This document shows, piece by piece, positions 1-64,000 of a stretch of DNA of 64,000 bases; within the stretch, counting starts at the first letter, position 1, and every line of letters starts with the position of its first letter. The stretch is from a virus. The notes beneath the pieces are model-generated. The model was not told the DNA's origin. It worked only from the letters and a program-made list of their open reading frames with translations, and did not search any database. The stretch lies in IMG/VR virus record IMGVR_UViG_3300033153_000868, positions 1 through 64,000 of that record. The stretch is one strand, 5' to 3'. The position numbers and the translations under genes are program-made.

Positions 1-1399
1 ATTTTGGTAGAACCACTTAAGTTGATTATCCCAAGAAAGTTTCAACAAGTGAATGTTGTCATTTCCTTCATCAGTTACATCAAAGATAATAAAGCTAAAT
101 GAACTTAGAGGTCTACCATCAATTAATGGATTCTCAATGTCATTTGTATTTAAGTTATCAAATGCTGGATTCAATACAAACTTAACGTTAGCTAAGAAAG
201 GAATAGTAAAGCTTGTGTAAGCAAAACCATAATCTAAATCCATACCAGAACCTTTAACAGCTCCTATGTCAGATGCATTTTGAACTAAACCAGAACCATA
301 CACTTCATCAGCAATTGCTTTGTTGATTAATTGCATACCACCAATACCTGTTTGTACAACAAGTGATCTTTGTGGGTCCGGTCCTTTAAATTCAACTTTA
401 CCTTGGTAGAAGTTGTAAAGCTCAGACTTAAACATGTCAAGAGTAAATGAAGACTTGTTATATACTCTTTTGAAAGAGTTATCTAACTGTGCCCATAAAC
501 CTACAGATAATCTAATATCATCTGGTCCATCTTGCTTAATTCTACCACCTTTACCCCACATTAGGTAAGTTTCAATATCTGTTGCAATTTTAGATAAATG
601 TGCAGCTTCCATATTTGTAATGAAAGTACGTGTAAGAGTTCCATTTTCAAATGCTTCTCTTGCACCAGCTTTACCCATGTTTGCAACTAATCCTTCAATA
701 CTAGGTACAGATGGATTGTTAGCGTCTGTGTTAAAGTTTCTCCAGATTTCAGTTACAGGCACTGTACCATCAGCGTTTAATCCGCCTTTGATCATTAAGT
801 CTGCTCTTGAAGAAATTGAATAGTGTACGTGAGCTTCTGCACCTCCTACAAAGTTGTAGAATTCACGGAAACCAGAACCTGTTTCAATATCAGAGAATCT
901 TTCACCGTACTCGCCTCTTGCAGAACCTTTTCTGAAGAATTTAGTACCTTTAGCTAAATACTTGTTATCCAAGATAGCCGAGTTGTTGTTGTTAACTAAT
1001 TGAACAGTATAAACAAAACCGTCACCTGCTGGGATAATATCATCAGCTGTGATGTAAAGTTCAAGTCCATTATACTTGTCATAAGTAATAATGTCACCAT
1101 GTCCAAAAGTTCTTTTGTTAACTTTGATCTTAAATGTTGTACCATCTACACCTTTGTTTGCGTTACCTGGTTCAATATCCGCTACAATGTAGGGAAGATC
1201 TTGTGCAATAGGAGTTTGCCACTTGTACTCACCTCTAGCGTTATCCACCATGATAGTATTCTTTCCACCAAAAGAAGCCATTTGATACAAAGGCATTTCT
1301 ACCTTTTGGGTCATAGCCCAAAGATCAATTGGTCCCATATCCATAGGCTCAGGATTACCAAGCATTTGGGTAAGGTGAATTTAAAACTGGAGTTGCCAT
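1..1399 (-). CDS. Major capsid protein, 3' end cut by window edge, apparent frameshift near start
   Basis: This is the HK97-type major capsid protein candidate of the crAss-like structural module. The minus frame is open from 1380 to the left edge of the window, giving about 455 residues without a stop, and the gene continues outside. Its composition (few Cys, many Gly/Asn/Asp, no membrane segment) and its place just downstream of portal and a scaffold-like gene fit a capsid protein. The good start context (A-rich leader, ATG at 1399, peptide MATPVLNSPYPNAW) runs into a stop after 14 codons in a different frame. The long frame can only start at the internal ATG at 1365 (MLGNPEPMDMG), which has a poor leader. 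Removing one A near 1381-1384 would join the two as MATPVLIHLTQMLGNPEP. So either a one-base indel, a programmed shift or an internal start is present. The capsid call rests on position and recalled resemblance, not on a search. Confidence 0.75.
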
Positions 1400-1460
1400 A
1401 ATTTTTGATTGTTTTTGTTGTTAATAATTAATTTACTGTTTATATATTTAATTTACTTAA

Positions 1461-2777
1461 TTAAATTCGTTTAAATATGTTGGTTGGTCTTTGAATTTTT
1501 CTTTTAGTGCTTCTCTTTGTAGATTCTTTTTCAGCTTGGTTTACACCTAATGATGCACCACCTACATTTGATTGTTCACTTTTTAATTTTCTAACCGTCT
1601 TCTCAACACTCTTTTGTGCACCCTTATCCATTATCTTTGCTTTATATCCTGTTGGATCTTGTAATAACCACAAGGCTTCAGAAATTAATGCATAATTAGG
1701 TTCCACAAATTGATATTTTTCAAGTAGGTGCCCTAATAAATTAGTATTACGCCCACTTACTGATGGGTAATTAGGCTGAACTAAACCATTATATAACATA
1801 GCTTGAGTCTTTCTATCTACTTTAATATCACCTAACTTACCTTCTTTTAATGTTTCATATACATTTTTCATATATGCTTGAGATGCATTTTCTTGTTGTT
1901 TCTTTTTAAGCTCTTGCTCTTCAAGTTTTTGTGCAACAACTTTTTCTTGCATCTTATCTAATTTTGGCTTAAACTTATTTGCTTGTGTTTCAAGCTTACC
2001 TAAGTCTTTCCAAATTTCTATTTCTTCTTGAATATCTTCAGCAGTACCATATCCAGTAGCACTTAGGTATTCTTTAATAATTCTTTCTTGACCACTAACA
2101 CTTTTAACATCAATAGTTTTAGTTTCTTCTACTTGACCAAGTGTTGTAAATAAACCTTTTAGATCTTTACCACCATCAGCTACATATTTAGCAGCTATTT
2201 GTAATTCTTGAGGTAAACTTTGAAAAAATTGTTTTGGAGTTTCTCTTCTAACTTGATTAGCTTTTTCTTCTAAATTAGCTTGAATAAGCTCCTCCCAATC
2301 TTTTGCAGTATAATCTTCTAGTTCTTTATCATCATCAAAAGGAACTATCTTATCATCTTTGATAAGTTTTGAAAATACATCAGATATACCTGATATAGTT
2401 TTTCTTCCTCTTTTTTCTTTTGTTTCTACTTCTTCAGTTTCTTCTTGCCCAAGTTCACCAAAGATTTCTTCAACGCTTTCAGTTGAGGTTTCAGTTTTTT
2501 CTTCAACTACTTCACTTACTTCATCTTTTACTTCTTCCGTAGTCTCTTCTTTTTCTTCTGACTTAGCTAATACATCAGTAGCATCGTCATTATCAGGATC
2601 TGCAAAAGACATATCAGCTTTTTCAGTTAAGCCTGAGAAGATATTTTTAGGTTGAGATTTATTATCTTGAATCATATCAGCACCACTTGGAGCAGCGTTG
2701 AATATCTCATCTAAATTAACTTCTACATTTTGTGCTACGTTACTTTTCACAGGCTGTGTTTCTGTTGTTGTACTCAT
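1461..2777 (-). CDS. Putative scaffolding or capsid assembly protein (438 aa, acidic, coiled coil)
   Basis: The protein lies between portal and major capsid genes, the usual place of a scaffold. The first 130 residues are extremely acidic with long runs of Glu and Thr/Val (around residues 70-120), followed by a KEKRGRK patch. The middle (about 250-320) is rich in Lys, Glu and Gln and should form long helices or coiled coil. The C-terminus is basic (KRSTKRKIQRPTNIFKRI), like the capsid-binding tails of scaffolds. There are no cysteines and no enzyme motifs. No specific family is recognised. A capsid-associated structural protein that stays in the virion is an alternative. Confidence 0.6.
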   Translation of the reverse strand: MSTTTETQPVKSNVAQNVEVNLDEIFNAAPSGADMIQDNKSQPKNIFSGLTEKADMSFADPDNDDATDVLAKSEEKEETTEEVKDEVSEVVEEKTETSTESVEEIFGELGQEETEEVETKEKRGRKTISGISDVFSKLIKDDKIVPFDDDKELEDYTAKDWEELIQANLEEKANQVRRETPKQFFQSLPQELQIAAKYVADGGKDLKGLFTTLGQVEETKTIDVKSVSGQERIIKEYLSATGYGTAEDIQEEIEIWKDLGKLETQANKFKPKLDKMQEKVVAQKLEEQELKKKQQENASQAYMKNVYETLKEGKLGDIKVDRKTQAMLYNGLVQPNYPSVSGRNTNLLGHLLEKYQFVEPNYALISEALWLLQDPTGYKAKIMDKGAQKSVEKTVRKLKSEQSNVGGASLGVNQAEKESTKRSTKRKIQRPTNIFKRI

Positions 2778-2906
2778 AATATTTGTTGGTTTTAATATTA
2801 ATAACTTCTTACATATATAATATAAGAAATGTTTCTAATATAATTGTCAAGTTAAACTTAAAAAATTTTAATAAAAGTGAAAGTTTTTTGCAGTATATAG
2901 CTAACG

Positions 2907-5657
2907 CTACTTTTTATCTTTCTCATTTTTGACATCATACTTATTTTTGTTCTCTCTTGCAATTTGAAGTTTAGTATCAGCTATTTGTTTAGATGCAGCA
3001 ATTTTTTCTCTTTCAACGCTCAATCTATTATTTTCTTGTGCAGATTTAACAGCACTTTCTTGGCGTTTAAAATTCATTTGCTCTCTATACTGTGTAGATT
3101 CTCTTATATCCTTCATAGCATCTTGATAATCAGATTGTTGATTTTGATTTAAATCAACCATTGACCCATATCCGGCTGATCTAATTTCAGCTAGTAACAC
3201 ATCATTCTGTCTATCTTTTTCATTTTCAGACATTTCAACTTGAAGTTTTTGTTGTTCTTCTTGTTGCTTAGCTTGAAGTTGCTGCTCTTGCATTTGACGC
3301 TGTTGCTGCATATCTTCTTGTCTTTGCTTCTGGATTCTAATTTCAGAATCTTTAAGTATATCTGATACTTCTGCAATTGAGTCTGCTTTAACTATATTAC
3401 CTAACTCATAAATACTTGCTCCTGAAGTATTATTAGTTAATGCCATTTGCTTTAAGTTTTCTAATATAGCTCTATGATTAGTCTTAGTTGTTGCAAATAC
3501 GTTAAAGTCTCTAAGTAATAAATCCGTACCATTAATTTGGAAATTAACTTTCTCAGCTTCTGTAGATATATATTGTAGTCTAACGCTTGGATTAGTACTA
3601 TAATAATATTGTGCTAAGTCAGTTCTCATTTGATGGATACGTGGCATCAAATGATCAGAGTGTTGTACAAAATACATTTCTGTTTGTGCATATGATTGTT
3701 GCATAGCCTGAACAACACCTGTTGCGGTTTGAGCTGAGACAGCTCCACCTAAACGTTGTGGGTTAATACCTATTGCATCAAAACATTGTTGCTTAAAATA
3801 ATTTGCAAGTTGAATTCTAGACATCAATCTATTAGTTTGCTCCATATTTAGAGTCTGGTAATGATTGAAGTTAGTTGCATTCTCAGTATTTGTAATAGAT
3901 GTATCAAGAGGTAGCATTTGAAAATCTTTCATTGCTACGTATGCTTTTGCATAGTTGTTCTTACCCCAATCCTCACCCATTGAGTGACGTGGTAAAGCAT
4001 TTTGATCAAACATTATTACTGTTCCTAATTCATCTATTAGAATGTCAGCAATTTGGTTATTAACCATATTATATCCAACTTGATATGCTTTCATTAAATC
4101 TACTAAAGAAGTAGATCTAGTATTTCTATCAGAAAATACTCTACCTTCTACAGGTAATTTACACCCATATAATGATGTATCTCCTTTAAACTGAAATGGT
4201 AATCTTCCAGGCTTAGTTCTATTAATACCTAAATAAATAGGATTAATATTATCACCCATAGTAGATTGCCACATAGCTGGTAAGTTTGGTCCAATTTTTA
4301 CACCACCCCATACTTCATTAATCCAAATCCAGTCAACATGTTCACCTTGTAATAAGTTATCTTTTGACTTTTGTTTAAATATAGAAGTATCATATATGGC
4401 CTTTTTGGTTATCTTAAAGGTCTCATCTATAATCTCTTGAGTAACTTCACCATCATCTTCAATTTTAGTAAGATGACCAACTTTTCTTTGTGTTTTCCAA
4501 TATATTGTAGCAACTCTCATTAGGTTACCTTCACCCCACATAGATACATCTTCATTCTCATCTAGTATTTCACTAAGTATATCACCACCTCTAGCGGGAT
4601 CATTCCAATAGTTAGATGTAAATTGTCTGTAACCTAATCCCGGTGCATTGGTATTCCATTCGTGAGATCTTGTTGCATCATAATATGCACCATCATTTTG
4701 ATATCCACTAACTTGATATTGTGCTGATCTAGCAGGATATATCTTTTGTAGAGATTCTAATTGTTTGGAATCCATTAAATAACCATATCTATCTACTACA
4801 TCTGATACAGTCATTAAATCAATTTTACCTGCATAGTTTGAATCTGCAATGTATCTTTGATCAGGAGATTTTTGATAGAAAGTTAATACAGGATTCCAAA
4901 GCTCTACATCATAATCATCTTCTAACATTCTAAAATGCCAAAATTCTCTATCTGCAATAAGCATATCACGGAAACCTCTTTCTTCAAGTTCTTGCATTTT
5001 GAATCTTTCTTCATCTACTGCAAGTTGATGGGATGCCCATTCTTCTACCATACTTCTGTAAGACTTACTAAAAAAGTCTTCAATCTCTGGTAATGATTTT
5101 AAACCTTCTGGAGATAATTGCTTTTGTGCTTCTTCTGATCCAGGGTCAGCACCCATCTCAATCATTTTACGTACTAAGTTTGCTTCTGCATCAGCCAATA
5201 AAGATTCTTCTATTTGAATTTTCTTTTGCTCAAGCATTTCATTGTATGATGCATCATCTACAGCTCTAAACTGTACCTTTGAATATCTTTTGGCAAATTC
5301 TCCTGTTAATACATTTATTACATTAGGTACAATAGGATAAAATTTAAGTTCTAAAGCTGAGTCATTTTCAGCTGTAAGAACGTCCATTAAATCTTTGTAT
5401 TCATTATCTGGTTCAACAATATAATCAGTCTTATCAATTATACCTTTAGCTAACTTATAATTCTTTAAAAGCCTTCTAGAATTTACACGTAGGAATTCAA
5501 TGCCTTGAAGTTCTAACCAATCTAAATTCCATGCAGCCCAATCATCATCCTTTTTTTTATAAGGTAAAAACTGAACCGGTTGTGTTAAGCTAGAAAATGT
5601 AGGCCCGCTTTCAGCTTTTGCCCCATTCTTCATTTGCATTGCATTTAATACTCTCAT
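2907..5657 (-). CDS. Portal protein (916 aa)
   Basis: This is the head-tail portal vertex protein, a ring through which DNA enters and leaves. It is the gene directly downstream of TerL with only 11 bases between, which is the normal order. The sequence shows the long mixed alpha/beta core typical of large crAss-like portals and a C-terminal 150 residues of Gln/Glu/Lys-rich helix (about 770-916, many QQ pairs), fitting a barrel or crown helix. At 916 residues it is on the long side for a portal. The ATG at 5657 follows TerL with an A-rich gap. Assignment is from position, size and overall character; I see no short diagnostic motif. Confidence 0.8.
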   Translation of the reverse strand: MRVLNAMQMKNGAKAESGPTFSSLTQPVQFLPYKKKDDDWAAWNLDWLELQGIEFLRVNSRRLLKNYKLAKGIIDKTDYIVEPDNEYKDLMDVLTAENDSALELKFYPIVPNVINVLTGEFAKRYSKVQFRAVDDASYNEMLEQKKIQIEESLLADAEANLVRKMIEMGADPGSEEAQKQLSPEGLKSLPEIEDFFSKSYRSMVEEWASHQLAVDEERFKMQELEERGFRDMLIADREFWHFRMLEDDYDVELWNPVLTFYQKSPDQRYIADSNYAGKIDLMTVSDVVDRYGYLMDSKQLESLQKIYPARSAQYQVSGYQNDGAYYDATRSHEWNTNAPGLGYRQFTSNYWNDPARGGDILSEILDENEDVSMWGEGNLMRVATIYWKTQRKVGHLTKIEDDGEVTQEIIDETFKITKKAIYDTSIFKQKSKDNLLQGEHVDWIWINEVWGGVKIGPNLPAMWQSTMGDNINPIYLGINRTKPGRLPFQFKGDTSLYGCKLPVEGRVFSDRNTRSTSLVDLMKAYQVGYNMVNNQIADILIDELGTVIMFDQNALPRHSMGEDWGKNNYAKAYVAMKDFQMLPLDTSITNTENATNFNHYQTLNMEQTNRLMSRIQLANYFKQQCFDAIGINPQRLGGAVSAQTATGVVQAMQQSYAQTEMYFVQHSDHLMPRIHQMRTDLAQYYYSTNPSVRLQYISTEAEKVNFQINGTDLLLRDFNVFATTKTNHRAILENLKQMALTNNTSGASIYELGNIVKADSIAEVSDILKDSEIRIQKQRQEDMQQQRQMQEQQLQAKQQEEQQKLQVEMSENEKDRQNDVLLAEIRSAGYGSMVDLNQNQQSDYQDAMKDIRESTQYREQMNFKRQESAVKSAQENNRLSVEREKIAASKQIADTKLQIARENKNKYDVKNEKDKK

Positions 5658-5668
5658 ACCTGTTTAGT

Positions 5669-7858
5669 CTATTTTATATTCTTGAATCCGGACCTTCTAA
5701 TTTTAGAACCACCAAATGTCTTGTTACGCCCAATATTTCTAAAAGGACCATTATACTTTAATTTACTCATTTTTTCTGAATTATCCAAAGAATTGCCTTC
5801 AGATTCACGTCTCTTAGTATAGCCTCTATTTGACTGTTGAATTTTCACAAATGCAATCAATGCACCAAATGTTACAAGCCTATCAACGTTTAATCCTGGA
5901 TAATATGCTAACATTTCTTTAAGTAACATTGGATCTGGTATTCTTTCAACACCCAATGTTTGTTGCATTACATTACCATTTTCATCAAGCTCTTCATCAA
6001 TAACTTCTCTTAAAAATTCTATTGCATATGATATCAAATGACTCTTAAATAATGTACCTGTATTTTTCCATCCGTATTCTTGATATACTGTTCTATTAGA
6101 TCCAAGATCTTTTAAGAAAAGTATTTGTTGTTTAGGAACAAGATATCTTTGTTTTTTTCTAGCAATCATATGCTGTATAAATAATGAAATATTGTTTTCA
6201 ACAATTGTCCATGCATTATACCATTCTATGATCATTTCTAATCTTTCATGAGTTTTATTTATATCATCAAAACGCCCACACCATGCTGCTACAATTTTAT
6301 CTTTTTCAATGAATTGTTCTACTTCACCTGACACAGTTGTTCTTGTTACTTCAGTAGCATTTTTATAAATGTAAATACTACACAAAGAATCTGATGTTGT
6401 TGTCTTCCCTTCTGACACAGGGTCAATTGATCCATAATATGCACCAAATGCCGGGCTTTTAACTGGCCTTTCCCATACAACAATAGATCCTGTTTTATCA
6501 ATTTCTTTTTTGTTTACTGGAAAAGTTGATATAGGTAATTTTTTTGTACGTTTTGCAACTATACCAGTTTGATCTCTATCTAATTCAATTAATTCATATG
6601 CATATTCTTTCTCTTCAATACGTTTAAGCTGTTTGCTTAAGATACCTTGTGGAAAAACAGACTCTTTTCTATATGCAAATGCTTCTCCTATATTAAGAGG
6701 TTTCTGTGATATTCTTAATTGATACTGTTCACCACTTAATTCATTTTTCCATCTTGCTCTTTCTAATCCTATTGCTTCTATTGCTTCTTCAACTTGTGAG
6801 TTGCCATAATCATCAATATAAGGGGGCATAGACCATTGTTCTGGAATAAATAACCCTGCCATACCAATTGTTCCATCAGCATCCATTAGATTTGTTTCTA
6901 CAGCATATATATCATTAGCACTTGGATTAAGTATCATTTCTTTTAATGGACCGCATTGCTCTAAATCACCCACTGATCCAGCAGCTATAAACATACCTGT
7001 AGTCATCATACCAGATGACATTGCAGGACGTAAATACTCATATGTCTGCATCATGTTTTTAGCAATACCAGCTTCCTCATGAAAGAAGTATGTACATGGA
7101 CCCCCTACTCCTGTGGTAGCATTCTTTTCAAAAGAAGCACCTTGAATCTTTGATTTAAGACCTCTTGATGTTTTTCTATTATTTACTTTAACCTCAATTT
7201 GCTGTTGCCATAGTAAAACTTTTTCAGGATTACTTGGTCTATACCATGCAGTATGCTCATTAAGAAATGTTTTATATTCTTCTAAAAACTTCCATGAACC
7301 TTTATCATTAATATAATCTTTTAATGATGCTCCTACTTTGCAAATTGAACCTTCTTCAAACCAATATTGATTTATAATCTTACCCATATGAAAATATGAG
7401 GATGCTATCTGACGTTTCTTAAGTATTGCAGAATGCTGATTATTTAATTCAGCTAATAGTTCATACAAAGCCATGTGATATTGTGCATCTCTTACCTTAG
7501 CAAAACCATAATGCTTTTCTTCTTTATCAAAGATTGGTAAAAAGTTTAGCCACATATAATAATCTCTAGTTAAATACCATTGATCATCACCATCTTTATA
7601 TATAACTCCTACTCTACATTTATTTTTTTGATCTTCCCAATAAGCAGTAAAATCTTTTGACCTAAATGGCTTATTACAATAAAACCCTTGCTCATTAAAT
7701 ACTCTTGCTTCTTTATTAAATTCAAGAGCTATCTTGGTAAAGTTATATTTACCAGGTTCTTTAAAAATACTATATAGATATTCTGCAAAGTCTTCATCAC
7801 TTTCAAATGATGTTACATCCCACTTTCCATTTTCATATGTAGGTATGATTCTACTCAT
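5669..7858 (-). CDS. terL: Terminase large subunit
   Basis: This is the DNA packaging motor with ATPase and nuclease halves. The ATPase half shows a basic KKRQIASSYFHMGK segment near residue 145, in the place of the Walker A/Q-motif region, and a Walker B-like strand CTYFFHEEAG near residue 258 with the acidic catalytic pair. The nuclease half (RNase H fold) begins with AYYGSIDPVSEGKTTSD near residue 475, whose Asp is a metal ligand, and continues with acidic residues near EVIDEEL. The C-terminus is basic and Gly/Arg-rich. Its length of 729 aa is normal for crAss-like TerL. It overlaps the start of the upstream GroES-like gene's stop by a few bases, so the two are translationally linked. No small terminase subunit was recognised. 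Confidence 0.88.
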   Translation of the reverse strand: MSRIIPTYENGKWDVTSFESDEDFAEYLYSIFKEPGKYNFTKIALEFNKEARVFNEQGFYCNKPFRSKDFTAYWEDQKNKCRVGVIYKDGDDQWYLTRDYYMWLNFLPIFDKEEKHYGFAKVRDAQYHMALYELLAELNNQHSAILKKRQIASSYFHMGKIINQYWFEEGSICKVGASLKDYINDKGSWKFLEEYKTFLNEHTAWYRPSNPEKVLLWQQQIEVKVNNRKTSRGLKSKIQGASFEKNATTGVGGPCTYFFHEEAGIAKNMMQTYEYLRPAMSSGMMTTGMFIAAGSVGDLEQCGPLKEMILNPSANDIYAVETNLMDADGTIGMAGLFIPEQWSMPPYIDDYGNSQVEEAIEAIGLERARWKNELSGEQYQLRISQKPLNIGEAFAYRKESVFPQGILSKQLKRIEEKEYAYELIELDRDQTGIVAKRTKKLPISTFPVNKKEIDKTGSIVVWERPVKSPAFGAYYGSIDPVSEGKTTTSDSLCSIYIYKNATEVTRTTVSGEVEQFIEKDKIVAAWCGRFDDINKTHERLEMIIEWYNAWTIVENNISLFIQHMIARKKQRYLVPKQQILFLKDLGSNRTVYQEYGWKNTGTLFKSHLISYAIEFLREVIDEELDENGNVMQQTLGVERIPDPMLLKEMLAYYPGLNVDRLVTFGALIAFVKIQQSNRGYTKRRESEGNSLDNSEKMSKLKYNGPFRNIGRNKTFGGSKIRRSGFKNIK

Positions 7859-8129
7859 ATCTTATGATAGCATATACATCACCTACTTGTAATAACAAAT
7901 GATCTTCTCCTTGGTGTTTCATTGGTGTAGGCATAGCATGTTCTGCATATTGAACAACATCACCTATTTGTATTTCAGTTACCTCATCACCTCTACCCAC
8001 TACTTTACCTTGAAATGTTTGTTTAAGTGCTATCTCAGGTAAGTATAATCCTGACTTAGTTTTAGTTTCAGGTTTTATCTCCTTTATTAGAAGCTTCATT
8101 CCTACTGGTACTACTACTTGATTTTTCAT
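7851..8129 (-). CDS. GroES-like co-chaperonin (Cpn10)
   Basis: This 92-residue protein is the size of GroES and has its pattern: an N-terminal strand VVVPVGMKLLIKEI, then the mobile-loop region KTKSGLYLPEIALKQ, then the conserved FQGKVVGRGD strand, the EIQIGDVVQYAEHA strand, and a C-terminal strand VGDVYAIIRYE. In family knowledge GroES caps the host GroEL ring; phage versions such as T4 gp31 help fold the capsid protein. It sits directly upstream of TerL and in the same operon as the capsid gene, which fits a capsid-folding role. It is likely to work with host GroEL, because no GroEL gene is seen here. Confidence 0.85.
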   Translation of the reverse strand: MKNQVVVPVGMKLLIKEIKPETKTKSGLYLPEIALKQTFQGKVVGRGDEVTEIQIGDVVQYAEHAMPTPMKHQGEDHLLLQVGDVYAIIRYE

Positions 8130-8208
8130 TCTTTTTATTTATTGGTTTATAATTAAATTCTGGCTCATCCCAATAGCAAAATAGCCATTGTGTTTTGTTT
8201 TTACTCAT
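8068..8208 (-). CDS. Small protein of unknown function (46 aa)
   Basis: An ATG at 8208 lies directly beside the stop codon of the upstream gene (8209), a layout typical of coupled translation. The product begins MSKNKTQWLFCYWDEPEF and has a Trp/Tyr-rich first half and a Ser/Lys/Asn-rich polar second half. It overlaps the start of the GroES-like gene by 62 bases. No family is recognised. The tight spacing supports it; the overlap and short length argue for caution. Confidence 0.45.
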   Translation of the reverse strand: MSKNKTQWLFCYWDEPEFNYKPINKKNEKSSSSTSRNEASNKGDKT

Positions 8209-8727
8209 CTACATTTGATCATAAGCAAGTCCGGCACCTCCACGTACTGAACTTTCTTGTTCTTGTCTCATATCTGTAAATGCACCTTTATATGACTGTC
8301 TTATGTTTTCAAATTTAGCTGCTGCATTTACCATAGCATTAATGTTTCCATCTCTACCATGTTCTATTGCAGTAACTTCCATATACTTAGCTAATCTATC
8401 TAACATAGATTTTATACCTACATAAGCTCTATATGTTGGAGTTTCATATAGTTTTTTACACATATCAAGTGCATACCTTATTTTACCATCTTCAGGAGAT
8501 TCTTCCAATTGTATTTCTTCTATTATAATATCTTCCTTTTCATGTTCAGGCAGATTAAAAAATGGATTTAAATCAGGATTAGGGCATGTCATGTAAAATA
8601 AATACTGATATACAGCCATATGTGTATCAGGATACTCTTCCATTATACCTTTTAAAAAGGGTAGTGCATAACAGTGCTCTGTTAATACTACCTTACTATT
8701 TTGTATGTCAAATAATCTTATTACCAT
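8209..8727 (-). CDS. Conserved phage protein of unknown function (172 aa)
   Basis: The protein is mostly helical and acidic (IIIEEIQLEESPEDG near residue 90) with a C-terminus of MRQEQESSVRGGAGLAYDQM. It lies between the 116-aa gene and the TerL group in the packaging operon. Its position next to terminase would fit a head-completion or packaging accessory protein, even a small terminase, but no HTH or other motif decides this. It ends with TAG and the next ORF starts on the following base. Confidence 0.7.
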   Translation of the reverse strand: MVIRLFDIQNSKVVLTEHCYALPFLKGIMEEYPDTHMAVYQYLFYMTCPNPDLNPFFNLPEHEKEDIIIEEIQLEESPEDGKIRYALDMCKKLYETPTYRAYVGIKSMLDRLAKYMEVTAIEHGRDGNINAMVNAAAKFENIRQSYKGAFTDMRQEQESSVRGGAGLAYDQM

Positions 8728-8730
8728 ATC

Positions 8731-9081
8731 TTAAAAACAATTACATCCATCTTCATAAAGTTCACCAAGGTCAGTCTGATTCATAATAGACTTTACAGCA
8801 TTAAAAGAAATATTAGTTATACATATGGGTTCAATCATTCCCTCAATTAGAATTTGATGTACAGAATTAATAACTCTATCTCTACCTAGTTCAAAATATG
8901 CTCTTACACCTAGAATAGTATTTGCATCAATATATATTTCATGCCTTTTAGAATAATCAAATCCTAATAAATTTCCGTCTTCTGTTGTTGCAGGACTCCC
9001 CATTGAATCTGTTATTAAAACTGGGAATACTTGTGTAAGAGATACATATCTTGGTTTATATAATGCTATTTTTTTTGACAT
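8731..9081 (-). CDS. Hypothetical protein (116 aa)
   Basis: The product begins MSKKIALYKPRYVSLTQVFP and looks like an alpha/beta soluble protein. It ends with a CNCF tail. It is four bases from the next gene of the packaging operon. I do not recognise the family. The compact spacing on both sides supports it as a real gene. Confidence 0.65.
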   Translation of the reverse strand: MSKKIALYKPRYVSLTQVFPVLITDSMGSPATTEDGNLLGFDYSKRHEIYIDANTILGVRAYFELGRDRVINSVHQILIEGMIEPICITNISFNAVKSIMNQTDLGELYEDGCNCF

Positions 9082-9087
9082 AATCTT

Positions 9088-9903
9088 TTATTTTTTATTT
9101 TCTTTCAACCACATAATAATAGAATTTACTTCATCTTTTAAATATGGTAATTCATAGATTTTAATATTTTCTAATACTGGTTCTCCGTTAACATGCTCAT
9201 TGATTGGATATCCATTAGCATCTTCACCTACTTGTTTAAACTTTACATGTTGAATTGTTAGTTTTCCAATCTTAAGTTTAGGGTTGTGCTTTTTAATAAT
9301 ATACGCATAAATACTGAGTTGAAGGTTATAATGATTCAAATTACAATCATCTAAATGATTAACAGGCTTATACATTTTATTAGTAATCCCTTCCCAATTA
9401 GTAAATCCTTTTTCTTTTATTTCTTTATTAGTCTTGTAATCATTAATGTTTATATAGCCATTAACTACTTCTACTACATCTGCTTGACCACATAAACCTA
9501 CTGATTTTAAATACACTAAATGTTCAGGATAAACACCTTCTTCAAGTTTTTGTTTTGGTGCAATTTTAGTTCCTTGTTCATCAATAATAGGTTTAATGAT
9601 AGGAACTTCTACACCATGTCTACCAATTGTTTTAAGATCTAGCATGTCAGCTTCTCTTTGGTTATGATAAAAGTTACCAAGTTTAATTGCTCTTTCTGTT
9701 TCAGCATCCCATGCAGCAATTATTTCTTTTGGTGTCATACCATACCATTTAGATCTTTTATTTTTAGATGATTTTTTTGCTTGACCATCTCTATCAAATT
9801 TAGGTTTAAACTTGGCAATAAAAGATGTTACACTAAGCCAGTTAATGTTTTCATCATTTGTGCTTTCATACACATGACCTTCTTCTATAAATTTTAGTCC
9901 CAT
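9088..9903 (-). CDS. PD-(D/E)XK nuclease (RecB/Cas4-like fold)
   Basis: This 271-residue protein has the order of motifs seen in PD-(D/E)XK nucleases: a helix with GNFYHNQREAD near residue 97, GQADVVEVVNG near residue 138 (the catalytic Asp), a strand NINDYKTNKEIK near residue 153 with the D-x-K pair, and YNLQLSIYAYIIKK near residue 192, the QxxxY motif. The DNA would be cut in a metal-dependent way. Its position inside the structural operon, not with the replication genes, suggests a role in packaging, DNA maturation or a virion function. A similar nuclease domain is buried in the 1925-aa protein at 51315-57092. Confidence 0.82.
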   Translation of the reverse strand: MGLKFIEEGHVYESTNDENINWLSVTSFIAKFKPKFDRDGQAKKSSKNKRSKWYGMTPKEIIAAWDAETERAIKLGNFYHNQREADMLDLKTIGRHGVEVPIIKPIIDEQGTKIAPKQKLEEGVYPEHLVYLKSVGLCGQADVVEVVNGYININDYKTNKEIKEKGFTNWEGITNKMYKPVNHLDDCNLNHYNLQLSIYAYIIKKHNPKLKIGKLTIQHVKFKQVGEDANGYPINEHVNGEPVLENIKIYELPYLKDEVNSIIMWLKENKK

Positions 9904-9981
9904 ATCTATGATATTGTTGTATACCAGTATGATTTATCATTTTTTACCTCTAAAGAAGTTACAGTATCATTGTATACATAG

Positions 9982-10317
9982 TTAATTATTAGTTTCATTA
10001 TCTTCTATTTGTTTAGTTATTAGTTCTTCTTCTTCTTCTGTTGTATATGCATCCCAATATCCTTTTGGACATTCAGAAGATAAAGATCTTACTTTAAAAG
10101 CTAAGCTACATCCACAATCTCCACAACATGGTTGTGTACCTGGTGCAACACATTTATCTCCTCCAGCATCAAATAAAGAGCACTTTACACATATTTGAAA
10201 TCTATCAGTTGCTACTGCTTCAACATGTTCTTTTTTAAAAATACTATTCTTAATTCCTTCTGCAATTTTATCAGCATTTTTAAATACATCAAGATATTTA
10301 CTCCACTTACTTTTCAT
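9982..10317 (-). CDS. Cys-rich, probably zinc-binding protein (111 aa)
   Basis: The middle of the protein (about residues 40-85) has eight cysteines in the pattern CVKC, then C, then CCGDCGC, then a single C before PKGYW. This looks like one or two treble-clef or zinc-ribbon sites. The C-terminus is acidic (EEEEELI). It overlaps the next gene by 11 bases. Similar short zinc proteins are common in phage structural operons, but I cannot name its role. Confidence 0.65.
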   Translation of the reverse strand: MKSKWSKYLDVFKNADKIAEGIKNSIFKKEHVEAVATDRFQICVKCSLFDAGGDKCVAPGTQPCCGDCGCSLAFKVRSLSSECPKGYWDAYTTEEEEELITKQIEDNETNN

Positions 10318-10663
10318 TTCTAAATTTCTTTTTATTGCTAATATCTTGCTCTAGTTGTGCCATTGCTTTTTCCATTTGCAAAATATTATTTTGTATATCT
10401 TCACTTTTTGCAAATCCATTATAAGTTCTTTTAGCAATATTTCCCAAAAGACTTTTATTTTTCATTATAGATTTATCTAGTTTATTTTTTCTTAAATAAA
10501 AAGTTCCTAGCCCATCTACGTTAATTCTAGGAAAAGCTAAACTAGAAAGTTTTTGTCTAACCTTTGCATAATAAAATGAAACAAAATCATCTACAACAGA
10601 AGGGTGAACACCAACTTCATCTGCTATTCCTTTCTTAAACTCTTTATGACTCTTCGGATTCAC
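10307..10663 (-). CDS. IHF/HU-like DNA-binding protein
   Basis: The region from residue 18 to 62 follows the HU/IHF pattern: a helix HPSVVDDFVSFYYAKVRQKL and then a strand with FPRINVDGLGTFYLRKN, matching the I-x-G-h-G-T-F turn of the family. The C-terminal 50 residues form a charged helix. crAss-like phages usually carry an IHF-like gene in their structural region, so the place is as expected. It would bend or compact DNA, either during packaging or in late regulation. It overlaps both neighbours by a few bases, showing an operon. Confidence 0.75.
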   Translation of the reverse strand: MNPKSHKEFKKGIADEVGVHPSVVDDFVSFYYAKVRQKLSSLAFPRINVDGLGTFYLRKNKLDKSIMKNKSLLGNIAKRTYNGFAKSEDIQNNILQMEKAMAQLEQDISNKKKFRNEK

Positions 10664-11015
10664 GTCCTAATATTTTATAATCCAACAATACAAGACCACT
10701 AGATTGAACATTAATATCTGGATTTAAAGAAATAGTTTTTTTATTGTGTCCTTTTTTTACAAGTAAATTCTTCTTCTCAGCCTTTGTAATTGCATTTCTA
10801 GCTGATTGAGAACTTTTAAATATATTTTTTCCAACTGCAAAATCACAAAACTTTGTAAGTTCTATTCCTTGAACCTTAGCCAATTCAGTTAAAAATTTTA
10901 AATCTGAATTACTAATTAACGTATCATTAAAGAAACAGTATGTAACTATCTGATACTTTATTGATACATTTATATCTACTTGATGTTTAAGATCTACTTT
11001 ATTTACTATAGCCAT
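10644..11015 (-). CDS. Putative winged-helix DNA-binding protein (123 aa)
   Basis: Residues 38-90 read like a winged helix: a helix LKFLTELAKVQ, a helix LTKFCDFAVG, then SSQSARNAITKAEKKNLLVKKG, where a recognition helix is followed by the strand-turn-strand wing NKKTISLNPDI. The C-terminus ends with GRESEES. It is paired with the IHF-like gene by overlap, suggesting two DNA-binding proteins made together. The wHTH call is from pattern only and no named family is recognised. Confidence 0.6.
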   Translation of the reverse strand: MAIVNKVDLKHQVDINVSIKYQIVTYCFFNDTLISNSDLKFLTELAKVQGIELTKFCDFAVGKNIFKSSQSARNAITKAEKKNLLVKKGHNKKTISLNPDINVQSSGLVLLDYKILGRESEES

Positions 11016-11016
11016 A

Positions 11017-11937
11017 TCATAAACTCATTATCATATCAACAAAGTCAGGATGAGGATAACAATCCATTTTACCTTTCCTAACATTGGTGTGTGTTAATAA
11101 ACCTTTTATTTTTCCATAGAATGCATCTTGTTGAAAATCAAAGCCTTTTGTTGGACCATACTTTTTAATAAATTGTTGTAGTCCTAATCTTACATCTATA
11201 TTATCTCTATCAGCAACATATTTAATCCACTTTTCTGTTTCTTTAATTTGTGCTTCTGAATATGTATGCCAATATAGCTTGCCTTTAAATGGTTCATCAA
11301 GAGTAACAACTTGATCTGGTGTACATTTAGACCCAACATAAGTTAAATGATTTTTATCTAAATAACCCATGCTGCATATTTCTAATGCTACAGAGTGACG
11401 GTTCATAAATCCTGAACCTGTCCTACCCAAATGCCATCCTTGACATCCTTCAGGAAAAGCTTGTACCATAACACCATCAAACTCATCATCACCATTTCTG
11501 TGATTGATACCTCCTAAAACAAATTCAGTGGCAACTCTTCCTCTAGTATCCCTACCCCAATGATCAATACATCTATATGGATTAGCATTACCTGCTGTAT
11601 GATGTAAAAATATATATTCATTTTGTATAGGTCCCTTAAGGTATTCTCCTTTTGGTAAGTGATGTCTATGAATTATTTGATCATAGTTTGTTTTAAAATA
11701 CTGAGATGAAGCATCTGTATCTTCGTCAATTGCTTCTGTAACAGTATATTCCATATTTAGAATTAATGTCCATGTATTAGAGTCTACAACTCCTGTAACC
11801 ATTAAGTCCTTATCTAATTGGAATCTTTCTACAGCTTTTTCTGTCAAGGGTCCAAAAACCCCATCTACGGTAAGCCCTAATGCTGTCTGTAGTGTTTTAA
11901 CATCTGAGCCTCTATCACCTCTCTTAAGCTGTTTCAT
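11017..11937 (-). CDS. Endolysin: peptidoglycan-binding domain plus N-acetylmuramoyl-L-alanine amidase
   Basis: Residues 1-60 are a PG_binding_1 repeat (RGDRGSDVKTLQTALGL, then VDGVFGPLTEKAVERFQ). Residues 105-270 match the Amidase_2 (T7 lysozyme/PGRP) family: FLHHTAGNANPY gives the first zinc His, GWHLGRTG and HSVALEICSMG mark the core, and WHTYSEAQ and KMDCYPHPDF supply the last ligands near residues 220 and 295. The enzyme cuts the amide bond between muramic acid and the stem peptide. There is no signal peptide, so it needs a holin for release; candidates are at 45364, 50809 and 13623. It overlaps the gene upstream by 14 bases. Confidence 0.88.
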   Translation of the reverse strand: MKQLKRGDRGSDVKTLQTALGLTVDGVFGPLTEKAVERFQLDKDLMVTGVVDSNTWTLILNMEYTVTEAIDEDTDASSQYFKTNYDQIIHRHHLPKGEYLKGPIQNEYIFLHHTAGNANPYRCIDHWGRDTRGRVATEFVLGGINHRNGDDEFDGVMVQAFPEGCQGWHLGRTGSGFMNRHSVALEICSMGYLDKNHLTYVGSKCTPDQVVTLDEPFKGKLYWHTYSEAQIKETEKWIKYVADRDNIDVRLGLQQFIKKYGPTKGFDFQQDAFYGKIKGLLTHTNVRKGKMDCYPHPDFVDMIMSL

Positions 11938-12235
11938 CTTGCATAGCTTTTACCATTGCTTCTTGAAAAGCTTTACCTTCTTCTGTATTAAGATCTGGTG
12001 CACCTTCACCTTTTTGAGCAGCATATTGCTGTGCCATAAACATTTGGGCTTGCATACGCTCTGCTCTAGCCTTTTCTATAGTAGCTAATAACGTTTCATA
12101 ATCTGCTTGAACTTCCAAGTGTGGAATATTATCATTGTAGAATTGAGTAATTTCATCTCTACGTGCTGACATTTCTTCTTTAGACATTTTTGGATCTTTG
12201 TCTTGAAGATTTGAATTGGTTTTTGAATCTGACAT
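11924..12235 (-). CDS. Hypothetical helical protein (about 103 aa)
   Basis: The frame opens at 12265, but the first ten residues read like leader sequence, and the internal ATG at 12235 (MSDSKTNSNLQDKDPKMSKE) is the more likely start. The product is helical and rich in Met, Gln, Glu and Ala, with two helices around residues 40-75. It may be a small structural or scaffold-like protein. It overlaps the endolysin start by 14 bases. Confidence 0.6.
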   Translation of the reverse strand: MSDSKTNSNLQDKDPKMSKEEMSARRDEITQFYNDNIPHLEVQADYETLLATIEKARAERMQAQMFMAQQYAAQKGEGAPDLNTEEGKAFQEAMVKAMQDETA

Positions 12236-12296
12236 TTTACTATTTTTATAAGTTAATAAAAACAAATGTATAAAAAATAGTTTAAATAAAAAAAGT

Positions 12297-12557
12297 TTAG
12301 ATGTTTATTTTAGAAACCGTATTACGTCTAAGTACGTCAATTAATATTTTAGCTTCCGAATATTGCCATATTTTAATTGTCATTGCAGGATCTTGTATGT
12401 ACCACCCTCCATCTTCTTCTGCTTCATCATTTCCACCAGAGTGAAAGATTATATCACCAAACTCTATGTGAAAATAGTAATATCCTTCTGGCCAGTCATC
12501 ATCATCATCATGACTTATTTTTGTAAACCCTAATTCTCTTAACTGTGCTGCTGTCAT
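12297..12557 (-). CDS. Hypothetical acidic protein (86 aa)
   Basis: The product has an unusual run DDDDDWPEGYYYFHIEFGD near residues 17-34 and a second acidic patch NDEAEEDGGWY. The aromatic and acidic repeats suggest a small beta-rich protein. No family is recognised. It sits in the cluster of small structural-region genes with 3 bases to its upstream neighbour. Confidence 0.55.
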   Translation of the reverse strand: MTAAQLRELGFTKISHDDDDDWPEGYYYFHIEFGDIIFHSGGNDEAEEDGGWYIQDPAMTIKIWQYSEAKILIDVLRRNTVSKINI

Positions 12558-12560
12558 ATC

Positions 12561-12854
12561 CTACCATTTAACTTTGTCTGCCCAATAAGCAGCAGACATT
12601 TTACCTTTCTTTATGTTTTTGCCATGTCTAGCTTTAAAACTCTTACGTTTAGCTTTCATTTTAGCTGACTCACCTGCTTTTGGTTTACCAGCAGTCTTTG
12701 CACCCTTTTGTCCAAAACGTATAGTCTTAATCTTGTCTCCTTCTTTGGCTACAACAATATGAGACTTCTTTGGGTGTCCCGGTGTACGCTTTGGTTTATT
12801 ATATCCTGATACCCCAGCTCTTGTTAATCTGCTGTCTTTTTTCTTAGGTGCCAT
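12561..12854 (-). CDS. Small very basic protein (97 aa), phage virion-cluster type
   Basis: Nearly a third of the residues are Lys or Arg. The C-terminal half KRKSFKARHGKNIKKGK followed by MSAAYWADKVKW resembles short basic proteins I know from many marine and Bacteroidota phages, which have no proven function. The charge suggests binding of DNA or RNA. It is one of a set of basic proteins in this operon. Confidence 0.7.
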   Translation of the reverse strand: MAPKKKDSRLTRAGVSGYNKPKRTPGHPKKSHIVVAKEGDKIKTIRFGQKGAKTAGKPKAGESAKMKAKRKSFKARHGKNIKKGKMSAAYWADKVKW

Positions 12855-12856
12855 TA

Positions 12857-13384
12857 TTAATGTGCTTTAGCTTGTATAACAATCCATTCTGTTCCATCAG
12901 ACCAAAGAGATACACCTTCATATCTTTTAGAAATCTCAAAATCAGCTCCACCATCTATAGTGTCTCCTGGAGCTGCAGTAAGAAAAATTTTATCTTGTGC
13001 TCCATTATCCAGGCTACCATCTGTAATAATTCTAATATTTCTATATTTTAATGAAGAAGCAAGTGGTATATTAAGAATATAATTTCCATTTCCAAGACCA
13101 TCCCAAGATATATCTATTAAATTATAATTAGTGGGCATTGTAGAAGACCCATCAGCACCGGCTAAAATTTTAAAAGGTTCTAGCTTAACTAGTTGAGAAG
13201 TATTATTATTTATAAAAGACACTAGATCTTTTGCTAATATTAATTCTGTATCTACTTTTGGATTTGGTTTTAATCTTTCGTGGGATGTTTCATATCTAGA
13301 TATAACAAAATAATCATCTTGTTTAAGTTTTTTTACTTTCTTTCTTGAAAGCATTCCCATCATGTCTTGTAATATTGTACTCAT
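12857..13384 (-). CDS. Putative virion appendage protein sharing an N-terminal module with the tail fibre (175 aa)
   Basis: The first 55 residues (MSTILQDMMGMLSRKKVKKL, then DDYFVISRYE, then ELILAKDLVSFI) match in pattern the starts of the 871-aa protein at 41671-44286 and the 329-aa protein at 45835-46824. The rest (about 85-175) looks like a small beta-sandwich with GNGNYILNIPLAS and a C-terminal WSDGTEWIVIQAKAH, a pattern common in phage fibre tips. It may be a head or tail fibre that docks on the same virion site as the others. Confidence 0.6.
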   Translation of the reverse strand: MSTILQDMMGMLSRKKVKKLKQDDYFVISRYETSHERLKPNPKVDTELILAKDLVSFINNNTSQLVKLEPFKILAGADGSSTMPTNYNLIDISWDGLGNGNYILNIPLASSLKYRNIRIITDGSLDNGAQDKIFLTAAPGDTIDGGADFEISKRYEGVSLWSDGTEWIVIQAKAH

Positions 13385-13623
13385 CTTTTTTTTCCTTTAT
13401 GCAAGCCGTGACTTGCGTGTTGTTTACCTTTCTTGGTAGCAGCACGTTTCTTTGCATTAGCTGCAGCCAATTTCTTTTTACCTTTCTTAGTACTCTTAAG
13501 TTTAGATATAGTTCTAGAAGGTGCATATACCTCTCCGGTTTCGGAAGATTTCTTTCCGCTTGCCGTTCTCCATTTCTGCTTGGTCCATCTAGTTAGACTT
13601 TTTTGTTGTTTAGTCTTTGCCAT
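13381..13623 (-). CDS. Small very basic protein (80 aa), DUF5872-like
   Basis: The N-terminal half has SLTRWTKQKWRTASGKKSSE followed by GEVYAPSRTISKLKS, which resembles the DUF5872 motif found in phages and large DNA viruses. The C-terminal half is a Lys/Ala tract like a histone tail (KKLAAANAKKRAATKKGK). It ends HKGKKR. Binding to nucleic acid is likely from charge alone. It overlaps its neighbours by one to four bases. Confidence 0.65.
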   Translation of the reverse strand: MAKTKQQKSLTRWTKQKWRTASGKKSSETGEVYAPSRTISKLKSTKKGKKKLAAANAKKRAATKKGKQHASHGLHKGKKR

Positions 13624-13844
13624 TACTTACATCTTGATTCTTGTAGCCTAATAATTTCTTTCTCTAATTCTACAATCCTATCTTCCGATTCATTGATCAT
13701 TTTTATTTTTTTTTCTAGCCTAGCTTCTAGTACAACCATATCATCTGATAATTGTGCTATTTGGCTATATGCTATACCCATTGTGAATATAATACCTATG
13801 ATCCAAATTATATTACCAATATTTAGGGTTAGGTCTTTCATCAT
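13623..13844 (-). CDS. Small membrane protein with N-terminal TM and coiled coil (73 aa), spanin- or holin-like
   Basis: Residues 8-28 (NIGNIIWIIGIIFTMGIAYS) form one membrane helix and residues 35-70 form a charged heptad-like helix (VVLEARLEKKIKMINE). This is the layout of an inner-membrane spanin subunit or a small lysis accessory. The amidase gene lies 1.7 kb downstream in the same operon. No strong family match is known to me. Confidence 0.55.
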   Translation of the reverse strand: MMKDLTLNIGNIIWIIGIIFTMGIAYSQIAQLSDDMVVLEARLEKKIKMINESEDRIVELEKEIIRLQESRCK

Positions 13845-14050
13845 TTCTTGGATTTGTATCCACCACCGTTAGCTTTGTAACGTTTAGCAAGCATTTGAGC
13901 TTTACGTGCAGACCACTGACCAGGTGCACCACCCTTACTACCAGCCTTGATAGAATTAAATAATCTTTTACGCATTCCCGGTTTAGTATAATTCCCTGAA
14001 CTATTTACGGTACTTTTTTTCTTTTTAGTTGTTTTTCTTTTTAATGCCAT
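13841..14050 (-). CDS. Small very basic protein (69 aa), common phage type
   Basis: The centre reads RLFNSIKAGSKGGAPGQWSA followed by RKAQMLAKRYKANGGGYKSKK. I recognise this as a motif of short proteins found in many marine and environmental phages, function unknown. The N-terminus is a Lys/Thr tract. It overlaps the next gene by four bases (ATGA type). Confidence 0.7.
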   Translation of the reverse strand: MALKRKTTKKKKSTVNSSGNYTKPGMRKRLFNSIKAGSKGGAPGQWSARKAQMLAKRYKANGGGYKSKK

Positions 14051-14055
14051 AATTT

Positions 14056-14379
14056 CTAAGCTTCATAAGTTTCCGGATACGCCTTAAACATTATATCCCT
14101 TAATGCAGCACACTTCTCATAGTCTTCTTCTTCTACGAAGTACGCTATCATATTTTCTAATTCTTCAAGTTTCGGTCCATTGTCTGGATCATAAGCCATC
14201 ACTAACTCTTTTCCCTCACTAAATTGAGTTGATATTAATTCTTCAAAAGTAATTTCCCCGGTCAGTAACATCCATGCATTGTTGTATGCTGTGTCTAATA
14301 TAATAGCATCTAACTGCATTTGCTGTATGTCAGATAAACCACCAGTTTCTTTTTCCCCGTTATCATCCCAATCAGCCAT
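14056..14379 (-). CDS. Acidic protein with a UVR-like motif (107 aa)
   Basis: Near residues 70-97 the sequence LEELENMIAYFVEEEDYEKC followed by AALRDIM follows the UVR motif pattern (two helices with E-x-A-A-x-L-R-D). In UvrB/UvrC and ClpC-like proteins this motif mediates protein contacts. The protein is otherwise acidic and helical. It is the first gene of the long minus-strand structural operon, facing the control region, so it may be made early in the late transcript. Confidence 0.6.
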   Translation of the reverse strand: MADWDDNGEKETGGLSDIQQMQLDAIILDTAYNNAWMLLTGEITFEELISTQFSEGKELVMAYDPDNGPKLEELENMIAYFVEEEDYEKCAALRDIMFKAYPETYEA

Positions 14380-14728
14380 AGTATTTTGTTTAGTGAGTAA
14401 CTCTTCTATAAAAACAATATACTAAAATTCCCCGTCCTATAAAAATTTTTGAGCCACAACATCCCCCCGTCTACTGTAAAATTGCCCCTACGCCCCACCA
14501 AAAAATTGTGTGTTTGGCACTTTCAAGAGGTATATATGATCTGCTCCCCAACTAAATTTTGCAGTGCGGGTACCCCCTATGTTTGCATAGGAACTCAAAC
14601 TGCACTTGCTAACTGCATAAAGTTGTACAAAAAAAAAGAATGTATGACTATTGTGTGATAGCAAAGCGGAGTAGTGTAGTGCTACTGTGTCTACGTCAGG
14701 TATCTACTGAATATCAATACATCATTGA

Positions 14729-14759
14729 TTTGTTTGTATTCATCAGTAGTATATATATG
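14729..14759 (+). promoter_or_regulatory. Putative Bacteroidota-type promoter for the first early gene
   Basis: TTTG at 14729-14732 is followed after 19 bases by TATATATG at 14752-14759. The known Bacteroidota consensus is TTTG, 19-21 bases, TAnnTTTG; the -7 box here differs in one position. Transcription would start near 14766, so the hairpin element at 14783 would lie in the leader of the 14897 gene. Confidence 0.4.
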
Positions 14760-14782
14760 ATGGACTCACTGTGTGCATATAC

Positions 14783-14814
14783 GGCATTTTTCAATGCCTC
14801 TGCTCCCAAACTAT
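14783..14814 (+). promoter_or_regulatory. Conserved hairpin element, copy 1 (5' leader)
   Basis: A perfect 6-bp stem GGCATT/AATGCC (14783-14788 with 14793-14798) closes a TTTC tetraloop and is followed directly by TCTGCTCCCAAACTAT (14799-14814). The same loop and same 16-base tail occur after a different stem sequence at 15385-15416. Stem change with loop and tail conserved points to an RNA structure or a protein-binding RNA site, probably regulating the 14897 gene. Confidence 0.65.
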
Positions 14815-14896
14815 ATATAGCGGGATAAGCCGTTTAACCTTTTCAGCAATAGCCTTATCACTATTGTAATCAATTTAATAATTAAATAATTTCATT

Positions 14897-15358
14897 ATGA
14901 ACAATTTAGTAACAGTACGCAAGAATGAAGACGGAACATTCATCAGTAAAACAAAGAACAAAGATATTGGCTTTGTAATCTATGAACAAAAGGCCGTTGA
15001 ACTTAGAAATGGTTGGTATGCAGATAAATCTTTGTCAGCATTAGTATTAGGCCCAATAGCTTTGCTTGAGTCTATGGACCACTCAAAACCATTGACAGGT
15101 AAGATTATTGTGCGTGAGCAACTTGAGCCATTCAATGATAAGGATTTGACATACAAATTAAAGTATGCTGGTGACTCAAAGGTAGTATGTATGAAAGGTG
15201 ATAAACCTATTTACAGAACTACAGAGTTTACCTCAGACCTTAATGCTCAGTCTACTTTTATTCAGCACACCAATGGTGCTGAGATAAGAGAGGCTAACAA
15301 CTCTACTGTAGCTGTAGAGAGCTTGAATGCGTTTAAGCAGGAAACTGTAGAAGCGTAA
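14897..15358 (+). CDS. Early protein of unknown function (153 aa), paralogue of the 18577 gene
   Basis: The protein aligns along most of its length with the 204-aa product of 18577-19191. Shared anchors are GWYADKSLSALVLG against GWLRERNLTTLIMG, TGKIIVREQLEPFN against PGKIIAIESLEPFN, LKYAGDSKVVCMKG against LKYAGDTGIICCQD, and QHTNGAEIREANNS against EHTNGDAIRAANES. The fold looks mainly beta (OB- or PH-like), but the family is unknown to me. It lacks the acidic tail of its paralogue. It is the first gene of the plus-strand block, flanked by two copies of the hairpin element, and could be an abundant nucleic-acid-binding protein that controls its own RNA. That role is inference. Confidence 0.7.
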   Translation: MNNLVTVRKNEDGTFISKTKNKDIGFVIYEQKAVELRNGWYADKSLSALVLGPIALLESMDHSKPLTGKIIVREQLEPFNDKDLTYKLKYAGDSKVVCMKGDKPIYRTTEFTSDLNAQSTFIQHTNGAEIREANNSTVAVESLNAFKQETVEA

Positions 15359-15363
15359 TTGTA

Positions 15364-15418
15364 ACATAGTAGCTTGTGGGTAGGCGTGCTTTTCAGCACG
15401 TCTGCTCCCAAACTATGT
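15364..15418 (+). promoter_or_regulatory. Conserved hairpin element, copy 2 (3' of the early gene)
   Basis: The inner stem CGTGCT/AGCACG (15385-15390 with 15395-15400) closes the same TTTC loop as copy 1 and is followed by the same TCTGCTCCCAAACTAT (15401-15416). An outer helix ACATAGT/ACTATGT (15364-15370 with 15412-15418) encloses it, so the conserved tail sits partly in an internal loop. It begins six bases after the stop codon. There is no T-tract, so it is not a simple terminator. Confidence 0.65.
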
Positions 15419-15539
15419 TTAGCACTTATAAAAATAGAATTAGTACAGAATGTTACTACTCTCAGACAATAACTACTAACTATTGTTACATAGAGTCAAA
15501 AACAATTGAATTAAGTTATAAAAGTGTGGTAATTTTATT

Positions 15540-16501
15540 TTTTTTGTGTGTGTCACTCTGAATGTGAGGTCTTATACCCACAAAATACCACCTTTTACCA
15601 CTCTTGTAACTATGAGTGTTACTAATAATATAAATATAGCTAACGTAGCTACAAGTGTAACTATTACACTCAACAATATAACAAGGGTAGTCTTTGTCTC
15701 TTCCTCTATAGGATAAGAGCCATATTACCCGCAATATTAAAACAGGCACATAGATATATTCCTGTATAAACATGGTTGGTCTAATCCAGTGAGTTGCTGG
15801 CGTAAGAGAGAACTTACAGTAATCTAAACTCAATATGCTAATACCATAACTAGAGGAATGTGGATCAACAATACCAATAAGACTACAAGTTATGGTTATT
15901 AGCTTTAATCATCCAGCAATAAAGCAGGGTGTGAAGTAGATAGGGACGTGGATATTAATCCTGAACTTGGTAATGAGTCCTGCAGGATAGTCTCTATCTA
16001 CTTTTAAAACATAATAACTAATAATCCTACCGTATGGATGGAGGTGAATAGCGGAGTGAATATCTCTATTAGTTATATCTTTTAAACCCGTGGCAACGGG
16101 AGTGTTGGGTGTCACTTTGTACACCAAGAGGAGTAGTTTGTCAGCTTAACCTCGTATACGTTAGGGTCAATGTACCTGTAAGGTTTGACAACCGGAAACC
16201 GTGTATTTGACTTGTCTGTTGAATATGTAACAGTCACCGTCAACCGGGATAACGGTCGTAAGAGGTAATCAGGCTCTTTATTTTTAACTCAAGAACAATA
16301 TAAAGATACGTGTCTAGGTAATTCTAGACTAGTGTGACACACATGAAGTGAATTAGGTTAATTACCTATAGTGTCTAATCAACCAATGAGTATGTTGGTA
16401 GGTGTTGGTCTCACCTAATAATCAAATGACTTATTCCTAACTATGAGTATTCATAGGACAGCCATGCCAGTTGTAGTTGGATAAAACAGACTGGCTTTTT
16501 T
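15540..16501 (+). ncRNA. Large structured non-coding RNA candidate (about 950 nt)
   Basis: No convincing gene fits this stretch, and parts are richer in G+C than the flanks. It can fold into many strong helices: TTGCTGG/CCAGCAA (15794-15800 with 15913-15919) enclosing hairpin GTAAG/CTTAC (15802-15817) and a 15-bp helix with one bulge (15837-15851 with 15888-15903); a 14-bp helix with one G-U pair (15934-15947 with 15990-16003); a perfect 10-bp helix ATAACTAATA/TATTAGTTAT (16014-16023 with 16067-16076); CCCGT-GGCA-ACGGG (16087-16100); GGTGT/ACACC (16108-16125); TTGTCA/TGACAA (16138-16143 with 16186-16191); GTCTAG/CTAGAC (16312-16329); TAGGTG/CACCTA (16399-16417); CTATGA-GTAT-TCATAG (16441-16456). 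A terminator ends it at 16501. Size and phage setting with tRNAs nearby recall GOLLD and ROOL RNAs, but I cannot confirm membership. The 5' end is a guess. A weaker stop (AAGAG/CTCTT then TATTTTT) at 16260-16285 may divide it in two. Confidence 0.65.
16466..16501 (+). terminator. Intrinsic terminator at the end of the structured RNA
   Basis: GCCAGT (16466-16471) pairs with ACTGGC (16490-16495), extended by TGT/ACA with one bulged G, and is followed by six T (16496-16501). The orientation shows that the RNA upstream is read from the plus strand. Confidence 0.75.
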
Positions 16502-16522
16502 AAAATCTAATACTAAAACGTT

Positions 16523-16693
16523 ATGAAAAAACAATTCTTATATTTTATTCTATTACTATTCATAGGTGGACCAATGTTACAATCATGTGGTTCTTCTCGT
16601 AAATGCTCTGTCAAGAAAAGTAAAAAGCATTTTGCAAAGAAGAACTATTGGAAACCTAAAAAGAGACACAAGAGATCCAAATGGGGTCGTTAA
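16523..16693 (+). CDS. Small lipoprotein (56 aa), spanin- or exclusion-type candidate
   Basis: The peptide begins MKKQFLYFILLLFIGGPMLQ followed by SCGSS: a Lys start, a hydrophobic core and a lipobox LQSC, so signal peptidase II should cleave before the Cys at residue 22. The mature part is about 35 residues and almost entirely basic and aromatic (KNYWKPKKRHKRSKWGR). The ATG at 16523 has an A-rich leader. Such tiny basic lipoproteins could be an outer-membrane spanin or a superinfection exclusion factor; neither can be proved here. Confidence 0.65.
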   Translation: MKKQFLYFILLLFIGGPMLQSCGSSRKCSVKKSKKHFAKKNYWKPKKRHKRSKWGR

Positions 16694-16718
16694 TCATTAA
16701 TCAATTAAATTATATATC

Positions 16719-17030
16719 ATGAAATATTTATTCAAGTATCTTATCAAGTTAATCTTCGTAGCTGTTATACCTTTTGCTATGACAGTAGTACTAGTTAATC
16801 TAGTTTATTACACACCTTGGTCACCTATTCTTATAGTTGCCTTTGGTATTATAACCGCATTAACTTTCATCAATGCAATCTTCTATGCTATTCATATGGA
16901 TAGAACATACCTTTTGCCTAGGATGAGAGTAAACGCAAGACCTGGAATTGGTCTTGACATAGAGAAAGTAACTCGTCATTGGGAATTGAAGTTACCTTTC
17001 TTAACTATAATCTTCCAAAGAAGAAAATAA
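16719..17030 (+). CDS. Membrane protein with two TM helices (103 aa)
   Basis: Residues 8-30 and 34-58 are strongly hydrophobic membrane helices (LIFVAVIPFAMTVVLVNLVY and ILIVAFGIITALTFINAIFY). The C-terminal 40 residues are basic and would face the cytoplasm, ending FQRRK. The gene follows the lipoprotein gene by 25 bases, and the two may act together in the envelope early in infection. The family is not recognised. Confidence 0.6.
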   Translation: MKYLFKYLIKLIFVAVIPFAMTVVLVNLVYYTPWSPILIVAFGIITALTFINAIFYAIHMDRTYLLPRMRVNARPGIGLDIEKVTRHWELKLPFLTIIFQRRK

Positions 17031-17154
17031 AAAGTCTCGTATATGGACCACTAACAATACCAGTAATTATATATTATATTAATACTAGGTATTGAGGCTG
17101 TGTTCTTAATCAGATCAAAGACTATTACTGTTACATTTCATACTTGTTTGCAGT

Positions 17155-17739
17155 ATGGTCTTTGATTACAACATAAAATCAATGGCAAAACAATATCACG
17201 TACAGGATGAAGTATTAAAAGGCATCCTTTCAGGTTTATTTGATCAAAGATCTATCAATAAATCAAACAATTTAAAATTTATAACAGATATAATATCTAA
17301 AGAAGTTAAAGATTCAGCTCTAGAAGCTATAATACATCTTATGCTAACAGAAAGAACTTTTGTACCAACAGAGATTGGTAGTTATGTTAGACTAGTACCA
17401 CCAAACTATCATCAAGGCAGTGAATTTGAATTAGATGTTCTTGAAGACATGGGATTACTAGGTAAAGGTGATGAGTATAGTGACTATTATGTATATGGTC
17501 AAGTAGTTGGTGACTCTTCTTGGGGTTCTGATCCTTATGACCCGTTTTATTCTACTATAAAAGTGAATTTAATGTATCATGATGATGATAAAAACCTTAA
17601 GTTTGTAGAAACTACCGTTAGTCCTCTACATGCTCTTAACATACAAAAGAGATTCATAAGTTATTTTAAAAAAGTAAAACAAACAGAACTAAATTTTCAA
17701 GAAGATGGCAAAGATATCAATGGAACTATTGAACTCTGA
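17155..17739 (+). CDS. Phage protein of unknown function (194 aa; start may be 17182)
   Basis: The open frame starts at 17155, but the ATG at 17182 (MAKQYHVQDEVLKG) has a better A-rich leader and gives 185 residues. The middle has an acidic, aromatic stretch (EFELDVLEDMGLLGKGDEYS) and then beta-strand-like sequence. No family or catalytic motif is visible. It overlaps the next gene by 35 bases, which supports an operon. Confidence 0.6.
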   Translation: MVFDYNIKSMAKQYHVQDEVLKGILSGLFDQRSINKSNNLKFITDIISKEVKDSALEAIIHLMLTERTFVPTEIGSYVRLVPPNYHQGSEFELDVLEDMGLLGKGDEYSDYYVYGQVVGDSSWGSDPYDPFYSTIKVNLMYHDDDKNLKFVETTVSPLHALNIQKRFISYFKKVKQTELNFQEDGKDINGTIEL

Positions 17740-17917
17740 ACATAAATCATGGTTAGAGTTAGACAAATCACTTAGAAAGGCTGGAGGTCTTAATGTACCT
17801 TTTGGCATGTACATGCAAGAAAAGTATGCTTTTAAAGACAAGGATCTTACTGATGAACATGATACCAATATGGCCATGCTCATTATAATTAAGAACCATG
17901 TTGAAGGAATCAAATAG
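17705..17917 (+). CDS. Hypothetical protein (70 aa)
   Basis: The product starts MAKISMELLNSEHKSWLELD and is a small, mostly helical, mixed-charge protein. The frame overlaps the genes on both sides (35 and 20 bases), as is common in this operon. I recognise no family. Confidence 0.5.
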   Translation: MAKISMELLNSEHKSWLELDKSLRKAGGLNVPFGMYMQEKYAFKDKDLTDEHDTNMAMLIIIKNHVEGIK

Positions 17918-18149
17918 ATATGGTATAGTTAAACATAAAGTATGTACAGATCCTAACTTGTCAGTTCAAGCTAAAGGCTTGTACAGTATATTATGCTGTT
18001 ATGCCAATAAAAACAGAATTTGTTGGCCATCAATTAGTAAGCTTGCAGATGACTGTGGCTCAAGTCAATCATCAGTTAAAAGATGGATAAAAGAGCTAAA
18101 ATCATATAAATATATAAAAAGAATAGGTAATAAGTTAACCATATTATGA
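17898..18149 (+). CDS. Helix-turn-helix protein (83 aa), HTH_36 type
   Basis: The sequence SVQAKGLYSILCCYANKNRI, then CWPSISKLADDCGSSQSSVK, then RWIKELKSYKYIKR follows the HTH_36 winged-helix pattern seen in phage regulators and plasmid replication proteins: helix, a WPS turn, a recognition helix with SQSSVKRWI, and a short wing. At 83 residues it is only the DNA-binding domain. It closes an early gene group and probably controls transcription or replication initiation. Confidence 0.75.
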   Translation: MLKESNRYGIVKHKVCTDPNLSVQAKGLYSILCCYANKNRICWPSISKLADDCGSSQSSVKRWIKELKSYKYIKRIGNKLTIL

Positions 18150-18207
18150 TGCGTTAGCTATATTTATGCTTTTTATTTTTGAGTTAAGTCCAAATTCACT
18201 TTATATT

Positions 18208-18240
18208 TCTGACACAGATTAAGTTATATTATTATCTTTG
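18208..18240 (+). promoter_or_regulatory. Putative promoter upstream of the 18260 gene
   Basis: A perfect Bacteroidota -7 box TATCTTTG lies at 18233-18240, preceded 21 bases upstream by TCTG (18208-18211). A string CAGATTAA (18215-18222) lies between the boxes and recurs near the promoter at 39838; GATTAA recurs at 47757. Start of transcription would be a few bases before the ATG at 18260, giving a very short leader. Confidence 0.5.
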
Positions 18241-18259
18241 ATAAACTTTAGATAAGATA

Positions 18260-18532
18260 ATGATAATACAACTTCCTAATGGCAGAATCATAGAATGTTC
18301 CCTAGAACAGTACCTTTCTCTCTCTGATGAAGAGTACAATGATCTAAATGGCCTTAGCTCCGCATACACAAAGGAAGTGGTTGATCCATGGTATAATAAG
18401 TTTGCAAAAGCAACTGGTAAAGCTGTCTCAGATGAAGCAATAGAAAATATTGAAGAATATGAGCCTGCACTAGATGAGATTGAAGCTTATGAAAAACTGG
18501 AAGACCCGTATTTTCACTCTGATGATAGTTAA
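18260..18532 (+). CDS. Acidic hypothetical protein (90 aa)
   Basis: The product begins MIIQLPNGRIIECSLEQYLS and the second half is very acidic (IENIEEYEPALDEIEAYEKL). The first part looks like a small beta-hairpin plus helix with the motif SDEEYNDL. It is the first gene after a good promoter and is followed by the 204-aa paralogue gene. The family is unknown. Confidence 0.6.
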   Translation: MIIQLPNGRIIECSLEQYLSLSDEEYNDLNGLSSAYTKEVVDPWYNKFAKATGKAVSDEAIENIEEYEPALDEIEAYEKLEDPYFHSDDS

Positions 18533-18576
18533 TCATCACACACAATTATTTTATTAATCATTTAATTTTATTAAAA

Positions 18577-19191
18577 ATGCAAAATCAAGTAGAAGTCCTA
18601 GCGGATGACATGGGTAATGTTGTACGCTTAAGTAAAAACAATCCAGAGTATTCTTTCATTAGATTAGGATACAAAAGTGTATCAATTGGTAAAGGTGGTT
18701 GGTTAAGAGAAAGAAATCTTACCACTCTTATTATGGGTACAACAGAGAATTTAACCTCTTATGCTAAAAATTTAGGTAAAACATTACCTGGTAAAATCAT
18801 AGCAATAGAGTCTTTAGAACCTTTTAACAACACAAATCCAGACAGAGACCTGAAATATGCAGGTGACACTGGTATTATATGCTGTCAAGACGGACAACCT
18901 ATTTATAGGAAAACAGAATATACTTATGATGTAGAAGCACAAGATATTCTGATTGAGCATACTAATGGTGATGCTATTCGTGCAGCTAATGAAAGCTCTT
19001 TTGAATTAGACAAGTCTAAGATCAAAAAAGCAACAACTGCAGAAGCATTTGGTTTGAAATCTGATGATACAACCACTGATGACACAGAAGATGTCACTGA
19101 GATGGAAGTAACTGAAGAAGAAGTTGTTGCTGAAGTAGAAACAGAAGAAGAAGAAGTTCTTGAAGAAGAAACAGAAACTTTTGAACTGTAA
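18577..19191 (+). CDS. Early protein with acidic tail (204 aa), paralogue of the 14897 gene
   Basis: Residues 1-150 match the product of 14897-15358 in sequence and order of motifs (GWLRERNLTTLIMG, SLEPFNNTNPDRDLKYAGDT, EHTNGDAIRAANES). The C-terminal 45 residues are almost only Glu, Thr and Val and end ETETFEL. An acidic tail with a final aromatic residue recalls single-strand binding proteins, where the tail recruits partners; this is an analogy only. A terminator-like hairpin follows at 19205. Confidence 0.7.
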   Translation: MQNQVEVLADDMGNVVRLSKNNPEYSFIRLGYKSVSIGKGGWLRERNLTTLIMGTTENLTSYAKNLGKTLPGKIIAIESLEPFNNTNPDRDLKYAGDTGIICCQDGQPIYRKTEYTYDVEAQDILIEHTNGDAIRAANESSFELDKSKIKKATTAEAFGLKSDDTTTDDTEDVTEMEVTEEEVVAEVETEEEEVLEEETETFEL

Positions 19192-19204
19192 TTAAATTGT
19201 TAAA

Positions 19205-19233
19205 GGCTGGGGTGTAAAAACCTCAGCCTATTT
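19205..19233 (+). terminator. Terminator-like hairpin after the 18577 gene
   Basis: GGCTGGGG (19205-19212) pairs with CCTCAGCC (19221-19228) over 8 bp with one G-U pair, followed by TATTT. The T-tract is short, so read-through is likely. Confidence 0.5.
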
Positions 19234-19288
19234 AACACCTCTTACTAAATACAACTAATAAATTCATAACTAAATAAATCAAACAAGT

Positions 19289-19816
19289 ATGCTATCTAAT
19301 GAACAAATTTCAAAACTAAAACTCAATGAAAAAGAACTAATCTTAAGTAGACGTATTGAGCGTTATCAATACTTAGGCCTTCTGGATGAATATCAATTAC
19401 ATCCTCCTTCAATTATTAACTCTTTTGAGTATAATAAACTTAATCCATATCAACATTTTTTGTTTAAACGTGTGTTGCATGGCCTTAATGTTTATAAACC
19501 TGAAGAAGTTACTAAACTGCACTGGGATAAGAAAAGACGCATTACAAAAGTTTGGAAACGTGGGCAAAGAGAAATAAATGCCTGGAAACAAACACTTTGT
19601 AATAAGAGAATTAATGCTTATCTTAGGAAAACATTTCCACACAGTCCTATGGCTCTTGCAATTGCAGATGTGCCGGCTGAGGAAACGTTAGATGATTACA
19701 AAAACACTCTTACATTTAAAGATTTAGGTATCAACTATGAAGATATAGTGCTTAAATTTATGTCAGTGGGTTTGTTACCAAATAACTTTTTTACTTTAAA
19801 ACCAAATGGCAATTAA
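19289..19816 (+). CDS. Phage protein of unknown function (175 aa)
   Basis: The protein is basic and helical in its first two thirds (RRIERYQYLGLLDE, WKRGQREINAWKQTLCNKRI). The charge may mean contact with nucleic acid. No catalytic motif is seen. It overlaps the HNH-like gene by 11 bases, so they are co-translated. Confidence 0.6.
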   Translation: MLSNEQISKLKLNEKELILSRRIERYQYLGLLDEYQLHPPSIINSFEYNKLNPYQHFLFKRVLHGLNVYKPEEVTKLHWDKKRRITKVWKRGQREINAWKQTLCNKRINAYLRKTFPHSPMALAIADVPAEETLDDYKNTLTFKDLGINYEDIVLKFMSVGLLPNNFFTLKPNGN

Positions 19817-20075
19817 AAAAGTCTCAAACAAAATGTCCAAAATAAATGCTGCTTACTCTAAAAAGCGTAGGCAGTATTTAACGGACAATCCAGTCTGTCA
19901 TGCAAAAATAGATAAATGTACTGTACAGGCTACTGATGTTCATCATAAACACGGTCGTGGTGTATATCACTTGGAAGTATCTACATGGTTACCAGTTTGC
20001 AGAAACTGTCACATGTGGATAGAAGAACACCCAGAAGAATCTTATGAATTAGGATTCTCAGGCTCAAGATCATAA
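19806..20075 (+). CDS. HNH-type or NinG-like zinc protein (89 aa)
   Basis: The core CHAKIDKCTVQATDVHHKHG followed by R, then PVCRNCHMWIEEHP shows the two zinc pairs (C-x6-C and CRNC) around a VHHKHGR motif, the typical HNH nuclease centre. The last His would be in the EEHP end. At 89 residues it is a minimal domain. It may act in recombination or packaging, or be a small homing-type nuclease. It lies just before the tRNA cluster. Confidence 0.72.
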   Translation: MAIKKVSNKMSKINAAYSKKRRQYLTDNPVCHAKIDKCTVQATDVHHKHGRGVYHLEVSTWLPVCRNCHMWIEEHPEESYELGFSGSRS

Positions 20076-20081
20076 CTTTAT

Positions 20082-20155
20082 GGTCCTATAGCTCAACTGG
20101 ATAGAGCAACAGCCTTCTAAGCTGTAGGTTCTAGGTTCAAATCCTAGTGGGATCA
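20082..20155 (+). tRNA. tRNA-Arg (TCT)
   Basis: The 7-bp acceptor stem GGTCCTA/TGGGATC closes with G-U pairs, the D arm has AGCTCAACTGGATAGAGC, and the anticodon stem ACAGC/GCTGT holds loop CTTCTAA with anticodon TCT. The T arm reads CTAGGTTCAAATCCTAG. The discriminator is A and no CCA is encoded. It reads AGA, a favoured Arg codon in this A/T-rich genome. Confidence 0.93.
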
Positions 20156-20160
20156 CAAAT

Positions 20161-20249
20161 GGCCGGATGATGAAATTGGTAGACATGAAGGACTTAAAAT
20201 CCTTTGGGCAGTAATGCCCGTGTGGGTTCAAATCCCACTCCGGCTACCA
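20161..20249 (+). tRNA. tRNA-Leu (TAA), CCA encoded
   Basis: The acceptor stem GGCCGGA/TCCGGCT has a G-U first pair. The anticodon stem AAGGA/TCCTT holds loop CTTAAAA with anticodon TAA, and there is a long class II variable arm (GGGCA.TGCCC). The T arm is GTGGGTTCAAATCCCAC. Discriminator A is followed by an encoded CCA at 20247-20249, unlike the two neighbouring tRNAs. It reads TTA. Confidence 0.92.
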
Positions 20250-20323
20250 GGACTCTTAGCTCAGTTGGTCAGAGCACCGCACTCATAATGCGTAGGTCAC
20301 AGGTTCAAGTCCTGTAGGGTCCA
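20250..20323 (+). tRNA. tRNA-Met (CAT)
   Basis: The acceptor stem GGACTCT/AGGGTCC begins on the base after the CCA of tRNA-Leu. The anticodon loop CTCATAA has anticodon CAT within a short stem (CGCA/TGCG). The T arm is CACAGGTTCAAGTCCTGTA-like and standard. The discriminator is A and CCA is not encoded. The CAT anticodon could also belong to a lysidine-modified Ile tRNA; sequence alone does not decide. Confidence 0.9.
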
Positions 20324-20343
20324 CCTTTAACACCAAAAGAGAG

Positions 20344-20460
20344 ATGAAACAATATCAAAAAGACAGGCTAATTAGAATATTAGCTTGGACAATCGTACTA
20401 TCAATAACAATAATATTATGGCAAATAATTCTGGAACGGCTGTTCCAACTAGAAACGTAG
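20344..20460 (+). CDS. Small single-TM protein (38 aa)
   Basis: The ATG at 20344 follows AAAGAGAG, one of the few purine-rich leaders in the window. The peptide MKQYQKDRLIRILAWTIVLS continues with ITIILWQIILERLFQLET and has one membrane helix at about residues 11-31. It overlaps the first 43 bases of the helicase gene in another frame. Translation of it may control helicase translation. No family is known. Confidence 0.5.
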   Translation: MKQYQKDRLIRILAWTIVLSITIILWQIILERLFQLET

Positions 20461-21542
20461 TTCAAGAAGATGCATTAGCAATAGCTGTGCAACATAAAAG
20501 ATGTGGCTTGGCCATATCTATGGGTGTAGGTAAAACTAGAATAGCAATACAGCACCTTCAAAGATACTATGATCAGTTTATACAAGTACTGGTAGTAGTT
20601 CCAAAACATTCAGTAGCTCAATCATGGATTGATGAGTTAGGTAAGATGGGATTAGAAGCTTTAGTTAAGCATATCACATTTACTACATACATCTCATTAA
20701 AAAAGAGAGAACCAAATAACTATGATATAGTATATTTAGATGAATGTCATTCACTTAAATATGTTCATGAGTTATTTCTAGCTAGATTTACAGGTAGAAT
20801 TCTTGGTCTTACTGGTACACCACCAAAAAACACAACCTCTGAAAAGGGAATGTTAGTACAAAAGTATTGTCCTATTAAGTATACATTTACTACGGATGAT
20901 GCAACTGACTCTAAGATACTTAATGACTATAAGATCATTATACATCAGTTAGAATTGTCTAAGTTACCTTCTTTAAAGAAGAAAAACAAGGCAGGTGGAT
21001 TCTGGTATACATCAGAAAGAAAAGACTATGATTATGTTACCAATAGGCTAGCACAAGCTAATACAGACAAACAAATACAGTTTGGTAGAATTATGCGTAT
21101 GAGAGCTCTAATGGATTACACAAGTAAAGAAGCATATGTAAAAGGTATACTTAGTAATGTAAGCAGTAAATGTATTGTATTTGCTAATACTCAAAAACAG
21201 GCAGATAGAATATGCAAGCATAGCTATCACTCTAAAAATTCTAAATCAGATGAAAACCTTGAGTTGTTTTCTGATGGAAGAATAGATAAGCTATCCTGTG
21301 TGTTACAATTATCAGAAGGTGTTACAATACCCGGCCTTAAAGCAGGTATTATTATGCATGCATATGGTAATGAAAGAAAAACAGCACAAAGAATAGGAAG
21401 ATTACTCAGGTTAAATCCAACTGAGACAGCTACATGTCACATACTTATGTACGTAGGTACACAAGATGAGAAATGGGTGGCTGATGCAGTCAAAGGATTT
21501 GATCAATCAAAAATTAAATACTATAATCCACTTAATAAATAA
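20418..21542 (+). CDS. SF2 DNA helicase (374 aa; frame opens at 20385)
   Basis: The motor domains are complete: motif I SMGVGKTRIAI near residue 35, motif II DECH in IVYLDECHSLKY near residue 112, motif III-like LGLTGTPPK near residue 137, and in the second domain FANTQKQADRI, LSCVLQLSEGVTIPG and the QRIGRLLRLNP motif VI. It is a compact helicase of the DEAD/SNF2-like group, as found in crAss-like replication modules. The ATG at 20418 (MANNSGTAVPT) has a good A/T-rich leader; the earlier ATG at 20385 lies inside the small TM gene. Confidence 0.87.
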   Translation: MANNSGTAVPTRNVVQEDALAIAVQHKRCGLAISMGVGKTRIAIQHLQRYYDQFIQVLVVVPKHSVAQSWIDELGKMGLEALVKHITFTTYISLKKREPNNYDIVYLDECHSLKYVHELFLARFTGRILGLTGTPPKNTTSEKGMLVQKYCPIKYTFTTDDATDSKILNDYKIIIHQLELSKLPSLKKKNKAGGFWYTSERKDYDYVTNRLAQANTDKQIQFGRIMRMRALMDYTSKEAYVKGILSNVSSKCIVFANTQKQADRICKHSYHSKNSKSDENLELFSDGRIDKLSCVLQLSEGVTIPGLKAGIIMHAYGNERKTAQRIGRLLRLNPTETATCHILMYVGTQDEKWVADAVKGFDQSKIKYYNPLNK

Positions 21543-21546
21543 CATT

Positions 21547-21786
21547 ATGGGAAGAATGAAAGAGCTCTTTATTGAGCAACAACAAGAATTAGAATACCGT
21601 GGTGCACATGATGCAATGATACACGGTTTATCTAGAAAAGCAATAGAAGAATATATAGAAGAAGGTGATACACCTTGTCCTAACTGTAACATGCCAACTT
21701 TGTTACGCAATGAATCAAATGCTAAGTGCACTGAGTGTGCTCAAGAGTTTGTTTATGTTGACGGAGGAGCACTAAGATTTTTGTGA
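21547..21786 (+). CDS. Zinc-ribbon protein (79 aa)
   Basis: The frame opens at 21466 inside the helicase, but the ATG at 21547 (MGRMKELFIEQQQELEYRGA) is four bases after the helicase stop and is the likely start. Residues 43-66 have CPNC and CTEC, a four-Cys zinc ribbon. The N-terminal half is an acidic helix. It may partner with the helicase. Confidence 0.65.
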   Translation: MGRMKELFIEQQQELEYRGAHDAMIHGLSRKAIEEYIEEGDTPCPNCNMPTLLRNESNAKCTECAQEFVYVDGGALRFL

Positions 21787-21787
21787 T

Positions 21788-22030
21788 ATGGAATTTATAA
21801 CAAACACAGGAGAAACAGTAGAAGTAGAATATACTTATGATCCAGGTGAACCAGACCAATGGTATGATTCCAACGGAGATCCAGGTACACCAGGTTATGG
21901 ACCATCAGCAGATATAAAGCATGTTTGGTACACTAACACGGATACTAATGGTAATGAAGTTACCATAGATGTACAACACTTATTAGAAGAAGACATAGAA
22001 GAAAAAATACTAGAATATCATGAGCAATAA
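21788..22030 (+). CDS. Acidic hypothetical protein (80 aa)
   Basis: The product starts MEFITNTGETVEVEYTYDPG and has a Gly/Pro/Asp-rich centre (SNGDPGTPGYGPSADIKH) and a helical acidic end. The family is not recognised. It starts one base after the previous stop codon. Confidence 0.55.
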   Translation: MEFITNTGETVEVEYTYDPGEPDQWYDSNGDPGTPGYGPSADIKHVWYTNTDTNGNEVTIDVQHLLEEDIEEKILEYHEQ

Positions 22031-22172
22031 TGAACCTAAAAAAAAAATAGTTAACGGTAAAACATATATATTTGATAACGGTAGATGGGTAAATGTTTAT
22101 ACACTAGATTTAGATCCACATGACCCAGATTATTTATCATTTGTACCACTAAAAAATCAAAGTGATGACTAA
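22020..22172 (+). CDS. Small protein (50 aa)
   Basis: The ATG at 22020 overlaps the end of the previous gene and the stop at 22170-22172 overlaps the start of the next. The peptide MSNNEPKKKIVNGKTYIFDN continues with GRWVNVYTLDLDPHDPDYLS and reads like a small, folded beta protein with several aromatic residues. No family is known. The coupling at both ends is the main support. Confidence 0.55.
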   Translation: MSNNEPKKKIVNGKTYIFDNGRWVNVYTLDLDPHDPDYLSFVPLKNQSDD

Positions 22173-22482
22173 GGACAACAAAAACATTTTAATTTATGCT
22201 TCAGTACTAAAAGCACTAGAACATTTAGATAAGCTTGATATGCATCCAAGTTCAGATCAAAGAAATATTGATGCTGCAATACAAAGATTGGAAGATATAA
22301 AAAGCATTTCTAAGATAAGTGTTGATGATACACATAAGAAGCTTATGGAAACGGGACCTCATTCTGAATTCTTAAATACACAAGGAAGAAGTAGTGAGAA
22401 AGTTAAATACACTGAAGATGTTGCTATACTTGCTGTTTTAGCATGTGTTGCATTATTATCAGCTTTAGCCTTTTTTACATGA
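22165..22482 (+). CDS. Protein with C-terminal TM helix (105 aa)
   Basis: The ATG at 22165 (MTKDNKNILIYASVLKALEH) follows a GTG at 22162 that could also start the frame. The body is helical and charged, and the last 20 residues (VAILAVLACVALLSALAFFT) form a single membrane anchor with no cytoplasmic tail. It would be tail-anchored in the inner membrane. The function is unknown. Confidence 0.6.
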   Translation: MTKDNKNILIYASVLKALEHLDKLDMHPSSDQRNIDAAIQRLEDIKSISKISVDDTHKKLMETGPHSEFLNTQGRSSEKVKYTEDVAILAVLACVALLSALAFFT

Positions 22483-22862
22483 AAGATAATTTATACATAA
22501 AGGCTTCAGTTAAAGATGGTCAACTATATTTTCCTATTAAAGCAATGGGTACTAAATATAGAAAGTTCTTTGAACAATTAGAAGATGATTCTAGACTGGA
22601 GATATTTGTTGGTGTAAGTGGTGCTAAGGGTAGTAACCCACAACTAGCACGCTTACATGCAATGATTAGAGAAATAGCACAAGAAATTGGCTATACCTTT
22701 GAAGAAGCCAAGATACAAGTAAAAAGATCCGCAGGATTATGTTTTGTAAAAGACAAACAAGAGTATTGTAAGTCTTTTGCAGATTGTGATAAAGATGAGT
22801 TGAATTTAGCAATTCAATCTTGTATAGAAATAGGAGACTTTAATGGGATGCAGCTTAGATAA
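22479..22862 (+). CDS. NinB-like or uncharacterised DNA metabolism protein (127 aa)
   Basis: The start at 22479 (MKDNLYIKASVKDGQ) overlaps the stop of the previous gene as ATGA; the frame opens earlier, at 22443, inside the TM segment of its neighbour. The region NPQLARLHAMIREIAQEIGY followed by TFEEAKIQVKRSAGLCFV, and later DCDKDELNLAIQSCIEIGDF, resembles the helical NinB recombination family in layout, but identity is not clear. It lies among recombination genes. Confidence 0.55.
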   Translation: MKDNLYIKASVKDGQLYFPIKAMGTKYRKFFEQLEDDSRLEIFVGVSGAKGSNPQLARLHAMIREIAQEIGYTFEEAKIQVKRSAGLCFVKDKQEYCKSFADCDKDELNLAIQSCIEIGDFNGMQLR

Positions 22863-23309
22863 TTACTTTACAATTTTAAGTTTAGCTTCTAAAGCTTTTA
22901 TCTCTTCTGAAACGTCTTCACCTGACATCATTTTTCTTCCAAGGTCCGCTACTTCTTCTTTAGTAGCTGATGTTTTAGTTTTTAATTCATAACCTTGATC
23001 AATAGCATTTGATTTAATGGTTTGTAATAGTGAAAATAAAACATAAAGATCACCTTCCCATGGGTCTAACATAATTTTTTCTTCTGGTTCTTTTCCAGAA
23101 TCATGAGCTTCAATAATTTTGTTAAACTTAATGAATGTATCACCTACTGTTTCAATCTTATCTTCTTCCATTATAGTTTTATTTATAATGGCAGTTAAAG
23201 CTGGGATATACCTAGTTGATACAGATATATTTTTTACAGTAGCATTAAAATCCCATGTACTATAGCTTTCAAATTCTGGCTTATCGGATGTTTCAGTAGT
23301 ATCTGACAT
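22863..23309 (-). CDS. Lone minus-strand protein (148 aa) inside the plus-strand block
   Basis: This is the only minus-strand gene between 14897 and 41626. Its stop codon abuts the stop of the convergent gene at 22862 with no gap, and its start faces the uracil-DNA glycosylase gene, with 41 bases between them that must hold both leaders. The product begins MSDTTETSDKPEFESYSTWD and is soluble, acidic and helical at its end (EEIKALEAKLKIVK). Its family is unknown. It may be a virion or late protein inserted here. Confidence 0.65.
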   Translation of the reverse strand: MSDTTETSDKPEFESYSTWDFNATVKNISVSTRYIPALTAIINKTIMEEDKIETVGDTFIKFNKIIEAHDSGKEPEEKIMLDPWEGDLYVLFSLLQTIKSNAIDQGYELKTKTSATKEEVADLGRKMMSGEDVSEEIKALEAKLKIVK

Positions 23310-23350
23310 AATAAAAGTTTTAACAAATATACTATAAATTAATAAATAAA

Positions 23351-24061
23351 ATGGAAATAGACATAAATATCTTAAGAGATAATTTAAACAGCAAACTTAA
23401 AGAAAGTGGCTGGGACCGCATGCTTGCACCATATGTAAATGGTTTAAGCTTTGATCATATAATGAATACATTAATAGAAAATGTAGAACAAGGTAAGCGT
23501 TTTACCCCAAGATTTAAAGATGTGTTTAATGGATTTTATGAATGTCCATATGATGATATGAAAGTTGTCATAGTAGGTCAAGATCCTTATCCACAACTAG
23601 GTGTAGCTGACGGAATTGCATTTAGCTGTAGTAGAAAAGGTAAAGCTGAAAAGTCTTTACAATATATACTAAAGCAAACAGTTGGTGATTTTACTAAAAC
23701 AGGTAGAGTTATGTATACACCAGAAGAATGTGACTTAAGACGTTGGTCCAACCAAGGTGTACTGCTAATTAATACAGCATTTACATGTGAGATAAATAAA
23801 ATTGGTTCTCACTATGGTATATGGAAAAGTTTTACTGAATATATCTTTGATAATATAAATAGACATAACAAAGATACTGTGTTTATACTTATGGGTAAGA
23901 AAGCAGAGCAATGGCAAACATTAATTCCAAACTGTAAAATTTTAAAATGTTCTCACCCTGCATCAGCTGCATATAGAGGTGGAGAATGGGACTGTAATGA
24001 CGTTTTCAACAAAGCTAATCAAGAATTAGAAAAGCAGGGGAAAACTTGCATAGAATGGTAA
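23351..24061 (+). CDS. ung: Uracil-DNA glycosylase
   Basis: This is a family 1 UDG that removes uracil from DNA. The water-activating loop is VVIVGQDPYPQLGVADGIAF (residues about 73-92), the uracil-binding strand LLINTAFTCE near residue 137 is in the place of the N-T-V motif, and the leucine loop is CSHPASAAYRGGEW near residue 200. The length of 236 aa is close to the usual 220-230. With RNR, MazG and DUF5664 genes in the same genome, it guards newly made DNA against dUTP incorporation. Confidence 0.92.
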   Translation: MEIDINILRDNLNSKLKESGWDRMLAPYVNGLSFDHIMNTLIENVEQGKRFTPRFKDVFNGFYECPYDDMKVVIVGQDPYPQLGVADGIAFSCSRKGKAEKSLQYILKQTVGDFTKTGRVMYTPEECDLRRWSNQGVLLINTAFTCEINKIGSHYGIWKSFTEYIFDNINRHNKDTVFILMGKKAEQWQTLIPNCKILKCSHPASAAYRGGEWDCNDVFNKANQELEKQGKTCIEW

Positions 24062-24098
24062 ATTTTATTACCTTTGATAACCCTAAAAAATAATATAA

Positions 24099-24626
24099 AT
24101 GGCTAATAACCAGGACATTAACCAGAAGCAAGAGATTGCTGAATTTAAAAAATCTTTTTACACAACTTACGGAGTAAAATTGTATATTTACACTCCTCAA
24201 GAAAAAAACAAAAGGATTCCATTAGGTATATTTCATGATAGCGCTTTAGCAGCTCTTCATGAAAATGAACCAAGATTTAGTAGAATTAAAAGCCTACAAC
24301 ATAGAACTAGACTTAGAGATTATCTTGTATATGTACAAGTTATGTCTTACTTAGCTCATAAAGAAGGCCATAGTAAAACTAGTATAGGTAGATTCTTAAA
24401 ACGCAACCATGCAACCGTTATTAATTCATGTAAAATGATAGACAATGGTTTTTTCAGTAATGATAAAAAAGTTATGGATGCTCATGATAACACTTTAAAA
24501 CACTTAGAAAAATATGTGGGAACTATTTCAGAAAATACTGAAAGCAAACTTGACTCCAAACCAGAGCTTGATCCTATTTGGTATGAAGCAAAAAATCTCC
24601 TTACCAGAGGCAGTAGCAAAGGATAG
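24099..24626 (+). CDS. DnaA C-terminal-domain-like protein (175 aa)
   Basis: Residues 55-125 resemble DnaA domain IV, the DnaA-box-binding HTH: a helix RLRDYLVYVQVMSYLAHKEG, then SKTSIGRFLKRNHATVINSC followed by KMI. The last piece parallels the D-H-S-T-V recognition helix of DnaA, with N-H-A-T-V here. There is no AAA+ domain, so it cannot act as an ATPase. Similar proteins occur in crAss-like phages. It probably marks an origin or regulates host DnaA boxes, with the DnaB-like helicase two genes downstream. Confidence 0.78.
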   Translation: MANNQDINQKQEIAEFKKSFYTTYGVKLYIYTPQEKNKRIPLGIFHDSALAALHENEPRFSRIKSLQHRTRLRDYLVYVQVMSYLAHKEGHSKTSIGRFLKRNHATVINSCKMIDNGFFSNDKKVMDAHDNTLKHLEKYVGTISENTESKLDSKPELDPIWYEAKNLLTRGSSKG

Positions 24627-25104
24627 AGAGGCGCTTGTAAAAAAAGGTTTTCTAGAAATGAAAGAAGACCAATATATAATGACAAATAAAGCCAAAGTAA
24701 TTTGTGCTACTCTAGATAGTTATTTTATTAAAGCTAAGAAAAAGACTGATATTCAATTAATGGGTAAAGACTTTGTAGAAAGAATAAATAATTATAGAGA
24801 AGTATTTCCTGCTAAAAAATTACCAAGCGGTAAACCAGCAAGAAATAATGTCAAAGCTTTAGGAGAAGCATTTAGATGGTTCTTTGAAACATATGATCAT
24901 ACATGGGATGAAGTGCAAAAAGCAACTGAGATGTATGTAAATGAGTATAGAGATGCAGAGTATATGTACATGCAAACAAGTCAATACTTTATATGTAAGC
25001 AAGATAAACATAGGGTCAAACATTCTACTTTAGCTGACTACTGTGATATGATAGTAGAAGGTGTAAGTACAGAAGAAGATCACTTTAAAGAAAATGTAGT
25101 ATAA
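24514..25104 (+). CDS. Winged-helix-like replication accessory protein (196 aa)
   Basis: The frame starts at 24514, overlapping the previous gene by 113 bases. A later ATG at 24583-24585 (MKQKISLPE) would cut the overlap, but the segment KANLTPNQSLILFGMKQKIS reads like the start of a winged helix, so the long form is preferred. The C-terminal part is helical with aromatic residues (AFRWFFETYDHTWDEVQKAT). It lies between the DnaA-like and DnaB-like genes, which fits a helicase loader or initiator accessory. That role is inference. Confidence 0.6.
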   Translation: MWELFQKILKANLTPNQSLILFGMKQKISLPEAVAKDREALVKKGFLEMKEDQYIMTNKAKVICATLDSYFIKAKKKTDIQLMGKDFVERINNYREVFPAKKLPSGKPARNNVKALGEAFRWFFETYDHTWDEVQKATEMYVNEYRDAEYMYMQTSQYFICKQDKHRVKHSTLADYCDMIVEGVSTEEDHFKENVV

Positions 25105-25121
25105 CTAATTAAATAAATAAT

Positions 25122-26078
25122 ATGGGTAAACCAACACCAGCATGGGTGGGCCAGTACACAGCCTTCAATGATGCACTAAAATATATGTATGCTAGGTCAA
25201 CAGGAGAAGAGAAATCTATTTACACTCCTTGGCCTAAATTTAATGATGCAGCTACTGATGGCTTAGAATGGAACACACTAACTGTTATTGGTGGTAGACC
25301 TGGTTCAGGTAAAACTCTTATTAAAGATCAGATTATACGTGAATCATTTATGCTTAATCCTAATGATGACTTTAGAGTTCTTGAATTTCAATTTGAGATG
25401 GTTGGTAGAACATCAGCTATTAGAGAATTTAGTTCTATAACCGGTAAAACATATAAAGAATTATGTAGCGCTGGATCTGTCTTAAGTACTGAAGCATTAA
25501 ACACATGTCATCAATATGCCAAAGAAAGAGTAAAGTATCCTGTAGATATTATATCAACACCCTTGACTGTAAATCAAATGCGTGATCAAATTGATCAGTA
25601 TATGACTAAACATCAAGGTAAAAAGACTATAATTACATTAGATCATACAATGCTTGTAAAGAGGGCCCCTTATCAAAACAATTCATTAGATATGTTATTT
25701 GAATTAGGTGAATTCTTTACTCAATGTAAGAGAGATTATCCTTGTTTATTTATTGCACTATCACAACTTAATAGAAATATTGATAACCCTGATAGAGCAA
25801 TTGATGGCAAGTATGGTAATTATATTCTTGAGTCAGATATATTTGGATCAGATGCTATGCTTCAGCATGCTGATATGTTAATTGGTATCAACCGCCCGGC
25901 TAAACAAAAGATTAGATATTATGGGCCTGATAGATATATAATAGAAAATGATAGGACATTGGTGTTGCATTTCTTAAAAGCTAGAAATGGTGATGCAAGA
26001 ATGAGTTTTTTCAAAGCAGAATTTGAAAAGATGCAGATTGCAGAAATGCCTACTCCTGGACAACAAGAACGCAGATGA
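25122..26078 (+). CDS. DnaB-like replicative helicase (SF4)
   Basis: The RecA-type core shows Walker A GGRPGSGKTLIKD near residue 62, the Walker B strand IITLDHTMLVKR near residue 171, and the ALSQLNRNIDNP segment (motif III/H3) near residue 213 that is typical of DnaB. A C-terminal RNGDARMSFF segment near residue 295 is in the arginine-finger region. At 318 residues it lacks the usual N-terminal domain of bacterial DnaB, as in many phage SF4 helicases. It overlaps the next gene as ATGA. Confidence 0.85.
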   Translation: MGKPTPAWVGQYTAFNDALKYMYARSTGEEKSIYTPWPKFNDAATDGLEWNTLTVIGGRPGSGKTLIKDQIIRESFMLNPNDDFRVLEFQFEMVGRTSAIREFSSITGKTYKELCSAGSVLSTEALNTCHQYAKERVKYPVDIISTPLTVNQMRDQIDQYMTKHQGKKTIITLDHTMLVKRAPYQNNSLDMLFELGEFFTQCKRDYPCLFIALSQLNRNIDNPDRAIDGKYGNYILESDIFGSDAMLQHADMLIGINRPAKQKIRYYGPDRYIIENDRTLVLHFLKARNGDARMSFFKAEFEKMQIAEMPTPGQQERR

Positions 26079-26638
26079 TAAGCACTAAAAAATTAAACAC
26101 AGAAATTATGGGATTAACTCCTGAAGAAAGAAAACAAAAAGTAAATAAATTAAGAGAAGAGCATGAAGACTACTTTCAAACAGTAGGTACTATGCATGCA
26201 CTGTATATACCAAAGATGGCCTATAGGCCTAAAGGTAAAGATGAATTATATGTATCATTCTTTCCTAGTGAGCTAGAAAAAGATAAAGACATTTACACTG
26301 AATTTGTAAGTATAGATTATGATTCTGAAGATCCAAAAAGAACGTTATATTTGCATAGAGCTAATCCACATTGGAAATCAGAATATGAATTAGTTACTTC
26401 CAGTTCAGGTTTTCAAAGACATCTTATACCTGTAAGTGAATTAAAAGTTATTAATGATATAACTTCAAGAGGTAATCCTATTATAGAAGAGCCTAAGTTT
26501 GTATCAGATATAGGTAAAACATTATTTGATTTACCAAATCCTGATGCAGGTGCAAATTCTGCACTTATAGATAAGCTAGAAGAAATAAATCAAACATTAA
26601 TCACATTAACTAAAGTAATCAATAAATTCAATAAATAA
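26075..26638 (+). CDS. Phage protein of unknown function (187 aa)
   Basis: The first part is charged and helical, the middle has strand-rich sequence (MHALYIPKMAYRPKGKDELY), and the end is a helix (LIDKLEEINQTLITLTKVIN) that could form an oligomerisation coil. It lies between the helicase and the Sak4-like ATPase. No family is recognised. Confidence 0.6.
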   Translation: MISTKKLNTEIMGLTPEERKQKVNKLREEHEDYFQTVGTMHALYIPKMAYRPKGKDELYVSFFPSELEKDKDIYTEFVSIDYDSEDPKRTLYLHRANPHWKSEYELVTSSSGFQRHLIPVSELKVINDITSRGNPIIEEPKFVSDIGKTLFDLPNPDAGANSALIDKLEEINQTLITLTKVINKFNK

Positions 26639-26641
26639 ATC

Positions 26642-27325
26642 ATGGCAAACAGCGTATTAGTAATTGCTGATTCAGGTACAGGAAAGTCAACCTCAATCAG
26701 AACATTAGATCCCAAAGAGACTTTCATTATAAACATAGCAAATAAACCTTTACCTTTTAAAGGTTGGAAGAGTAAGTATACTCAGATAACTAAAGATAAC
26801 CCTAAAGGTAATCTTACCTCAGCTGCTACAGCTCCGGGTATTATTAAGGCAATGCGTCATGTAAATGATAAAATGGGCCATATCAAAACTATTGTTGTTG
26901 ATGATTGGCAATATATGAGTTCTTTTGAATATTTTGATAGAGCTAATGAAAAAGGGTATGATAAGTTTACTCAGATTGCAGCTAACTTAGCACAAGTTGC
27001 TAAGCTACCTAAAGATCTTAGAGATGACTTAACTATCATTTTCTTAACTCACTCAGAAGAGTCAACTGATATTAATGGGAATAGAAAAATTAAAGCTAAA
27101 ACTGTTGGCAAAATGATTGACAACACTTTAACTTTGGAAGGCTTATTCTCAATTGTTTTATTTGGAAAAGTAAATAAAAATGATGATGGTGAACTTGAAT
27201 ATGGTTTTGAAACTCAAAACAATGGAGAGAACACATGTAAATCACCAATGGGTATGTTTGAAGATAGATTTATCAAGAATGACCTACAATTTGTAACAAG
27301 TTGTATTGAAGAATACAACAAATAA
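26642..27325 (+). CDS. AAA_24/Sak4-like ATPase, putative recombinase
   Basis: An N-terminal P-loop IADSGTGKSTSIRTLD (residues 7-22) opens the protein, followed by ETFIINIANKPLPFKG and a Walker B-like strand TIVVDDWQYMSS near residue 80. This layout is that of the AAA_24 group, which includes Sak4 single-strand annealing recombinases of phages. The following gene encodes a possible single-strand DNA-binding protein, the usual partner. The 227 aa length fits. Confidence 0.78.
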   Translation: MANSVLVIADSGTGKSTSIRTLDPKETFIINIANKPLPFKGWKSKYTQITKDNPKGNLTSAATAPGIIKAMRHVNDKMGHIKTIVVDDWQYMSSFEYFDRANEKGYDKFTQIAANLAQVAKLPKDLRDDLTIIFLTHSEESTDINGNRKIKAKTVGKMIDNTLTLEGLFSIVLFGKVNKNDDGELEYGFETQNNGENTCKSPMGMFEDRFIKNDLQFVTSCIEEYNK

Positions 27326-27349
27326 ACTAATAATTAAAAAAAGTAAATT

Positions 27350-28024
27350 ATGTTAAGTACTAAAGACATGTCTGCCGGATCAGGCGGAACTAAACCAGTA
27401 ATTGGAACAGGAAATCAAAAAGTAAAAATCAATTCTATTACCTTTGATCAAACACCATATGATGCAGATGCATACAATATTACATTACATGTAGAAGGTG
27501 AACCTATTGAAGGAGAATTCAATGGTTTTCTTAAAGACGTTAATAATGTAAATGGTCCACGTTATGAAGGTCAAGTTGGTAGAGTAAGATTTTCTCCATA
27601 TCCATTTAAAGATGCTACATTAGCAAATGGTAATGAAATTAGCCGTGATACTGAAGTTTTGAAAGCAATGGTCTTTTTGGCTGAAGTTGTTGGCAAAAGA
27701 GATGAGCTTGATGCTATTGAGGCAGGAACAATTGAAGACTTTATGATGAAGGCTGCAAAGATTTGTTCAGGCACTGGCTATATTAATGCTTGCTTAGGTG
27801 CACGTGAGTGGGAAAATAGAGAAGGTTATGTAAATAATGATCTATTCTTACCAAAGAGAAACAGAATGGGTGTTCCTCTAGAAGCTCTTGATGTAGAGAA
27901 TTCTAATCTTGTACAATTTGATAAGAATGATAGCAATCATTTCAGACCATTTGTAAAGAAAGAAGCAGCACCAGCTAATAACTTTGAACCAGCTCCTACT
28001 GCAGGATCTGACTTTGAACTTTAA
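27350..28024 (+). CDS. Putative single-strand DNA-binding protein (224 aa)
   Basis: The first 85 residues are strand-rich with alternating hydrophobic residues (KVKINSITFDQTPYDADAYN, ITLHVEGEPI), which fits an OB fold. The C-terminus is Pro/Ala-rich and ends in an acidic tip GSDFEL, like SSB tails that recruit other proteins. It follows the Sak4-like gene and precedes a terminator, so it may be strongly expressed. The SSB role is inferred from context and the tail. Confidence 0.6.
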   Translation: MLSTKDMSAGSGGTKPVIGTGNQKVKINSITFDQTPYDADAYNITLHVEGEPIEGEFNGFLKDVNNVNGPRYEGQVGRVRFSPYPFKDATLANGNEISRDTEVLKAMVFLAEVVGKRDELDAIEAGTIEDFMMKAAKICSGTGYINACLGAREWENREGYVNNDLFLPKRNRMGVPLEALDVENSNLVQFDKNDSNHFRPFVKKEAAPANNFEPAPTAGSDFEL

Positions 28025-28043
28025 TATCTCCAATTAGAAAGAG

Positions 28044-28077
28044 TGGGCTCAGTGTATTGCTGGGCCCATTTCTTTTT
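28044..28077 (+). terminator. Intrinsic terminator after the SSB-like gene
   Basis: TGGGCTCAG (28044-28052) pairs with CTGGGCCCA (28060-28068) over 9 bp with one G-U pair, then TTTCTTTTT. It lies within the first 12 codons of the longest open frame of the primase, which shows that the primase starts later, at 28093. Confidence 0.8.
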
Positions 28078-28092
28078 AATATCTTTGGTTTT

Positions 28093-29070
28093 ATGTTTAA
28101 TACAAAAAACATTGTTGGAGAAGGACAAGATGTACCTAGTACTTGGGTGTTTCAATATTACTTAGATCTTCCTGAACAGCTTACTGGTCAAGACATTAAG
28201 ATTAAATCTATTTTTAATCCTAATGAAAGAACGCCAAGCTTTTGCATATATGTAGATAAATCTATAATGCAGTATAAGTTTAAAGACTTTTCAACAGGTA
28301 GAAGCGGTAATAAGATAGATCTAGTTAAACTAATGTTTAATATAGACTTTCATGGTGCCATGACAAAAATGACATCAGATTACAACAAGTATGTGCAATC
28401 ATCAGAATATGTACAACAAAAATTTACACCTCAATCAAGATGGAAAATTGACTTTATCAAAGAAAGACAATGGACTACTGAGGATAGGAAGTTTTGGTTA
28501 TCTTTTAGAATAGGTAAAACTATGCTTGAAGAGTACAATGTTAGACCAATTGATTATTATAATTTAATTAAAGATGATTCAGGTGAAGTAAATAAGCTAA
28601 CTATAGGTAGCAAATGGTGCTATGGTTATTTTGATAAGAATGGTGAAGTTTATAAAATGTACCAACCTTTTAGTAAGAAGTACAAATTTTATAAAGCAAA
28701 GCCATATTTACAAGGTAAGGACCAGCTTAAGTATAATCAGCCTTATTTAGTTATTTGTTCATCACTTAAAGATTCAATGTGCTTAAAGAGTATGGGTTAT
28801 AACATAGAAGTTATTAGTCCTGACTCAGAAAATACTATGATTAAACCTCATATTATAGAGCACTTAAAGAAGAAGTATAAAAAAGTAATCACTCTATTTG
28901 ATAATGATGATGCAGGTAAGCATGCTGTGGAGGTATATTTAAAAGAATATAAAATCCACGGTTTTGTGCCAACTATATGTAAAGACATATCAGATGCTAT
29001 GAAAGAGCATGGATTTGATAAAGTGCATAGTATGCTAAGACCATTATTAAAAGAGACCTTAAATAAATAA
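28093..29070 (+). CDS. DnaG-like primase (325 aa)
   Basis: The frame opens at 28057, but its first codons form a terminator, so ATG 28093 (MFNTKNIVGEGQDVP) is taken as start. The N-terminal part has FNPNERTPSFCIYVDK and the KFKDFSTGRSGNKIDLVKLM segment, the zinc-domain-like region of DnaG without the usual cysteines. The TOPRIM region has YLVICSSLKDSMCLKSMG near residue 220 and TLFDNDDAGKHAVE near residue 270, with the D-x-D metal site. It should make RNA primers for the family B polymerase. Confidence 0.85.
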   Translation: MFNTKNIVGEGQDVPSTWVFQYYLDLPEQLTGQDIKIKSIFNPNERTPSFCIYVDKSIMQYKFKDFSTGRSGNKIDLVKLMFNIDFHGAMTKMTSDYNKYVQSSEYVQQKFTPQSRWKIDFIKERQWTTEDRKFWLSFRIGKTMLEEYNVRPIDYYNLIKDDSGEVNKLTIGSKWCYGYFDKNGEVYKMYQPFSKKYKFYKAKPYLQGKDQLKYNQPYLVICSSLKDSMCLKSMGYNIEVISPDSENTMIKPHIIEHLKKKYKKVITLFDNDDAGKHAVEVYLKEYKIHGFVPTICKDISDAMKEHGFDKVHSMLRPLLKETLNK

Positions 29071-29073
29071 TAT

Positions 29074-29442
29074 ATGAAATGGTTTATACCGGGAAACGTA
29101 CCTTCTAGTAAAAATGGAAGAAGATGGACAGGTAAATACTTTATTGCTAGCAAAGCTGTAATGAACTACAGAAAAGCAACTAAAGATATTTATCTTAAAT
29201 ATACTGAAGAGTTTAAAGAAGAGCTCAAGAAGCATGAGCTTCCAGTTAAAATATCTTTTGAATTTATTAGAGGCAGCCGCCATAAGTTTGATTATATAAA
29301 TCCTGCACAAACAGTGCAAGATGATATGGTTAAGTATGGCTGGATAGAAGATGATAATGCAGAATTTATAATCCCTGCATTTGAGCAATACACATATGAT
29401 AAGAAGAATCCAGGAGTATGGATAGAGATAATTACAAAGTAA
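29074..29442 (+). CDS. RusA-like Holliday junction resolvase
   Basis: The 122-residue protein has the RusA pattern: a first strand WFIPGNVPSSKNGRR, and the core KFDYINPAQTVQDDMVKYGW followed by IEDDN, in which the D-x-x-N, the DD and final DDN supply the metal-binding Asp residues. It would cut branched DNA before packaging or during recombination. The start is three bases after the primase stop. Confidence 0.8.
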   Translation: MKWFIPGNVPSSKNGRRWTGKYFIASKAVMNYRKATKDIYLKYTEEFKEELKKHELPVKISFEFIRGSRHKFDYINPAQTVQDDMVKYGWIEDDNAEFIIPAFEQYTYDKKNPGVWIEIITK

Positions 29443-29720
29443 TTACATTTGAAGAATTCTTTAGATTAAAACAAATGTTTCAAGGTTTACCTGATGATCA
29501 GGAATTAGCTTGGGAAATTTATACAAATAATTATAAGAATGACACTACTGATTTACTAATGCATAAAGCTTTAGTATTTAAACACAGAAAGAAGTTTGCT
29601 GATGCGGTTCAATTTATTGATCCACCAATTGTTGGCAGACAGGCTTTATACTATTATATAGATATCCATAAAGCAGATTCTATTTATAAACAAATATTAG
29701 ATAAAATCATGAATCAATGA
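29418..29720 (+). CDS. Hypothetical protein (100 aa)
   Basis: The product begins MDRDNYKVITFEEFFRLKQM and is a mixed-charge, mostly helical soluble protein. It overlaps the RusA-like gene by 25 bases and the metallopeptidase-like gene by four. No family is recognised. Confidence 0.55.
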   Translation: MDRDNYKVITFEEFFRLKQMFQGLPDDQELAWEIYTNNYKNDTTDLLMHKALVFKHRKKFADAVQFIDPPIVGRQALYYYIDIHKADSIYKQILDKIMNQ

Positions 29721-30811
29721 TAAACATACAAGATCAGGTTGCAAGAACAACTAAAAATTTAATATTTACAGAGCCCTTTTACGGGCTCTTTTTAATTGGT
29801 ATCAATAAGCAATATAGTGAGCGTATTCCTACAGCAGGAGTAAGCAAACAAGGTATTGGTATGCAATTGACAATAAATCCAGAGTTTTATAATGGACTCA
29901 GTGAAGATCACAGATTTGGATTAATTAAACATGAACTTTTGCATATTGCATTTGGTCATCTTTTATTGAGGGATCTATATTCTAATCACAAGTTATTTAA
30001 TATAGCTGCAGATTTAGAGATCAACCAGTACATACTGGAAAGTAAATTACCTGATGGTGGTTTATTGTTATCAAGTTTTCCTGAATTAAATCTTCCTAAA
30101 AAAGCAGGTACAAAAGAATATTATAAACTTTTGGAACAAGCGCAAGAAGATGGGACCTGTCCTTCATTAGATAATCTAATGGATCAAATGGATGGTGAAT
30201 CACCTTATTGTCATAGTACGTGGAAAGAGTTTGATGAGTTACCTGAAGCTGATAAAAAGTTAGTTCAGAAACAAATTGAACATCAACTTAAAGAATCTGC
30301 TGAGCAAACAGAAAAGAAACAAGGTACTATACCGGGTGAGCTTGCTGATTTGATTCATAGGTTAATGCACATTGAACCCCCTAAGTTTGATTGGAAAGGA
30401 TATCTAAGAAGATTTGTAGGTAACTCTAGTATAGTATATACTAAAAAGCTGAGACGTAAATACAATAAACGTTATTCAGCTAATCCAGGACTTAAGATTA
30501 AATTCAAGAATCACATACTTGTTGGTGTTGACACAAGTGGATCTGTAAATAATGATGAGCTTAAAGAGTTCTTTAGTGAACTTGCATTTAATCCAAAAAA
30601 AGATTGGGAAATACATGGTCGTGGTGGGACAAGCTTCCAACCAGTAGTAGATCATTTTAATGAAAACAAAGGGCAGTATACAGCTCTAATATATTTAACA
30701 GATGGTGAGGCTTATTCTCCAGAAAACTGTCCAAATAACACCTTATGGGTATTAAGCAGTATTTCTAGTATGAATGATGAACTACCAGGACAAGTAATTA
30801 AATTAAATTAA
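29717..30811 (+). CDS. VWA/metallopeptidase-like protein (DUF2201 type)
   Basis: Near residue 71 is IKHELLHIAFGHLLL, an HExxH zinc motif, preceded by TEPFYGLFLIGI, the conserved start of this family. The C-terminal part (about 265-364) has ILVGVDTSGSVNNDELKEFF, a DxSxS MIDAS site of a von Willebrand A domain. In many genomes such proteins are paired with a MoxR-type AAA ATPase, and here that ATPase is the next gene. Together they may remodel protein complexes. A strong hairpin with T-tract sits inside its first 30 codons. Confidence 0.82.
   Translation: MINIQDQVARTTKNLIFTEPFYGLFLIGINKQYSERIPTAGVSKQGIGMQLTINPEFYNGLSEDHRFGLIKHELLHIAFGHLLLRDLYSNHKLFNIAADLEINQYILESKLPDGGLLLSSFPELNLPKKAGTKEYYKLLEQAQEDGTCPSLDNLMDQMDGESPYCHSTWKEFDELPEADKKLVQKQIEHQLKESAEQTEKKQGTIPGELADLIHRLMHIEPPKFDWKGYLRRFVGNSSIVYTKKLRRKYNKRYSANPGLKIKFKNHILVGVDTSGSVNNDELKEFFSELAFNPKKDWEIHGRGGTSFQPVVDHFNENKGQYTALIYLTDGEAYSPENCPNNTLWVLSSISSMNDELPGQVIKLN
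29770..29793 (+). terminator. Terminator-like hairpin inside a coding region
   Basis: AGAGCCC (29770-29776) and GGGCTCT (29783-29789) form a perfect 7-bp stem with loop TTTTAC, followed by TTTT. This looks like an intrinsic terminator but lies within codons 18-26 of the VWA gene. It may attenuate transcription unless ribosomes follow closely, or it may only reflect the coding of EPFYGLF. Confidence 0.5.
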
Positions 30812-30818
30812 TAGAAAA

Positions 30819-31331
30819 ATGGCACAAGTAAATTTAAATGTAACAGAGTTAAAGGGGTTTGTAAATCACATAATTGCTAATAACAGATATTTGCAAGAAG
30901 CAGGTAAGAATTCTGTATCCGTAGAAGTTGTAGGTGAATCAGGTATTGGTAAGACTTCTACTATAGTAGAGCTTGCTCAAGATAATAACCTAAAGTTTGT
31001 AAAGCTTAATTTAGCTCAGATAGAAGAACTAGGTGACTTAGTTGGTTTCCCTGTACGTCAATTTCAGATGTATAAAGAGAAGCAAGTACCTGCAAAGAAG
31101 ATTGATGACATATCTTATACAGCAGCACAAAGAGCTGCAGCATCATCAGATTTAGCTAATCTTAAAACTACTACTAAAAAAGTTGGTATGTGGGTTGATG
31201 AACTTGCCGTACAAGAGTATCTAAAGAATGGATACAAAATGACAGGTAAGAACAGAATGTCTTATTGTGCTCCTGAATGGATTGCAGATGCAAAAGTATC
31301 TCATGGACATTACCAAAAGACTGGCACATAA
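30819..31331 (+). CDS. MoxR-like AAA ATPase, N-terminal fragment
   Basis: The fragment carries the Walker A motif EVVGESGIGKTSTIVEL near residues 38-54 and a MoxR-type N-terminal half up to RMSYCAPEWIAD near residue 155, then runs out of frame into KVSHGHYQKTGT and stops. The continuation, SWTLPKDWHIILTANPDNGD, is in the overlapping frame at 31277-31999. Relatives known to me carry about 35 residues with the Walker B strand (I-L-x-L-D-D/E) between these parts, and that stretch is absent in either frame. The gene is thus interrupted by a deletion of roughly 100 bases plus a frame change. Confidence 0.72.
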   Translation: MAQVNLNVTELKGFVNHIIANNRYLQEAGKNSVSVEVVGESGIGKTSTIVELAQDNNLKFVKLNLAQIEELGDLVGFPVRQFQMYKEKQVPAKKIDDISYTAAQRAAASSDLANLKTTTKKVGMWVDELAVQEYLKNGYKMTGKNRMSYCAPEWIADAKVSHGHYQKTGT

Positions 31332-31999
31332 TTTTGACAGCAAATCCGGATAACGGTGATTATATGGTTAACAGTGTAGATAGTGCACAAAAGACTAGAT
31401 ATGTAACGGCTAACCTTAAGTTTGATGTTAATGTATGGGCACAATGGGCTGAGGGTGCAGGTATTGATACACGTTGTATTAACTTCCTATTGCTCCATCC
31501 AGAGTTAGTAACACAAGAGACTAATGCAAGATCAATTACTACATTCTTTAATGCAATATCAAGCTTTGATTCTTTTGAGGATAACCTTAGTATGATTCAG
31601 ATGATTGGTGAAGGTAGTGTTGGTGATGCTTTTGCTTCTATGTTTACAACCTTTATTAATAATAAGCTTGATAAGCTGGTAACACCTAAAGATTTGTTGA
31701 CTCATGAAAACGAATCATATATCTTGGGTGAGCTTAGAGGTTGTATTGGTAAAGATGACACGTACCGTGCAGATATTGCATCTACTCTTGCTACAAGGCT
31801 AGGTAACTTCTCAGTTGTTCATTCTAAAGATAATACAATAACACAGAAGTTAACAGACAGGCTGATAGCTTTATGTACTAAAGATTATTTTACTAATGAT
31901 CTTAAGTATTTAATTGTACGTACAATTTTTAACGGTAATAAAAAGAAGTTTAACAAGTTGATGATGGTTCCTGAAATCATCCAAATGACAATGAAGTAA
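31277..31999 (+). CDS. MoxR-like AAA ATPase, C-terminal fragment
   Basis: After an out-of-family start (MDCRCKS), the sequence SWTLPKDWHIILTANPDNGD followed by YMVNSVDSAQKTRYV is the sensor 1 and arginine-finger region of MoxR-type ATPases, and the rest is the C-terminal lid. It overlaps the N-terminal fragment by 55 bases in another frame. As written it has no Walker A or B and cannot be an ATPase alone. The ATG at 31277 is formal only. The protein would partner the VWA gene just upstream. Confidence 0.7.
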   Translation: MDCRCKSISWTLPKDWHIILTANPDNGDYMVNSVDSAQKTRYVTANLKFDVNVWAQWAEGAGIDTRCINFLLLHPELVTQETNARSITTFFNAISSFDSFEDNLSMIQMIGEGSVGDAFASMFTTFINNKLDKLVTPKDLLTHENESYILGELRGCIGKDDTYRADIASTLATRLGNFSVVHSKDNTITQKLTDRLIALCTKDYFTNDLKYLIVRTIFNGNKKKFNKLMMVPEIIQMTMK

Positions 32000-32000
32000 A

Positions 32001-33059
32001 ATGGCAAATAAATCAGTATATCAAAAGTTTGATGCTGATGCTTTAAAATACTTTGGACTAGAAGCTGACCCTGTATATGGGTTGGTTTCTAGTACTAGTA
32101 TTGTTGAAGTATTATGTTCACAAGATCAAACAACATATGAAAAAATAAACACTATACTAACGGTCCCTACAGAGGATGACCAAACTTTTAGAACCAAAAA
32201 GAAAGCTTTTATACTACCAAAATGTAATGTATCACAGGATAGATTGAAAGCTGCTCTTAAAGAGCATGGTATAACTGTAACAAATGATTATGAAATAGCA
32301 GATCTAATTGTAGGTCATGATGAAATATCAACTTATAAATTATCTAATGCTGAGAATATTCCTTCTACAGTAATGATGAATAAGATATGGAATTATGAGA
32401 CTACAAAAGGAGATGTGAATGGACATGGTATTATTAAAAAGATAGGTGATTCAGGTTTGGAATGTATTATTACACCAAAGATCACAGATAATGTAAGATA
32501 CTATGATATAGATATAGAAGATAGTTTGTATGATGTCTGGATGTTAACTGGTATGGCTATAAACTTGGCTCATATAATTGATACTACAGATGTTAGTGTT
32601 ATTGATCCTGAGACAGTGCTTCATGCGTCTGCTACTAAAATGACTCTTGATGAACAGCTTCTTAGTGATCTTAAAACTCAGTTAAATTCATATGGTGATG
32701 ATAAAGCTTTAGCTCTTAAAATTGTTCCTACTATTGACTATAAGAAAAACTATCATTTATTGTGGCAGTTTGCACAAGACTGTAGTAGCATAACATATGC
32801 AGACAATAGAGATAAAGATTTGCAGTATTGGTTAGAAGCATCAAAGTTTAATGATTTTCATCGTAAAAGTGCACAAGACATGATACTATGGTTGGAGCAA
32901 GAAGAGAAACTTGATACAACAACGTTTAGATATCTTGAGCCTATAGTAAGAAGAGAAATAAGCATTCATAACAGAGACCTTTATACATTTAAAGTAGCTG
33001 TTAAAAAAGAATATCAAAAATATTTAAAACATGAAAAAAAGAGTAAGATTAAACATTAA
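32001..33059 (+). CDS. Large phage protein of unknown function (352 aa), paralogue of the next
   Basis: The section AFILPKCNVSQDRLKAALKE followed by HGITVTNDYEIADLIVG corresponds in pattern to YRYPKLDLPRQKVDLLKEKF followed by NCKVIRDASKADISIV in the next protein, and DDKALALKIVPTIDYKKNYH corresponds to DNRSLALEMLANSNIEKSFD. They therefore look like distant tandem duplicates. The first part reads like a small alpha/beta (BRCT-like) domain; the last is helical. No function is known to me. Confidence 0.65.
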   Translation: MANKSVYQKFDADALKYFGLEADPVYGLVSSTSIVEVLCSQDQTTYEKINTILTVPTEDDQTFRTKKKAFILPKCNVSQDRLKAALKEHGITVTNDYEIADLIVGHDEISTYKLSNAENIPSTVMMNKIWNYETTKGDVNGHGIIKKIGDSGLECIITPKITDNVRYYDIDIEDSLYDVWMLTGMAINLAHIIDTTDVSVIDPETVLHASATKMTLDEQLLSDLKTQLNSYGDDKALALKIVPTIDYKKNYHLLWQFAQDCSSITYADNRDKDLQYWLEASKFNDFHRKSAQDMILWLEQEEKLDTTTFRYLEPIVRREISIHNRDLYTFKVAVKKEYQKYLKHEKKSKIKH

Positions 33060-34182
33060 TATAAAATCATCTGCAATTGATGATAGCGGTAGATTAACAA
33101 AAGATGCTTTTGAATGGAATCATCTTGATGGTATGCATGTCTTTAGCAGCAATAACTGGGAAGTTAGGATGGAAGATCTAACTAAACTAGGTGTTGCTAA
33201 TTTAAAGAAAACAGTTGATTTACAAGATAAAAAGATCTATAGGTATCCTAAGTTAGATTTACCTAGACAGAAAGTTGACCTTTTGAAAGAAAAGTTTAAC
33301 TGCAAAGTTATCAGAGATGCTTCTAAAGCTGATATAAGTATAGTATCTATGAAGTTTTTTGATAAATTAGTTTCTAGAGAATGGAAATCATCTATTACAT
33401 ATGTAGAGTGCTATAAGATTTTAGCTGAATTAAAGAATATGGATTTGCTTTCTTCATCAGCTTTAGATGTTTTAAGAGACTTTATGTCTAATACAGATGT
33501 AAACTATAGAGTTAGTTTTAGCTATGGTTCAAACTGGAATGAAGCACAGACAGCTCAAACTGATAAAGTAAAACAAGTTATAGATCAGCTAGCATCACAA
33601 AATAATAAATCTGCTGATCACGGTCATGATTGGATATTACCTGTAGAAAACTATGAATTGTTTGATAAAATAACAAACTCATCTACTGAAATTATTGCAG
33701 ACACAAGTATATGTGCAATAATAGATGAAGACCTTGCTGTTTTAGAAAGTGAAAAATTTGATGAGGTAGAGAAGATGGTTACCAGTAGTGATATAGATAA
33801 TAGATCATTAGCTTTAGAGATGTTGGCTAATTCCAATATTGAAAAATCTTTTGATGTAGTATCTGGTATTTATTACTGGCACTATGATTGGCTTAAAGCT
33901 ACTACAAACTGGAATACAGTTAACGTTAAGGCTTTTAGAAAAAGAATGAAGGCTTATGAAGGAAACCATAATACTCAAGGTATTTACTCTTTTAATAAGT
34001 ATCTAAATCTTTTGGCTAAAGACAGAAAATTAACTAAATTTGCTGTGGATAGTACAAGAGAAAAGCTTCATACAACATTTCTAGCTAGTTTAGTAGGACC
34101 AAGTGCAGATGTATTTAAGGTTGACTTAGATTCTTTGTACATTAATGAAGAATTAACTAATAAAATTATTTCAGATGAATAG
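33031..34182 (+). CDS. Large phage protein of unknown function (383 aa), paralogue of the previous
   Basis: It shares two blocks with the 32001-33059 product (see there) and overlaps it by 29 bases. The N-terminus KKRVRLNINIKSSAID is basic. A helical C-terminal half has WHYDWLKATTNWNTVNVKAF. The pair precedes a RecE-like nuclease, suggesting a role in recombination or replication, but nothing in the sequence proves it. Confidence 0.62.
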   Translation: MKKRVRLNINIKSSAIDDSGRLTKDAFEWNHLDGMHVFSSNNWEVRMEDLTKLGVANLKKTVDLQDKKIYRYPKLDLPRQKVDLLKEKFNCKVIRDASKADISIVSMKFFDKLVSREWKSSITYVECYKILAELKNMDLLSSSALDVLRDFMSNTDVNYRVSFSYGSNWNEAQTAQTDKVKQVIDQLASQNNKSADHGHDWILPVENYELFDKITNSSTEIIADTSICAIIDEDLAVLESEKFDEVEKMVTSSDIDNRSLALEMLANSNIEKSFDVVSGIYYWHYDWLKATTNWNTVNVKAFRKRMKAYEGNHNTQGIYSFNKYLNLLAKDRKLTKFAVDSTREKLHTTFLASLVGPSADVFKVDLDSLYINEELTNKIISDE

Positions 34183-35164
34183 AAACATGGAAAGAGAAGA
34201 AGACTTTTATGCAGATAAAGATTTTGCATTTAGTTATTCTTCTCTTAACAAACTTTTATTTTCACCATCCTTGTTTTACAAGGACTATATTCTTAAACAA
34301 CGTGAGGTTAAAACAGATAAACATTTAGTAGAAGGTAAACTTGTACATTGTTTAGTGTTTGAACCTGAGAACTTAAACAAAAAGTTTAACATTGTACCCG
34401 GTAAAGCACCATCAGATAGTGTTAGAAAGGTCCTAAAAAATATGTCTTTATATACTGATGCAAAATTGTTATTTGATGTTCCATCTGAAATAGTATTGGA
34501 TTCACTCAAAGAAATGAATTTGTATCAATCTCTTAAAACAGATGAACAACGTATTGTAAAGATTATAAAAAAAGAGTTTGAACCTTATTGGGAATTCTTA
34601 TCTAATACTAATGTAGATGTTATTAATGAAGAGACACTATTAGATTGTACTGCTAAAGCTGAAGTTATAAAAGCTAATGAAGAGGTTATGAGTTTATTTA
34701 AAAATGAACAGACTGACTTTGATTTAGACCCAATAACTACATATGCAGAACAATATCTTGTTTCTGATCTAGATGGCTATCCGTTTAAATTACATGGATA
34801 TGTGGATTACTATACTGTTGACTCTGAGTCAAAGACAGTAACAATATGTGATCTTAAAACATCCGGTAAAACTGTTGATGTATTTGCAGAAAGCGTAGAC
34901 TTTTATAATTATTGGTTGCAAGCTGCTATTTATTCTAAAATGGTTTATGATTCTCTTGGAGATGATAGAGATGATTACACTATAGAATTTAAATTTATTG
35001 TGATTGATAAGTATAATCAAGTATATGTTTTTGATGTATCTCAAGAATCTATGGGCAATTGGGCTCAAGGTCTTGGCGGTGTATTAAAAACTGCAGGATA
35101 TCACTACAATGAGAGAAACTATTCATTACCTTATGAATTATTAGTGAAAAAGGTTAAATTATAG
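34175..35164 (+). CDS. PD-(D/E)XK exonuclease, RecE-like (PDDEXK_12 type)
   Basis: The N-terminal SYSSLNKLLFSPSLFYKDYI segment and VEGKLVHCLVFEP (the G-x-x-x-H motif near residue 55) match phage exonuclease VIII-like proteins. The catalytic region is LHGYVDYYTVDSESKTVTIC followed by DLKTSGK (residues about 208-234), with D and D-x-K. The Q-motif is WLQAAIYSKMVYD near residue 248. It would chew DNA ends for annealing by the Sak4-like ATPase and SSB. Confidence 0.82.
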   Translation: MNRNMEREEDFYADKDFAFSYSSLNKLLFSPSLFYKDYILKQREVKTDKHLVEGKLVHCLVFEPENLNKKFNIVPGKAPSDSVRKVLKNMSLYTDAKLLFDVPSEIVLDSLKEMNLYQSLKTDEQRIVKIIKKEFEPYWEFLSNTNVDVINEETLLDCTAKAEVIKANEEVMSLFKNEQTDFDLDPITTYAEQYLVSDLDGYPFKLHGYVDYYTVDSESKTVTICDLKTSGKTVDVFAESVDFYNYWLQAAIYSKMVYDSLGDDRDDYTIEFKFIVIDKYNQVYVFDVSQESMGNWAQGLGGVLKTAGYHYNERNYSLPYELLVKKVKL

Positions 35165-35165
35165 T

Positions 35166-35744
35166 ATGGGCGTATATTTAGAATATTTTCAAAAAAGCAA
35201 AGTATTTCTTTATCCTTTACTAAAAATAAAGAAAGGCATTACCCGTGTACCAATACAAACGTATGTTGCATGGGATAATGTCTATTCTACTAATGATCTT
35301 AAGTTTTTGTGTGAATACAAAACTAAACAAACACCTAAGTTTAATAGTTTTGCTAAATCACATTTATTAAATCATTCTCTACTTGAAGAAGTAATAGAAT
35401 TAAATGAAAATACCCAACTCTTTATTTTTGATTTTAGTAAATTTAAATCTGACTACAATAAATTCCTTAAAGGAAAATATTCACAGTATAGTTTAGATAG
35501 TAAAATCAGTATAATTGATTTCTTTGGAACACAAGATAAAATTGGATCATATGTTGAAGGTTTTCTTACACCAGAAGGTGTGCATGATGAATATGCTGAA
35601 AGCCTTGGTGTAGATATTAAATCTATAGAAGATATATATGAAGTATGTACACCTCCTGATCTTGAAAAAGAAACTTTAATTGATAATAATCATGTTATTA
35701 ACCAATTATTAAAAAATAGTTCCATATATTTGACAAATAAATAA
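35166..35744 (+). CDS. Phage protein of unknown function (192 aa)
   Basis: The product begins MGVYLEYFQKSKVFLYPLLK and includes KKGITRVPIQTYVAWDNVYS. It looks like a compact alpha/beta protein common in phages with this gene order, and it follows the nuclease stop by one base. No motif gives a role. Confidence 0.6.
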   Translation: MGVYLEYFQKSKVFLYPLLKIKKGITRVPIQTYVAWDNVYSTNDLKFLCEYKTKQTPKFNSFAKSHLLNHSLLEEVIELNENTQLFIFDFSKFKSDYNKFLKGKYSQYSLDSKISIIDFFGTQDKIGSYVEGFLTPEGVHDEYAESLGVDIKSIEDIYEVCTPPDLEKETLIDNNHVINQLLKNSSIYLTNK

Positions 35745-35751
35745 AATAATT

Positions 35752-36171
35752 ATGGCAAACCAAATAGGACAAAATATGATGTTAGTAAATTCTAGTTTTA
35801 GAAATGCTAAATCATTTACTTTAATCCCAGTGAGTCAAGACTCACCATATGTAGAAGCTATGTTTGACCCAACGTCAGGCATTTTAGCTGTCATCAGTAA
35901 AGTGATGAAACAATCTTACCACATGGTACCTAAATTGGATGACAACGGTCAACCAATAAGATTAAAAACACCTAATCAACAGACAGGAAAAACTGTAAAA
36001 GAAGAAAGAAGATTAGTAGATACATTTTCTGAGTTTTATCTAAGTGATAGATCTGATATAGAAACATTTATTCATATGTTTGCAGTAAATGCAGATAATT
36101 TTAATATTGAAGAATTTTTTGTTGATTTACAAAAAACAGAACCATCTAAAATTATTCTTCCGGGTCAATAG
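35752..36171 (+). CDS. Phage protein of unknown function (139 aa)
   Basis: It starts MANQIGQNMMLVNSSFRNAK and has a strand-rich core (PYVEAMFDPTSGILAVISKV) and a charged loop with KTPNQQTGKTVKEERR. It ends just before a strong bidirectional terminator. The family is unknown to me. Confidence 0.6.
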   Translation: MANQIGQNMMLVNSSFRNAKSFTLIPVSQDSPYVEAMFDPTSGILAVISKVMKQSYHMVPKLDDNGQPIRLKTPNQQTGKTVKEERRLVDTFSEFYLSDRSDIETFIHMFAVNADNFNIEEFFVDLQKTEPSKIILPGQ

Positions 36172-36207
36172 AATTCCCATACTATCCAACTCTATAATCC
36201 GGTACAG

Positions 36208-36233
36208 AAAAACCTCATTGAATTGGGGTTTTT
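36208..36233 (+). terminator. Strong intrinsic terminator, bidirectional
   Basis: AAAAACCTC (36208-36216) pairs with GGGGTTTTT (36225-36233) over 9 bp with one G-U pair and an 8-base loop; the T-run continues to 36235. The A-run upstream makes it work on either strand. Confidence 0.8.
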
Positions 36234-36253
36234 TTGGCTCTAATAAATTTTAA

Positions 36254-36586
36254 ATGGCTAAATTAACACAACAAGAAATAATGGATGTGAACATCCTATT
36301 TGCTATGACTAAGTGTATGGGAGAACTAGCACATAATCTACAGTATATACATACCCAACAAGTTAAACAGAGAATTAAACATGTAATTAAAACTGTTAAA
36401 TTGTATGAAAGGGAAATTGATAAACAACTAGAACGTGAAGGTTCTTCAGAAGCTATTGAAAGTATTTATGATGGTATTATGGAGTTAATTTATGAAGCTA
36501 GAGAAGTTGCACTTAAAAACTATAATGATGGAAACACTAATTCAAATGAGAGAAAGGCTGATGATATTAGCTCTCAAAAAACATAA
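36254..36586 (+). CDS. Helical hypothetical protein (110 aa)
   Basis: The product begins MAKLTQQEIMDVNILFAMTK and consists mainly of long helices (QQVKQRIKHVIKTVKLYERE). It overlaps the HTH gene by 59 bases. No family is recognised; a DNA-binding or regulatory partner of the small HTH protein is possible. Confidence 0.55.
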   Translation: MAKLTQQEIMDVNILFAMTKCMGELAHNLQYIHTQQVKQRIKHVIKTVKLYEREIDKQLEREGSSEAIESIYDGIMELIYEAREVALKNYNDGNTNSNERKADDISSQKT

Positions 36587-36674
36587 AACTGTAAAAAGTG
36601 CAGCTAAAGCTTTAGGTATTAGTGATAGAACTTTACATGCATTTAAAGATAAACTTAAAGATAGAAAAGAATGA
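36528..36674 (+). CDS. Small Fis-type helix-turn-helix protein (48 aa)
   Basis: The frame opens at 36492, but the start at 36528 (METLIQMRERLMILALKKHK) gives the better fit. Residues 19-41 TVKSAAKALGISDRTLHAFK followed by DKL are an HTH_8 (Fis-like) motif: A-A-x-x-L-G-I-S-x-R-T-L. The protein is little more than this motif. It overlaps the polymerase gene as ATGA and may regulate it. Confidence 0.7.
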   Translation: METLIQMRERLMILALKKHKTVKSAAKALGISDRTLHAFKDKLKDRKE

Positions 36675-38662
36675 AGCATTGGGTAATGGACTATGAGACT
36701 TTATCTAATTGTTTCACCGGGGTATTTGAACATTATAAGACTACAGAAACAAAAGTCTTTGTTATTCATGACCTGCGTAATGATTTAGATGAGTTCATTA
36801 GTTTCCTAGAAGAAAACTTTAATAATAAAGAGTGGCATATATCCTATAATGGATTGGCCTTTGATGCTCAAGTCACTCACTATATAATAGATAACCATAT
36901 AGATTGGTCAGATCTTAGTGGTTGTGAGATTGCTAGTATTATTTATAGATATGCCCAACGTTGTATTCAGAAATCTAACAATAAAGAATTCAGTGATTAT
37001 CCACAATGGAAGATGATAATTGGTCAAATAGACATATTTAAACTTCATCATTGGGATAATCCAGCCAAGCGTTCAAGTCTTAAATGGATTCAATATAGCA
37101 TGGATTGGGAAAACATCCTTGACATGCCTATTCATCATGAGACAGAGATAACTAAACAAGAAGAAATAGATACTATACTTGAATATTGTATTAATGATGT
37201 AAGATCTACTAAAGAAATTTATAATAGATCTAAGTCACAGGTTGGTTTAAGAAAAGAACTGACCCAGACTTATAACATTAATCTGTTTAGTGCTTCTGAG
37301 CCCCGTATCAGTAAAGAACTTTTTGGATTTTATTTATCAGAAAAACTTAATATACAAAAGAGGGACCTAAAACAAATGAGAACTCATAGAACTGTAATTA
37401 AAGTTGATGATATTATATTACCATACATCTCGTTTACATCTCCTGAGTTTAAAACATTACATGATAGGTTTAAATCTCTTGAGATAGATGCAACAAGATT
37501 AAAAGGTAGTTTTAAATATCATATTAATTACAAAGATGTGAAGACTCACTTTGGTTTAGGAGGTGCACACGGTGCTGCTGCTAAAGGAGTTTATGAAAGC
37601 TCAGATGATATGATCATTATGTCTTCGGATGTAACTAGTTTTTATCCTAATCTAGCTATTAAAAACAAGTGGTCTCCTGCGCATTTTCCAGTTGACCAGT
37701 TTTGTGATCAGTATGAGTGGTTCTTTGAGGAGCGTAAGAAGATACCTAAGAGCAATCCAATGAATTATGTATACAAGATTATACTTAATTCTACTTTTGG
37801 TCTTAGTAATGATGTAAACAGCTTCTTTTATGACCCTGAGTTGTGTATGAGAATTACAATTAACGGTCAACTAACGTTGATGATGTTGTATGAACAAATA
37901 ATGGAGCGTATACCGGGTGCTGTTGCTTTATTACAAAACACAGATGGTGTAGAAACTATTATACCTAGGGAGCACTATGATTTATATATGCAAATATGTG
38001 AAGAATGGGAAAATACTACAAGTTTAAACTTAGAACATGATGAATATCAAAAGCTTGTTTTATCTGATGTAAACAATTACATTGGTGTAAACAACTTTGT
38101 AAACGTTGACATTACTAAGTGGAGAGAAGTTAAACAAAGTCAGCCTCATTACTTATTTAAGGTTGAGAATGACAAGTTTAGCTTTGCGCCCGTTAAGCTT
38201 AAAGGTAGGTTTGACTTTCATAACCTGCAGTTGCATAAGAATAAGTCTAAGCTAGTGATCCCAAAGGCCATATATCAATACTTTGTTAATGATGTGCTGC
38301 CAGAAGATTACTTAGAAGAGAATAAAAATATTCTTGACTACTGTATAGGAGGTAAATCCAAAGGTGATTGGCAACAAGTAGCCCGCAGTATATTAAACGG
38401 TGCTTATAATGAAGAGTCATTGCAGAAAATCAATAGGTATTTTATATCTAAAGAAGGTGTAAAGATTATTAAAGTCAACAAGAATGATGGACGTGAGATA
38501 CAGTTAGAATCAGGTAGATGGTTGCAAACAGTCTTTAACAAGATGGAAGTTAAACCTAAATGGTCTGATTATAATATAGATAAGTTATATTATCTTCAAG
38601 CTATTGAATCTGAGATAAATAGTATACTCTCTGTAAAAACAAATCAATTAAAATTATTTTAA
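36671..38662 (+). CDS. DNA polymerase, family B
   Basis: The 3'-5' exonuclease is visible as VMDYETLSN (residues 4-12, ExoI), SYNGLAFDAQVTHY (about 58-71, ExoII), and EYCINDVRSTKEIY (about 172, ExoIII). The polymerase domain has motif A SSDVTSFYPNLAI near residue 318, motif B YKIILNSTFGLS near residue 371, and motif C LLQNTDGVETI near residue 420, where the first Asp of the classic D-T-D is Asn, a form seen in related phage enzymes. At 663 residues it is a short PolB. crAss-like phages carry either PolA or PolB, and this marks the PolB branch. Confidence 0.87.
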   Translation: MKHWVMDYETLSNCFTGVFEHYKTTETKVFVIHDLRNDLDEFISFLEENFNNKEWHISYNGLAFDAQVTHYIIDNHIDWSDLSGCEIASIIYRYAQRCIQKSNNKEFSDYPQWKMIIGQIDIFKLHHWDNPAKRSSLKWIQYSMDWENILDMPIHHETEITKQEEIDTILEYCINDVRSTKEIYNRSKSQVGLRKELTQTYNINLFSASEPRISKELFGFYLSEKLNIQKRDLKQMRTHRTVIKVDDIILPYISFTSPEFKTLHDRFKSLEIDATRLKGSFKYHINYKDVKTHFGLGGAHGAAAKGVYESSDDMIIMSSDVTSFYPNLAIKNKWSPAHFPVDQFCDQYEWFFEERKKIPKSNPMNYVYKIILNSTFGLSNDVNSFFYDPELCMRITINGQLTLMMLYEQIMERIPGAVALLQNTDGVETIIPREHYDLYMQICEEWENTTSLNLEHDEYQKLVLSDVNNYIGVNNFVNVDITKWREVKQSQPHYLFKVENDKFSFAPVKLKGRFDFHNLQLHKNKSKLVIPKAIYQYFVNDVLPEDYLEENKNILDYCIGGKSKGDWQQVARSILNGAYNEESLQKINRYFISKEGVKIIKVNKNDGREIQLESGRWLQTVFNKMEVKPKWSDYNIDKLYYLQAIESEINSILSVKTNQLKLF

Positions 38663-38666
38663 ACAT

Positions 38667-39011
38667 ATGGATTATTTTGAATTAGAATGTGCAGTTGAAA
38701 GCTGGGCAGAAGAAAAAGGTATTTTAGAAAAAGCAACGCCAATGGCCCAAGCTTTAAAGACATTAGAAGAAACAACTGAGCTCTGCACGGCTATCAATGC
38801 TGATGACCGTGAAGAGATCATTGATGCTATGGGTGATATTATGGTCACCCTGATTATTCAGGCTAAGATGCAAAATGTATCTTTAGAGTATTGTCTTAAG
38901 TCAGCTTATAATGTAATTTCTAAACGTACCGGTAAAATGGTTAACGGTCAGTTTGTAAAAGATATAGATATTATATCTGGTACTGAGTCAGCTTACATAA
39001 AGAATGATTAA
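38667..39011 (+). CDS. MazG-like nucleotide pyrophosphohydrolase
   Basis: The all-alpha core has LKTLEETTELCTAI near residue 28 (the E-x-x-E-x-x motif) and EIIDAMGDIMVTLIIQAKMQ near residue 52 (the second acidic E-x-x-D-x-x-G-D motif), followed by CLKSAYNVISKRTGKMVNG. The enzyme removes pyrophosphate from noncanonical or excess NTP, or may lower ppGpp as proposed for some phage MazG. It overlaps the next gene by eight bases. Confidence 0.82.
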   Translation: MDYFELECAVESWAEEKGILEKATPMAQALKTLEETTELCTAINADDREEIIDAMGDIMVTLIIQAKMQNVSLEYCLKSAYNVISKRTGKMVNGQFVKDIDIISGTESAYIKND

Positions 39012-39837
39012 GGTACAAAGAACTAAGACCCTTGTAACTAAACCAAATAACAATAGTGCTAACTGCATAGCTCCCAATATTATCTACGGGTGTTTTGGCG
39101 GCTGTGTAGATACCTATTGTTATATGTCTAGGTATAATGGCAAAAGAGTCTTTGTTAATAAAAACGTTGACCAGATCTTCCAGTCTGTAGTTAATTGGGA
39201 AAAATCTTACTATAAAGAACCTGATCAACAAGACCCTATATATACTATGGTAGATGTAGCATGCAATTCAGATTTAGTTCTAATGCAAAAACATATGCCT
39301 GAACCTTTAATTGATTACCTTAAACGTTATGATGATCATCCTCAGCTTAATAGCACTATGGCCACTAAGTATCCGGGGTTGTTGAAGCTTGACGTAAAAA
39401 AGTTCAACAAACCTCCAAGAGTACGTGTAAGCCTTATGCCTCAGAAGTATTCTAATATATTAGAACCTAAGATGCAAAAGATAGAAAGTCGTATAGCTGA
39501 TGTTAACCGTCTAAAAGATTTAGGCTGGCAAGTTCATCTTAATTATAGCCCTTTAGTCTTTTATCCCGGTTGGAAAGAAGAGTATGATAAACTTTTTGCA
39601 CAGGTAAAAGAACAGGCAGGCATAAATAAATGTGAAGTTATTGCACTTACTAATCATACTAATCAAATGGCCAAGGCATCACCAGAAGCCCAGGACATGA
39701 TGAAGTATAGTTCAGAAGTAAAAAATCAAAGCGGTGTCATGAGATATCCTCTGATGCATAAAGGCCGGTTATTAAGAGAGTTTAAAGAGATATACAGTAA
39801 ATATTTTCCTTTAAATACAATAAGATATATATTTTAA
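39004..39837 (+). CDS. Radical SAM-like protein, spore photoproduct lyase (SPL) type
   Basis: Near residues 30-40 the sequence IIYGCFGGCVDTYCYMSRYN has three cysteines followed by Tyr, as in the iron-sulphur cluster site of SPL-type radical SAM proteins. The spacing here is C-x3-C-x4-C rather than the usual C-x3-C-x2-C. Later parts (LGWQVHLNYSPLVFYPGWKE near 178, MRYPLMHKGRLLREF) parallel the SPL barrel. The substrate could be damaged or modified DNA or another phage molecule; this is unknown. Confidence 0.6.
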   Translation: MIKVQRTKTLVTKPNNNSANCIAPNIIYGCFGGCVDTYCYMSRYNGKRVFVNKNVDQIFQSVVNWEKSYYKEPDQQDPIYTMVDVACNSDLVLMQKHMPEPLIDYLKRYDDHPQLNSTMATKYPGLLKLDVKKFNKPPRVRVSLMPQKYSNILEPKMQKIESRIADVNRLKDLGWQVHLNYSPLVFYPGWKEEYDKLFAQVKEQAGINKCEVIALTNHTNQMAKASPEAQDMMKYSSEVKNQSGVMRYPLMHKGRLLREFKEIYSKYFPLNTIRYIF

Positions 39838-39868
39838 TTTGCTGTGTCAGATTAATTTATTATATTTA
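39838..39868 (+). promoter_or_regulatory. Putative Bacteroidota-type promoter for the 39889 gene
   Basis: TTTG at 39838-39841 is followed after 19 bases by TATATTTA at 39861-39868, close to the TTTG-N19-TAnnTTTG consensus (last base differs). The string CAGATTAA (39848-39855) lies between the boxes, also present in the promoter at 18208. Transcription would begin about 15 bases before the ATG at 39889. Confidence 0.5.
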
Positions 39869-39888
39869 CACTTTAAAAGTTTAATATT

Positions 39889-40770
39889 ATGGGACATAAA
39901 AAACCAACAGAGACCACAAGGTCTTATTTAGAGAATGCACCCTTACCCAATCATGGTAAGACATACACAGTTGTTACACACAAAGAGGTGATAGACAATA
40001 CGTTAACTTTACTCAAGAAGAGTGGGTTCACAGTTCAAAGGGAAATATACAGAGCAAATACTAATGCTACAATTGCACAAGGTATTTATCATATTTACCC
40101 TAGTAGAAGCGTTGATGAAGATATCATTAATGAAACTGAATTAGGGATGATGTTTGCCTGGACTAATTCATATAATAAACTTGTTAGATTCCAATGTGCT
40201 ATTGGGGCCTATGTTAAGGTTTGTTATAACGGTATGGTTGCTGGAGATATGATGAATTTCAAAAGAAAACATACTGGGACGGCAAATTTGGATTGCTCTA
40301 TAAATATAGCTGATCAAGTTAAAAATGCTGAGAAGTATTATAAACGTATCATCAAAGATAGAGACGCTATGAAGAATGTTATTCTTACTGAAAGACAACA
40401 AGCTGAATTAGTAGGTAGAATGTTTGTACAGGAAGAACTTATAGATTCTCAACAAACATCTATTATTAAGGCTGAGCTAGCTAAACCATCATTTCACTAT
40501 GGTACTGATGCTGAATCCTGCTGGACTTTTTATAATCATGTTACACATGCATTAAAGAAAGCACATCCACGCTACTGGCTGCAAGACAGTCAAAATTTTC
40601 ATGACTTTATTGTTGCAGAATGTTTAAATACATCTAAGCCAACCATAAAAAAAGAAGCTTTATTATCTGATAAAGTTATTGTAATGTCAGAATCAGTAGA
40701 AGAAGTGGTAGAAGTTGATGAAGATGTTACTGACACACAACTAATTGAAAATGTATTTCTAGATCAGTGA
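39889..40770 (+). CDS. DUF932 family protein
   Basis: The protein has the pattern I know from DUF932 phage and plasmid proteins: YTVVTHKEVIDNTLTLLKKS early, then MMFAWTNSYNKLVRFQCAIG and AYVKVCYNGMVAGD in the middle, and a helical section with AELVGRMFVQEELI and WTFYNHVTHALKKAHPRYWL later. The C-terminus is acidic. DUF932 is of unknown biochemistry, but is often early and plasmid- or phage-borne. It has its own promoter candidate. Confidence 0.78.
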   Translation: MGHKKPTETTRSYLENAPLPNHGKTYTVVTHKEVIDNTLTLLKKSGFTVQREIYRANTNATIAQGIYHIYPSRSVDEDIINETELGMMFAWTNSYNKLVRFQCAIGAYVKVCYNGMVAGDMMNFKRKHTGTANLDCSINIADQVKNAEKYYKRIIKDRDAMKNVILTERQQAELVGRMFVQEELIDSQQTSIIKAELAKPSFHYGTDAESCWTFYNHVTHALKKAHPRYWLQDSQNFHDFIVAECLNTSKPTIKKEALLSDKVIVMSESVEEVVEVDEDVTDTQLIENVFLDQ

Positions 40771-40841
40771 AGCTAATTGTTGCACTCATATTAGCTATAC
40801 TCTTTTTATACATTAGTAGTCAAAACAAAATGAATAAATAG
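40767..40841 (+). CDS. Very small membrane peptide (24 aa), GTG start
   Basis: A GTG at 40767 overlaps the stop of the DUF932 gene (GTGA) and opens MKLIVALILAILFLYISSQN followed by KMNK, a single membrane helix. Length and start are weak; the coupling is the only support. Confidence 0.3.
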   Translation: MKLIVALILAILFLYISSQNKMNK

Positions 40842-40854
40842 GAGATAACCAACC

Positions 40855-40896
40855 GGGGCCTGAGTTTTTGCATTCTTGGGCTCTGGCTCCTTATTT
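40855..40896 (+). terminator. Terminator-like hairpin after the DUF932 gene
   Basis: GGGGCC (40855-40860) pairs with GGCTCC (40885-40890), and GAG with CTC after one T-T mismatch, around a 16-base loop. TTATTT follows. This is a moderately strong intrinsic terminator. Confidence 0.6.
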
Positions 40897-40920
40897 ACTC
40901 CCTTTACAAAAGAATAACAC

Positions 40921-41112
40921 ATGAAGAAATTTCTAGAATTTGCTTTGATATGGTACAGTCAACAGATGGCTATACCATTCTGGGTGATCGGACACGTACA
41001 TTTAAGCGTAAATACATATAAAGACTTGCATGAAATCATAGCTAGCCTAGGATTAAACGTACTCGTAGCTGTTGGTTTTATAATAGACTATCGTAAAAAT
41101 AAAGACAAATGA
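40921..41112 (+). CDS. Small membrane protein (63 aa)
   Basis: The product MKKFLEFALIWYSQQMAIPF continues with WVIGHVHLS and has a hydrophobic N-terminal half, then IIASLGLNVLVAVGFIIDYR as a second membrane helix. The C-terminus is basic. It could be a small holin-like or envelope protein. It overlaps the next gene as ATGA. Confidence 0.55.
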   Translation: MKKFLEFALIWYSQQMAIPFWVIGHVHLSVNTYKDLHEIIASLGLNVLVAVGFIIDYRKNKDK

Positions 41113-41315
41113 CAAATAAAGAAAGAAAAGAAAAAGAAAGATATGCCAAGGCCGGAGTAAACTTTATACCTTGTAGTGAAGATAGTCAGATTTATAGCTG
41201 GCAAAGAACAAATAGAAAAGCAACATCAGGTGCTGCAAATGGACCATGTGGTGCATATGAGGTTAGAAAGATTGAAGATGTAATGGCTGAAAGAAGAAAA
41301 AAGAAAAAGAAATGA
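41109..41315 (+). CDS. Small basic protein (68 aa)
   Basis: The first 18 residues are charged (KERKEKERYAKAG) and the end is RRKKKKK. The centre GVNFIPCSEDSQIYSWQRTN followed by RKATSGAANGPCGA has two Cys and a Gly-rich turn. It is part of a three-gene overlapping set. The function is unknown. Confidence 0.55.
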   Translation: MTNKERKEKERYAKAGVNFIPCSEDSQIYSWQRTNRKATSGAANGPCGAYEVRKIEDVMAERRKKKKK

Positions 41316-41626
41316 TTAAAAAAGAATGGATGTTTATGGATAAAGCTGAAAAAAGAAAAGGAACTCCAGTATTCACTGGCGTATTAAAATATTTCCCGGA
41401 TGCTATTATGGAAATAGCACGTGTATCTTTACAGGGAAACAAACAACATCATCCTGATAAACCTCTTCATTGGGATCGTAATAAGTCTAATGATGATTAT
41501 GATGCATTAGCTAGACATCTAATTGATGCAGGCACAATTGATGATGATGGAATTAGGCACACCGCAAAGGTTGCTTGGCGTGCTCTTGCATGTTTACAAA
41601 AAGAACTAGAAGAAACTAGAGAATAA
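41312..41626 (+). CDS. DUF5664-type protein, putative dATP/dGTP diphosphohydrolase
   Basis: The sequence GVLKYFPDAIMEIARVSLQG followed by NKQHHPDKPLHWDR, then DDYDALARHLIDAG and RHTAKVAWRALACLQ is the DUF5664 pattern, annotated in phages as a dATP/dGTP-directed hydrolase with an all-alpha fold. Acidic and His residues line the motifs. It would adjust the nucleotide pool together with MazG. It is the last gene of the plus block before a bidirectional terminator. A later start at MDKAEKRKG is possible. Confidence 0.72.
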   Translation: MIKKEWMFMDKAEKRKGTPVFTGVLKYFPDAIMEIARVSLQGNKQHHPDKPLHWDRNKSNDDYDALARHLIDAGTIDDDGIRHTAKVAWRALACLQKELEETRE

Positions 41627-41628
41627 AA

Positions 41629-41655
41629 AAAGCCCGGAATTAACCGGGCTTTATT
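41629..41655. terminator. Bidirectional terminator between convergent blocks
   Basis: AAAGCCCGG (41629-41637) and CCGGGCTTT (41644-41652) form a perfect 9-bp stem with loop AATTAA, with an A-run on one side and TTTAT on the other. It separates the plus-strand early block from the minus-strand tail fibre gene. Confidence 0.85.
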
Positions 41656-41670
41656 CTAAAATATTACTAA

Positions 41671-44286
41671 TTATACTTTTTCATTTGAATAGAATCTAAT
41701 TTCAATATTACCTTGAAGGAGACCTTTTGTACTTGCTTTATTATCTTGTTCTAGAAAATCAATCTCAACTATCTGTGGTCCTATTGCAACAGGTGCTTGT
41801 CTAAAATATAGTTCTGCAGGATCAACTCCTTCTGTTATTGGGGATCTACCGCCTACTAAACACCATACTTTTTTAGTACGTGTAGCTTCACAAGCAGTTG
41901 CAGGATCACCTGGTGTATGAATAGTAAAATTATACTGACCAGTTTTTGGTAGAGTACAAGTAACTTGACAACCTGTTGTATTTTCTAACTCAGTCACTGT
42001 TATAGGAGAACCTTTTGGATGAGTCCATGTTGCAACATATGTTGTATAAGGTAAAGAGCCACCGCCTGATCCATTGCTAGCTGCAGTAATCTGACCTTGG
42101 GCATTTACTGTAATATCAGCATTTGTGTAATTTCCTGCAGTTACAGCAGTGTTGTCTAAGTCAACTGTTAATGTATCTGTTGCAGATACTGTAGTTGTTA
42201 AACCAACACCACCGGCAATTTTTGCCGTATTACCTGTTGTAATATCCTCAGAAGTTCCTAAATCACCACCAAGCTTCCAACCATTGTACTCTGCAGGTAT
42301 TGTTGGGAATGTCTGCAGTCTAAAAGTACCATCTATATATTGTGATGTAGTACCTTGAACGTTCCAATTAAGTTGTGTATCTGGACCACTTAAGTTAACT
42401 TCTGTTAAAGTCATTGCTACACCTGCACCGCTTGGCCATGATGTACTTAATGACTCAATACCTGAACTTGATTGAGCAAAATTAATTACAGTAGGGCTAA
42501 CATTGTTATCCATAGTAACACCTGGTCCTGTAAACTCAAACAATCCAGACTCAGTGGTATTACCTACTTTAATGCTATTTACAACATTAGTTGATATTGC
42601 ACTTATTGTTAGTGTTTTTTCACCACTTGGATCTGTATTAACTGAACCTGATAAACCTGAACCTATTGTTATTTTATCACTCCAATATCCTGCTACAGTA
42701 TCTGCTGCATCAATTTTAAACTTAACATCTTCTGATGCCGGTGGGATAGTAGGGAATGTTTCTAATTCACCTTCTCCATTTATATACTGTCCAGCTACTC
42801 CTTTAAAGTCTATAGTTAATTTAGGCGTTGTTGTCGGATCAGTTACAGTAAAATCAATTGAATTTGCTACAACTGGAGTTACTTCAGTTGAGATACTAGT
42901 TACTGTTCCTACATTACCTCCTGGGATTGTTGCCCAATTACCATCTTGTCTTAAGAATTGACCTGCAGTTCCTCCCGAAAGATTTAATTCTATTGTACCG
43001 TTTGATGTGATTGGAGAGCTTCCAACTTGGAAAGCTGCAATATCTGTACTTAAACCAACACTGGTTACAGTACCTCCACCACCTGATGCAATACCATAAA
43101 CAGTACCATCTATTTCTATAGAAGTTAAATCTACTGTAGGATTGCCTGGGTTACCAACTACTACAGAACCTGATCCTTCAACCCATGGTACATTAACAAC
43201 AAGTTGTTTTGCATCATTAAATTGAATTCCGTATGTTCTTTGATCTACATCTGATACAAGAGCTGCTGGTTGTGCTTGTATAACATCACTCCACAATTTA
43301 CCTGTTCCAGTAATTGTAGATGTCATTACTGGACTACTAGTTGCAGATGCTTTTATTGTAACTGTATCATTACCAGCATCAATCAAATCAATTCCAGTAC
43401 CTGCTTCTAGCAATACTTTACCTGCAATTGCACTATTTGAATCTAATAAACTTATAGCATAATTTGTTGTACCTGATACTTCTCCTTTTAGACTATAAGT
43501 GGTTTCTGCGGGCAAGGTAACCTTACTTGTAATTACTTGTGTTACGTGACCCCAATTATCTACTTTAACAACTCTAACAGCATCAAAACTGTCTCCAAAA
43601 TCTGGATCAACATTTTCATTAACAAAGTCTACTACTTGTTCATCATGATTAAATGTTACAGTATCTGTACCATTACCAATAGTTGTTATTTTATCACCAC
43701 CAACAAAGAACACCTTAGCGTCACAACCAACAGTAAATCCACCTTCTCCTCCTACAATCCATTTACATTCGCTTGCATTGTCTTTCCAAACTACAGTACC
43801 ATCTGGTTGAGCAATAAGGACTTGACCAGGTGTTCCTTCTGATTGATTAAAGTCTAAAACTTTTGATGCTAACCATATCTTATTTGATGGATCAGAAAAA
43901 CCTAAACTAACATTACCTGCTAATTCTGAGTCTTTTTTAACAAGAAGATTACCACTAACAGCAATTGTTGTATTAGCAGCATCTTGAGTCATAATGCTAT
44001 CCTTTAATGCTTTTAAACTACATACTCCATCTGTCTCAGTATAAACAGGCACATAACCTATATTTCCTGATCCATCTACAGTTCTAGTTAACCCCTTAGT
44101 TATTTCACATACTAAATCTTGACCTTTTATTACAAAAGGCTCCATTTTTGGAGAGTAAGATGTCCCAGTATTTAATGTACTGTTTTGCTTTCTTCCAAAT
44201 TCAAACCAGTCTGTTTTTAGATTAAGAGTTTTTTTGTCTTTGTTTCTTTGCAGTAGGTTTAAAACCTCTTGTATAAATACGCTCAT
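41671..44286 (-). CDS. Tail fibre or receptor-binding protein (871 aa)
   Basis: The body contains imperfect repeats of the kind GTVTSVGLSTDI, LNLSGGTAGQFLRQDGNWAT and GTVTSISTEVTP, the sequence style of Bacteroidota phage fibres built of beta-strand repeats. Two close repeats, GQYINGEGELETFPTIPPAS and SQYIDGTFRLQTFPTIPAEY, occur in the middle. The first 60 residues match the N-terminal module of the proteins at 12857 and 45835, which is probably the virion anchor. The C-terminal 120 residues (after SLPYTTYVATWTHP) look like a separate receptor-binding or folding domain. It is the last gene of this minus-strand block. Confidence 0.8.
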   Translation of the reverse strand: MSVFIQEVLNLLQRNKDKKTLNLKTDWFEFGRKQNSTLNTGTSYSPKMEPFVIKGQDLVCEITKGLTRTVDGSGNIGYVPVYTETDGVCSLKALKDSIMTQDAANTTIAVSGNLLVKKDSELAGNVSLGFSDPSNKIWLASKVLDFNQSEGTPGQVLIAQPDGTVVWKDNASECKWIVGGEGGFTVGCDAKVFFVGGDKITTIGNGTDTVTFNHDEQVVDFVNENVDPDFGDSFDAVRVVKVDNWGHVTQVITSKVTLPAETTYSLKGEVSGTTNYAISLLDSNSAIAGKVLLEAGTGIDLIDAGNDTVTIKASATSSPVMTSTITGTGKLWSDVIQAQPAALVSDVDQRTYGIQFNDAKQLVVNVPWVEGSGSVVVGNPGNPTVDLTSIEIDGTVYGIASGGGGTVTSVGLSTDIAAFQVGSSPITSNGTIELNLSGGTAGQFLRQDGNWATIPGGNVGTVTSISTEVTPVVANSIDFTVTDPTTTPKLTIDFKGVAGQYINGEGELETFPTIPPASEDVKFKIDAADTVAGYWSDKITIGSGLSGSVNTDPSGEKTLTISAISTNVVNSIKVGNTTESGLFEFTGPGVTMDNNVSPTVINFAQSSSGIESLSTSWPSGAGVAMTLTEVNLSGPDTQLNWNVQGTTSQYIDGTFRLQTFPTIPAEYNGWKLGGDLGTSEDITTGNTAKIAGGVGLTTTVSATDTLTVDLDNTAVTAGNYTNADITVNAQGQITAASNGSGGGSLPYTTYVATWTHPKGSPITVTELENTTGCQVTCTLPKTGQYNFTIHTPGDPATACEATRTKKVWCLVGGRSPITEGVDPAELYFRQAPVAIGPQIVEIDFLEQDNKASTKGLLQGNIEIRFYSNEKV

Positions 44287-44298
44287 TTTTTTTTTTAT

Positions 44299-44643
44299 TT
44301 ATAGATACAGAGCAGACAGTTTAATATCTGCCTGTACCGTACATGTTATTGTTATATTTCCGTCAGCATCATTAAATGCATCAATTTCAAAAGGGCCTAA
44401 AAAACCCTCTTCACCAGCTGCTAAAGTTATAACAGCGTTTTCTTTAACTAATTTACCTAATGAAGGGTCTATTACTGTTGTTACCACTGGTACTACAGTA
44501 GCAGTTACTGATACACTGCTATCATTTTCTAAATGAAAAAACTGTGTTCCTGTATTAGCTAATTTATCACCTGCTAATGCTGGTGTTACTGTTGCAGGCT
44601 TTAAGCCCTGCTGTGTTATTCTTTGTGCAGTTAATGTTGCCAT
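44299..44643 (-). CDS. Putative decoration or head-fibre protein (114 aa)
   Basis: The product starts MATLTAQRITQQGLKPATVT and has small beta-strand-rich sequence (QFFHLENDSSVSVTATVV, GFLGPFEIDAFNDADGNITI). This pattern is common in small capsid-decoration and structural proteins of phages. It precedes the tail fibre gene by 12 bases. The exact place in the virion is not clear. Confidence 0.6.
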   Translation of the reverse strand: MATLTAQRITQQGLKPATVTPALAGDKLANTGTQFFHLENDSSVSVTATVVPVVTTVIDPSLGKLVKENAVITLAAGEEGFLGPFEIDAFNDADGNITITCTVQADIKLSALYL

Positions 44644-44649
44644 GCTTTA

Positions 44650-44883
44650 TTATTTACAATACCCTCTTTTAAAAGCTTCAGACTGAACAGGTTCTTTTGC
44701 TCTAGTTGACTTTTGTGGAGGATTTAAATTAGTCTTTTTTGCTAATCTTATTCTTGCTTCAACTTTTTTCTTATTCTTAGCATTTTGCAATGCTTGTGGA
44801 ATAGACGTAGGGTTATAAACCCCATTAGTTGTTTCTCTTTTATAGCTTTCACCCTGCATAGGGAATGATATTTTCTTTGCCAT
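44650..44883 (-). CDS. Small basic protein (77 aa)
   Basis: The product begins MAKKISFPMQGESYKRETTN and is basic throughout (KNKKKVEARIRLAKKTN), ending FKRGYCK. It is one of several short basic genes with three to six base gaps in this block. No family is known. Confidence 0.55.
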   Translation of the reverse strand: MAKKISFPMQGESYKRETTNGVYNPTSIPQALQNAKNKKKVEARIRLAKKTNLNPPQKSTRAKEPVQSEAFKRGYCK

Positions 44884-44885
44884 GA

Positions 44886-45155
44886 TTATTTCTTTTTAGA
44901 TTTCTTGTTGCTACCACCATATTGTAAAGCTCTCATGCTAGCAATATTTTTTTTGTCTTGTTCTGTTTTGAACTTAGGTCTAAAAAAAGTGCTTTCTTTA
45001 GCCTCTAATTCTTTTACAAGTTGAGCATCAGACTTATTTGGTAAGCTATCATATACATCAGTTACATCGCCACCAGCCATATAACCTTTTAGACCACCTC
45101 CTTTAGAGTATGCATCTATTTTCATTTTGTTTGTAATACCTTTCTTGTTTCCCAT
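44886..45155 (-). CDS. Small basic Gly-rich protein (89 aa)
   Basis: It contains YSKGGGLKGYMAGGDVTDVY and ends with ALQYGGSNKKSKKK. The GGGLKG-[YF]-M-x-GG block is shared with the next protein, so the two are paralogues or share a short peptide motif. Similar GG-K peptides are common in marine phages. Confidence 0.58.
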   Translation of the reverse strand: MGNKKGITNKMKIDAYSKGGGLKGYMAGGDVTDVYDSLPNKSDAQLVKELEAKESTFFRPKFKTEQDKKNIASMRALQYGGSNKKSKKK

Positions 45156-45157
45156 GA

Positions 45158-45358
45158 CTATTTTTTTACTTTTTTAGGGCCACCGTATTGTTTATAGTCT
45201 AATACTGAACCACCATTCATAAAACCTTTTAGTCCACCACCTTTAGCCATTGATTCCATTCCTGCTTTAGAAGGTGTAATGTCTCCATCTCCAGCACCTT
45301 TTGTAAATCCACCACCGTAAGTGTAGCTCATTCCTGCTTTTTTCATATTATTTGGCAT
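45158..45358 (-). CDS. Small basic Gly-rich protein (66 aa)
   Basis: The sequence MPNNMKKAGMSYTYGGGFTK is followed by a second half with AKGGGLKGFMNGGSVLDYKQ and YGGPKKVKK. It shares the GGGLKG block and a YGG-K-basic ending with its neighbour at 44886. The role is unknown. Confidence 0.58.
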   Translation of the reverse strand: MPNNMKKAGMSYTYGGGFTKGAGDGDITPSKAGMESMAKGGGLKGFMNGGSVLDYKQYGGPKKVKK

Positions 45359-45363
45359 AATTT

Positions 45364-45825
45364 CTATTTTTTAATTGTTGTATATTTTTCAAATCCACGT
45401 GACCCAAAATAAGCTACATAAATTGTAACTAATAAAGTCTTTAATAAATCAACCCAACTTTCATCTATATCAAATGCTATATTTAAAGAGTCAAGAATAA
45501 TATATAAAGATGTGATGACAGTTAAATATATTAATGTCATTGGTCTTGTATTTTTACTAAGCCATGAATCAGATTTCATATCAGACTCCCATCTTTTACT
45601 AACTTCTTGAAGTTCTATCTGATCTAATTCTAAAAGTTTCAAAGCTTTCTCTTTGTCTTCCGGTGGCATAACAGGATCTTTATCTATAAGATTCTTTACT
45701 ATACCAAGAACACCAGAGTCTGGTAATAAATCTCCTACTGTATCTACAATAGCAGAACCATTACCTAATAGGAACTTTCCTACTTTAGTATCTTTAAATT
45801 TCTTTTTAGGTTTTTTATCACTCAT
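45364..45825 (-). CDS. Holin, GTA 3TM type (153 aa)
   Basis: The pattern GKFLLGNGSAIVDTVGDLLP, then SKRWESDMKSDSWLSKNTRP, then two membrane helices (MTLIYLTVITSLYIILDSLN and LLKTLLVTIYVAYFGSRGFE) fits the 'holin of 3TMs' family (GTA holin). The short N-terminal helix is amphipathic. Such proteins make holes that let the amidase reach the cell wall. The gene is far from the amidase gene at 11017, so lysis genes are spread across the genome. Confidence 0.75.
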   Translation of the reverse strand: MSDKKPKKKFKDTKVGKFLLGNGSAIVDTVGDLLPDSGVLGIVKNLIDKDPVMPPEDKEKALKLLELDQIELQEVSKRWESDMKSDSWLSKNTRPMTLIYLTVITSLYIILDSLNIAFDIDESWVDLLKTLLVTIYVAYFGSRGFEKYTTIKK

Positions 45826-45834
45826 GTTTTTAAT

Positions 45835-46824
45835 TTAAGGGTATACTAATATTTCTAAAGGTGTATAAAGCAATTGACCATCTACATTTGACAATGATGA
45901 ACCAGCAAACGTTTGTAAAGAAAAGTCTTCATCACTTATACTATTTATATTAAATAGCTGAGGTCCTGACTTTCCTGTCTGTGATACTGTAATTGCAATT
46001 TTATTTACGTCAGCTACAGCTGGAGAAAAATCAAATTGATATGTTCCTGGCTGATCTCTACTTACACTTAATGTAAAATCTGTTGTGTTTTCTAATACAG
46101 TAATTACCGGATCATTATCGCCAGCTTGACTTAACAATGCTCTAAATACTTTTGGTGAAAAGTATGAAATACTTATTGTATCTCCTTTTGTTTGAACATC
46201 TATATCACCAGCACCAATTAAAGTTCTAAACCTTAATTGATCACCTATTTCACTTTCAAAAACCTCTTGACCTCCGCCTATATTAATTGCAGATGTTTGA
46301 TCACCACCACCTGTTGCATTAATGATCAGTGAACTACCATCATCACTTATATTTATATTAGAACCTGCAACTATAGATTTAAATCTCAGTGATTCACCAA
46401 CTTTATCTTTATATAAACCAAAGCCACGTCCTATATTTTCTGCAGTATTGGGTTCTCCATCAGTAGTTAATTCTATATAGTTATCATCTAATGATAAAGC
46501 CAGTTTTAAGTTAGATGATAAACTTTTAAGTGAGCGTAAATAAGATATGCATTCCCCTGTATCAGGGTCAGTTGTTGTTTTTTGAAATACACCTACTCCA
46601 GATTTTGTATTTTCTGGTGTATTTTTTATTTCACATGACGCAGCTTCAACCTTAAAGTCTTTTACTTTAATAAGCTTAACTGCTTTATAAGGAATTGGAG
46701 AAGCTACACCAGTCATATCAGGCTGTTCATTCCATTTTCCTAAAACAAGAACATCATCTTTTTCAGCAAGCTTTGAAAACTTACCTTGTCTAATTAAACT
46801 TAATATGTCAGTTAAAATATTCAT
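45835..46824 (-). CDS. Second appendage protein with shared N-terminal module (329 aa)
   Basis: The start MNILTDILSLIRQGKFSKLA, EKDDVLVLGKW and AVKLIKVKDFKVEA follow the same pattern as the starts of the 12857 and 41671 products. The middle has two similar repeats, GFGLYKDKVGESLRFKSIVA and GGQEVFESEIGDQLRFRTLI, each followed by a GDIDV or GSNINI strand, typical of fibre stalks. The C-terminal part is a beta-rich domain (TTDFTLSVSRDQPGTYQFDF). It may be a head or tail fibre. Confidence 0.68.
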   Translation of the reverse strand: MNILTDILSLIRQGKFSKLAEKDDVLVLGKWNEQPDMTGVASPIPYKAVKLIKVKDFKVEAASCEIKNTPENTKSGVGVFQKTTTDPDTGECISYLRSLKSLSSNLKLALSLDDNYIELTTDGEPNTAENIGRGFGLYKDKVGESLRFKSIVAGSNINISDDGSSLIINATGGGDQTSAINIGGGQEVFESEIGDQLRFRTLIGAGDIDVQTKGDTISISYFSPKVFRALLSQAGDNDPVITVLENTTDFTLSVSRDQPGTYQFDFSPAVADVNKIAITVSQTGKSGPQLFNINSISDEDFSLQTFAGSSLSNVDGQLLYTPLEILVYP

Positions 46825-46827
46825 ACT

Positions 46828-47052
46828 TTATTTGCCATCATAGGTCCAACCACCCATTTTATATTTTTGTTTTTTATCTTTACCAGATCTATCTTGAACA
46901 ATTCTTTCTGCATTACCACCTTTTCTCATTTTTTCTACTACAGAACCTAGCATGATATCTTCTTCAGCAAGTTCACCACCTATTCTCATAAGTAGTTTAC
47001 TTTTCTGTCTTGTCATTTTTTGCTTTGGTAAGCAAGCTCTTTTTTTAGCCAT
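46828..47052 (-). CDS. Small basic protein (74 aa)
   Basis: The product MAKKRACLPKQKMTRQKSKL is basic and ends KDKKQKYKMGGWTYDGK. The centre contains an amphipathic helix (GELAEEDIMLGSVVEKMRKG). It is one of the short basic genes of this block. No known function. Confidence 0.58.
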   Translation of the reverse strand: MAKKRACLPKQKMTRQKSKLLMRIGGELAEEDIMLGSVVEKMRKGGNAERIVQDRSGKDKKQKYKMGGWTYDGK

Positions 47053-47063
47053 TTTATTTAAAT

Positions 47064-47210
47064 TTATATGTCTAATGTAAACGTTACAAAAAACAGGTAT
47101 ACTTTCATTGTAGCATAATTAAACTCAGCATCTGGTTGTATAAACTCCCAACCCAATGCAAATCTATTGTGCGGCCAATGAAATGCTATTTCTAATTGCC
47201 AATCACCCAT
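47064..47210 (-). CDS. Small conserved phage protein (48 aa)
   Basis: MGDWQLEIAFHWPHNRFALG continues with WEFIQPDAEFNYATMKVYLF. The FHWPHxRFALGWE core is a motif I recognise from many environmental phages, where its role is unknown. The C-terminal end (MKVYLFFVTFTLDI) is a hydrophobic strand or short membrane segment. Its ATG overlaps the stop of the upstream gene by one base (TAATG). Confidence 0.7.
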   Translation of the reverse strand: MGDWQLEIAFHWPHNRFALGWEFIQPDAEFNYATMKVYLFFVTFTLDI

Positions 47211-47311
47211 TATATTTTACTTTTAGTTTTTTTACAAAGACCTTGACGGCAATGCCCTAAACAAACTTTACCTTTTGTAACCCATTGTATTAATAAACAA
47301 ATTTGTCTCAT
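47210..47311 (-). CDS. Very small Cys-containing protein (33 aa)
   Basis: MRQICLLIQWVTKGKVCLGH is followed by CRQGLCKKTKSKI, with four Cys that could bind one zinc. It overlaps the upstream gene as ATGA and the downstream gene by one base, so all three are translated as a chain. The family is unknown. Confidence 0.5.
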   Translation of the reverse strand: MRQICLLIQWVTKGKVCLGHCRQGLCKKTKSKI

Positions 47312-47442
47312 CTTCCTTGTCCTTTATATTTTTTTTTATAGTTCTTACTTGTTTTTAAACTAGAACTTTTGCTTTTTGCATGAACCCCAGGTCTTTTTGA
47401 CTTTGAGGGTTTTTCATATACTGCTGCTTGTACTCTTGCCAT
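47308..47442 (-). CDS. Very small basic protein (44 aa), common phage type
   Basis: The C-terminal part KSKRPGVHAKSKSSSLKTSK followed by NYKKKYKGQGR is a recurrent signature of tiny basic proteins in many phages. The ATG at 47442 is two bases after the stop of the upstream gene. It probably binds nucleic acid. The exact role is unknown. Confidence 0.68.
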   Translation of the reverse strand: MARVQAAVYEKPSKSKRPGVHAKSKSSSLKTSKNYKKKYKGQGR

Positions 47443-47444
47443 TA

Positions 47445-47696
47445 CTATGCTTTTTTACTAGATTTTCTTTTTCTAGTTTTACCAGCAGCAGCTTTAGGTA
47501 CATGAGCCAATTGATTACCAACCTCTTTAATTGCTTTACCTACATCAGATAATTCTTGTGCAGTAAGCTTATAGCGTTTTACAATTTCTAACAAGGTAGC
47601 ATGTGCTTTTTCATCTACTGTTGTTCTTGACCAAATAGCTCTCCAATAATCTTGTAAGCTATAAGTCCAAATAACATTTATAATTTTTTTAAACAT
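47445..47696 (-). CDS. Small basic-tailed protein (83 aa)
   Basis: The frame opens at 47765, but the ATG at 47696 (MFKKIINVIWTYSLQDYWRA) has a good leader and is the likely start. The N-terminal half is aromatic and amphipathic, and the C-terminus is AKAAAGKTRKRKSSKKA-like and very basic. It is the first gene of the minus-strand block, next to the divergent region facing nrdB. Confidence 0.62.
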   Translation of the reverse strand: MFKKIINVIWTYSLQDYWRAIWSRTTVDEKAHATLLEIVKRYKLTAQELSDVGKAIKEVGNQLAHVPKAAAGKTRKRKSSKKA

Positions 47697-47756
47697 AATA
47701 TGTTTTTTAAAAGTACTATATGAATAATATACAAATTTTGTCTCACTTAAACAACT

Positions 47757-47783
47757 GATTAACACATATAAATATTATCTTTG
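47757..47783 (+). promoter_or_regulatory. Putative promoter for the nrd operon
   Basis: A perfect -7 box TATCTTTG lies at 47776-47783, within the same 10-base string ATTATCTTTG as at 18231-18240. GATTAA (47757-47762) is upstream, as in the other two promoter candidates; the -33 match (ACTG at 47754) is weak. The leader to the nrdB start would be about 170 bases and contains the inverted repeats below. Confidence 0.5.
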
Positions 47784-47809
47784 TCTAGTGTACTAATATC
47801 AATATACAA

Positions 47810-47828
47810 AATTTAACTAAGTTAAATT
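47810..47828. repeat. Inverted repeat, possible operator
   Basis: AATTTAAC (47810-47817) and GTTAAATT (47821-47828) are perfect 8-base arms around TAA. The size and symmetry fit a binding site for a dimeric regulator between the divergent operons. Confidence 0.5.
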
Positions 47829-47835
47829 ACATATA

Positions 47836-47876
47836 ATATGAGATAAAAAGCAATAGTTCTCTTTTATATCTCATAT
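47836..47876 (+). repeat. Long inverted repeat in the nrd leader
   Basis: ATATGAGATA (47836-47845) pairs perfectly with TATCTCATAT (47867-47876), and AAAAG pairs with CTTTT inside it after one bulged A, around the loop CAATAGTTCT. The 15-bp hairpin has no following T-run. It may be an RNA control element or a DNA operator for nrd. Confidence 0.55.
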
Positions 47877-47957
47877 ACATTTAGTAAATTAAATATATCT
47901 AGTAGCCGCATTTTCTCTTGTAGATCATGGGGCTTTTTAATCCTTAATAATAACCTT

Positions 47958-48938
47958 ATGAACAAAGACATCTTTAAACCCAGAGTAAACATACTGCCTT
48001 ATGAGTATCCACAACTATTAGCATACAAAGACGCAATTAGGCATTCCTACTGGATAGATACAGAATTCAACTTTACAGAAGACATACAAGACTTTAAAGT
48101 CACTATATCAAAAGAAGAAAAAGATGTCATAAAAAAGACAATGCTTGCAATTGCTCAGATAGAAGTAAATGTAAAAACTTTTTGGGGAGATCTTTATAAA
48201 CGCATGCCTATCACAGAAGTAGGTGATGTAGGCTTTACTTTTGCTGAGTCAGAAGTAAGGCACAAAGATGCTTATGCCAGGCTGCTTAGAATACTAGGAT
48301 TAGAAAAAGAATTTCAATCAGTAGTTGAGGTACCTGCAATAGAAGGTAGACTTAAGTACTTAAAGAAGTACTTGGATGGTACACGTTCTAGAGACAATAA
48401 AATGTATACTAAGTCTGTGCTGTTGTTCTCTTTATTTATAGAGCACGTAAGTCTATTTAGTCAGTTCTTGATTATGATGAGCTTTAACAAAGAAAAAAAT
48501 GTACTTAAGGGTATATCTAATGTTGTTGAGGCTACTAGTAAAGAAGAAGAAATACATGGTAACTTTGGTGCTGAGATTATTAATATTATCAAAAAAGAAA
48601 ACCCTGAATGGTTTGACCAAGAGTTTGAAGACCTAATTGACTCAGCATGTAGAAAAGCATATAGAGCAGAGTGTGGAATACTTGATTGGATATTTGAGAA
48701 AGGGGAGCTTAGCTTCTTACCACAAAATACAATACAACATTTTATAAAAAACAGATTCAATAACTCTCTAGAAAAGATAGGCATGAAACCAATCTTTGAG
48801 GTAGATCAAGAAATATTAAAAGCAGTAGAATGGTTTGATATAGAGATCACCGGTACTAAAGAAGGAGACTTCTTTTACAAAAAGAGTGTTGACTATAACA
48901 AGAAAAGCAAAAGCATCACAGAAGATGATTTATTTTAA
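47958..48938 (+). CDS. nrdB: Ribonucleotide reductase small subunit (class I)
   Basis: The ferritin-like four-helix protein houses the diiron centre. Ligands are visible in FAESEVRHKDAYARLL near residue 97 (E-x-x-H), LFIEHVSLFSQ near residue 158, and KEEEIHGNFG near residue 199 (E-x-x-H). The Tyr four residues after the first His (H-K-D-A-Y) fits the radical tyrosine. The C-terminus is acidic and aromatic (SITEDDLF), as needed to bind NrdA. It starts the RNR operon after a promoter candidate at 47757. Confidence 0.9.
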   Translation: MNKDIFKPRVNILPYEYPQLLAYKDAIRHSYWIDTEFNFTEDIQDFKVTISKEEKDVIKKTMLAIAQIEVNVKTFWGDLYKRMPITEVGDVGFTFAESEVRHKDAYARLLRILGLEKEFQSVVEVPAIEGRLKYLKKYLDGTRSRDNKMYTKSVLLFSLFIEHVSLFSQFLIMMSFNKEKNVLKGISNVVEATSKEEEIHGNFGAEIINIIKKENPEWFDQEFEDLIDSACRKAYRAECGILDWIFEKGELSFLPQNTIQHFIKNRFNNSLEKIGMKPIFEVDQEILKAVEWFDIEITGTKEGDFFYKKSVDYNKKSKSITEDDLF

Positions 48939-48949
48939 AAATAAAACCA

Positions 48950-49123
48950 ATGGAATATAATAAGTACTACTGGCTGAATGAAGACAGCCGCACATTTTTA
49001 TCAAGAGGGTATATATCAGAAAGCCCTGAACAAAGAATCAAAGACATTGCTATTAAAGCAGAAAAGTATTTGAATATAAAAGGCAAGAGGATTTTACTCT
49101 TTGTCTACTCCTGTATGGATTAA
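48950..49123 (+). CDS. nrdA: Ribonucleotide reductase large subunit, N-terminal fragment
   Basis: The frame MEYNKYYWLNEDSRTFLSRG followed by YISESPEQRIKDIAIKAEKY and LNIKG is the N-terminal start of the compact NrdA of Bacteroidota and their phages. It then leaves the family frame (KRILLFVYSCMD) and stops. The NrdA body resumes in the +1 frame with KARGFYSLSTPVW from about 49080. Relatives known to me have about ten residues of the kind F-A-D-K-F-x-x-Y-M between the two, so a short deletion with frameshift is inferred at about 49080-49090. Confidence 0.72.
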   Translation: MEYNKYYWLNEDSRTFLSRGYISESPEQRIKDIAIKAEKYLNIKGKRILLFVYSCMD

Positions 49124-50546
49124 TTTTGGTAAACAAAAAGGTTTACCTATAAGTTGCTATGGATCTAATGTTGATGATAACTTAGATAGTATTTTAAATG
49201 CTGGTCGTGAGATTGGAATGATGAGTAAATATGGCGGAGGTACAAGTGCTTTTATTGGCAACATTAGAGCAAGAGGAACTGAAATATCTACAGGTGGTTT
49301 TGCTGATGGTCCAGTGCACTACGCTAAGATATATGATACTGTAGTAGATGTATGTAAGCAGTCTGAAGCTAGACGTGGTGCTTGTGCAGTATACCTGCCG
49401 GTTGAGCATGCTGACATCTTAGAGTTCTTAGATATTGGTACAGAGGGTAACCCCATACAAAATTTGCAGTATGGTGTTACAGTTACTGATCAATGGATGA
49501 CTGAAATGAAAGAAGGAGATAAAGACAAACGTAAAGTATGGGCTAAGATCATTCAGAATAGAAGTGAGTTTGGATTTCCTTATGTTATGTTTAAAGATAA
49601 TTCTAATAACAATTCTCCGTATAAAGAACTTGGGATGGATATTACAGCATCTAATTTGTGCTCAGAAATCCAGCTTCCTACAGATAGTTATAACTCTTTT
49701 GTATGTTGCCTTGGTTCTATCAACCTGTTACATTGGGATCAGATAAAAGAAACTGACGCAATTGAAACATATGTATATTTCTTAAACGCAGTAATGGATG
49801 AGTTCATTATTAAGTCTGAGACTATGCCGGGTATGAAGAGAGCATTTAACTTTGCTGAAAAGCATAGAGCTATTGGTCTTGGTGTATTAGGTTATCATTC
49901 TTTGTTTCAATCTAAGCTTCTTGAGTTTGACTCACTGCAGGCTAAAGGATTAAACAGTGAGATTTTTAGAACCCTTAAAGATAGAAGTGAGATTGCTTCA
50001 AGAGAGTTACATAATGATTATGGATACACATCTCTTAGAGAAGGGTATGCTAATACAACCCTTATGGCAATTGCTCCTACTAAGTCTAGCTCATTTATAC
50101 ACGGTGCTGTGTCTATGGGTATAGAGCCTATTAAGTCTAACTACTTTATTAAGGATCTTGCTAAGTCTAAGACTATCTATAAGAACCCATTCTTAGAAGA
50201 GGAACTTGAGAAGTATGGTCTAAATACAGACAAAACCTGGAAATCCATTCTAAAGAAAGATGGAAGTGTACAACACTTAGACTTTCCTACCAAAGAAGTA
50301 TTTAAATCATTTGTTGAGATATCTCCAAAAGAGATTGTATTGCAGGCGGCACAGAGACAAAAGTATATTGATCAATCACAGTCATTAAACTTAATGATAG
50401 ATCCATCTGTCTCAGCTAAAGATATAAACAAACTATATATGTACGCTTGGGAAGAAGGTGTAAAAACTTTATACTATCAATTTAGCAAAAGTTCAGCTCA
50501 GGATTTTGCACGTAACATTTTAGAATGCTCAAGTTGTGAAGGTTAA
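49101..50546 (+). CDS. nrdA: Ribonucleotide reductase large subunit, catalytic part (class I)
   Basis: The catalytic machinery is complete: GLPISCYGSN near residue 15 (first redox Cys), SNLCSEIQLP near residue 185 (thiyl Cys with N, C and E), CCLGSINL near residue 202 (partner Cys), and the C-terminal CSSCEG swinging pair. The open frame only has a TTG at 49101 (MSTPVW); upstream in the same frame the sequence KARGFYSL still belongs to the protein, which shows that its true start is the fragment at 48950. There is no ATP cone, as in short Bacteroidota NrdA. Together with NrdB it makes dNDP for replication. Confidence 0.88.
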   Translation: MSTPVWINFGKQKGLPISCYGSNVDDNLDSILNAGREIGMMSKYGGGTSAFIGNIRARGTEISTGGFADGPVHYAKIYDTVVDVCKQSEARRGACAVYLPVEHADILEFLDIGTEGNPIQNLQYGVTVTDQWMTEMKEGDKDKRKVWAKIIQNRSEFGFPYVMFKDNSNNNSPYKELGMDITASNLCSEIQLPTDSYNSFVCCLGSINLLHWDQIKETDAIETYVYFLNAVMDEFIIKSETMPGMKRAFNFAEKHRAIGLGVLGYHSLFQSKLLEFDSLQAKGLNSEIFRTLKDRSEIASRELHNDYGYTSLREGYANTTLMAIAPTKSSSFIHGAVSMGIEPIKSNYFIKDLAKSKTIYKNPFLEEELEKYGLNTDKTWKSILKKDGSVQHLDFPTKEVFKSFVEISPKEIVLQAAQRQKYIDQSQSLNLMIDPSVSAKDINKLYMYAWEEGVKTLYYQFSKSSAQDFARNILECSSCEG

Positions 50547-50799
50547 AAGAAGAATACTCAAATTACTAGCTTATAAAAATAAGCTTACATCATATCAAAA
50601 GGTTGCATCCCGTATAGGTTATATGGGTGCAGGCTTTTTGATAGCAGGTCAATGGACACTACATCCGGGATTATTTATACTAGGTTTTATATGTGTAGTT
50701 ATACAGACATCATCACGTAAACAATGGAATCTTGTTGCTCTGAATATAAACGGGTTAATTGCTTGGACAGTTCATCTTATTAGAACAGTGCTAGGATAA
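50536..50799 (+). CDS. Small membrane protein (87 aa) after nrdA
   Basis: The frame starts with GTG at 50536, overlapping the NrdA stop by 11 bases. Residues 26-45 and 47-62 form hydrophobic stretches (IGYMGAGFLIAGQWTL, GLFILGFICVVIQTS), and 70-86 another. It is a small multi-span membrane protein. No function is known; the family is common in Bacteroidota phages near RNR. Confidence 0.6.
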   Translation: MKVKRRILKLLAYKNKLTSYQKVASRIGYMGAGFLIAGQWTLHPGLFILGFICVVIQTSSRKQWNLVALNINGLIAWTVHLIRTVLG

Positions 50800-50808
50800 G
50801 AGTTAAGT

Positions 50809-51222
50809 TTATTTTCTTAATCCTTTATGGTTATCAATTCTATCTAGAATTTTATTGAGTTCTTCTGTTTTTATTAAACCTGCCATTGAAGCATTCTTTA
50901 AAGCACTTATAAGTTGTAAGATCATAAAAGGAACTACAACTACTTCTGATAGCCAACCTGTTCCTGCAAAGCCTCTTTCTACCATAAGAACAACCGTGAG
51001 TATAGCTATCCATACTGCCGTGTTTCTGGTTATTCTTAATGCTTTATATGTTTTAAAACCTTCTCTTTTACAGCCTGCCCAAACTCCAAAAATGCCATCC
51101 AACCATAATACTGAACAAACAGCTAAGTATTGTTCCATGTTTTCCATTGATAAATCAAAAAAGTACGTACATAAATACGTACAAAATGCTGTTATGCTCA
51201 CTATGAATAATTTAGTTGTCAT
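50809..51222 (-). CDS. Holin family protein (Phage_holin_4 type, 137 aa)
   Basis: The central part LWLDGIFGVWAGCKREGFKT and RNTAVWIAILTVVLMVERGF with VVVPFMILQLISALKNASMA follows the pattern of Phage_holin_4 (Bacteroides/Bacillus secretion holin). There are three or four membrane helices and a basic C-terminal tail. It is the second holin candidate, besides the 3TM holin at 45364. It is convergent with the small membrane gene, with stops ten bases apart. Confidence 0.72.
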   Translation of the reverse strand: MTTKLFIVSITAFCTYLCTYFFDLSMENMEQYLAVCSVLWLDGIFGVWAGCKREGFKTYKALRITRNTAVWIAILTVVLMVERGFAGTGWLSEVVVVPFMILQLISALKNASMAGLIKTEELNKILDRIDNHKGLRK

Positions 51223-51314
51223 TTATAAATCTCATTTACTTTATCTATCCAGGTTTATACTATAATATAACTAAATAATATGTCATATGATAGATTTAAA
51301 CCTGTTAATTTGTC

Positions 51315-54300
51315 TTACTTAATATAGAAATCAGAGTTTTTAAGGTATGAATCCCATTTCTGAATAGAATATAGTAGTGGGAATACATCTTTAATGTTTT
51401 TATATACCTTTAATTCTCCTTTTCTTTTACCTCTTTGATATACATAATTAGAATTAGCATAAAATGCTTCTTCATTTCCGGTTGCTTTAGCCATTGTATA
51501 TTTGAAACCTCCAACAAAAATCATTTCAAAAGCTTCAGACATTTCACTTACTGATCTTGATGCAGCAATAGGTGAGTTAAACATTTGCTCTACCTGTTCA
51601 AACCCTGCAAAAGAAGGCATGAATAAAACAAGTTCCTTATATACTCTATCTGCTTGATATCTTGTTAAATTTTTAAATCTCTTTTCAGTATCACTATCAT
51701 CATCATCACCAGATAATAAATCATCAAATAGCAAAGAAATAAACATAACACTAAACATGATACCTAAATCACCCATACTTCTATAGAAACCAAATAGTCT
51801 ATTCTTAGCTCTTTGATCTATGTTACCCCCTCCACCATAATCTCTTGCTTCTCCAAACTTTTCACTAGTATATGCTCTGACTTGTTGGTTTAGGTATTCT
51901 TTACCCATTGTTCTAAAGTTCATATTACCTTGAGCCAACTCTTTTCTTGCAAAATTTAAGAATGATAAAGCAGATCTATATCTACCTTCCATCCATCCTA
52001 GATTTTCATCAAAGTATTCTCTTTGATACCTTGCTCTAATTGCTGGAGCCAACCACTTTTTAAATTGAATAGCTAATGCACCAAGTGTATGTGACTGAAG
52101 AACAATTCTATCTTCCTTGGCATAGTTACCATGAATTTGTTTGTTAACTTCTCTAATCTCATTTCTAATTTCATATCTTATATCATCATTATAAGCTACT
52201 TCTTGTCCATTTCTTTTGATTACTATATCAAAACCATCTTTAATTTTATTCTTATGTGTTTTTGTATCGTATTCAAATGCATCATAAAATGACAGCTCTT
52301 CTCCTGTTTTACTATTTCTAATCATAGTGTCCATAAGTATAGCCATACCCACTTTGGTCTGTGAATTATATTCAGCAGCATCTTGCATCACGTAACCCCA
52401 CTCAGTTGCTCTATCAAACCAACTCTTACCATCTTCAGTAGCTCTACTTTGTTCACGTATATCAGACATACTATCCATCATTCTGAACATATCAACAAAA
52501 GCTTCATACTTACTATTAGGTAATTTTTTATCATAGTCAGCTTTAGCTAATCCTGGTATAACACCTAATGTTACTACGTCAAGTAAATCTTCTGCACCAC
52601 CATGTGCTGTTCTATTGACTAATCCTGGAATAGCTCTCTTATTAAATTCCCAGGTTGCTCTTTTAAATGCCTTTTGACTATAAAATCTACCACCAATAGA
52701 TTCAATATTGTTATTTATTCTACCAATCAAGTAGTTATTAAAGTTACCAAATGGGTTAAACGCTACATATGATAAAGAAGACAACTGAATAAGACCATCT
52801 GCAATTTTATCTACAGCACCCTTAGTAATGTTTTCATTTTCATAATGAATCATAGACATAAACTTCTTTGCTCTACGTACTACATTTTTTTCTTGAGTAC
52901 TTGTATTAGCTTTAGTACCTAAATTATCTACAACTTTATCTTTTACTTTTGCTACTAGATTTAATCTCAATCCAGGAGCAGGAGTATATGTTCTGTTTTC
53001 AATTACCTTAACAAAAGCTTTTAAGGTATCATCTACAGCGCCCATTGTTTCATAGTTTTGAGCCATTGCACTAAACTTAAGTAAACTAGATGCCATATCT
53101 GTGCTAATCTGTCCTCTACTTGGTGTTGCTCTGAGCCTTACCATTTTACCATTTAATACAGCTATTTGCTTTTTATACTGTTGATCTTGGATTTCATTCT
53201 TTTTATACTTTGATTTAAGAAGATCAATTTCTTTTTGTAAATCAGCCATATCAGTATCAAGCTTAGGTCTACCGGTATAGTAGATAGGCATTTGATCAAT
53301 AATATAACCCTCATTATCTAGTATAACATTTTTTTGAGTAGAGGTTTGTTGAAACATATTCCAAGCCCTACTCTCTGTCATACTAGCATATAGCTTGGTA
53401 AACAAAGTTCCTTTCTCTTTTACATCAGACATCAATCTATTCTGTACTAAAGGAACTCTACCCAACATTTGTGCACTTTGCCCAATAGGTATTTTCTTAA
53501 GCAAGTCATTCTCATACATATCTATGTATAATTGATAAAACTCCCTTTGGGCTACAGATTTTGCGTCAGTACCGCTCATTATGGCATCATACTTGGCGTT
53601 TCTCATATTACGTCCATCAAGGGTAGTTTCTAGTATTTGTCTATACTCTGCTTTAGGCACCATCATATCTTGACGGTCTTCTATAATTTGTCCTGTTGCC
53701 TCTCCCTTTATTCTTACAGCTCTGGTATATTCAACCGGCTGATAATATTTTGCAACATAAGCTGCATAGTCTGCATCTGAAATATTTTTTTTCTTTTCCC
53801 AACTTCCTCTTTGATTAGTTTCAGCACCGGGTCTCCACACTTCATATTTATTTCTGATATCAATAAACTCTTGGGTGTACTTGTGATACATACCTGAAGG
53901 ACGTAATGTACCATCATCTCTTTTTTGCTCAGCCATATAAAAATCTCCATATGCTTTCTTTTTAGCAGCTAGATCTTTATTGTATTCTATATCTTCCTGA
54001 CTTGCTGTTTCTAAATCATAAACAGGTCTGTATTGATATGGTGTACCTTCATTATCATAAAGTTGACTTCTGAGTTCATTTTGTATAGCCCAATATTGTT
54101 CTCCTATTTTTGTTACATATCTACCATTAAAAGTACCGTCTGCATCATACTCTAACATGAATTTATATAACTCGTCAAGTTTTAATTCAGGTGATAACTT
54201 TGCAAGCTTTTGTCCAGCCGTTCTTATAAGGTTTTCTCTTTGAGCCACAAGATCTAATAGCTTTTGATTTTGGGCTTTTCTTATTTTATCCATTGTAGCC

Positions 54301-57092
54301 AATAGTACATCTGGAGATGTTGCCATATCTTTAGTTTGATATTCAGTGTCACTGATATCTGCAGCTTTTTCCATCAAAAGCTCTAAGTCTTTTTCAGTAT
54401 ATAAACTATTTTCACCACCAAAATCTCTATTTGATTTTAGCCTCACCATTTCTTTAACATAGTCTTTTAGTGCTTCACCTACTATTCCTCCTGTGTCAGT
54501 GCCAGCACCACTAAGTAAATTAAGTTGTTGTTGTAATGATAAAATTAAATTCTTTTGAGTATTATTTAAACCTTTTAAATCTTTAAGTATAAAAAGCCCT
54601 TCAAACGTTTTCATATACTTATCAAAGTTTAAAACATAAGAAACATATTCAGGAGAATTTATATTCTTAGGATTTTCTACATAAGCTCTAAAATCTTTTA
54701 TTTGAGATAAAGCATCAAGCAAAACTTCAGACAAAGCTTTTGATTGGCCTTTAACACTACCAGCCATAGCTAAGTTTATATATGCTATTGTTTTAGATAT
54801 TTGATCAATTTCATTTTCTTTTGTTGATTCCATATATATATTAGACTTCAACAAAGGAATCATATCCCTTTTCTCAATAAGTGCTTTCTGATATGTATCT
54901 AGTAAACCAGCTGCAGCATTATATTCATCATAGTTTTCTGCTGCTTTTTTATCATCTTCAGTTGTTTCCTCTTTCTGGTCTTTACCATTCCATATTTTAT
55001 TGTATGAACCTTCTTGATCTTTTTCTAATCTACTTTTTTGATAGGAGTTTCTTACTTCTGGTACAAGAGCATCTACTAAATTAAGATTTTGACTTACAGG
55101 ATGAGGGACCCATCTATCAAATTCAATTGATCCATCAAACACTTGATCAGATCCTGTTCCTTCTATACCAACTTTAAAGTGTATTGTAGAGGTGGCCCAT
55201 TCATCATAAGATACTTCATACCCCATATTTTCAGCCATTCTTCTATATACATTAACTTGTAAGTTATGCTGTTGCTCTGTTGATAATTCTTTTGCTAATC
55301 CTTGTTGATATAACACTGAGTCTTGTTCTAAGGCGTAAAATCTTTCTTTATATTGATTTCCTATACGCTTTCCTTTTTTATCATTTAAAGCTACCTCTTT
55401 ACTTAACTCATTTTTTGTAGTCTTAAGATCCATGATGTTAATTCTACCATGTTGATCTATAATAAATACATCTGCAGTACCGGCCATCTTAGAAGCTTCA
55501 TCAAACAAAACAACTTGAGATAACACAATTGCACCTTTCATTTTTAAACTATCCATAATACTAGCAAGAGTATCAAAAGTATCTTTAGCTTTATCTTTAG
55601 ATATGTTATTTGTCTCTAGTGCAGCATATGCATCTTCAAAAGAAAGATTAGCAATAACACCATCTAATAGTGTGTCAACCTCATTACCAATATCCAAGTT
55701 AATCTTATGAGCAACTTGTTTATCTGGTGAAAGTTTTCCTTTTATAGCTGTGGTTACTGATGTATATACTTTATCAGAATCATTAGAATTTATATATGTA
55801 TGATCTTCTTTATTAAGTGTTACAATTGAATCTCCAGCAGCTGCATCTTTTACTGACGCTGACAGAGAATCAACAAGACCAGAGTTTTCACTCTGTGCTA
55901 CATTAAATAGCTGCATTATAATAGGCTTCTGCGTATCATTAGCTCTTTCTAGTGCATCTTTGATTTGTATTTCTTTAGATGGTGATAAACTATATCTTAA
56001 TTTACCGTCAACTCTTTTTTCTAGTTTAAACTGAATGCCTTCCGTATTAAGTAGTTTAGCAATATCACTTAGACTTGTACCCGGTTTAATAGCAGATACA
56101 GGTAACTCTCTACCAGTAATATATTTATTAAGGTTTTCAATTACTCCTTTAAACCACTCAAGAAGTTCTTTAACTTTTGCTAGGAATCCTTTTGTAGGTG
56201 TTGTTTCATATTCTTTTTTGAAGTGTCTTGATAATGCTTGTGTTACAATTTCAAGATCTCTTTCTGTATCTGTAAAATTTCTTGTACTACTATTGTAAGC
56301 ATCTTCAATTTCTGCTGATAGTTCTGGAAAATTATTTACTGCTTCATCAAGAAGTGAGTTAAATAATTCTTCATTCTCCATCTTTACTGCATCTATAAAA
56401 GGATGCAACATTTCTTCAATTGCTATTTCATCTGTGACCCTACCTTTTATTAAGTAAGCTACACCATCCATATAAAAAGAATTTATCTCATTAAAAGGAA
56501 CGTTATTGGTTTTAGTTTTTGGTAATGATTCATACATTACTCTTGCTTGTGCAACAGATAACATTTTAACTTGTATCTGTGGAAACATTCTTTTAAGATG
56601 CATAACAACCGCTCTTGATCTATTGGTGTCCCATGATCTTGAACTTTCAAGTATATCTCTAGCAGAGAACATATTATTGTTAGGTTCAATCTTATAGCTT
56701 TTTGGCGTTCTTGTTACTGTAAATGAATCTTTTGGTATGTTATTAATTTCTAAGTATCTGTAAAACCTTTTTAGATTACTTTGTAAAAAAGCTTCATCAT
56801 ATGATAATGTCTGAGGATTTGAATTATTAATTAAAAACTGCCCTGCTAAATTGCTACCTATTCTTTCTCTTCTTAAATTATTGAGCACGCTTTCTCCAAA
56901 TGCTTTTCTTTTTAATGAGAATGCAATATCTTGGTCTTTAACCATAGTCTGAGCTTGGACAACACTAGGAAACGCATCAGAATCATTAACACGTTGCCAG
57001 TCACTAATAACTTTAGATGTTTTGATATCAGTACCATATTCATCCTTTAATGCTTGGTATCCCGGATCATTTCTATTATAACATTTAGCCAT
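51315..57092 (-). CDS. Giant virion protein with a PD-(D/E)XK nuclease domain (1925 aa)
   Basis: This lies next to the RNA polymerase ORF, where crAss-like phages carry large cargo or ejected proteins. Near residue 225 is AIEEMLHPFIDAV, resembling a metal-site helix. Near residues 430-620 a nuclease domain is visible: DHTYINSND, TSVTTAIKG, NEVDTLLDG, then AGTADVFIIDQHGRINIMDL followed by KTTK (the D and D-x-K), then QHNLQVNVYRRM (Q-motif). A hydrophobic segment near residue 1770 (LGIMFSVMFISLLFDDLL) and an acidic stretch may be membrane-active. It may help DNA entry or degrade host DNA. The role is inference. Confidence 0.75.
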   Translation of the reverse strand: MAKCYNRNDPGYQALKDEYGTDIKTSKVISDWQRVNDSDAFPSVVQAQTMVKDQDIAFSLKRKAFGESVLNNLRRERIGSNLAGQFLINNSNPQTLSYDEAFLQSNLKRFYRYLEINNIPKDSFTVTRTPKSYKIEPNNNMFSARDILESSRSWDTNRSRAVVMHLKRMFPQIQVKMLSVAQARVMYESLPKTKTNNVPFNEINSFYMDGVAYLIKGRVTDEIAIEEMLHPFIDAVKMENEELFNSLLDEAVNNFPELSAEIEDAYNSSTRNFTDTERDLEIVTQALSRHFKKEYETTPTKGFLAKVKELLEWFKGVIENLNKYITGRELPVSAIKPGTSLSDIAKLLNTEGIQFKLEKRVDGKLRYSLSPSKEIQIKDALERANDTQKPIIMQLFNVAQSENSGLVDSLSASVKDAAAGDSIVTLNKEDHTYINSNDSDKVYTSVTTAIKGKLSPDKQVAHKINLDIGNEVDTLLDGVIANLSFEDAYAALETNNISKDKAKDTFDTLASIMDSLKMKGAIVLSQVVLFDEASKMAGTADVFIIDQHGRINIMDLKTTKNELSKEVALNDKKGKRIGNQYKERFYALEQDSVLYQQGLAKELSTEQQHNLQVNVYRRMAENMGYEVSYDEWATSTIHFKVGIEGTGSDQVFDGSIEFDRWVPHPVSQNLNLVDALVPEVRNSYQKSRLEKDQEGSYNKIWNGKDQKEETTEDDKKAAENYDEYNAAAGLLDTYQKALIEKRDMIPLLKSNIYMESTKENEIDQISKTIAYINLAMAGSVKGQSKALSEVLLDALSQIKDFRAYVENPKNINSPEYVSYVLNFDKYMKTFEGLFILKDLKGLNNTQKNLILSLQQQLNLLSGAGTDTGGIVGEALKDYVKEMVRLKSNRDFGGENSLYTEKDLELLMEKAADISDTEYQTKDMATSPDVLLATMDKIRKAQNQKLLDLVAQRENLIRTAGQKLAKLSPELKLDELYKFMLEYDADGTFNGRYVTKIGEQYWAIQNELRSQLYDNEGTPYQYRPVYDLETASQEDIEYNKDLAAKKKAYGDFYMAEQKRDDGTLRPSGMYHKYTQEFIDIRNKYEVWRPGAETNQRGSWEKKKNISDADYAAYVAKYYQPVEYTRAVRIKGEATGQIIEDRQDMMVPKAEYRQILETTLDGRNMRNAKYDAIMSGTDAKSVAQREFYQLYIDMYENDLLKKIPIGQSAQMLGRVPLVQNRLMSDVKEKGTLFTKLYASMTESRAWNMFQQTSTQKNVILDNEGYIIDQMPIYYTGRPKLDTDMADLQKEIDLLKSKYKKNEIQDQQYKKQIAVLNGKMVRLRATPSRGQISTDMASSLLKFSAMAQNYETMGAVDDTLKAFVKVIENRTYTPAPGLRLNLVAKVKDKVVDNLGTKANTSTQEKNVVRRAKKFMSMIHYENENITKGAVDKIADGLIQLSSLSYVAFNPFGNFNNYLIGRINNNIESIGGRFYSQKAFKRATWEFNKRAIPGLVNRTAHGGAEDLLDVVTLGVIPGLAKADYDKKLPNSKYEAFVDMFRMMDSMSDIREQSRATEDGKSWFDRATEWGYVMQDAAEYNSQTKVGMAILMDTMIRNSKTGEELSFYDAFEYDTKTHKNKIKDGFDIVIKRNGQEVAYNDDIRYEIRNEIREVNKQIHGNYAKEDRIVLQSHTLGALAIQFKKWLAPAIRARYQREYFDENLGWMEGRYRSALSFLNFARKELAQGNMNFRTMGKEYLNQQVRAYTSEKFGEARDYGGGGNIDQRAKNRLFGFYRSMGDLGIMFSVMFISLLFDDLLSGDDDDSDTEKRFKNLTRYQADRVYKELVLFMPSFAGFEQVEQMFNSPIAASRSVSEMSEAFEMIFVGGFKYTMAKATGNEEAFYANSNYVYQRGKRKGELKVYKNIKDVFPLLYSIQKWDSYLKNSDFYIK

Positions 57093-57107
57093 TTGATTAT
57101 TGTTTAA

Positions 57108-60100
57108 TTATATAAGACATTTAAGTCTCTCAATTATTTCTTGTTCTCCCTCTTCTGTTTGTGAAAATAAATCACCGTATAAAGCTATTGCATCATCAAG
57201 TGTTTTTATATTTTCTCCAGAAAGCTTTTCTAAAGCAGCACTATTACCTTCTACATTTGCATCCCACCATTCTACTAAACTTGAAGCTTCTGAAATTTCT
57301 TCTGAAGCAAAAAGATCAAGTTCTAGTTGTTCTTGCTCTTGTTGTTCAAGTTCTGTAGCTTCTGGAATGCTCATATCAGTATCTTCTATAATAGCATTTC
57401 CTGTCTCATCAAATATAGCACTATCTGTGTTAGCAGACAACTCAGCCATTATTTTTGCCATATCAGATATATTTGTTTCTGCTGCATCTATATCTGCTTT
57501 AACTGTTACAGAATCTGTAGTTTGATTAACTATTGCTGAGTCAGAGTTTAATACTTCATTAACTTCTAGTATAGCTCCAAGATTAGTATCAACAGGATAC
57601 TCAACCTCACTAGTTTGTTGTGCTGGTTGTTCTAGTTGTGCAGCTCTATCTTGAGGTAAACTATTTTGTGTAGTTCCTTTGCCTACATTTCTTGCTTGAT
57701 CATATGTAAGTCTAGGTCCTCCTACAAAACCACCACCAAATTGTTGATTAGAACCCATAGAAGGAACTTCTAAGTATTCAGTTACCTTTGCATTAGGATT
57801 ATCTTTAGCAAGCAATCTAAACAAAACATAGAAATCTCTACCTTGTCTTTCAACTTTAACCCTTACAAACTCTTTTGCATTTACATGTTCAAAACTCTCA
57901 GAAGTAATAGTAAACTTATTAGGTCTAGAAACTGGGTCAAAAGTAAAGCCTTCATCAAGACTAGAAGCATCATAAGTGACAAGCAATGGTCCTACAACAT
58001 TAGATTGTAAGTATCCATATTTAAAATCTTTCATCACTTCTTCTTTAGAGATACCAAAGACACTTTCAAATTCTACTTGTCCTTTAAGTGCAGCTTCTAC
58101 AGAACCAACATTCTTAAGATATTTATTCATAATAAAAGGACTCATTGCACTCATAAGACTTCCATACTTAAGCTGCAATCCATCTTTAACCATCATGTAA
58201 TGCAGAATGTCTTCAGCTATTTCTCTTGTCTCAAGTGAACCATATAGTTTTGCAAAGGATGTTTGTAAATCAAGTTTATTAGATGCATTAAGTCTTCTCC
58301 ATGTATCCGCTTTTACTAAATTCATTCCTGTGTTATTACCCTGAGTTCCGGCATATTGAGTACCTACAAAATTATCTAAGAAGTAATTAGGCTCTGCACC
58401 TTGTTCAGCTCTTAGCAATTGTAAATCTTCAATTTTTTTAATCAATGATAAGTTAGTTGTACCTACAGGACCAGGATAAAGCAATGTGTTTTCTACAGAA
58501 GAATTACCAGAGCTATTATTAAGAAGATGTTGGTATGACTTAATTGTTAAATAAGATAATAGATCTTGTTCAATACCATTTTTTGCTACATTATCAAAAC
58601 CTCTTGAGTCAACATTCATTTGATTATAAGTAGGCTCTAGTATATCATTAAAGTCCTGACTCATAGTTAAAATAGTGTTAGGTAAAAGATCATTATGTAT
58701 TTGACCAAATATTTCTAAATAAGTACTCTGCCAAGTTTTGCTATTCTTACCATAAATAGGTCTGATATTCATAGGTGCTTCCTTATCAAACAAACTAGTA
58801 ATTGTCTCAATAGCATCTTTCATTTCTGGTATTGAACTAGGTAGACCTTGAGTAAGACTTGTTACTTTATTTATTTTACCTGTAAAGTTTTTAATGTTAT
58901 TAAGTCTTTCAAATAAAAATAGTATTTGAAGTCTTTCATTATTAGTTAAATCTTCAGTGCTGTCTACAGCTGTCTCTAAAAACTCATCTGATAGTTTTAC
59001 AAATGGTGGTTTATTGCCACCTTCTTTTTCCTTAGCAACTAATGAGGCTAAAGATCCAATACGTTTTGTTAAAAGAGTATCTAAACCTGCATCAAATTTG
59101 TCCTCTTTATTTAAAGCTTGATCATACAAGTCTCTTATTTCAGCAGAATTTACTAATAAAATTGAAGTTCTTAGTGGGATCCCCAATGAAACCATATTAC
59201 CAACTAAACCAACAGCATGAATATTAAGTCCAAACTTTGCTATTAAACGTTCTTTAGCATTATCAGTTTCCATTGTTACTAGAGTAGAAATAATATCTTG
59301 TATTCTTTCACCATTTATTTTGTCTTTAGTAAACCCATCATATGTATTATTATTAAATTTTATAGGTCTAGCTAATTTAATATTGTACTCACGCAATAAA
59401 CTTAAAGCTAAATTAGGTTTAACAATAGCACCAATTGCAGCTCCTTTGTTTGCTTCAAAGGCTTTTATCATTCCATGAAGTGTGTCAATATCTACATCAG
59501 AATCCTTTCTGCTTGCAAATAATTCTATACCCTCAACATTAGAAAGCTCATCAAATAAATCCTCTAATATTTTTAAGTCAGCTGCTTGATAAGCAATAGG
59601 TAAATCAGACTTACCTTCACCAGCATCTTGATCAATAGTCTTTAGTGTTTCACCTGTTACACCAGTATTACCTGCTAATACATATCTATAATCTAAAATG
59701 TTATTGTTTAAAACCGCCTCATTAGGTGATCCAAACTTTTTAGAATATTCTTCAAATTGTTTTTTAGTAACAGGAAGACCCAATATTAACATTGCTCTAA
59801 GAGCTTCTTCTGATATACTGTTTACACCTTGTTTATCTGTAACTCTATTTTGTTCAGAATCACTCAAAGAGTTTTCCCTTCTAATAGCCAAGGTTTCCTC
59901 CTTGTATAAAGAAGATGATGTACTATAAATATTATTAGGTTCAGAAGCTTTTTGATTCATGTACTTTATATACTCAAAATAAGAATTACCAGAACCGTAA
60001 GCTTTAAATTCTTTATTGCTATCTAAATAGTACTCTTTTGCCAATGCATATACTTTATCAATATCAAAATCCGCTCCTGATATTTCTACAAGTTCTTTTG

Positions 60101-63100
60101 GAAATATAGCTGTTGAACCATAATATACAGGCATAAAATCAACAACTCTTATGTTTACAGCTGAATGTTTATCTTGTGTTGGTATACGTACTCCAAACAA
60201 CTTGGCTACTGCATCTGGTATTGAAGCATTTGAATTTTCTTGAATTAACTCCATTACATTTCTATCCATAGGAGGCATAATAGTTTCACTATATCTTACT
60301 CCTGTAGGCTCCCCATTTACAACATCATCATTTTGGTATTCCATAACCCCTGTTCTAAGAACATCAAGAACAAGAATGCCATCATGTTTACCATCAACAA
60401 GATCATTTATATTTTCTAGGCTCTCTCCATTATAAGAACTTTCTCTTACAATCTCAGATCTAATAGGCATACCGTTTTTCATTTCATATACACGTCTGTA
60501 AACCTTATGACCAAATGAAGATAGTAATGCAACTGAAGTACCAGGTACTTTTTCTCTTAGTGTGCCTTTGCTAAAATAAGTCAAGAAAAGTTGTTCAAAC
60601 TTTTTAGCTGTTACCGGACTGTTTAAATTATACTTTTGAACACCATCTTCAACTCCAAAGAACTCAAGTAAGTTTGATGCAGCTCCTGAAGCCATAAGAC
60701 CTTTTTGTGCTTCTAATAAAAATGCAGCAAGATTTGGGGTAATGGCTCCTTTTTCTTTTGATAATTCTAACTCATCAAGTGCCGTGTCAAAACTAAATAC
60801 TAAATTTCTTTTGTTTTTGTATTTTAAAGTTACTCTTTCTCCTACTGCTTTGTTGTATGCGTCTCTTACTTTTCCTACAGTATTTAACTCAGGGCTTCCT
60901 TCTATAGTAATTTCTACATCATCACTTTGTTCAGAAGTTATAAGCTCCTTGATTTGGTTCATATCAGTTACTATAATCTTGTTAGAAGGGTTTACAACTT
61001 GAAGACCCAAGTAAGATGTGTCTAAATTAATAGATTGCAAATCTTGTGTTGTATCAAATACATTTGACTCAAGTAAATTAATCCCCTGTTTTAGCATTTT
61101 TATTGCTGAAACTGGAGCCGCCATTGCAAAGTTTTTATTTGCTTCTTCATTAGCTTCCATTTGTTCACGTAAATAATGAAGCTGTTGCATGTTAGGTTTA
61201 GCCTCCCACGTACCTGTTTTTTGATTATAGTTGGATGTATACTCTTTTGTTAAAACGGTAACTGACATTTTTAAAGCAGTTTTACCATCCATATATACAA
61301 ACTTCTTAGAGTTTATAAAGTCCTGTTGCTTTGCTAAATTAATAGAGTTTTCAGCAGAACCCCATGCTCTATCAGCATTTATAGACTCACCCTTATCAAT
61401 GCTATCTAGCATACTTGCCATTGCAGGACTTAATCTACCAAATGCAAAAGTAGAATATCTTATACCTTTTGTAGTAATATAAACTTGAGCATCTGCTAAT
61501 TCAATATCATTACCTGTAAAATCAGACTTAGCTGTTGGATCTTGGAAAGGATATAAATCAAAATTAGTACTAGAATGAGTAATACCTTTATTAAGATCCG
61601 TAATTTCACTATAGGCACTATAGTATGCGGCATTCTGTAGTTTTGCTCTTTTAACTTTATCAACCATGTCTTTTAAAGATACAGCTTGATCACCAAGCAG
61701 TAAATCATTCATTGACTTAGAATTGATATAGTTGTTAAAAAATATTTGTTTTAAGTTATATGCTGAATCATTTGTAAGATTTAACTTAAGTTGTGATAAT
61801 TCAACAGCACCTCTAGAAACACCAGATGCAATAGTTAATCCGTTTAATACTTGCGTAGAAAGATTATCTTTTGCTTTTAATGATGTAATCACATCATCAA
61901 ATTCTTTAAAGCTTTGCTCTAAGCTTTTATTAACTTCTGATCTAATAGATGCATTTGTTACACCTACAGCTAGTGACACAGCTTGTTTAAAAGAAACCGT
62001 CTCTCCTTGTTTAGCTTTATCAATAGCAACTTGTATTAATGCTTTTTTGGTTGATTCAGAAAGCAATAATCCATTATTAGTAAATTTGAATGCTCTGCCT
62101 TTATCAGACCTATCACTTTTTTCATTATTAAATCCTTGAATATCACCAGGTGCATTTTCAAATGCTAATGTTTCTTTGCTAATTCTATCAAACTCAGCCT
62201 CTATGCTATTTATAAATACATTAATAGCTTCTGGTGTAAGAACAACATTACCGTTAACTTCAGTAACTGCTTTAATAACAGGCAAACTTGTTAGGTCTCC
62301 AGTGTTAGCTGCTTCCATTACTCTTAAAAATACAGGAGCCATTGCAACTTGTTGGCCACCTTTTCCTTCTACAGTTTCAACTCTACCCGTTCTTCTGTTA
62401 AAATTAGAAACATAGTTGTTTATAATAGCTATAGCAAACTCTTGTGGCGTAAACTCTCCAAAACTTTGTGTTGATTTATTTTTTGATATAGATTCATTTA
62501 ATATATCTTCAACAGCTTGATCATTTTCAGCGTTTGTAATTTGCTCTTTAATTTTACTACCAGCAACTCTTATTACTTTTAGTCTATTCTGATCAGATAA
62601 GTTTAAAAATGCTTCACTATTAAGCAAATAATTATTTGATAAAAAGTCTTCACTTTTTAATTGTTCAATTTTAGATCTGTTATTTAATGACCCAATGCTT
62701 TTTAAATGATATGTAGGTAATTGATGAGCATATACAATATCACCATTAGGATTTATAAATGTTGATGATCCAATTGTTTCATCAAATGCAGCATTAGAAA
62801 TACTAAGCTTAGTAAGTCTTGATGCCATACCATCCTGTTTAGTGGAATATATATTTGCATTTGTACTAAACCCAGAATATAATTGATCTAATAAATCATT
62901 TGTTATTGGTTCCTCTGTATATCCATCTGACAATGCTTTTAATTCAGGACTGTTTTTTAAGTCAGCTTCTGTTTTAGATTTAGCAATACTATATGCAATG
63001 TAGTTAGGGCTTAATCTAATACCTATTAGATCAAACATGCGTTGAGAAAACTCTCTAGACATTTGATATGCTAAAGATGTTGACTCTGGATATGAAGTCA

Positions 63101-63986
63101 TTGCCTCTTTCATATCTTTAGTAAGGCTTAAGAATTGCTTTAATCTCTTAGGGTTAGCTGCAGCAAGTTTTCTTTTTGTTATGTATGCTTGAGCCCATTC
63201 ATCTAACTGAGCATTAATATCATCTCTTTCAGATGCAGTATATACTAATAAGTTACCATTACCATCTCTTTCATTAAATAGATAATCAACCTTGTAGTTT
63301 TCAAATCCTTTTAATATTGATATCAATAATGAACCATCTTTAACATCTTTAAATGGTTGCTCTGATGTTAGACCTTCTATTGTTAATCCCGTATCATTAA
63401 ATAATTTATCTACAACCGCCTTACCTTGTGGATTTAATCTAGAATATGCATACATTCTTTTAAGCATAACTACAGGATCACTTTCATTTGAAACTGATTT
63501 TAATAAGCTAGTATATGCTTCTTGAAATTTAACAGGAACAATCAATGCTTCACCCTCAGTTAATTCTGTCTTACCAAAGAAGTCAGTATCAACCATTGTT
63601 GTAGTAGCTATATATGATCTTACTTTATATGATAAAGAGTTAAAACCACCTATCTCTGCTGCATCTTTATTAAAGTCACTTGTACTTCTTATACCTGAAG
63701 TCTCTTCAACATTTTCTATTTTTAATTGATTAGCCTGATCCATATCAGAAATAACATTAATCAAAGCAAACACTTCTTTTTTAATGTCTTCAGGATAATT
63801 TATAAATGCCATATCAATTTGTTCAAGATATGCTTTCTTTGTTCCAGAAAAACCTTTGTTGGCTTCTCCCTCTGGATCAAGCATAATCATGAAATCTGTT
63901 TCAAGATCATTATATACTTTTGTAGGGTTATATGACTTCTCAGTTAATGATAATTCATTTACTCTATTTATAAACATACCAGCCAT
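57108..63986 (-). CDS. crAss-like virion RNA polymerase (at least 2292 aa, 5' end may lie outside)
   Basis: Near residue 1306 is EISGADFDIDKVYALAK, which holds the DFDID motif that defines the active site of crAss-like phage single-chain RNA polymerase (shown for the Cellulophaga phage phi14:2 enzyme, which is packaged in the virion and ejected). The three Asp chelate the catalytic magnesium. The C-terminal 170 residues are acidic and low-complexity (QEQEQLELDLFASEEI). The frame stays open through the right edge of the window, so the Met at 63986 (MAGMFINRVNELS) may not be the start. It and the next protein form one operon with 15 bases between. Confidence 0.85.
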   Translation of the reverse strand: MAGMFINRVNELSLTEKSYNPTKVYNDLETDFMIMLDPEGEANKGFSGTKKAYLEQIDMAFINYPEDIKKEVFALINVISDMDQANQLKIENVEETSGIRSTSDFNKDAAEIGGFNSLSYKVRSYIATTTMVDTDFFGKTELTEGEALIVPVKFQEAYTSLLKSVSNESDPVVMLKRMYAYSRLNPQGKAVVDKLFNDTGLTIEGLTSEQPFKDVKDGSLLISILKGFENYKVDYLFNERDGNGNLLVYTASERDDINAQLDEWAQAYITKRKLAAANPKRLKQFLSLTKDMKEAMTSYPESTSLAYQMSREFSQRMFDLIGIRLSPNYIAYSIAKSKTEADLKNSPELKALSDGYTEEPITNDLLDQLYSGFSTNANIYSTKQDGMASRLTKLSISNAAFDETIGSSTFINPNGDIVYAHQLPTYHLKSIGSLNNRSKIEQLKSEDFLSNNYLLNSEAFLNLSDQNRLKVIRVAGSKIKEQITNAENDQAVEDILNESISKNKSTQSFGEFTPQEFAIAIINNYVSNFNRRTGRVETVEGKGGQQVAMAPVFLRVMEAANTGDLTSLPVIKAVTEVNGNVVLTPEAINVFINSIEAEFDRISKETLAFENAPGDIQGFNNEKSDRSDKGRAFKFTNNGLLLSESTKKALIQVAIDKAKQGETVSFKQAVSLAVGVTNASIRSEVNKSLEQSFKEFDDVITSLKAKDNLSTQVLNGLTIASGVSRGAVELSQLKLNLTNDSAYNLKQIFFNNYINSKSMNDLLLGDQAVSLKDMVDKVKRAKLQNAAYYSAYSEITDLNKGITHSSTNFDLYPFQDPTAKSDFTGNDIELADAQVYITTKGIRYSTFAFGRLSPAMASMLDSIDKGESINADRAWGSAENSINLAKQQDFINSKKFVYMDGKTALKMSVTVLTKEYTSNYNQKTGTWEAKPNMQQLHYLREQMEANEEANKNFAMAAPVSAIKMLKQGINLLESNVFDTTQDLQSINLDTSYLGLQVVNPSNKIIVTDMNQIKELITSEQSDDVEITIEGSPELNTVGKVRDAYNKAVGERVTLKYKNKRNLVFSFDTALDELELSKEKGAITPNLAAFLLEAQKGLMASGAASNLLEFFGVEDGVQKYNLNSPVTAKKFEQLFLTYFSKGTLREKVPGTSVALLSSFGHKVYRRVYEMKNGMPIRSEIVRESSYNGESLENINDLVDGKHDGILVLDVLRTGVMEYQNDDVVNGEPTGVRYSETIMPPMDRNVMELIQENSNASIPDAVAKLFGVRIPTQDKHSAVNIRVVDFMPVYYGSTAIFPKELVEISGADFDIDKVYALAKEYYLDSNKEFKAYGSGNSYFEYIKYMNQKASEPNNIYSTSSSLYKEETLAIRRENSLSDSEQNRVTDKQGVNSISEEALRAMLILGLPVTKKQFEEYSKKFGSPNEAVLNNNILDYRYVLAGNTGVTGETLKTIDQDAGEGKSDLPIAYQAADLKILEDLFDELSNVEGIELFASRKDSDVDIDTLHGMIKAFEANKGAAIGAIVKPNLALSLLREYNIKLARPIKFNNNTYDGFTKDKINGERIQDIISTLVTMETDNAKERLIAKFGLNIHAVGLVGNMVSLGIPLRTSILLVNSAEIRDLYDQALNKEDKFDAGLDTLLTKRIGSLASLVAKEKEGGNKPPFVKLSDEFLETAVDSTEDLTNNERLQILFLFERLNNIKNFTGKINKVTSLTQGLPSSIPEMKDAIETITSLFDKEAPMNIRPIYGKNSKTWQSTYLEIFGQIHNDLLPNTILTMSQDFNDILEPTYNQMNVDSRGFDNVAKNGIEQDLLSYLTIKSYQHLLNNSSGNSSVENTLLYPGPVGTTNLSLIKKIEDLQLLRAEQGAEPNYFLDNFVGTQYAGTQGNNTGMNLVKADTWRRLNASNKLDLQTSFAKLYGSLETREIAEDILHYMMVKDGLQLKYGSLMSAMSPFIMNKYLKNVGSVEAALKGQVEFESVFGISKEEVMKDFKYGYLQSNVVGPLLVTYDASSLDEGFTFDPVSRPNKFTITSESFEHVNAKEFVRVKVERQGRDFYVLFRLLAKDNPNAKVTEYLEVPSMGSNQQFGGGFVGGPRLTYDQARNVGKGTTQNSLPQDRAAQLEQPAQQTSEVEYPVDTNLGAILEVNEVLNSDSAIVNQTTDSVTVKADIDAAETNISDMAKIMAELSANTDSAIFDETGNAIIEDTDMSIPEATELEQQEQEQLELDLFASEEISEASSLVEWWDANVEGNSAALEKLSGENIKTLDDAIALYGDLFSQTEEGEQEIIERLKCLI

Positions 63987-64000
63987 AGATCTAATTAAAG

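Follow-up and report, generated by a model that had tools for sequence, protein, structure and literature searches.

Separate, exchangeable structured RNA modules in the divergent control region of a putative crAss-like phage

Introduction

Does the stretch at positions 15540-16501 of the viral DNA analysed here, where an initial annotation made from the letters alone had placed a single large structured non-coding RNA recalling GOLLD and ROOL, encode one RNA, several RNAs or elements that act as DNA? The window, that is, the whole stretch of 64,000 nucleotides under analysis, comes from a virus record of 114,219 bp (IMGVR_UViG_3300033153_000868). GOLLD and ROOL are structured phage RNAs whose function is unknown and which are often located near tRNA islands (PMC12286853).

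Results

Genomic setting of the region

The region lies between a leftward block of genes (gene 14056-14379, minus strand) and plus-strand genes that form a rightward block from 14897 onward, in a divergent control region. Helicases of gut crAss-like phages, of Flavobacterium phages and of Cellulophaga phage phi14:2 share 25-30% identity with the one encoded at 20385-21542. The phage is taken to be an aquatic crAss-like one, with a Bacteroidota host deduced solely from its relatives. A protein of 2292 amino acids at 57108-63986 has a GSDFDID segment in common with the virion RNA polymerase of phi14:2 (BLASTP E-value of 4e-7), suggesting that a giant RNA polymerase of the crAss type is probably among its gene products. 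In the related crAss001, transcription of the early operon is attributed to the virion RNA polymerase, a role demonstrated in phi14:2 (PMC8375218).

Downstream of the region, a small lipoprotein-like protein (MKKQFLYFILLLFIGGPMLQSCGSS...) is encoded at 16523-16693 on the plus strand and is kept behind modules A, D, E or F (described below) in relatives. Its start codon stands about 20 nt past the terminator of module E, a distance into which a promoter would not fit, and no match to Bacteroidota-type promoters (-33/-7 type) was obtained within 15358-16523 on the plus strand.

Two further features of the surroundings were observed. Paralogous genes (14897-15358 and 18577-19191, 38% identity) stand on either side of the region, the former being absent from many relatives. 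The motif (T)CTGCTCCC occurs in three copies on the plus strand, at 14541, 14800 and 15402, and nowhere else in the window; the copies at 14800 and 15402 are each preceded by a 6-bp hairpin with a TTTC loop and followed by AAACTATRT, whereas the 14541 copy reads CCAACTAAAT instead. This motif is a candidate promoter or RNA element.

The region is an assembly of separate units

Relatives were collected from IMG/VR by a scan with the helicase, giving 80 loci, and by six further pattern scans, which brought the set to about 235 loci, among which are many overlapping copies of the same contigs or near-duplicates. Similarity between the window and these relatives falls into separate blocks, named A, B, C, X, Y, D and E, and the module train is seen on the plus strand across about 150 related phage loci. 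The region is made up of six or more distinct units, each of about 65-205 nt, which are independently gained, lost and reordered: besides A-B-C-Y-D-E, the orders A-Y-D-C (L118), D-A-B (L029), B-A-E (L014), E-Y-D (L110) and B-D-E (L078) were found, with variable spacing between modules. In all helicase-anchored loci the modules and the helicase operon share one strand, and each record that has a D or an E holds a single copy of it.

The divergence of the modules does not track that of the neighbouring genes. For module B, identity to the window's copy reaches 98% in L078, where the flanking proteins are 49-55% identical, and only 74% in L007, where the flanks are at 87-89%. For module E, the corresponding values are 87% with flanks of 49-55% (L077) and 59% with flanks of 68-80% (L013), and for module D, 90% with flanks of 51-58% (L108); D of L078 is 64% identical to that of the window. 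Such mismatches between module and flank identities, which selective constraint alone does not explain, point to recombination between phages.

Coding status, helices and folding energy

The absence of a credible gene, noted initially, was borne out. The homologues of modules D and E are without an open frame in any case, and no protein family was matched by the minus-strand ORFs 15516-15833 and 15909-16127. The former frame is not kept, being stop-free in 2 of 52 A sequences, and minus-strand proteins were ruled out for both ORFs. Module B has a single stop-free minus frame, of only 30 codons.

All the helices listed in the initial annotation were recovered, namely a 15-bp helix interrupted by one bulge (15837-15851/15888-15903), a hairpin at 15802-15817, a 14-bp helix (15934-15947/15990-16003), a 10-bp one within 16014-16076 and the terminator extending to about 16501 (GCCAGT..ACTGGC-TTTTTT). 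On the other hand, TTGCTGG/CCAGCAA (15794-15800/15913-15919), thought to enclose the first two of them, does not form such an outer helix: a 98-nt block that includes its 3' arm is missing from the near-identical siblings L002 and L003, and its 5' arm is part of module B's own hairpin, kept in every B copy.

The structure had also been judged unlikely to arise by chance. Compared with dinucleotide shuffles, the folding of the whole stretch does fall below them on the plus strand (z -3.95; 0 of 20 shuffles), but so does that of the minus strand (z -4.63). By module, the z values are -4.1 for C, -3.3 for X, -2.5 for E, -1.3 for Y, -0.5 for D and -0.1 for B. Folding energy alone is therefore a poor marker of the best RNAs, since D and B are no more stable than their shuffles; comparative evidence is needed, and it is covariation that marks them.

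Covariation of modules D, E and B

Covariation was measured as counts of changed pairs with shuffle controls, not as R-scape statistics, on 7-16 distinct sequences per family, and it supports each of B, D and E, for which the controls with slid partners collapsed. It upholds the claim that this part of a phage control region carries structured non-coding RNA on the plus strand.

Module D (16085-16286, plus strand) is a multi-helix RNA of about 205 nt. Over 16 sequences, 98.1% of the cells pair and 17 of 56 pairs are changed on both sides, against 4.0 expected, a count that none of 500 shuffles equalled; sliding the partner by 1-3 columns reduced pairing to 34-44%. A structure acting as plus-strand RNA tolerates G-U but not A-C oppositions. 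The departures from pairing in D are 31 G-U against 2 A-C, and folding of the minus strand gives 30 A-C and no G-U. A bias so strong, which a DNA hairpin would not show, speaks for D working as a plus-strand RNA. Its 3' domain consists of an ACCG/CGGT hairpin and a terminator-like hairpin (AAGAG-GTAAYCAGG-CTCTT) followed by a T-run. Matches to D were also obtained with model R1. The same 3' domain ends otherwise different RNAs in unrelated, tRNA-rich phages having no protein in common with the window (L083, L086, L094, L100 and L116, the last with 24 tRNA genes); none was found in a scan of bacterial and archaeal genomes.

Module E (16305-16501, plus strand), an RNA of about 200 nt, ends with the GCCAGT/ACTGGC hairpin and TTTTTT. 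Both sides were changed in 20 of 43 pairs in a first set of 7 sequences and in 29 of 43 pairs (71 cells; 0 of 500 shuffles) once four more distant sequences were added, the 11-sequence alignment being fitted to the model and hence leaning towards it. The departures are in the same direction as for D, though less strong (11 G-U against 4 A-C, and 16 against 10 in the larger set).

Module B (15742-15832, plus strand), of about 90 nt, combines a pseudoknot formed by P1 (15742-15746/15761-15765) and P2 (15751-15755/15779-15783) with the hairpins P3 (15786-15791/15795-15800) and P4 (15802-15806/15813-15817). In 7 distinct sequences, 98% of the cells are paired and 7 of 21 pairs are changed on both sides, equalled by 0 of 500 shuffles; both-side changes affect 4 of the 5 pairs of P2.

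Modules C, X and Y

Module C (15837-15903, plus strand; z -4.06) is a hairpin RNA with the conserved loop CAACAATACCAATAAG, free-standing in the window but, in other phages, lodged in a slot within module A. Its stems vary in part while the loop is kept. Across 10 distinct sequences 95.8% of the cells are paired; three pairs are changed on both sides, a count matched by 21 of 500 shuffles, and the covariation score was equalled by none of 500. The support for C as a covarying RNA is consequently weaker than for B, D and E.

Module X (15910-16009, plus strand; z -3.30) carries the 14-bp hairpin (15934-15947/15990-16003) followed by TTTT. It is cleanly missing from the two siblings mentioned above, which are about 98% identical, as a 98-nt presence/absence difference, and has no other homologue among relatives. 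Module Y (16010-16082, plus strand; z -1.32), with a hairpin at 16014-16023/16067-16076 and then TCTTTT, stands just upstream of D and is 92-98% identical in L106, L110, L115 and L118, too little variation for covariation. Both X and Y are folded insertions and may possibly be RNA genes.

Module A and the hairpins F and G

Module A (15563-15741, plus strand) is a conserved control element found in more than 100 loci and divided into A5 (15563-15644), a variable slot (15645-15694) and A3 (15695-15736). A5 carries phased CCCAC/ACCAC boxes and TATAAATATAGCTAAC, the boxes following each other with a 10-bp phase (CCCAC-AAAAT-ACCAC-CTTTT-ACCAC). In the relative loci, A5 gave 138 matches (56 distinct) and A3 148 (42 distinct). 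The departures from pairing on the plus strand are 52 G-U against 61 A-C, and the folding z values on the two strands are -2.5 and -2.1. With such weak z values and no excess of G-U over A-C, A was set aside as a structured RNA; since this sign is lacking and the CCAC boxes are spaced 10 bp apart, A probably acts as a DNA control element.

In other phages the slot of A is occupied by a C-type hairpin or by an F-type three-helix RNA. Module F, with 37 matches, reads CTTAGAGYAATGAGTCAAGCAATACCAC-hairpin-AGCC-variable hairpin-GGATAAGCACTCTAAG, often with a T-run next, and is present in L156, L153, L031, L181, L060 and others, after A or in its slot. Module G (17035-17180, plus strand; z -4.46), where conserved hairpins precede the gene at 17155, has 130 matches in relatives, 50 of them distinct. 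Its CATACTTGTTTGC-type loop is kept while the stem sequences differ, and the stems of F are likewise partly varied with their loops kept.

Module E in tRNA arrays

A looser E pattern found four further homologues (L236-L239), with E-values from the E model, which are rough, of 1e-31 to 4e-17. In three of these contigs (L237-L239, 50-199 kb; L237 is 199 kb and L238 162 kb long) E stands between tRNA-Arg and tRNA-Met. The tRNA-Arg directly abuts the start of E in L238 and L239, an extra tRNA-like sequence stands between the two in L237, and in all three the final hairpin of E stops 4-5 nt short of tRNA-Met and is without a U-tract. This position together with the missing U-tract suggests that in those phages E is a stand-alone RNA gene, and not just a leader or terminator. 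The link with tRNAs put forward initially is borne out in a general sense by the E homologues in tRNA arrays of large phages; in the window, the tRNA genes (Arg, Leu and Met, 20082-20325) are about 3.6 kb from module E.

A tmRNA gene (RF00023, 78.6 bits; 2565-2995) was observed in L236 on the same 22-kb viral contig as the E homologue. In L133, an E that is 96% identical to that of the window (2320-2523) seems to occupy a different place in the genome, as a homologue of window gene 39004 is found about 1.8 kb away.

Searches with blastn of the window region and of the L238 E against annotated phages matched no isolate, and the D and E models gave nothing convincing in five isolates, including Cellulophaga phi14:2 and crAss-like DAC17 (best E-value, itself rough, of 0.02). 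A D-like match in L238 (13.7 bits) was judged to be due to chance.

Discussion

Taken together, the modularity, the exchange, the covariation and the occurrence of E between tRNAs argue for stand-alone RNA genes. We consider it probable that B, C, D and E, and perhaps X and Y, form a train of separate RNA genes or domains behind A which yields early RNAs, in part terminator-released, acting in trans, their transcription, release and action being what we infer. Its transcription would set out from the control region and follow the rightward operon's strand; some of the transcripts would be released at the U-tract hairpins of D and E as discrete RNAs of about 200 nt, and the others would read through and express the genes behind, the one at 16523 included. 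The 3' end of E would be made in the window by its own terminator, and in the large contigs with tRNA arrays E would be excised by the enzymes maturing the adjacent tRNAs. Once released, the RNAs would exert their effect in trans, and their most likely binding partners in takeover would be the translation machinery or proteins of either host or phage. By extension, aquatic Bacteroidota phages might draw on a common stock of stand-alone RNA genes (B, C, D, E and their relatives), which would act in trans in takeover and be passed between crAss-like control regions and the tRNA arrays of much larger phages, as cassettes like tRNA arrays; this broader proposal is put forward tentatively.

The same RNAs also lie in the operon leader and could act in cis, a reading kept alive because there is no room for a promoter between the terminator of E and the gene at 16523. 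The modules would then be nascent-RNA elements, put-like antiterminators or attenuators making the polymerase ignore or obey later terminators. The head of the rightward operon beside a divergent control region, the constant gene strand, the terminators just before start codons and the presence of F and G, further hairpins that precede genes in this operon, are all consistent with it, and the put RNA of HK022, of about 70 nt and two stem-loops, offers a precedent (PMC9378689). However, E occurs without a U-tract between tRNAs in large phages, D and E are far bigger than put, the order of the modules is free and the 3' domain of D is found near tRNAs in unrelated phages, and action in cis alone appears rather unlikely.

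It is improbable that the hairpins serve the processing or stability of mRNA, as RNase sites or decay barriers between early cistrons. The early mRNA of T7 is a precedent for processing elements in such positions, and the many closed helices between or before genes, like the varying stems and kept loops of C, F and G, agree with this idea. Yet long conserved single-stranded motifs and a covarying fold of about 200 nt exceed the needs of a processing site, and the E of the tRNA arrays adjoins no mRNA to protect.

Inverted repeats acting as DNA, whether hairpin promoters of a virion RNA polymerase, a replication origin or recombination sites, are very improbable as an account of the whole region: B, D and E covary over entire multi-helix folds and the bias of D for G-U over A-C is that of an RNA. 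For A itself, strongly conserved, with its 10-bp-phased boxes and no clear RNA signature, action as DNA is the likelier reading, and a putative crAss-type giant RNA polymerase encoded by the phage would fit it. Lastly, one large, ornate, particle-forming RNA of the GOLLD/ROOL kind, which the size of the stretch, the phage context and the tRNAs in the block had brought to mind, is hardly credible, as no Rfam match was obtained, the modules come and go singly and the enclosing helix is not conserved.

With the RNAs described here, crAss-like phages, on whose non-coding RNAs a partial literature search found no paper, gain three or more structured RNA families that covary strongly and lack an Rfam entry. 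As modules, such RNAs pass between phages as unlike as a crAss-like one of 114 kb and those represented by contigs reaching 199 kb.

Comparison with known systems

Rfam 15, which includes GOLLD, ROOL and OLE (PMC12286853), matched only tRNAs in the window at gathering and permissive thresholds alike, and only tRNAs and one tmRNA in scans of the window and 24 relative loci. The single GOLLD/ROOL-like RNA suggested by the initial annotation gives way to separate, reordered units: GOLLD and ROOL are single RNAs of about 660 to more than 800 nt that form cages, whereas the units described here measure about 65-205 nt and move separately.

A likeness of B to eukaryotic Y RNA, seen by eye, was dropped. 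The Ro/Y-RNA system needs a TROVE protein beside the RNA; no TROVE/Ro protein is present in 16 phage records, that of the window included, and B has no Rfam match.

By position, the closest known system would be the put RNA of HK022, a structured RNA heading an early phage operon (PMC9378689), which the location in the window fits. Put acts in cis on the host RNA polymerase and is made of two stem-loops in about 70 nt, whereas D and E, which match it neither in size nor in fold, are of about 200 nt and E occurs inside tRNA arrays.

By context, the closest kind would be RNAC and RNAD of T4, small RNAs of the T4 tRNA region whose role is unknown (PMC3014915, PMC9697503), a likeness drawn from context, with sequences compared via Rfam only. 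In both cases phage small RNAs are tied to tRNA genes, as E homologues are between tRNA-Arg and tRNA-Met in the three large contigs. The E of the window differs in standing about 3.6 kb from the tRNAs, in an RNA train and with its own terminator, and RNAC and RNAD are late RNAs, unlike E in the proposed early train. Module E nevertheless ties the RNAC/RNAD puzzle of small RNAs in phage tRNA clusters to a family diverse enough to be dissected, and its place between two tRNAs opens a direct biochemical test.
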